A stretch of DNA of 17,068 nucleotides, taken from contig PWGE01000305.1 in NCBI GenBank assembly GCA_003554345.1, positions 1 to 17,068 of the forward strand. The letters are read 5' to 3'. How positions within the stretch are numbered: the first letter of the stretch is position 1; every line of letters starts with the position of its first letter. A program made the translations under genes and the position numbers. Origin of the DNA: T1SED10-198M sp003554345 [NCBI: Candidatus Sumerlaeota bacterium]. GTDB taxonomy: Bacteria; Sumerlaeota; T1SED10-198M. This document shows positions 1 to 17,068 of the stretch, piece by piece. The notes beneath the pieces were generated by a model. That model did no database searches, was not told where the DNA came from, and saw only the letters and a program-made list of their open reading frames with translations.

Positions 1-484
1 CATATCTTTGTACTCCATCATTATCGGTATATACAGGTCCATGCAGGTGACGACCATCAGCTTCACTGTCATCTTCGGTTCCAACAAGAAAAACGGCACC
101 AACAGTATTAACAGCAAGAATAACGCCGTCTTCGGTTACTCTGACACCGTCGAGACCAAACCCGTGTCCACCATCATCATAAGCGCCGGTAATTGTATGA
201 ATGACTGAAAGGTATTCAGGATCAACGATGAGTATTATTCCATCGGGATCACCAGCACCAAATTCAGTTTTTGAAACAGCGACCACCAGATTGCCGGTTG
301 CCGGGTTGTAATCAGCATCGACAATGATGTCTCCTTCTTCCAGTCCAAGGTCTGCATAGTCTGCAATTACTCCAAACACAAGCGCATTGTCATATCCTTC
401 GGGAGGTTCATAAACAGTTGTACCGTCTGCAAAAGTGCAAAAAACGAAAGCAAACATGGAAAGGATTACAAGTAAAGTTTTCAT
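1..484 (-). CDS. Secreted protein of unknown function, 5' part only (paralogue of the gene at 868-2055)
   Basis: The minus-strand frame starts at ATG 482-484 behind the purine-rich ribosome site GGAGAGAG and stays open to the window edge, giving about 161 residues with the C-terminus missing. The first ~20 residues form a signal peptide (Met-Lys, hydrophobic core, cleavage probably after Thr-Phe-Ala). The mature part begins DGTTVYEPPEGYDNALVFG and contains DADYNPATGNLVVAV and VFLVGTEDDSEADGRHLHG, which match the neighbouring 868-2055 protein at most positions, so the two are tandem duplicates. The composition is acidic, with alternating hydrophobic strands and Asp/Gly turns as in beta-propeller-like proteins. 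I do not recognise a named family. The coding call is firm because of the paralogy, promoter and ribosome site; the function is unknown. Confidence 0.9.
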   Translation of the reverse strand, partial: MKTLLVILSMFAFVFCTFADGTTVYEPPEGYDNALVFGVIADYADLGLEEGDIIVDADYNPATGNLVVAVSKTEFGAGDPDGIILIVDPEYLSVIHTITGAYDDGGHGFGLDGVRVTEDGVILAVNTVGAVFLVGTEDDSEADGRHLHGPVYTDNDGVQRY

Positions 485-524
485 TTCTCTCTCCTTTATT
501 TGTTGTAAATCGTATCTTAAAAAT

Positions 525-553
525 ATTATACTCCTATTTTTAAATCAAATCAA
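525..553 (-). promoter_or_regulatory. Sigma70-type promoter of the partial secreted-protein gene
   Basis: On the minus strand, TTGATT (548-553) and TATAAT (525-530) are separated by exactly 17 bp, about 40 bp upstream of the start codon at 484. The -10 box is perfect consensus and the -35 box matches 4 of 6. An overlapping TTGACT lies too far from the -10 box (22 bp) to pair with it. Confidence 0.75.
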
Positions 554-648
554 GTCAATATGATGAAATAAGTAACGAAGTGTAATGTTGAACAATGATA
601 TACTTGTAAAAACGTGAAGATGCAAGCAGTTTAATTTATAAAAGGCTT

Positions 649-807
649 ATGGCGGGTTTATTTAAGTTTGAAATGATAATGATAGCCAAACAATACCACG
701 GTAGAGAAATGTATATTGAAGATGGGGGATTTTATTGTTGCCTTTTTCTGGGGAAAAAGGTTGATATGAAAGAAAAACTAATAAGAGAAGATTTTTACAG
801 GATATAG
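649..807 (+). CDS. Possible small protein, 52 residues (doubtful)
   Basis: A plus-strand frame runs from ATG 649 to TAG 805-807. It would encode a small, charged, single-domain-sized peptide beginning MAGLFKFEMIMIAKQYHG and ending LIREDFYRI. The only ribosome-site candidate is AAAGG at 641-645, with just 3 nt of spacing, which is weak. I find no convincing promoter. It ends 6 bp before a hairpin (814-846) that could also act on this strand, although the T tail on this side is poor. No family is recognised. It could be a real small gene, a remnant, or chance in AT-rich DNA. Confidence 0.22.
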   Translation: MAGLFKFEMIMIAKQYHGREMYIEDGGFYCCLFLGKKVDMKEKLIREDFYRI

Positions 808-813
808 TAAATA

Positions 814-846
814 AACCGGGCTTTCTTCTCATAAGAAAGCCCGGTT
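814..846 (-). terminator. Rho-independent terminator of the 868-2055 gene
   Basis: A perfect 14-bp inverted repeat (AACCGGGCTTTCTT at 814-827, complement at 833-846) flanks a 5-nt loop. It lies 21 bp beyond the stop codon of the minus-strand gene. On the minus strand the stem is followed by a T-rich stretch (TATTTAC). The T tract is short on both sides, so some bidirectional activity is possible. Confidence 0.85.
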
Positions 847-867
847 CGTTTGATCAATGAGAGTATA

Positions 868-2055
868 TTATTCGTCGAAGAGCGACCAGTCTTCTATAAA
901 GAGAGGATCATCGTCTGGTGCGTGAAATTGAACAATTCCGCCGGGAATTGCCATGTAAGCCCGCTGCTCATCAGGAGCAAAAGCAAAACCACCTGCATCT
1001 GAATTATGAGTGGGCCACGGTATTTTTACATAAAGCCCGGGAAATGGATTATCTTCATCATCGGCTTCCCAGTATTCACCTTCGTCAAGAGCTGTCCAGC
1101 CGCTTTCTGTTGCGTTGCCGGTGCCGATGGGGTCACCATCATGGATGTTGCTAAACGCAACCCGCGAATAATAGTAGCCGTAATCTTCGTTATCCTTTAC
1201 ATCTCCTTTTGTGCCGCCACGGGCGATAATACCGGCATCATAATCGCCTCCGATAAAATTTTCAAAACCAAATCCTGCCAGAGCTTCTGTTGCATCATCG
1301 TCGAATTCGTAACCGTCTTCGATAGAACCGCTGTAAGCCTGGATGCCTTCATCATACCCATAGAGCATACTTCCATCCTGGGCTAAAACGATGCCGTTAT
1401 CACCGTTTTCACCGATTTCAAGTACATCATAATCGGTGATTTCTTCAAAATCGTTGACATCATCCGGACTGTTCTGGCTCAGACGCACATAATTTCCCCG
1501 ACCTGATGCGAAAACACACTCACCGTCATTGTAATTGCCAATGACATCAAAATTACGGGTGGCACCCCACAACTGATCACCATCATTGTCTAAATATACC
1601 GGTCCATGTAAATGCCTTCCATCTGCTTCATCGTCATCTTCGGTTCCAACGAGAAAAACACAACCAACACTATTCATGCCCATAATCACACCATCTTCAG
1701 TAACTCCTACCCGGTCCAGAGAATAACCGGCATCGCCCCAGTCATAGGCTCCGGATATGGTGTGTTGTACGGATAAGTCTCCGGAATCAAGGATGAGTAT
1801 TTTGCCCCCCTCGTTGTCAGGGGCTTCATCGAATTCATGCAGCACCACGCCGACCACCAGGTTACCCGTATCAGGGTTGTAATCGGCATCGACAATGGTA
1901 GCATCTTCTCCCAGTCCCAGGTCTTCATAGTAGCTGATTTCACCAAAGATAAAAGCATTATCATATCCTTCCGGGGGCTCGTAAACTGTTTCGCCGTCCC
2001 CCATCATACAGAAAGCAAAAGCGAATAGAAAAAAGATTAAACATACCTTTTTCAT
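868..2055 (-). CDS. Secreted acidic protein of unknown function, beta-propeller-like
   Basis: The protein has 395 residues and starts at 2055 behind a very strong ribosome site (AAGGAGGAG, about 6 nt before ATG). Residues 1-20 are a signal peptide with a hydrophobic core and a Cys at 16; cleavage is likely near Met-Gly/Asp-20, so I expect a periplasmic or extracellular protein. The mature chain is very acidic and made of repeated short strands and Asp/Gly-rich turns, for example DADYNPDTGNLVVGV (56-70), TEDGVIMGMNSVG (119-131), LAQDGSMLYGYDEG (224-237) and FAFAPDEQRAYMAIPGG (357-373). This pattern suits a propeller of the NHL/WD type, but that is inference. It ends in EDWSLFDE, close to the end of the 13249-15774 protein. 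It is a tandem paralogue of the partial gene at 1-484. It has its own promoter and terminator, so it is probably monocistronic. Function is not known. Confidence 0.9.
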   Translation of the reverse strand: MKKVCLIFFLFAFAFCMMGDGETVYEPPEGYDNAFIFGEISYYEDLGLGEDATIVDADYNPDTGNLVVGVVLHEFDEAPDNEGGKILILDSGDLSVQHTISGAYDWGDAGYSLDRVGVTEDGVIMGMNSVGCVFLVGTEDDDEADGRHLHGPVYLDNDGDQLWGATRNFDVIGNYNDGECVFASGRGNYVRLSQNSPDDVNDFEEITDYDVLEIGENGDNGIVLAQDGSMLYGYDEGIQAYSGSIEDGYEFDDDATEALAGFGFENFIGGDYDAGIIARGGTKGDVKDNEDYGYYYSRVAFSNIHDGDPIGTGNATESGWTALDEGEYWEADDEDNPFPGLYVKIPWPTHNSDAGGFAFAPDEQRAYMAIPGGIVQFHAPDDDPLFIEDWSLFDE

Positions 2056-2095
2056 TTTTTCTCCTCCTTATTAAGCTTTAAATCCTCTTATTTTA

Positions 2096-2124
2096 ATTAT
2101 ACAGTTAAAATCAAGTTCTGTCAA
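2096..2124 (-). promoter_or_regulatory. Consensus sigma70 promoter of the 868-2055 gene
   Basis: On the minus strand a perfect TTGACA (2119-2124) and a perfect TATAAT (2096-2101) are 17 bp apart, about 40 bp upstream of the ATG at 2055. A full consensus match implies strong basal expression unless the gene is repressed. Confidence 0.88.
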
Positions 2125-2868
2125 CTTAAACAAAATAAAAATATAGATTAAATGCATTTTTCTTATTATTAAATATTTAAAACTTTTTGAAAGTGTTATA
2201 ACATTCAAAAAGAAAAGGGGGATGCTTTTTATGGAAGTTGCGATTAACCGCCATTAAATGAAGTGTATTTATTCAAAGTATTATTGTTTGTTTGATGGTT
2301 GAAACCTATTTCTTATGAAAGACATTCCTGCATAAAGAGCGATATATCCTGATCTCAACATTTTTCTATCCAGTCAATATTTTCGTAACCTTATGTAGCG
2401 GTACCCGGAGTGTCATTAAATGCCGCTTTTTGATATTTATATTCTTTTTGGTTCTTTCGTAAATATTGTGGAGATGCCGCTATAACTGATATGCAAAGAG
2501 AAAAGAAGATCAGAATCAGAATCTATGCGTCAACCGTATGAAAATCTTATCCAATTTTTTTGTCATGTATTCTTTTCGAGTATTTCGTGGTTAAAAAAAG
2601 AATAATGAACCATGAAATAAAGATAATATTTTGTTTTCCGGGGTGCCTTCTCTGGAAGTTCTCTTTTTCGGTATCTTCTCTTTTGAATCTTCTTTCTTAT
2701 TTCCGGTTGTATTTTCAGGAGAAATATAATAGAGAACCTGGCCAAAAGAACAAATGTGTGCTCACTCAATCCCGGAAAAATTCCACAAAATATGCGAAAG
2801 ACCCTTCTTCGTACAGTGTTATATTAATTGACCCAAAATGTTCATTTAAGAGAAAAATCTTGCTCAAT
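2125..2868. other. AT-rich intergenic spacer between divergent transcription units
   Basis: Apart from the palindrome at 2183-2212 I see no gene or clear signal. Reading frames at 2560-2883 (plus) and 2563-2769 (minus) lie opposite each other, lack ribosome sites, and read as low-complexity Lys/Phe/Leu-rich sequence typical of chance frames. The stretch separates the minus-strand secreted-protein gene from the plus-strand trp promoters. Confidence 0.6.
2183..2212. repeat. 30-nt AT-rich palindrome upstream of the secreted-protein promoter
   Basis: CTTTTTGAA (2183-2191) and TTCAAAAAG (2204-2212) flank the perfect palindrome TGTTATAACA (2194-2203), leaving only two unpaired bases (AG, 2192-2193). 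It lies about 60 bp upstream of the -35 box of the minus-strand promoter at 2096-2124. It could be a regulator binding site or a weak AT-rich hairpin. No regulator gene is nearby. Confidence 0.5.
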
Positions 2869-2898
2869 TTGACACAATACTAAAAAAAAGAATATAAA
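2869..2898 (+). promoter_or_regulatory. trp promoter P1 (upstream)
   Basis: A perfect TTGACA (2869-2874) is followed after 18 bp by TATAAA (2893-2898). Predicted transcription start is near 2905. A transcript from here would carry the ribosome site GGAG (2910-2913), correctly spaced (8 nt) for the ATG at 2922. I see no convincing TrpR-type operator over it. Confidence 0.7.
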
Positions 2899-2901
2899 AA
2901 C

Positions 2902-2930
2902 TTGACAACGGAGAAAAAAAGATGTATATT
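2902..2930 (+). promoter_or_regulatory. trp promoter P2 (downstream, overlapping the leader gene)
   Basis: A perfect TTGACA (2902-2907) and TATATT (2925-2930) are 17 bp apart. Predicted start of transcription is near 2937, only a few bases before the second in-frame ATG (2940), so RNA from here would translate the leader peptide almost without a 5' untranslated region. P1 and P2 are offset by about 32 bp, and the P1 start falls in the P2 -35 box. Sequence alone cannot tell which one is used. Confidence 0.65.
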
Positions 2931-3008
2931 TTAAATACGATGAAAAAAGAAACAAGACATTACATTTTTAAACAGGCCCATAAAAACTGGTGGTGGTGGA
3001 CAATGTAA
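2922..3008 (+). CDS. trpL: trp operon leader peptide with four consecutive Trp codons
   Basis: The 28-residue frame runs from ATG 2922 to TAA 3006-3008. ATG 2922 is chosen because GGAG (2910-2913) sits 8 nt upstream. A second in-frame ATG at 2940 would give a 22-residue form, suited to RNA from P2. Codons 2988-2999 are TGG TGG TGG TGG, followed by Thr-Met-stop. Four tandem Trp codons just before a hairpin series and trpE are the hallmark of ribosome-mediated transcription attenuation: scarce charged tRNA-Trp stalls the ribosome there. The peptide itself is not expected to have another function. Confidence 0.9.
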   Translation: MYILNTMKKETRHYIFKQAHKNWWWWTM

Positions 3009-3050
3009 GGTTGTCCGCCCCCTTGTTTAAAAAGCCGCGGGTGGGCAACC
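2995..3050 (+). promoter_or_regulatory. trp attenuator segments 1-3: pause hairpin (1:2) and alternative antiterminator (2:3)
   Basis: Segment 1 (GGTGGACAA, 2995-3003, over the last Trp codons) pairs with segment 2 (TTGTCCGCC, 3011-3019), 9 bp with one G-U pair. Segment 2 (GGTTGTCCGCCC, 3009-3020) can instead pair with segment 3 (GGGTGGGCAACC, 3039-3050), 12 bp with two G-U pairs. The second pairing destroys the terminator at 3029-3064. A ribosome that reaches the leader stop codon (3006) would cover segment 2 and favour termination. One stalled on the Trp codons would free segment 2 and favour read-through. These pairings were made by eye, not folded. Confidence 0.85.
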
Positions 3051-3064
3051 ACCCGCGGCTTTTT
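3029..3064 (+). terminator. trp attenuator terminator T1 (segments 3:4)
   Basis: A perfect 16-bp stem (3029-3044 with 3049-3064), containing GCCGCGGGTGG and its complement, is closed by a GCAA tetraloop of the stable GNRA type. The stem's 3' arm ends in five T residues followed by ATTT. It lies 20 bp after the leader stop codon and competes with antiterminator 2:3. Confidence 0.95.
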
Positions 3065-3091
3065 ATTTGCCCAGAAATAAAAAGCCGTGGG
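3052..3091 (+). promoter_or_regulatory. Possible second antiterminator (segments 4:5) joining the two trp terminators
   Basis: The 3' arm of T1 plus its tail (CCCGCGGCTTTTTATTT, 3052-3068) can pair with the 5' arm of T2 and the bases before it (AAATAAAAAGCCGTGGG, 3075-3091). This is 17 bp with a single G-U pair and a 6-nt loop (3069-3074). The pairing is compatible with 2:3 (which ends at 3050) and incompatible with both T1 and T2. It is not followed by a T run, so it would not itself terminate. The pairing is seen directly in the sequence; that it acts in regulation is inference. Confidence 0.6.
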
Positions 3092-3111
3092 AACAAACCC
3101 CACGGCTTTTT
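3079..3111 (+). terminator. trp leader second terminator T2 (segments 5:6)
   Basis: The stem AAAAAGCCGTGGG (3079-3091) pairs perfectly with 3099-3111 across a 7-nt loop (3092-3098) and is followed by more T (seven T in all, 3107-3113). The left arm resembles that of T1 (GCCGCGGG versus GCCGTGGG), so it may have arisen by duplication. It ends 29 bp before trpE. It could be a fail-safe or a coupled second attenuator. Confidence 0.92.
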
Positions 3112-3140
3112 TTATGGCATAAAACAGAGGAGAAAAACAA

Positions 3141-4658
3141 ATGTTTCATCCAAGCTTCAGTACGGTTCAAAAATTGAGCTCTCGGTATAATCGTATTCCC
3201 GTGTATAAGGAGATGAATCTATCGGAATTACATCTTCTTTCACTCCTGAAAGCCTTACAATCGAAAGAAGAGGTTATTTTCCTTGAAAGTGCCCGGGAAA
3301 ATAAAAAATGGAGCCGTTTTTCTTTCTTTGGTTTCCATCCCCGCAAAAAAATCCGTTTTTCTCCGCCAGTGGTGGTGGTAGAAGAAAACGGCGAAGAAAA
3401 AGAAATTCGGGAAGATATTTATACCTATTTAAATAAAGAGCTGGAAAAATATCATTCTCCGTCTTATCGTAGCTTTGGACCCTTTAATGGCGGCTTTGTG
3501 GGTTACTTTGGATATGAGACGGTCAACTATGCGGGTATTTTGCGTCAAAAGATAAGGGAAAGAAAAGAGCTTCCCCTGGCGTATTTACTTCATATAGACA
3601 GTTTTATTGTCCATGATAATTATAAGAACCGCTATTACCTGGCAGAATGTTTCTATCCGGATAAAAGTATACCCCTTAAGAGGCAGTATGAGAAATGCCG
3701 TCAGGTGCTTCTGAAACGAGAAGAAGAGTTAATTGCCGAACTGGAAAAAACTTCTCTTCCTTACCTGCCTGCACATCCAGGCGAAAAAGTGGATGTTGCC
3801 TTTCGGGAAGATAAGGATTCTTTTACGGGAAAGGTGGCAGAGGTTCAGGAACTTATTCGCTCAGGAGAAGCCATCCAGGTGGTATTGAGTTTGAGGGCTG
3901 ATATTAAAGAAGAGATCGACCCCTATAATTTTTATCTGCGTCTTCGTACGGTAAATCCATCTCCTTACATGTTTTTCCTTAAGTTTGGCTCTCTCTATGT
4001 GGTGGGCAGTTCACTGGAAATTCACGTGAGGGTGGAGAAACGGCAGGTATATCTCAAACCTATTGCGGGGACTATTCCCCAGGGAAGTACACGGCAGGAA
4101 AGTCGACGAAACAAGCAGATTCTTCTGGAAGATAAAAAGGAAAGGGCGGAACATCTCATGTTAGTGGATCTGGGTCGTAATGACCTGGGTCGTGTTGCCA
4201 GAAGGGGAACGGTAGAGGTGACAAAATTCATGAAACCGGAGGATTACTCCCACGTTATTCATCTTGTTTCTCTGGTGAAATGTACGTTGGACGACAGATT
4301 TACTGAAATGGATGTTCTTAAAGAAACCTTTCCGGCAGGTACCGTGAGCGGCGCTCCCAAAGTGCGCGCTATCGAACTCATTGAAGAATATGAGCCCCAT
4401 CCCCGCGATATATATTCCGGTGCAGTCGGTTATTGCGGTTTTAACGGAAATCTTGATACCTGTATTACCATACGTAGTGCTGTTTTTAATGAGAAAGAAC
4501 GTTATCTGCAGGCAGGAGCAGGCATTGTGTATGATAGTGTACCCGAAAAAGAGTATCAGGAGATAACGCATAAACTCAAAGCCCTGGCGGAAAGCTTGAA
4601 TTTCGCCCGTCCCCGTAAAAATAAAAAGGAGGATAGCAGTCATGTTTTTAATGATTGA
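3141..4658 (+). CDS. trpE: Anthranilate synthase component I
   Basis: This is the chorismate-binding subunit: with ammonia supplied by TrpG it makes anthranilate and pyruvate, the first committed step of tryptophan synthesis. The 505 residues are normal length. ATG 3141 follows GAGGAG by 8 nt. Near the N-terminus FLESA (47-51) corresponds to the LLES element where tryptophan binds for feedback inhibition. The catalytic half shows NPSPYMFFL (272-280), VVGSSLE (287-293), KPIAGTIPQGSTRQE (306-320), ERAEHLMLVDLGRNDLGRV (334-352), TFPAGTVSGAPKVRAIELIE (396-415) and QAGAGIVYDSVPEKEYQE (457-474). It is the first structural gene after the attenuator. Its last 17 nt overlap trpG, so translational coupling is likely. 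Confidence 0.98.
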   Translation: MFHPSFSTVQKLSSRYNRIPVYKEMNLSELHLLSLLKALQSKEEVIFLESARENKKWSRFSFFGFHPRKKIRFSPPVVVVEENGEEKEIREDIYTYLNKELEKYHSPSYRSFGPFNGGFVGYFGYETVNYAGILRQKIRERKELPLAYLLHIDSFIVHDNYKNRYYLAECFYPDKSIPLKRQYEKCRQVLLKREEELIAELEKTSLPYLPAHPGEKVDVAFREDKDSFTGKVAEVQELIRSGEAIQVVLSLRADIKEEIDPYNFYLRLRTVNPSPYMFFLKFGSLYVVGSSLEIHVRVEKRQVYLKPIAGTIPQGSTRQESRRNKQILLEDKKERAEHLMLVDLGRNDLGRVARRGTVEVTKFMKPEDYSHVIHLVSLVKCTLDDRFTEMDVLKETFPAGTVSGAPKVRAIELIEEYEPHPRDIYSGAVGYCGFNGNLDTCITIRSAVFNEKERYLQAGAGIVYDSVPEKEYQEITHKLKALAESLNFARPRKNKKEDSSHVFND

Positions 4659-5238
4659 TAACTATGATTCGTTTACCTATAACCTGGTTCAGGATTTTTT
4701 CTCTCTGGGAGAGGAAATAGAGGTTTTTCCCAATGATACTCCCATGGAAAAACTCCATCTTTCGAAGTATAAGGGAGTGATTTTATCTCCTGGTCCTTCG
4801 GAACCATCGAGCTCGGGATTAACCCTGGAAATCATGAAACGGTGTGCTTCTTGCAAACCGATTCTCGGTGTGTGTCTTGGCATGCAATCTATAGCTTATG
4901 CCTTTGGAGGAGAGGTGTTTCAGGCAGAAAGGATAATGCATGGCAAAGTGGATACCGTCCATCATCTGGGTGGAGACTTGTTTCACCAGGTGCCCCGTCG
5001 GTTTCCCGCCGTTCGCTATCATTCATTAGTGGTTGGTGCTGAAGCCCTTCCCGATTGTTTTGAGGTTCGTGCCTATTCTTCGGATGGTGAAATTATGGCG
5101 ATTAAGCATCGCTCTCTTTATATCTGGGGAGTGCAGTTTCATCCTGAATCATATTTGACTGATGTCGGAAAACAGATTATAAAAAATTTCGTTGGAGGAG
5201 CATATGAGTATAACAAAAAGCATGCATGCTCTCTATGA
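4642..5238 (+). CDS. trpG: Anthranilate synthase component II, glutamine amidotransferase
   Basis: This class I glutamine amidotransferase hydrolyses glutamine and passes ammonia to TrpE. The 198 residues match a stand-alone subunit. Visible features are DNYDSFTYN (6-14), the oxyanion region LSPGPSEPSSSG (48-59), the nucleophile Cys78 in GVCLGMQ, MHGK (99-102) and the His167/Glu169 pair in FHPES. ATG 4642 lies inside the end of trpE, and its ribosome site AGGAGG (4627-4632) is also within trpE. It overlaps trpD by 35 nt. In several bacteria trpG and trpD are fused; here they are separate and in different frames. The same subunit could also serve para-aminobenzoate synthesis (as PabA), but the operon makes TrpG the main role. 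Confidence 0.97.
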   Translation: MFLMIDNYDSFTYNLVQDFFSLGEEIEVFPNDTPMEKLHLSKYKGVILSPGPSEPSSSGLTLEIMKRCASCKPILGVCLGMQSIAYAFGGEVFQAERIMHGKVDTVHHLGGDLFHQVPRRFPAVRYHSLVVGAEALPDCFEVRAYSSDGEIMAIKHRSLYIWGVQFHPESYLTDVGKQIIKNFVGGAYEYNKKHACSL

Positions 5239-6208
5239 AGGGCAAAGTTTACATGCCCCGGAGGCAGAAGAATTGTTTGATACTATTTTTCAGGGAGAAG
5301 TAGAGCCCATTCAACTGGCTTCTGTTTTGGTCGCCATGAAGGTTCGTAAGGAAAAACCCCATGAAATTGTGGGAGCTGTGCGCTCTATGCGTAAATTTGC
5401 CGCTCCCTTTTCAGTGCAGAAAAATGTTTTTGATACCTGTGGAACGGGTGGTGATAATTCTCATAGCTTTAATATTTCTACCGCTACTGCACTTATACTC
5501 AGCGCTATGGGTATTCCTATTGCCAAGCACGGTAACAGGTCGGTGAGCAGTAAGAGCGGGTCGGCTGACTTTCTGGAAGCTCTTGGTGTTCCGATCCATC
5601 TCAAAGGAGAAAAAGCTGAAAGGTATTTTAAGGAGCATGATTTTGTGTTCCTTTTTGCCCCTCATTATCATCCGGCCATGAAATATGCTGTTCCAGCTCG
5701 TAAGGCATTGGGAGTGCGCACGATTTTTAATTATCTTGGTCCATTGACCAATCCTACTCGTCCCAGGCGCCAGATGATAGGAGTGTTTCATACCAGTTTT
5801 TTACCTCTTTATTCTGAAGTTGCCCGTTTCCTGGACTATGAACGCTTACTTCTCTATTCCAGTCAGGATGGGTTGGATGAAATTTCTCCCTTTAGTCCTA
5901 CCAGGATGGTGGAAATAAGCGGTTCAGAGGAGAAAAAATGGTTGCTCTCGCCCACTGATTATTTTGATAAAAAAGAACTTGATGATATTCCTCGTGATAT
6001 GACGCCCTCAGAAAATGCAGAGTTGTTTATGAGGATGCTCCATTCCTCATCTCCAGGCTCCCTGGCTAAGGTCCTGGCTGTTAATGCCGCTACCGGTATT
6101 TATATAAGTAAAGGCGGCAAGATGCAAAAACATTACCGGGATGCGCTGGAGTGCATCTGCAGTGGCGAAGTGCTCAAAAAAGTAAAATCATTGCAGGGGG
6201 ATAGTTGA
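5204..6208 (+). CDS. trpD: Anthranilate phosphoribosyltransferase
   Basis: TrpD transfers the phosphoribosyl group of PRPP to anthranilate (second pathway step). ATG 5204 is preferred over the in-frame TTG 5192 because GGAGGAG (5194-5200) lies just upstream and the family N-terminus begins about here. This gives 334 residues, the usual length. Motifs are DTCGTGGDNSHSFN (77-90, PRPP-binding glycine loop), STATA, KHGNRSVSSKSGSADFLEALG (108-128 region, anthranilate and Mg-PRPP binding), APHYHPAMKYAVPARK and GVRTIFNYLGPLTNP, and GLDEIS. It starts within trpG. Its stop overlaps the trpC start as TGATG, so ribosomes can re-initiate directly. Confidence 0.97.
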   Translation: MSITKSMHALYEGQSLHAPEAEELFDTIFQGEVEPIQLASVLVAMKVRKEKPHEIVGAVRSMRKFAAPFSVQKNVFDTCGTGGDNSHSFNISTATALILSAMGIPIAKHGNRSVSSKSGSADFLEALGVPIHLKGEKAERYFKEHDFVFLFAPHYHPAMKYAVPARKALGVRTIFNYLGPLTNPTRPRRQMIGVFHTSFLPLYSEVARFLDYERLLLYSSQDGLDEISPFSPTRMVEISGSEEKKWLLSPTDYFDKKELDDIPRDMTPSENAELFMRMLHSSSPGSLAKVLAVNAATGIYISKGGKMQKHYRDALECICSGEVLKKVKSLQGDS

Positions 6209-6975
6209 TGCCTTTTTCTCTGAGAAGCATGAGAGAACTGAAAATTCGTGAACAGGAAAACGTGAAGTCCCTGCTGGCTGCAGAAAAAAGACGTTTGCGT
6301 CCGGTGATTACCTCTCCCTTTGCAAATCTTCCCGAAGGCACAAAGATTATTGCAGAAATTAAAAAGGGAAGTCCTACTGGAGGCTCCATGCAAAACGTGA
6401 ATCCCCGGCGTCAGGCAGAGGTATATGTTAAAGCGGGAGCCGCCGGCGTAAGTGTGCTGTGTGATGGCAACTATTTCCAGGGCAGCTGGGAAGATCTCAG
6501 GAAGGCTTCTGAAAATATCAGGGTGCCGGTGTTGTGTAAAGAGTTTATCCTCTTTCCTGAACAGGTTGATCTTGCCTACCGATACGGTGCTGATATGGTT
6601 TTGCTTATTAATCGTTTTCTCTCGAAAGAGGAATTGAAGGATTTATACCGGTATATTCTTCAATGCAATCTTATGCCGTTGATAGAAATACATTCTCCTT
6701 CTGAGCTTCCTGCTGTTTTGTCTTTTGATCCCTCTTACATCATGGTGAATATACGGAATTTAGAGACCCTGGAAATAGATAAGAAAACAGCTATGAAGAC
6801 ATTGCAGAATATTCCGAAGGGGATAACCACAATTAGTGCCAGCGGGATTCAATGTCCTGCTGATATCAGGGAAATCAAAGAAGAAACAGGAACAGAAATC
6901 TTTCTGATAGGCACAGCCCTCATGAAAAGAGAACGTCCCGGGGATTGTTTGAAGGAGTTTCTGCATGTTCGTTAA
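6208..6975 (+). CDS. trpC: Indole-3-glycerol phosphate synthase
   Basis: TrpC closes the indole ring: CdRP is decarboxylated and dehydrated to indole-3-glycerol phosphate in a TIM barrel. ATG 6208 overlaps the trpD stop by one base (a TTG at 6205 is also possible); the product has 255 residues. Catalytic and substrate elements are AEIKKGSPTGG (49-59, Glu50 and Lys52), PVLCKEF (107-113, Lys111 as the general acid), PLIEIHS (157-163, Glu160), Asn181 in VNIRNLETLEI, and phosphate-binding IGTALMK (234-240). One oddity: the usual Glu-Ser-Gly-Ile motif reads Ala-Ser-Gly-Ile (Ala211). The barrel is otherwise intact, so I expect an active enzyme. It is separate from TrpF, unlike the fused enzyme of E. 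coli. Confidence 0.96.
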   Translation: MPFSLRSMRELKIREQENVKSLLAAEKRRLRPVITSPFANLPEGTKIIAEIKKGSPTGGSMQNVNPRRQAEVYVKAGAAGVSVLCDGNYFQGSWEDLRKASENIRVPVLCKEFILFPEQVDLAYRYGADMVLLINRFLSKEELKDLYRYILQCNLMPLIEIHSPSELPAVLSFDPSYIMVNIRNLETLEIDKKTAMKTLQNIPKGITTISASGIQCPADIREIKEETGTEIFLIGTALMKRERPGDCLKEFLHVR

Positions 6976-7582
6976 GTATTGTGGATTTACCCGCATTGAA
7001 GATGTGCAGTTTGCTGCCGGTTTGCCGCTCTCGGCTGCAGGCTTTATCTTTCACCGACCCTCAAAACGCTGTATATCTCCGGAAAAAGCAGCCGAATTGG
7101 GTTCTGTTTTGAAAAAGAGGGGGATTAAAACAGTGGGAGTATTTGTAAGGCAAACGGCTCAGGAAATACGTGAAATGAGTGAGAAGGCAGAACTTGATAT
7201 GTTACAGCTATACGATCATTGTGTGGCTCAGCAATTGACCTCTTTTCTGCCAATATTATATGCTTACCGTGTGAGGGAAGAATCTTCACCTGACGAAATT
7301 ATTGTCCCTCCGGCTCCTCATTTTCTCCTTCTTGATGCCTTTCACCCGGCAGAATATGGCGGGACCGGGGAGAGGTTTGACTGGAAATTTCTCGAACATT
7401 TTGCCTCTCTGGAACGAACAATCATTGCCGGGGGAATAAATCACTCCAATGTGAAAGATTTACTCTCGTACTGTTATCCGTATGGTATAGACGTTTCGTC
7501 AGGTATTGAGAAAGAACCGGGAGTAAAGGATCACCAAAAAATGGGAGCACTTATCAATAACATCCAAAATGAACACGGTTAA
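6965..7582 (+). CDS. trpF: Phosphoribosylanthranilate isomerase
   Basis: TrpF converts phosphoribosylanthranilate to CdRP by an Amadori rearrangement, on a small TIM barrel. The 205 residues are typical of stand-alone TrpF. The catalytic Cys6 lies in KYCGFTR and the catalytic Asp124 in LLLDAF. Also present are GFIFHRPSKRCISPEKA (26-42), EYGGTGERFDW (130-140), IIAGGINHSNV (153-163) and the phosphate-binding GIDVSSGIEKEPGVKDHQK (174-192). ATG 6965 follows AAGGAG by 6 nt, and the gene overlaps the end of trpC by 11 nt. The order C then F matches the reverse of nothing in the chemistry (F acts before C) but is the common operon order. Confidence 0.97.
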   Translation: MFVKYCGFTRIEDVQFAAGLPLSAAGFIFHRPSKRCISPEKAAELGSVLKKRGIKTVGVFVRQTAQEIREMSEKAELDMLQLYDHCVAQQLTSFLPILYAYRVREESSPDEIIVPPAPHFLLLDAFHPAEYGGTGERFDWKFLEHFASLERTIIAGGINHSNVKDLLSYCYPYGIDVSSGIEKEPGVKDHQKMGALINNIQNEHG

Positions 7583-7604
7583 TTATTAGAAAGGAGATGG
7601 AAAA

Positions 7605-8780
7605 ATGAGAAGACCATCAAGGAAAGGTTATTTTGGGAATTATGGGGGACGTTTTGTGGCAGAAACTCTTATCAATGCCCTGGATGAATTGAATCAGGCT
7701 TATGAATCTTTTCGTGAAAATCAGGACTACCAGCAAAAACTCAAAACTCTACTCTCACATTATGCCGGACGACCCACCCCCATTTATTTTGCCCGGCGTT
7801 TGTCGAAAAAAATATCCGTCAACCTTTATTTAAAAAGGGAAGATTTATTACATACCGGCGCCCACAAGTTGAACAATACTCTGGGTCAGATTCTTTTAAC
7901 TCAGTATATGGGGAAAAAAAGGGTTATTGCAGAAACCGGTGCAGGACAGCATGGTGTGGCTACAGCAACAGTAGCCGCCCTCTTAGGTTTGGAGTGTGAT
8001 ATTTATATGGGCGAAGTGGATATAGAGCGACAGGCTCCCAATGTTAAACGAATGGAACTTCTGGGAGCACGGGTAATTCCTGTGAAAACCGGTAGCCGAA
8101 CCCTTAAAGATGCTGTGAATGAAGCTCTGAAGGATTGGGTGCGAAATGTTCAGTCCACCCATTATCTTATTGGTTCCGTTGTAGGACCTCATCCTTTTCC
8201 CTGGATGGTCAGGGATTTTCAATCTGTTATAGGCAAAGAGTCTCGTCGCCAGTTTCGAAAGATGACAGGAGCTCTTCCTGACTATGCCGTAGCTTGTGTG
8301 GGCGGCGGGAGTAATGCCCTTGGTTTGTTCTCAGGATTCATGAATGATCCTTCTGTAAAATGTATTGGGGTGGAAGCCGGAGGAAGAGCCCTTACTCCCG
8401 GTGACCATGCTGCTACTGTTACCCTCGGAAAAAAAGGGGTGCTGCATGGCAGTCTGAGTCTGTTACTTCAGGATGAAGAAGGTCAGGTCTCTCCGGTTCA
8501 TTCGGTTTCAGCAGGACTGGATTATCCGGGTGTGGGACCCGAGCACAGCCATCTTCATGAAACAAAAAAGGCGGAGTATTATCACTGTTCTGATGAAAGT
8601 GCTCTGCAAGCCTGTCAGACTTTAGCCCGATGGGAAGGGATAATTCCTGCCCTGGAAAGCAGTCATGCGCTGGGATATATTCTTGACCATCAGTCACGTT
8701 ATAAAGATAAGGATGTGCTTATCAATCTTTCCGGTAGAGGAGATAAAGATCTGGCAATTATTATTCGGGAGGTTTTATGA
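7605..8780 (+). CDS. trpB: Tryptophan synthase beta chain
   Basis: The PLP-dependent beta subunit condenses indole, channelled from TrpA, with serine to give tryptophan. The 391 residues are usual for the classic TrpB1 type. Motifs are [12 protein letters not shown] (11-22), [20 protein letters not shown] (76-95) with the PLP-binding Lys88, [17 protein letters not shown] (109-125) with catalytic Glu110, the PLP-phosphate glycine loop [10 protein letters not shown] (231-240), [14 protein letters not shown] (304-317) and LSGRGDKD (375-382). It follows trpF after a 22-nt gap with its own ribosome site AAGGAG, the only true gap in the structural operon. Its stop overlaps the trpA start (ATGA), consistent with equal synthesis of the two subunits of the complex. 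Confidence 0.98.
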
Positions 8781-9514
8781 TGACTGCATATAATGGATTT
8801 TATCTTGTGGGAAATTACCCTGACTTTGAATTATTTACAGAAGCGTTGCGTGAAGGTTTGCGGTATTTTGATTTTGCAGAAATTGGTATACCTTTTTCCG
8901 ACCCGGTAGCCGATGGACCCGTGATAGCTACCGCTGCTGATGCAGTGCTCAAAGCTGGTTTTAAGTGGGAAAAACTTTTAGAGTCGGTGCAAAAGGTGCG
9001 GCAGTCAGCAGATTCTCATAAAAAGCTTTACTGGATGAGCTATGCGAATATACTCTATCATCACGGCCTGCAAAACTTTATTGAACGCAGTAAAGAGGTG
9101 GGAATAGATGGGATTATTGTTCCTGATATCCCTTTTGTCGAAAGTGAAGAGCTCAAGAAGTTATGTCATCAGCACCGGATGGATTATATTCATTTTGCCA
9201 CCCCGGAAAATACTGATGAACAGATAAAGAGAATTGCCTCAGCAGCGCAGGGTTTTTTATATTTCGTATCGATACGTGGAGTAACCGGTAGCCGCCTCCT
9301 GGTAGATGATGAAACTGCCCGCAAAATTCAGCTGGCAAAAGAATATTCGCCGGTACCTGTCATCCTGGGATTTGGTATTAGAGATAAAAAGACGGTTGAA
9401 CGGGCACTTCAACTGGCAGATGGCTTCATTGCAGGCACAGCGCTGGTGAAAGCGTTAGGCACGGGTGAAATGGACAACTTTACCAGTCTCTGTAAACAAT
9501 TAACGGGCAACTAA
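8777..9514 (+). CDS. trpA: Tryptophan synthase alpha chain
   Basis: The alpha subunit cleaves indole-3-glycerol phosphate to indole and glyceraldehyde 3-phosphate, and indole passes through the tunnel to TrpB. Two adjacent ATG codons (8777, 8780) are possible starts; the longer form has 245 residues. Catalytic Glu35 lies in [10 protein letters not shown] and Asp46 in [15 protein letters not shown] (113-120), [11 protein letters not shown] (163-173, loop 6 region), ILGFGI (196-201) and phosphate-binding [11 protein letters not shown] (217-227) complete the barrel. The N-terminus is about 14 residues shorter than the E. coli protein, so the N-terminal capping helix is missing, as in Thermotoga-like short TrpA. 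It is the last gene of the operon, followed by a hairpin at 9523-9570. Confidence 0.97.
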
Positions 9515-9522
9515 TCTGCAAA

Positions 9523-9570
9523 AAGGGGTGTAATCATACATGAGAGATTACTCATGTTATTATACCCCTT
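9523..9570. terminator. Bidirectional terminator between convergent trpA and the trypsin-fold gene
   Basis: AAGGGGTGTAAT (9523-9534) pairs with 9559-9570, and ACATGAG (9538-9544) with CTCATGT (9551-9557), leaving a small internal bulge and a 6-nt loop. The right arm touches the stop codon of the minus-strand gene (9569-9571). On the minus strand the stem is followed by TTTTTGCA, a proper terminator tail. On the plus strand the following bases (ACTCTTCTTC) are only pyrimidine-rich, so trp termination may be less efficient. Confidence 0.75.
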
Positions 9571-10384
9571 ACTCTTCTTCATCTTCTTCAATAATCTGAC
9601 CTTTAATCTCCAGTATATCTTCAGCAGGAAAAATGACGCCTAATATGCCCATATCCCCGGGAGATCCGAAAAGAGAGGACATTCCATGACCGCCGGCAGG
9701 TGATACCCTGATAGTGGTAAACCCCACTATTTTCCCTTCTTCGTTGAATACCGGATTGCCCATGCTTTCGTCCAGAATGCTCTGAGTGGGAACGTAAAAA
9801 GTCCGGGGACGGTCGATAATCGCCTGTACATATAAAGTAGAGACGGCAGGTACCCGGCGGGCTTCCCGTCCGAGGCGATTTAACATCACCAGTTCTTCCA
9901 GAATACTGGCAGAGGCTGAGTCAGCCAGGTTTATATAGGAAATCTCTTCAGATAGTTCTTCCTGTGGTTTGATAAAAATGAGGTCAAAATCGGTATCTCG
10001 CAGTTCAATTGTTCCCTCTACTTCCGTACCGTCGGGAAGGATAATTGTGATAGACTCTACCTCGACGTCCATTTGCATTTCTCCGGCCTGTGCACCCATC
10101 ATTTGTTCCAGCATGTTGGAAGGATCAATATTGGAAAGTGAAGTCACTATTAATCCATCCTCACTGATAAAGGTGCCGATGCATTCAGTACGGGTCTCTG
10201 ATTCCTGCCCGGACATGCCGGGATACGACATCCGTGTTTTCTGAACAACATTGAGCCGGATAACTGCATCTTGTTTTTCTTCAAATACCTGACGAGCAGA
10301 ATCGGTAAAAGAGTTTCCTGGCAAACTGAAACACATGACCACCAGTGAAATAATAATGGTTGTTGTTATCCATTTTCTTTTCAT
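9569..10384 (-). CDS. Exported trypsin-fold protein with degenerate catalytic triad (probable pseudoprotease)
   Basis: The protein has 271 residues. ATG 10384 follows the strong site GGAGGGGGAG. Residues 1-25 are a signal peptide or membrane anchor. The body resembles the protease domain of HtrA: CIGTFISEDGLIVTSLSNI (68-86) matches GSGVIISSDGYVITNHHV of the upstream gene, DTDFDLIFIK (130-139) matches the Asp region, and SMGNPVFNEEGKIVGF (207-222) matches NSGGPLINLDGEIIGI. By this alignment the catalytic His is Ser84 and the catalytic Ser is Met208, while Asp132 is kept. There is no PDZ domain, and the tail is acidic (EEDEEE). It follows the active protease gene on the same strand after 150 bp without a visible terminator, so co-transcription is likely. 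Proteolysis seems unlikely; a binding or regulatory role for the neighbour is inference. Confidence 0.85.
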   Translation of the reverse strand: MKRKWITTTIIISLVVMCFSLPGNSFTDSARQVFEEKQDAVIRLNVVQKTRMSYPGMSGQESETRTECIGTFISEDGLIVTSLSNIDPSNMLEQMMGAQAGEMQMDVEVESITIILPDGTEVEGTIELRDTDFDLIFIKPQEELSEEISYINLADSASASILEELVMLNRLGREARRVPAVSTLYVQAIIDRPRTFYVPTQSILDESMGNPVFNEEGKIVGFTTIRVSPAGGHGMSSLFGSPGDMGILGVIFPAEDILEIKGQIIEEDEEE

Positions 10385-10534
10385 TTTTCTCCCCCTCCTC
10401 TCTCTATTTTATGAATGGTTTCGTATATCTTTTTGTAATCTATTTGATCTGATCTGGTATTTACTTTTATCTGATGCTTTTTTTTCTTCCCCCTTTATTT
10501 CTTCTGGAAAGAAAGAGGTGACTGGTCTTACTTT

Positions 10535-12568
10535 TTAATATTCTTCCCACTCGGGAGTTATTTCTAAATAACGGGTATCTTTATCACGTAAGACCTTTAC
10601 AACAACAGCTTCGGGTTGTTCTTCCTCAACCTCTTTGAGAATTGTTCTGGCTTTTTCCAAATCGGGGACGGGTCTGTTATTGATTTTCCTGATCACATCT
10701 CTGCTTCTCAAATTTGCCAGTGCCGCCCAGCTGCCTGACGTAACTTCATCTACAATAACACCTTCCATATCTTCGTCCCAGGTCCTTTGCATACGTTCCA
10801 GGGGTGAGATTTCCCGAAGGGTGAATTCGAAAAAGAGGTTCTCATAACGGTCCATTTCGCGACGTTCCGGCGGAGATGCCTGGGTCGTTAGAACGATATC
10901 TTTGCTTTCTCCGTTTCGCAGGATAGAAAGTTCAATATCACTATCTATGCGATATTGTCGCACCATATTGGTAAATATCCTGTCATCTTCTGGAGTAGAA
11001 GAAGCGGGTACAGGGTCTCCATCCAGGGCGGTAATAATATCCCCTACCTTTACATCTGTTTCCTCCTCCAGAAAATGCTGGTAAATACGGGTAATACGGA
11101 CACCGGTGGTATCCTTTATTCCTTTCTGTTCAGCGAGTTTGCTGGTGAGAACCTGCGTTTCAAAGGGAAGCCAGGCGCGAGTGGTGGTGCGTGGTGAATG
11201 CATGATGTCACGCTCTCCCAGTTCTACCACGGTTAAATACTCCTGGTTGTTGCGTATATATTTGACCATAACGGGGGTAGGGGCTTCAATATCCTTAACC
11301 ACAGATTCAGTAACTTTCCTGAAGTCCTGTTTATCAGTTATGTCCCGGCCGTTAATCTGGACGAGTATATCTTCTGCCTTTATATCCGGTTTGGCATCTG
11401 CAGCGGCTCCGCCGGGGCGTATTGAAGTGATAAGAATGCCTGCCCGATTTTCCAGGTCATATCTTATAACATCAAAGCGAGAGAGATCCCGATAGGTAAA
11501 GCCCCATTCTCTTGCTTCGAAACTGTCCGGTAAACGCCGCTCTCTTTCGTCAGGGGTAACAGCAAGAGTCTTTTCTTCTCCATTGCGTAAGAATATGACG
11601 TCCACTTCTTCATTAATGGGGAAATTCATCAGAGATTTATTAATCAAGGGGAGTTCTTCTGGAAATTGAGCAGTTAAGGTTTCTTCTCCTACTCTTTGAA
11701 TGATATCCCCTGCTTTGAAACCCGCCTTATCAGCAGGCGAGTTTTTTACCGGACCTGAGAGCAGGACGCCTTCATCAACATCTGAAGAACGCAATAAGGG
11801 CTGAAGTTGAAAACCAAACCAGCTTCGGCGAACGTGTCCGTCTTCTATGATTTTTTCAGCAACATCCTGAACCAGATTGCCCGGAATAGCTCCTCCCAGT
11901 CCCAGGTCAATTTCATTTATACCAATAATTTCACCATCCAGGTTGATAAGAGGTCCCCCGGAATTGCCGCGGTGTATAGCGGCATCGTGACCTATCCAGC
12001 GTACAACTGACCCTACATCTTCGCCGTCAAGTTCAAGTATTCCCTCCCTGGCAATGATGTCGGGCATGATCAGTTCGGTGTTACTGACAATACCTCTCGT
12101 GACACTCTGGGAAAGTGCCATAGGACTTCCCAGCGCCAGCACTTCATCTCCTACTCTTGCTTCTGCCGAATCTCCAAAAGAGGCATAAGGGTAAGGACCT
12201 TCTTCACGGAGTTTTAAAACAGTAGTATCGGTTAAAGGATCGGTGCCTATAAGATCTGCTTCCATCCTCTGTCTGTCGGCTAAGGTGCAGAGAATATATT
12301 CTGCCTTGCCGGCAACATGATGGTTGGTTATTACGTAACCATCTGAACTGATAATGACACCACTCCCCGAGGCTTCGTTTTTCACCTTTCTTCCCTGCCT
12401 GTCCGAACTGATGACGACTTCAATTCTGACAATTGATGGTTTGACTTTTTCTATAGCCTCCTGCACTTTTTCCGGATGAGCCAGCTCCTCTTTTCTGTTT
12501 TCCATTGAAAATAAGAAACCTGTCACACATATGAGAATTGCTGTTATAAAGTAACGTGGATAACGCAT
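10535..12568 (-). CDS. HtrA/Deg-family serine protease with about four PDZ domains
   Basis: The protein has 677 residues. Residues 6-21 form a hydrophobic signal or anchor segment, so it should act outside the cytoplasm in protein quality control. The trypsin-like domain (about 36-245) has an intact triad: His84 in TNHHV, Asp114 in DPLTDTTVLKL and Ser203 in HRGNSGGPL. PDZ-like domains follow at about 250-335 (SPADKAGFKAGDII), 355-445 (GGAAADAKPDIKAEDILVQI), 465-560 (TDVKVGDIITALDGDPV) and 575-672 (SGSWAALANLRSRDVIRKIN). DegP and DegQ have two PDZ domains, so four is unusual for a bacterial Deg protease. The third PDZ is the most divergent. The ribosome site is modest (AAGGA). It has its own promoter at 12609-12637 and probably heads a two-gene unit with the pseudoprotease gene. 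Confidence 0.93.
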   Translation of the reverse strand: MRYPRYFITAILICVTGFLFSMENRKEELAHPEKVQEAIEKVKPSIVRIEVVISSDRQGRKVKNEASGSGVIISSDGYVITNHHVAGKAEYILCTLADRQRMEADLIGTDPLTDTTVLKLREEGPYPYASFGDSAEARVGDEVLALGSPMALSQSVTRGIVSNTELIMPDIIAREGILELDGEDVGSVVRWIGHDAAIHRGNSGGPLINLDGEIIGINEIDLGLGGAIPGNLVQDVAEKIIEDGHVRRSWFGFQLQPLLRSSDVDEGVLLSGPVKNSPADKAGFKAGDIIQRVGEETLTAQFPEELPLINKSLMNFPINEEVDVIFLRNGEEKTLAVTPDERERRLPDSFEAREWGFTYRDLSRFDVIRYDLENRAGILITSIRPGGAAADAKPDIKAEDILVQINGRDITDKQDFRKVTESVVKDIEAPTPVMVKYIRNNQEYLTVVELGERDIMHSPRTTTRAWLPFETQVLTSKLAEQKGIKDTTGVRITRIYQHFLEEETDVKVGDIITALDGDPVPASSTPEDDRIFTNMVRQYRIDSDIELSILRNGESKDIVLTTQASPPERREMDRYENLFFEFTLREISPLERMQRTWDEDMEGVIVDEVTSGSWAALANLRSRDVIRKINNRPVPDLEKARTILKEVEEEQPEAVVVKVLRDKDTRYLEITPEWEEY

Positions 12569-12608
12569 ATTTTTTCCTTTTTAAAAGTTTTCATCTTAAT
12601 GTTCTTCC

Positions 12609-12637
12609 ATTATATGTTTAAACATCAAAAAAATCAA
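12609..12637 (-). promoter_or_regulatory. Sigma70-type promoter of the HtrA-family gene
   Basis: On the minus strand TTGATT (12632-12637) and a perfect TATAAT (12609-12614) are separated by 17 bp, about 40 bp before the ATG at 12568. No sigmaE-type motif was seen here, although HtrA genes are often stress-induced. Confidence 0.78.
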
Positions 12638-13142
12638 GAAAATTGGGGGAATATGAAAGATTAAAATTTTTTATCATTAATCTTTTTTGGCGCAAGTAAT
12701 GTCTTTATTTTACCAGGGGAAACTTTGGCAGAAATAGTTTTAAAATACCTGAAAGCTGGTTATTAGAGGTTTTTCTGAAAAATAAAGCTTTATCTAAGGG
12801 TGTGATTGAGTTTTAAATATTAATAAGATGCGCATATCTGGTTTTTCTTAGTTTTTTTACAGTGCTTTATATTTGTTCCATTTATATGAGATAACAGCAA
12901 ATTTGCGAAAGGGATTAAACTGTTGACAGTTTGGGGATTTGTGCACATTCTACGCTTTAATCTGGCTCATAGGCTGTACATCAGTCAACTGTGTTTGAGA
13001 GGATGAGGTGGCAACAGCGAATACATTGGCAATTATTTTGATTATAAACTAAAAGACATCGGAAAAACTATGCAGGGTTATCTTCAATTTATTAATGAAT
13101 ATAATGACGTTGTAGTACAATTATAAAATAAATAAAAAATAG
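12638..13142. other. Intergenic spacer between divergent genes, perhaps with gene remnants
   Basis: There is no supportable gene. Two short open fragments read like protein but lack starts: about 12668-12769 (ending ETLAEIVLKYLKAGY) and 13007-13126 (containing EYIGNYFDYKLKDIGKTMQG). Both are bounded by stops in the same frame. They may be decayed coding sequence or chance. The motif TTGTAGTA occurs at 13110 and again at 13161 within the next promoter. Confidence 0.45.
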
Positions 13143-13172
13143 TTGTCAAAACGATTCAAATTGTAGTATAAT
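13143..13172 (+). promoter_or_regulatory. Sigma70-type promoter of the large secreted-protein gene
   Basis: TTGTCA (13143-13148) and a perfect TATAAT (13167-13172) are separated by 18 bp. The predicted RNA start is near 13179, giving an untranslated leader of about 70 nt before the ATG at 13249. Confidence 0.75.
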
Positions 13173-13248
13173 ATATCCAGATAAAAGAGTGATAGTATAA
13201 ATGACACGTCACATAATATTACTATCAGATAAAAAAAGGAGGTTTTCT

Positions 13249-15774
13249 ATGAAGAAAGTAATGGTACTGATGGGAGTTTTTCTGCTTAGTTTTTGTTTGT
13301 GGGCTGAGTGGGAAGATTATGAACTTAACACAAACATACGTAATCCAGAAGGAACCTGGGGGATAATTCGTGCGAACTTTGATTCTACCGGCCGACTTTA
13401 CCTGTCACAGTCAGCAGATATTGTTTATTATACGGAAAATCCATTTGATCCCTATCCGGATTATGAAATCCTGCTTGACAGAGAACTGGCCAATGGCATC
13501 CAGGGTATATCATTTGATGCGGATGATAATGTATATCTGAGTGGGGATAATGACCCTGATGGGTTTATTGCCAAGTTCGATTCGGATGGAAATGAGCTCT
13601 GGTCACATGATGATGTGGATAGGGTTACGGGTTCTACACTGCTGAGTACAGGTGAATTTCTGGTTACTGATTTTGGTGGAACATTTCGTCTTTTTGATCC
13701 GGAAGATGGCACCCTTATTGATTCTCATGAGGTTGATGGATTGGCAAATTATGTTCGTGATATTGTTTCAACACCTGATGATACAGTGTTTGCAATTCAA
13801 AGCGGTGCTGTGATGAAGGTTACCGGTGGTGATGCTGGAAACCTGGAAGGATACACGGCTACGGACTTTGGTGATGCCGCTTATATTGATACTTCTTTTC
13901 AAGTAAGACCCAGCATTCTCTATCTGGAAGATCAAGACGTTGTGGTATCCGGGAATGCGGATTTTGACGATCAAACAGATTCCAGAATCTTTTTTCAGGA
14001 TGCCGATACCGGTGAGCTTGTTCAGACAATCGAGACTGTTTTTAGCAGTTACCTGCCTGCCGGTTTAGCTGAAATAGAAGTTGACGATACTTCTTATCTC
14101 TTTACTACAGGTTTCAGAGGAGCAATGAGAGTTTTCTCAAGCCCGGGACCTGTGGAAGAATATACTATTGTGGAAGATATTGCCCAACTGCAAGAACAGG
14201 ATCAGGACGATACGGTATACCGTCTGGACAACCAGGTGGCGTTGACTTTCGCCATGGATTTTCGTAATTCGAAATATATTCAGGATAATACTGGCGGCGT
14301 TCTGATAGATGATGATGATGGGATTATTGAAACGGAATACAACCGTTATAATGGAATAACCAGTCTTTATGGAACTCTGGGTACATGGGATGGAGTGCTG
14401 CAGTTTACTCCTGTTCACGATCCGGGTGCACCTACAGCTACCGAAATTGAAGTTGAGCCTGTTGAGATTGACAATCTGGAAGACCTGACCCATGATAATG
14501 AATCCATGCTGGTCCAGGTTGAAGGTGTAACCTTTCAGGAAACCGGTACTTTTGATACTGGAGAAAATTATACCCTGGAAGATGCAACTGATACCGCCGT
14601 ATTCCGCACACATTATTTTGGTGCAGATTATATTGGACTGGGCATTCCGGAAGTGGAGGTAGATCTGGTCGGCGTGCAGATTCGGTTTCATGATACCATT
14701 CAACTCTTTGCACGTGGTACCGAGGACTTTGATTTTGAAATTGAACCTAAAGAAGCAATTCCGCCATTTGAAAAAAGGTGGAGTGTTATGGCTGAAGAAT
14801 ATGACTGGTTGGCTGACGATTGGGGGACTCACAGTGCTGCTATGAATCCGACAACAGGCAATGTATTAGTAGCTGCTTGGGAAGAAAGCCCCGGTTTAAA
14901 GGTTCTTGCGCATGAAGATGGTTTACTCAAAGGTGAATTGAATACAGATGGAAATGATCCCAGGGCGGTAACAGTTCTGCCATCTGGAAAGATCATTGCC
15001 ACGGTGAATGGTGCGACTGAAATCATGGTCTGGGAAGAAGAAGAGATTGACGGCGCCGCACCGGAAGAGGTCGATCATACTGGAGAAATCTCAAGCGGAC
15101 GTACACTTGCTGCTGTAGAAAGCGAAAATGGTGAGATTATTGTTATGACAGGAGACGCGCGTGATGCTGATTATCTGTTGTACACTTATGATGGAACCTC
15201 CTGGACTGCTACAGAAGCGGTTCCCAATAATCATGTTGAACCTTCTGGTGGCTTTGGTACGACCTCTTTAGCCGTATTGGAAGATGGTTCCTTTTATGCT
15301 AAGTGGGTTTGGGAATATGCTGATGGTACAGAACCGTGGCAGGAAGAAGATACATGCTCATTTGCTCTATATGATGAGAACGGTGATCTTGTTGAAGAAT
15401 ATATGGGTTTCTTTGACTATGCTGATGGCTGGGCAAATCTGGATAACCTTCTCATGAGTAATGTGGCTATTGATGATGAGGGAGATAGATATATAGCCGT
15501 CTCCAATTATGAGTATACAGAGGAATGGAATACGCATGATTACGTGGGAATATGGAATCTGGATACCGGCGAAGAAGTAGCCTCTCTTATAGATGAATCG
15601 CTTTTCATTAATATTGCTTTTCAAGCGGATGGAAATGTGAAACTTGATATTGCTGATTTAGGAGAGGGAACTAAATTCTATGTGACAACTGCCGTACAAA
15701 ATAACCACATTGCACTCTTCACCTCTCATCCTGAAGAACTTACTGTAGAAGATTGGACGCTTTTTGAGTATTAA
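13249..15774 (+). CDS. Large acidic secreted protein: propeller-like ends around a probable OB-fold pair
   Basis: ATG 13249 is chosen over the upstream ATG 13201 because AGGAGG (13238-13243) lies 5 nt before it and a signal peptide starts exactly there (MKKVMVLMG...FCLWA, cleavage near residue 19). The product has 841 residues. Residues 35-300 are propeller-like repeats (FDADDNVYLSGDND, FDSDGNELW, LLSTGEFLVTDFGG). Residues 305-395 (YIQDNTGGVLIDDDDG, then YNGITSLYGTLG) and 400-498 (LVQVEGVTFQETGTFDTGEN) resemble the paired OB-fold modules found in secreted nucleases and surface proteins, but no nuclease motif is present. Residues 510-841 resemble the proteins at 1-484 and 868-2055 (MNPTTGNVLVAAW versus YNPDTGNLVVGV) and end in VEDWTLFEY. 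It is monocistronic with a strong terminator. Function is unknown; adhesion, a surface layer or ligand binding are possible. Confidence 0.9.
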   Translation: MKKVMVLMGVFLLSFCLWAEWEDYELNTNIRNPEGTWGIIRANFDSTGRLYLSQSADIVYYTENPFDPYPDYEILLDRELANGIQGISFDADDNVYLSGDNDPDGFIAKFDSDGNELWSHDDVDRVTGSTLLSTGEFLVTDFGGTFRLFDPEDGTLIDSHEVDGLANYVRDIVSTPDDTVFAIQSGAVMKVTGGDAGNLEGYTATDFGDAAYIDTSFQVRPSILYLEDQDVVVSGNADFDDQTDSRIFFQDADTGELVQTIETVFSSYLPAGLAEIEVDDTSYLFTTGFRGAMRVFSSPGPVEEYTIVEDIAQLQEQDQDDTVYRLDNQVALTFAMDFRNSKYIQDNTGGVLIDDDDGIIETEYNRYNGITSLYGTLGTWDGVLQFTPVHDPGAPTATEIEVEPVEIDNLEDLTHDNESMLVQVEGVTFQETGTFDTGENYTLEDATDTAVFRTHYFGADYIGLGIPEVEVDLVGVQIRFHDTIQLFARGTEDFDFEIEPKEAIPPFEKRWSVMAEEYDWLADDWGTHSAAMNPTTGNVLVAAWEESPGLKVLAHEDGLLKGELNTDGNDPRAVTVLPSGKIIATVNGATEIMVWEEEEIDGAAPEEVDHTGEISSGRTLAAVESENGEIIVMTGDARDADYLLYTYDGTSWTATEAVPNNHVEPSGGFGTTSLAVLEDGSFYAKWVWEYADGTEPWQEEDTCSFALYDENGDLVEEYMGFFDYADGWANLDNLLMSNVAIDDEGDRYIAVSNYEYTEEWNTHDYVGIWNLDTGEEVASLIDESLFINIAFQADGNVKLDIADLGEGTKFYVTTAVQNNHIALFTSHPEELTVEDWTLFEY

Positions 15775-15803
15775 TAGCGTTTAGTTAACAGAGATAGAAT
15801 AGT

Positions 15804-15837
15804 AAACCGCCGGTCTCCTTCCGGGGACCGGCGGTTT
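15804..15837 (+). terminator. Rho-independent terminator of the large secreted-protein gene
   Basis: AAACCGCCGGTC (15804-15815) pairs perfectly with 15826-15837, extended inward by three more pairs around a TTCC loop. It is followed by further T residues (TTTTTT through 15840). It lies 29 bp after the stop codon. Confidence 0.93.
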
Positions 15838-16075
15838 TTTGTGAGTTATTGTTTTGAGATGGAAAAAAAAGAACAAAGCAAAACCAGAAAAGAAAAAATC
15901 TTTTGTATATTTTATGGAATATTCCCGGAATAAAGTGAGCACAAGCGCATTATTTCTGCCTGAATTTCTATTACTTCCCGCTGGGAATAAAACCTGGCAT
16001 AAGAGAAAGAAGATACCCAGAAAAGCCCAGAAATTAACAGGATTAAGAGAGGAAAAGATTTAAGAAAACATTTTT

Positions 16076-16097
16076 GAGACGCAAAATATTGCGTCTC
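16076..16097. repeat. Short perfect palindrome (possible dispersed repeat)
   Basis: GAGACGCAA (16076-16084) and TTGCGTCTC (16089-16097) flank a 4-nt AATA loop. The sequence is close to a short palindrome I recall as common in intergenic regions of several bacterial groups; this is recollection, not a search result. It is too far from any gene, and lacks a T tract, to be a clear terminator. Confidence 0.6.
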
Positions 16098-16326
16098 TAC
16101 CTTATAAAAACAATGCAACCCTTTGTGATTACAATGAGAAGTCCATGTTGTACATGTCAGACAATCTGTTTCTTTTTTTCCTCCATGGTGACGTCCTGTT
16201 TGTATAGGCATGAAAAACGCCTCTGAAAAGAGAACCCTTGAAAAGATGTTTTACATCAATAATACGGGGATGAAGTTGAGATAAGACCAGAAAGAATAAG
16301 AAACCAGAAAAATTTGCATCGATGGA

Positions 16327-16598
16327 CAGGATAGTCAGGATAGGGAGTAAAGACAAACAAACCCGGGAATAAGAATGCATCACGCAAAAGCTTGCAAAAA
16401 TGCAAAGTAATATATAACAAATATAAATCAATAAATAAGACGAAGTTCGCGAATTCGTCAGAGTGAACTTTCAGGAAAATAAAAAAGGAACACCGGAAAG
16501 AGATTTTACATGATGGACAGGATTTCCAGGATAAAGACTCCAGAAAAAGAGCGGACCAGGAAAAGAGATTTAACATGATGAACAGGATGAAACAGGAT
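16327..16598. repeat. Cluster of degenerate CAGGAT-pair repeats
   Basis: CAGGAT occurs in pairs 9-10 nt apart at 16327/16336, 16518/16527 and 16583/16593, each pair preceded by GATGGA or GATGAA. The two later copies share a longer unit: AAAGAGATTTTACATGATGG (16497-16516) and AAAGAGATTTAACATGATGA (16562-16581), identical at 25 of 27 positions through the first CAGGAT, 65 bp apart. A single further CAGGAT lies at 16038. Spacing and length do not fit a CRISPR array. Confidence 0.7.
16368..16388. repeat. 21-nt dispersed repeat, copy 1
   Basis: AATAAGAATGCATCACGCAA plus A; differs from the copy at 16876-16896 by one base (C versus T at the tenth-eleventh position). It lies between a CAGGAT pair and the palindrome at 16439. 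Confidence 0.65.
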
Positions 16599-16740
16599 GC
16601 CAGAGGAAAGATGATGTTAGCAGATCCTGGAAACAGAATGGTATATTTTTTTCGTGGTTTGTTCTTATCTGCTGATAAACTCTTCAAAATATAGTACTCG
16701 TTGCTAAAAAACTTGCACTTCATGAGTGTGCTTCTGGTTG

Positions 16741-16820
16741 CCCGGGAGCGCCGATCTCCGACTTACAGTCCGTCTATGGCGGATTCATCATTGGTGGCGC
16801 TGATGTCCGCATCAGCGTGA
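16741..16820. repeat. GC-richer element with an 8-bp hairpin (possible dispersed element)
   Basis: The stretch stands out from its AT-rich surroundings. CGCTGATG (16798-16805) and CATCAGCG (16810-16817) form a perfect hairpin with a 4-nt TCCG loop. GGAG/CTCC (16745-16748, 16756-16759) forms a smaller one, and ACTCCT/AGGAGT (16824-16829, 16850-16855) lies just beyond. No transposase is present. It may be a small non-autonomous repeat element or a structured RNA, but I cannot assign it. Confidence 0.4.
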
Positions 16821-16875
16821 GGAACTCCTCTGAAAATAAAACCATTCTCAGGAGTCAGAATGGGAAAGAACAAAG

Positions 16876-16896
16876 AATAAGAATGTATCACGCAAA
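16876..16896. repeat. 21-nt dispersed repeat, copy 2
   Basis: AATAAGAATGTATCACGCAA plus A, one mismatch from the copy at 16368-16388. It abuts the stop codon of the small minus-strand frame at 16898-17041, so repeat insertion may have set the end of that frame. Confidence 0.65.
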
Positions 16897-16897
16897 G

Positions 16898-17041
16898 TCA
16901 ACTATACTGAATAGAATAATTACCTTTAACCACAAAAATTATCAGATTATGTTCCTGGACTGTCCGAATAGGATCTTTTAACAGAGAAAAAGTCCTTTTT
17001 TTTGTCAAAACCTGCTCTTTTATTCGAATATTGTGCTGCAT
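16898..17041 (-). CDS. Possible small protein or gene remnant, 47 residues
   Basis: The minus-strand frame runs from ATG 17041 to TGA 16898-16900. Its ribosome site is excellent: AGGGGGAGG, with GGAGG at 17050-17054 exactly 8 nt before ATG. The peptide is basic at first (MQHNIRIKEQVLTKKRTF) and ends in a hydrophobic segment (NLIIFVVKGNYSIQYS). No family is recognised. The stop codon directly abuts a dispersed repeat, so this may be the 5' end of a gene cut short by repeat insertion. The promoter would lie outside the window. Confidence 0.38.
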   Translation of the reverse strand: MQHNIRIKEQVLTKKRTFSLLKDPIRTVQEHNLIIFVVKGNYSIQYS

Positions 17042-17068
17042 AAAAATTACCTCCCCCTTAACTGAACA

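What the first reader, a model, noticed from the sequence alone, without database searches (positions are those of the whole stretch)
2922..3111. Six-segment trp attenuator: two terminators that may switch together
The leader RNA can form two complete, mutually exclusive sets of pairings. Off state: 1:2 (2995-3003/3011-3019), 3:4 = T1 (3029-3044/3049-3064), 5:6 = T2 (3079-3091/3099-3111). On state: 2:3 (3009-3020/3039-3050, 12 bp) and 4:5 (3052-3068/3075-3091, 17 bp with one G-U). The on-state pairs do not overlap each other and block both terminators. A ribosome stalled on the four Trp codons would thus release segment 4 from T1, and segment 4 would then disarm T2, passing one signal down a chain. 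The classic trp attenuator has four segments and one terminator. Caution: because T1 and T2 have similar arms, some 4:5 pairing is automatic; the added ATTT/AAAT pairs beyond the shared stem argue for more than chance.
Basis: partly seen in the sequence, partly recalled or inferred. Interest (0 to 1): 0.78.

Follow-up and report, generated by a model that had tools for sequence, protein, structure and literature searches.

The report
Two-terminator relay tryptophan attenuator
The RNA leader of this bacterium's tryptophan genes carries two stop signals wired in series so that one stalled ribosome can probably switch off both, and the same wiring turns up, with different sequences, in several other bacterial groups, which suggests a little-noticed version of a textbook gene switch.

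Summary
The leader precedes a complete trpEGDCFBA operon. The off state is the energy minimum. If 2:3 forms first and is kept, 4:5 follows and T2 never becomes the best fold.

The main new evidence is comparative. Trp leaders with two tandem terminator hairpins recur in three other phylum groups (23, 15 and 10 loci) and two single genomes. A 4:5 helix of at least 8 bp exists in 50 of 51 leaders, window included. It covaries in two of three alignments (not 69) and beats the duplication control 3:6 in 34 of 43 scored.

Limits: no experiment. At equilibrium a freed arm 4 beats T2 in the window and L315 but not in 40 of 42 scored leaders, so elsewhere the relay must mostly be kinetic. The six-segment chain itself is known from the his attenuator; new here is that 3:4 and 5:6 are both terminators. 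Ten open-access searches found no description. Verdict: a new variant of a known kind, apparently widespread.

The parts
2869..2898 (+). candidate promoter P1: TTGACA (2869-2874), 18-nt spacer, TATAAA (2893-2898); would start RNA near 2905, upstream of the leader ORF
   Evidence: read from the sequence; not listed by the consensus scan, whose rule asks for T at the last -10 position
2902..2930 (+). alternative promoter P2: TTGACA-17-TATATT (11 of 12); would start RNA near 2937 and use the internal Met codon at 2940
   Evidence: 1 found in 2500-3300, 2.1 expected in shuffles
2910..2913 (+). Shine-Dalgarno-like GGAG, 8 nt before the leader start codon
   Evidence: sequence
2922..3008 (+). leader peptide ORF MYILNTMKKETRHYIFKQAHKNWWWWTM, stop TAA 3006-3008
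2988..2999 (+). four consecutive Trp codons (stall site)
2995..3019 (+). 1:2 hairpin (2995-3003/3011-3019)
   Evidence: -12.2 kcal/mol
3009..3050 (+). 2:3 antiterminator (3009-3020/3039-3050)
   Evidence: -20.3; saddle to T1 20.8 kcal/mol
3029..3064 (+). T1 = 3:4 intrinsic terminator hairpin (3029-3044/3049-3064; 3028-3065 also pair), U tract 3060-3068 (TTTTTATTT)
3052..3091 (+). 4:5 relay helix (3052-3068/3075-3091), 17 bp, loop of 6
   Evidence: -25.6
3079..3111 (+). T2 = 5:6 intrinsic terminator hairpin (3079-3091/3099-3111), U tract 3107-3113
3126..3132 (+). ribosome-binding site of trpE (AGAGGAG), outside every helix
   Evidence: sequence
3141..4658 (+). trpE
   Evidence: best NCBIfam family TIGR00564, E 6.4e-140, 467.2 bits, below its cut-off of 517.7
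4642..5238 (+). trpG
   Evidence: TIGR00566 above cut-off
5192..6208 (+). trpD
   Evidence: TIGR01245 above cut-off
6205..6975 (+). trpC
   Evidence: best NCBIfam hits are TrpC, below their cut-offs
6965..7582 (+). trpF
   Evidence: best NCBIfam hits are TrpF, below their cut-offs
7605..8780 (+). trpB
   Evidence: TIGR00263 above cut-off
8777..9514 (+). trpA
   Evidence: TIGR00262 above cut-off

Best explanation
This is a ribosome-mediated trp transcription attenuator of six RNA segments with two intrinsic terminators in series. [quoted passage not shown] 3:4 forms T1, and any polymerase that escapes T1 meets T2 (5:6), because segment 4 is held in T1. With Trp short, the ribosome stalls on the four Trp codons, 2:3 forms before segment 4 is made, T1 cannot form, segment 4 is left free and pairs with segment 5 before segment 6 is made, and T2 is blocked as well. 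One event thus sets both terminators, while the off state gets two barriers against leak. Shown by computation: the pairings, their order of stability along the growing RNA, and the recurrence of T1, T2 and 4:5 in relatives (2:3 in most of them). Inferred: actual termination, stalling, and lower leak in cells that lack a Trp repressor.
For: Geometry: Trp codons, stop codon and segments lie as in classical attenuators. MFE walk: 2:3 at 3044, [2:3+4:5] from 3084 to 3117 if 2:3 is kept; ribosome at stop gives T1 from 3056 and T2 from 3105. Barriers: 2:3 to T1 20.8, [2:3+4:5] to [T1+T2] 23.7 kcal/mol; with 2:3 in place, 4:5 to T2 is uphill by 5.5. Logic: T2 lies between the leader and trpE; the scan shows no promoter-like site between the leader ORF and trpE, so unless T2 can be disarmed the operon is never fully on. 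Relatives: two-terminator Trp leaders in 23 of 29 readable trpE loci of one phylum, 15 of 15 of a second, 10 of 28 readable of a third, plus L149 and L315; 4:5 of 8 bp or more in 50 of these 51, window included. Covariation of 4:5: 6 of 10 pairs change on both sides, score 0.344 against 0.247 shuffled, 0 of 500; 5 of 10; 0.210 against 0.121, 0 of 500. Internal control 4:5 against 3:6: 34 of 43 scored, window -25.4 against -11.2. A Trp repressor above cut-off was found in 0 of the 51 genomes with such leaders.
Against: No experiment. At equilibrium a freed arm 4 displaces T2 in the window (P(T2) 0.96 to 0.04) and in L315, but pairing of arm 5 with arm 4 exceeds 0.5 in 0 of 20, 0 of 11 and 0 of 9 scored relatives of the three groups (highest 0.44 in L126); there the relay needs kinetics. 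L269, not scored, has a 4:5 of -31.2 against T2 of -25.1. The barrier 4:5 to T2 has a median of 9.7 kcal/mol over 41 leaders but falls to 2.4-2.9 in L267, L130, L240, L242; the his D:E to E:F yardstick is 14.8. In set C the 2:3 helix is weak (-5.1 to -11.3; none found in L300) and its barrier to T1 is only about 3 kcal/mol in L295 and L291. Covariation is not significant in set C. L262 keeps two hairpins with only a 5-bp 4:5. No genome closer than the same phylum is held, and none of 32 other own-phylum trpE upstreams has a Trp leader with a terminator by script, so the window's own 3065-3068/3075-3078 pairs cannot be tested for compensation.
Confidence: 0.72

Rival explanations
1. T2 is a duplicated or recombined copy of T1 that serves only as a back-up terminator; 4:5 complementarity follows from the likeness of the two hairpins and has no role.
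For: T1 and T2 share AAAAAGCCGYGGG; in set A the cores change together; in L234, L236, L237, L238, L262, L264, L293 and L299 (and in the mis-placed L265) 4:5 is no stronger than 3:6.
Against: Duplication predicts 4:5 = 3:6, but 4:5 is stronger in 34 of 43 scored. In the window the single core difference keeps 4:5 (as G-U) and breaks 3:6. In L136, L270 and L271 the 4:5 helix uses CAAG of the T2 loop (AAG in L273), bases that neither terminator stem needs, and one of its pairs is U-A in L136 and L270, C-G in L271 and L272, U-G in L273. In L244 and L254 arms 4 and 5 pair as A-U where most of set A has G-C, while arm 6 has the G that fits the common form, leaving a G-U in T2; in L253 arm 6 matches. 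A T2 that cannot be disarmed would keep the operon largely off.
Confidence: 0.14
2. T2 is the only working terminator and 3:4 acts as the C:D hairpin of the his attenuator, a spacer that carries the signal without terminating.
For: Six-segment logic as in his. In L241, L243 and L252 the U tract after 3:4 is degenerate (CTTTTAAG, CTTCTTAG, CTTTAAAT).
Against: In the window 3:4 is the stronger hairpin and is followed by TTTTTATTT; a script that asks for U tracts of 4 or more found two terminators in 43 of 50 leaders. E. coli C:D has no U tract and only -11.6 kcal/mol.
Confidence: 0.08
3. 4:5 matters after the decision: it is a stable hairpin at the 5' side of the read-through mRNA (protection or processing), and T2 is partly read through in both states.
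For: In 40 of 42 scored leaders T2 is not displaced by 4:5 at equilibrium, so full disarming is not assured.
Against: Attenuators in general rely on the less stable helix forming first; the his D:E helix is far weaker than E:F (-8.4 against -32.2). In the window 4:5 wins even at equilibrium.
Confidence: 0.06

Closest known systems
his operon attenuator of E. coli and Salmonella
   Same: six segments; AB/CD/EF in the off state, BC/DE in the on state (PMC10989985, passages); single leader peptide and single signal; an extra hairpin that a model links to low basal read-through (PMC1183508, passages)
   Different: only E:F is a terminator; in E. coli K-12 C:D is -11.6 kcal/mol with no U tract and D:E is an 8-bp helix; here 3:4 and 5:6 both have U tracts and 4:5 is 17 bp
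classical trp attenuator (E. coli trpL; Corynebacterium and Streptomyces trp, PMC1262725, passages)
   Same: Trp codons in a short leader ORF, 1:2, 2:3 antiterminator, 3:4 terminator with U tract, upstream of trpE
   Different: four segments and one terminator; E. coli also has a Trp repressor (control), not found here; no Rfam RF00513 match in the window or the own genome
tandem attenuators of Salmonella mgtCBR (PMC3641672, abstract and outline)
   Same: two attenuation steps in one leader
   Different: two ORFs and two independent signals there; one ORF and one signal here
rimP leader with a second, tandem terminator in some Gammaproteobacteria (PMC2965389, passages)
   Same: two terminators in tandem, with a possible antiterminator
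   Different: no leader peptide or ribosome sensing described in the passages seen

Membership tests
classical ribosome-mediated trp attenuator | short ORF with consecutive Trp codons before the trp operon | tested here: met
   four TGG at 2988-2999, ORF 2922-3008; trpEGDCFBA downstream
classical ribosome-mediated trp attenuator | alternative 1:2, 2:3 and 3:4 pairings, 3:4 having the form of an intrinsic terminator | tested here: met
classical ribosome-mediated trp attenuator | four segments, one terminator | tested here: not met
   two terminator hairpins, six segments
classical ribosome-mediated trp attenuator | Trp-dependent termination in cells or in vitro | not testable with these tools
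   needs bench work
his-type six-segment attenuator | 1:2, 3:4, 5:6 against 2:3, 4:5 | tested here: met
   his pattern from PMC10989985 and E. coli sequence
his-type six-segment attenuator | only the last hairpin is a terminator | tested here: not met
   T1 has a 16-17 bp stem and TTTTTATTT; in E. coli his C:D has no U tract
Rfam Trp_leader (RF00513) or other described leader family | covariance-model match above gathering score | tested here: not met
   none in the window; RF00513 without match in the own genome; no leader family in the 5 relatives scanned (L127, L237, L270, L296, L304)
T-box leader | RF00230 match | tested here: not met
   no match in the window, although leuA of the same genome has one (L071, 133.1 bits)
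tandem attenuators for two signals (mgtCBR type) | two leader ORFs | tested here: not met
   one Trp leader ORF; no start codon with an ORF between T1 and T2 (sequence by eye)

The most novel reading that the evidence does not exclude
Two-terminator relay attenuators are a widespread and old class of trp switch in bacteria without TrpR. On the TrpE tree the trait needs three changes and sits in at least two separate clades (window + sets A, B and L149; set C), so it arose more than once or was lost and moved. In it the second terminator is slaved to the fold of the first: it re-checks polymerases that escape T1 while the T1 hairpin stands, but lets pass those for which the ribosome has opened T1. 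This cuts basal leak without costing induction.
Probability: 0.5. Interest if true: 0.8.

Novelty: new variant of a known kind. Interest (0 to 1): 0.72.

Why it matters
The trp attenuator is the textbook case of RNA-based control, described with four segments and one terminator. A form with two coupled terminators, found here in several deep bacterial groups, would show that the textbook version is one of several designs. It links the trp and his types and gives a natural test of how a cell lowers leak when attenuation is the only control. Three leaders with a degenerate first U tract (L241, L243, L252) look like intermediates between the two-terminator form and the his form. The helix that passes the signal (4:5) can be tested cleanly because, in the window, a few extra base pairs decide the balance.

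Tried and rejected
Close relatives of the window: none held; relatives are same phylum at best, and 32 other own-phylum trpE upstreams (21 loci, 11 regions) gave no Trp leader with a terminator by script, so the comparison used TrpE homologues from other groups. A genome-wide repeated terminator motif: rejected, only 3 sites of the T1/T2 core pattern. Known Rfam families: no match at gathering score; in a permissive scan of 351 bases the lowest E-value was RF01730, Termite-leu (29.3 bits, gathering 51), which I took as chance likeness of hairpin pairs without testing it. Leader attenuators at other amino-acid genes of the same genome: no HisG hit, leuA has a T-box, the PDT upstream was printed but showed nothing I could call. 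RF00513 over 242 genomes gave only sub-threshold hits in 5. Thermodynamic proof of the relay in relatives: tried and mostly negative. L176 (G069), a candidate with two alike terminators and a 12-bp 4:5 but no 2:3 and a doubtful leader, was left out of all counts.

Scripts with errors or gaps: one search did not flip minus-strand loci (replaced); one search missed most terminators (replaced); one search stopped half-way; the null counted the same hairpin on both strands as two (removed). In one search, 7 of 50 leaders (L235, L240, L243, L252, L269, L286, L149) were not scored because the script found one terminator, and L265 was scored with a wrong second hairpin and counts against; a later helix listing shows 4:5 helices of 9, 12, 10, 10, 21, 11, 9 and 14 bp in these eight. 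L315 was found. In one search 42 of 51 leaders were scored, 41 of 51. That all 15 set B loci have two hairpins with U tracts was read by eye; the script found two in 14 of 15. The TrpE tree used 113 of 138 extracted proteins; the 33 'other' rows were picked by hand.

Full report
What is in the window. The leader lies before an intact trpE-G-D-C-F-B-A operon. A 28-codon ORF (2922-3008) carries four consecutive Trp codons (2988-2999) near its end. Two promoter candidates exist: TTGACA-18-TATAAA (2869-2898, read by eye), which would give an RNA with a Shine-Dalgarno GGAG 8 nt before the ORF, and TTGACA-17-TATATT (2902-2930), which would start inside the ORF and use Met codon 7. Both keep the Trp codons. 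The upstream gene (868-2055, minus strand) points away, so the terminators do not serve it.

Check of the pairings. All five helices are exact at the stated coordinates: 1:2 -12.2, 2:3 -20.3 (12 bp with two G-U), T1 -31.2 (or 17 bp, -32.5), 4:5 -25.6 (17 bp, one G-U), T2 -20.7 kcal/mol. The whole leader folds far better than shuffled copies (z -8.05), into the off state.

Order of events. With RNA exposed step by step and the ribosome held on the Trp codons, 2:3 is the best fold from 3044. If it is kept, 4:5 joins at 3084 and stays to 3117, and T2 never becomes the best fold. With the ribosome at the stop codon, T1 appears at 3056 and T2 at 3105. Without memory the stalled RNA would refold to T1 at 3058, back to 2:3 with 4:5 at 3086, and to T1 with T2 at 3106. 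Once 4 is free, 4:5 (-26.7) is preferred over T2 (-20.9), P 0.96 against 0.04. If bases 3066-3068 are kept unpaired the preference reverses (0.004 against 0.996). So the ATTT/AAAT pairs are what lets 4:5 win at equilibrium in this leader.

Chance and duplication. The T1/T2 core pattern occurs at 3 sites in the assembly, two being T1 and T2. In a 407 kb sample (60 contigs and the window) 27 other terminators were found and no other tandem pair within 150 nt. Between unrelated terminators a run of 17 or more occurs in 1 of 694 ordered pairs, and 8 of 8 core pairing in 2 of 412. The 4-bp in-register extension is not rare (39 of 694). The real question is duplication: two alike hairpins give 4:5 for free.

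Relatives. TrpE was searched in 61, then 386 genomes. A scan of 153 upstream regions showed Trp leaders with two terminators in unrelated genomes. Searches of three phyla followed. The two-terminator Trp leader is present in 23 of 29 readable trpE loci of the first (set A; L251 lies at a contig end; L255 and L257-L261 lack it; one further hit had no locus), 15 of 15 of the second (set B, read by eye), 10 of 28 readable of the third (set C, 30 of 34 hits given as loci; L282 and L290 at contig ends), and in L149 and L315. With the window that is 51 leaders; a contiguous 4:5 helix of 8 bp or more is found in 50, the exception being L262 with 5. Single-terminator Trp leaders also occur (L128, L169, and several of set C such as L276-L278, L288, L297, L302, L303). 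Of 32 other members of the window's own phylum none has a Trp leader with a terminator by script.

Covariation of 4:5. Set A (23 rows, 22 distinct): 91.8% of cells pair, 6 of 10 pairs change on both sides in 16 cells, covariation 0.344 against 0.247 in shuffles (0 of 500 as high); slid controls 0.03-0.19. Set B (15 rows): 89.2%, 5 of 10 pairs, 0.210 against 0.121 (0 of 500), slid controls 0.01-0.08. Set C (10 rows): 93.3% paired but little variation, 1 of 12 pairs, 0.181 against 0.177 (122 of 500 as high), not significant. Relatedness inflates such counts, as the tool warns. The alignments were made without the structure, but the 4:5 columns were chosen from one row each, and some divergent rows (for example L239, L256, L293) are plainly misaligned there.

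Separating 4:5 from duplication. If T1 and T2 were alike only by descent, 3:6 should pair as well as 4:5. With a fixed loop, 4:5 is stronger in 34 of 43 leaders scored (window 1 of 1, A 15 of 19, B 11 of 14, C 7 of 9), means -15.4 and -11.1; in the window -25.4 against -11.2. The Wilcoxon p of 5e-5 ignores relatedness. Three details point the same way. In L136, L270 and L271 the 4:5 helix uses CAAG of the T2 loop (AAG in L273), and one pair is U-A in L270 and L136, C-G in L271 and L272, U-G in L273. In L244 and L254 arms 4 and 5 pair as A-U where most of set A has G-C, while arm 6 has the G of the common form, so T2 has a G-U there; L253 has a matching A. In the window the one core difference between T1 and T2 leaves a G-U in 4:5 and a C-A clash in 3:6.

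Against the relay. At equilibrium a freed arm 4 does not displace T2 in most scored relatives: median P(T2) 0.96 with arm 4 held and 0.95 with arm 4 free, 42 of 51 leaders scored; pairing of 5 with 4 exceeds 0.5 only in the window and L315 and is intermediate (0.40-0.44) in L126, L254 and L293. L269, unscored there, has a 21-bp 4:5 stronger than its T2 (-31.2 against -25.1). So elsewhere 4:5 must act by forming first. The computed barrier from 4:5 to T2 has a median of 9.7 kcal/mol (range 2.4-18.8, 41 leaders), lower than his D:E to E:F at 14.8; in L130, L240, L242 and L267 it is under 3. The 2:3 to T1 barrier has a median of 18.0 (38 leaders) but is about 3 in L291 and L295, and 2:3 is weak in set C. 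The his D:E helix is also much weaker than E:F (-8.4 against -32.2), so low stability alone does not exclude the role, but in some relatives T2 may be only partly disarmed.

History and purpose. On a FastTree of 113 TrpE proteins (of 138 extracted) the window lies in a clade of 41 (local support 100), of which 40 have two-terminator leaders and one (L128) a single terminator. Set C forms a separate clade, and the 21 own-phylum rows a third without such leaders. The trait needs three changes. The window's trp operon was therefore probably acquired from, or shared with, the set A/B side; since the assembly is a 454-contig draft with 4.32% contamination, a mis-assigned contig is also possible. 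A Trp repressor above cut-off was found in 0 of the 51 genomes with these leaders (one sub-threshold match, G149); the control rang in 2 of 14, E. coli and B. subtilis. A published model holds that the extra hairpin of the his leader lowers basal read-through where attenuation acts alone, and that E. coli trp, with 10-15% basal read-through, also has a repressor (PMC1183508, passages). Two terminators in series fit that need. This is inference.

Literature. Ten searches of the open-access library showed no two-terminator trp attenuator in their listings; subscription journals are mostly missing, so this is no proof of novelty. Seen: passages of PMC10989985, PMC2965389, PMC1183508 and PMC1262725, abstract and outline of PMC3641672; the rest as listings only.

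Verdict. Observation confirmed. Interpretation supported by computation and comparison, not by experiment. It works like a his-type six-segment chain built on a trp attenuator, and is a member of neither in the strict sense, because both inner hairpins are terminators.

Noticed in passing
L071 (G000:C374), 2388-2600 minus strand: The leuA-like gene of the same genome is preceded by a T-box leader (RF00230, 133.1 bits), so one assembly mixes T-box and leader-peptide control of amino-acid operons.
   Followed up: partly
window 3141-4658: TrpE groups with proteins of other phyla and not with those of the window's own phylum, which suggests horizontal transfer of the trp operon or a mis-assigned contig.
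   Followed up: partly
L276, L277, L278 upstream of trpE: Single-terminator leaders whose peptides mix Trp and Tyr codons (such as FWRNWYWYYY), perhaps sensing several aromatic amino acids.
   Followed up: no
L240, L242, L246, L250 between T2 and trpE: Long insertions, with inverted repeats in L240 and L242 (one search lists GUCCUGACUGC/GCAGUCAGGAC in L240), separate T2 from trpE in two genera, like small mobile repeats.
   Followed up: no
L241, L243, L252: The U tract after the first hairpin is degenerate, as if this lineage were turning the two-terminator form into a his-like form.
   Followed up: partly
L041 (Sebaldella), 395 nt upstream of the TrpE match, which begins at residue 118: A Trp-rich short ORF MKNNLWSWWFDILQLNIFITYTE followed by one AU-rich hairpin with a U tract; a possible trp attenuator in Fusobacteria, the trpE start not being mapped.
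   Followed up: no
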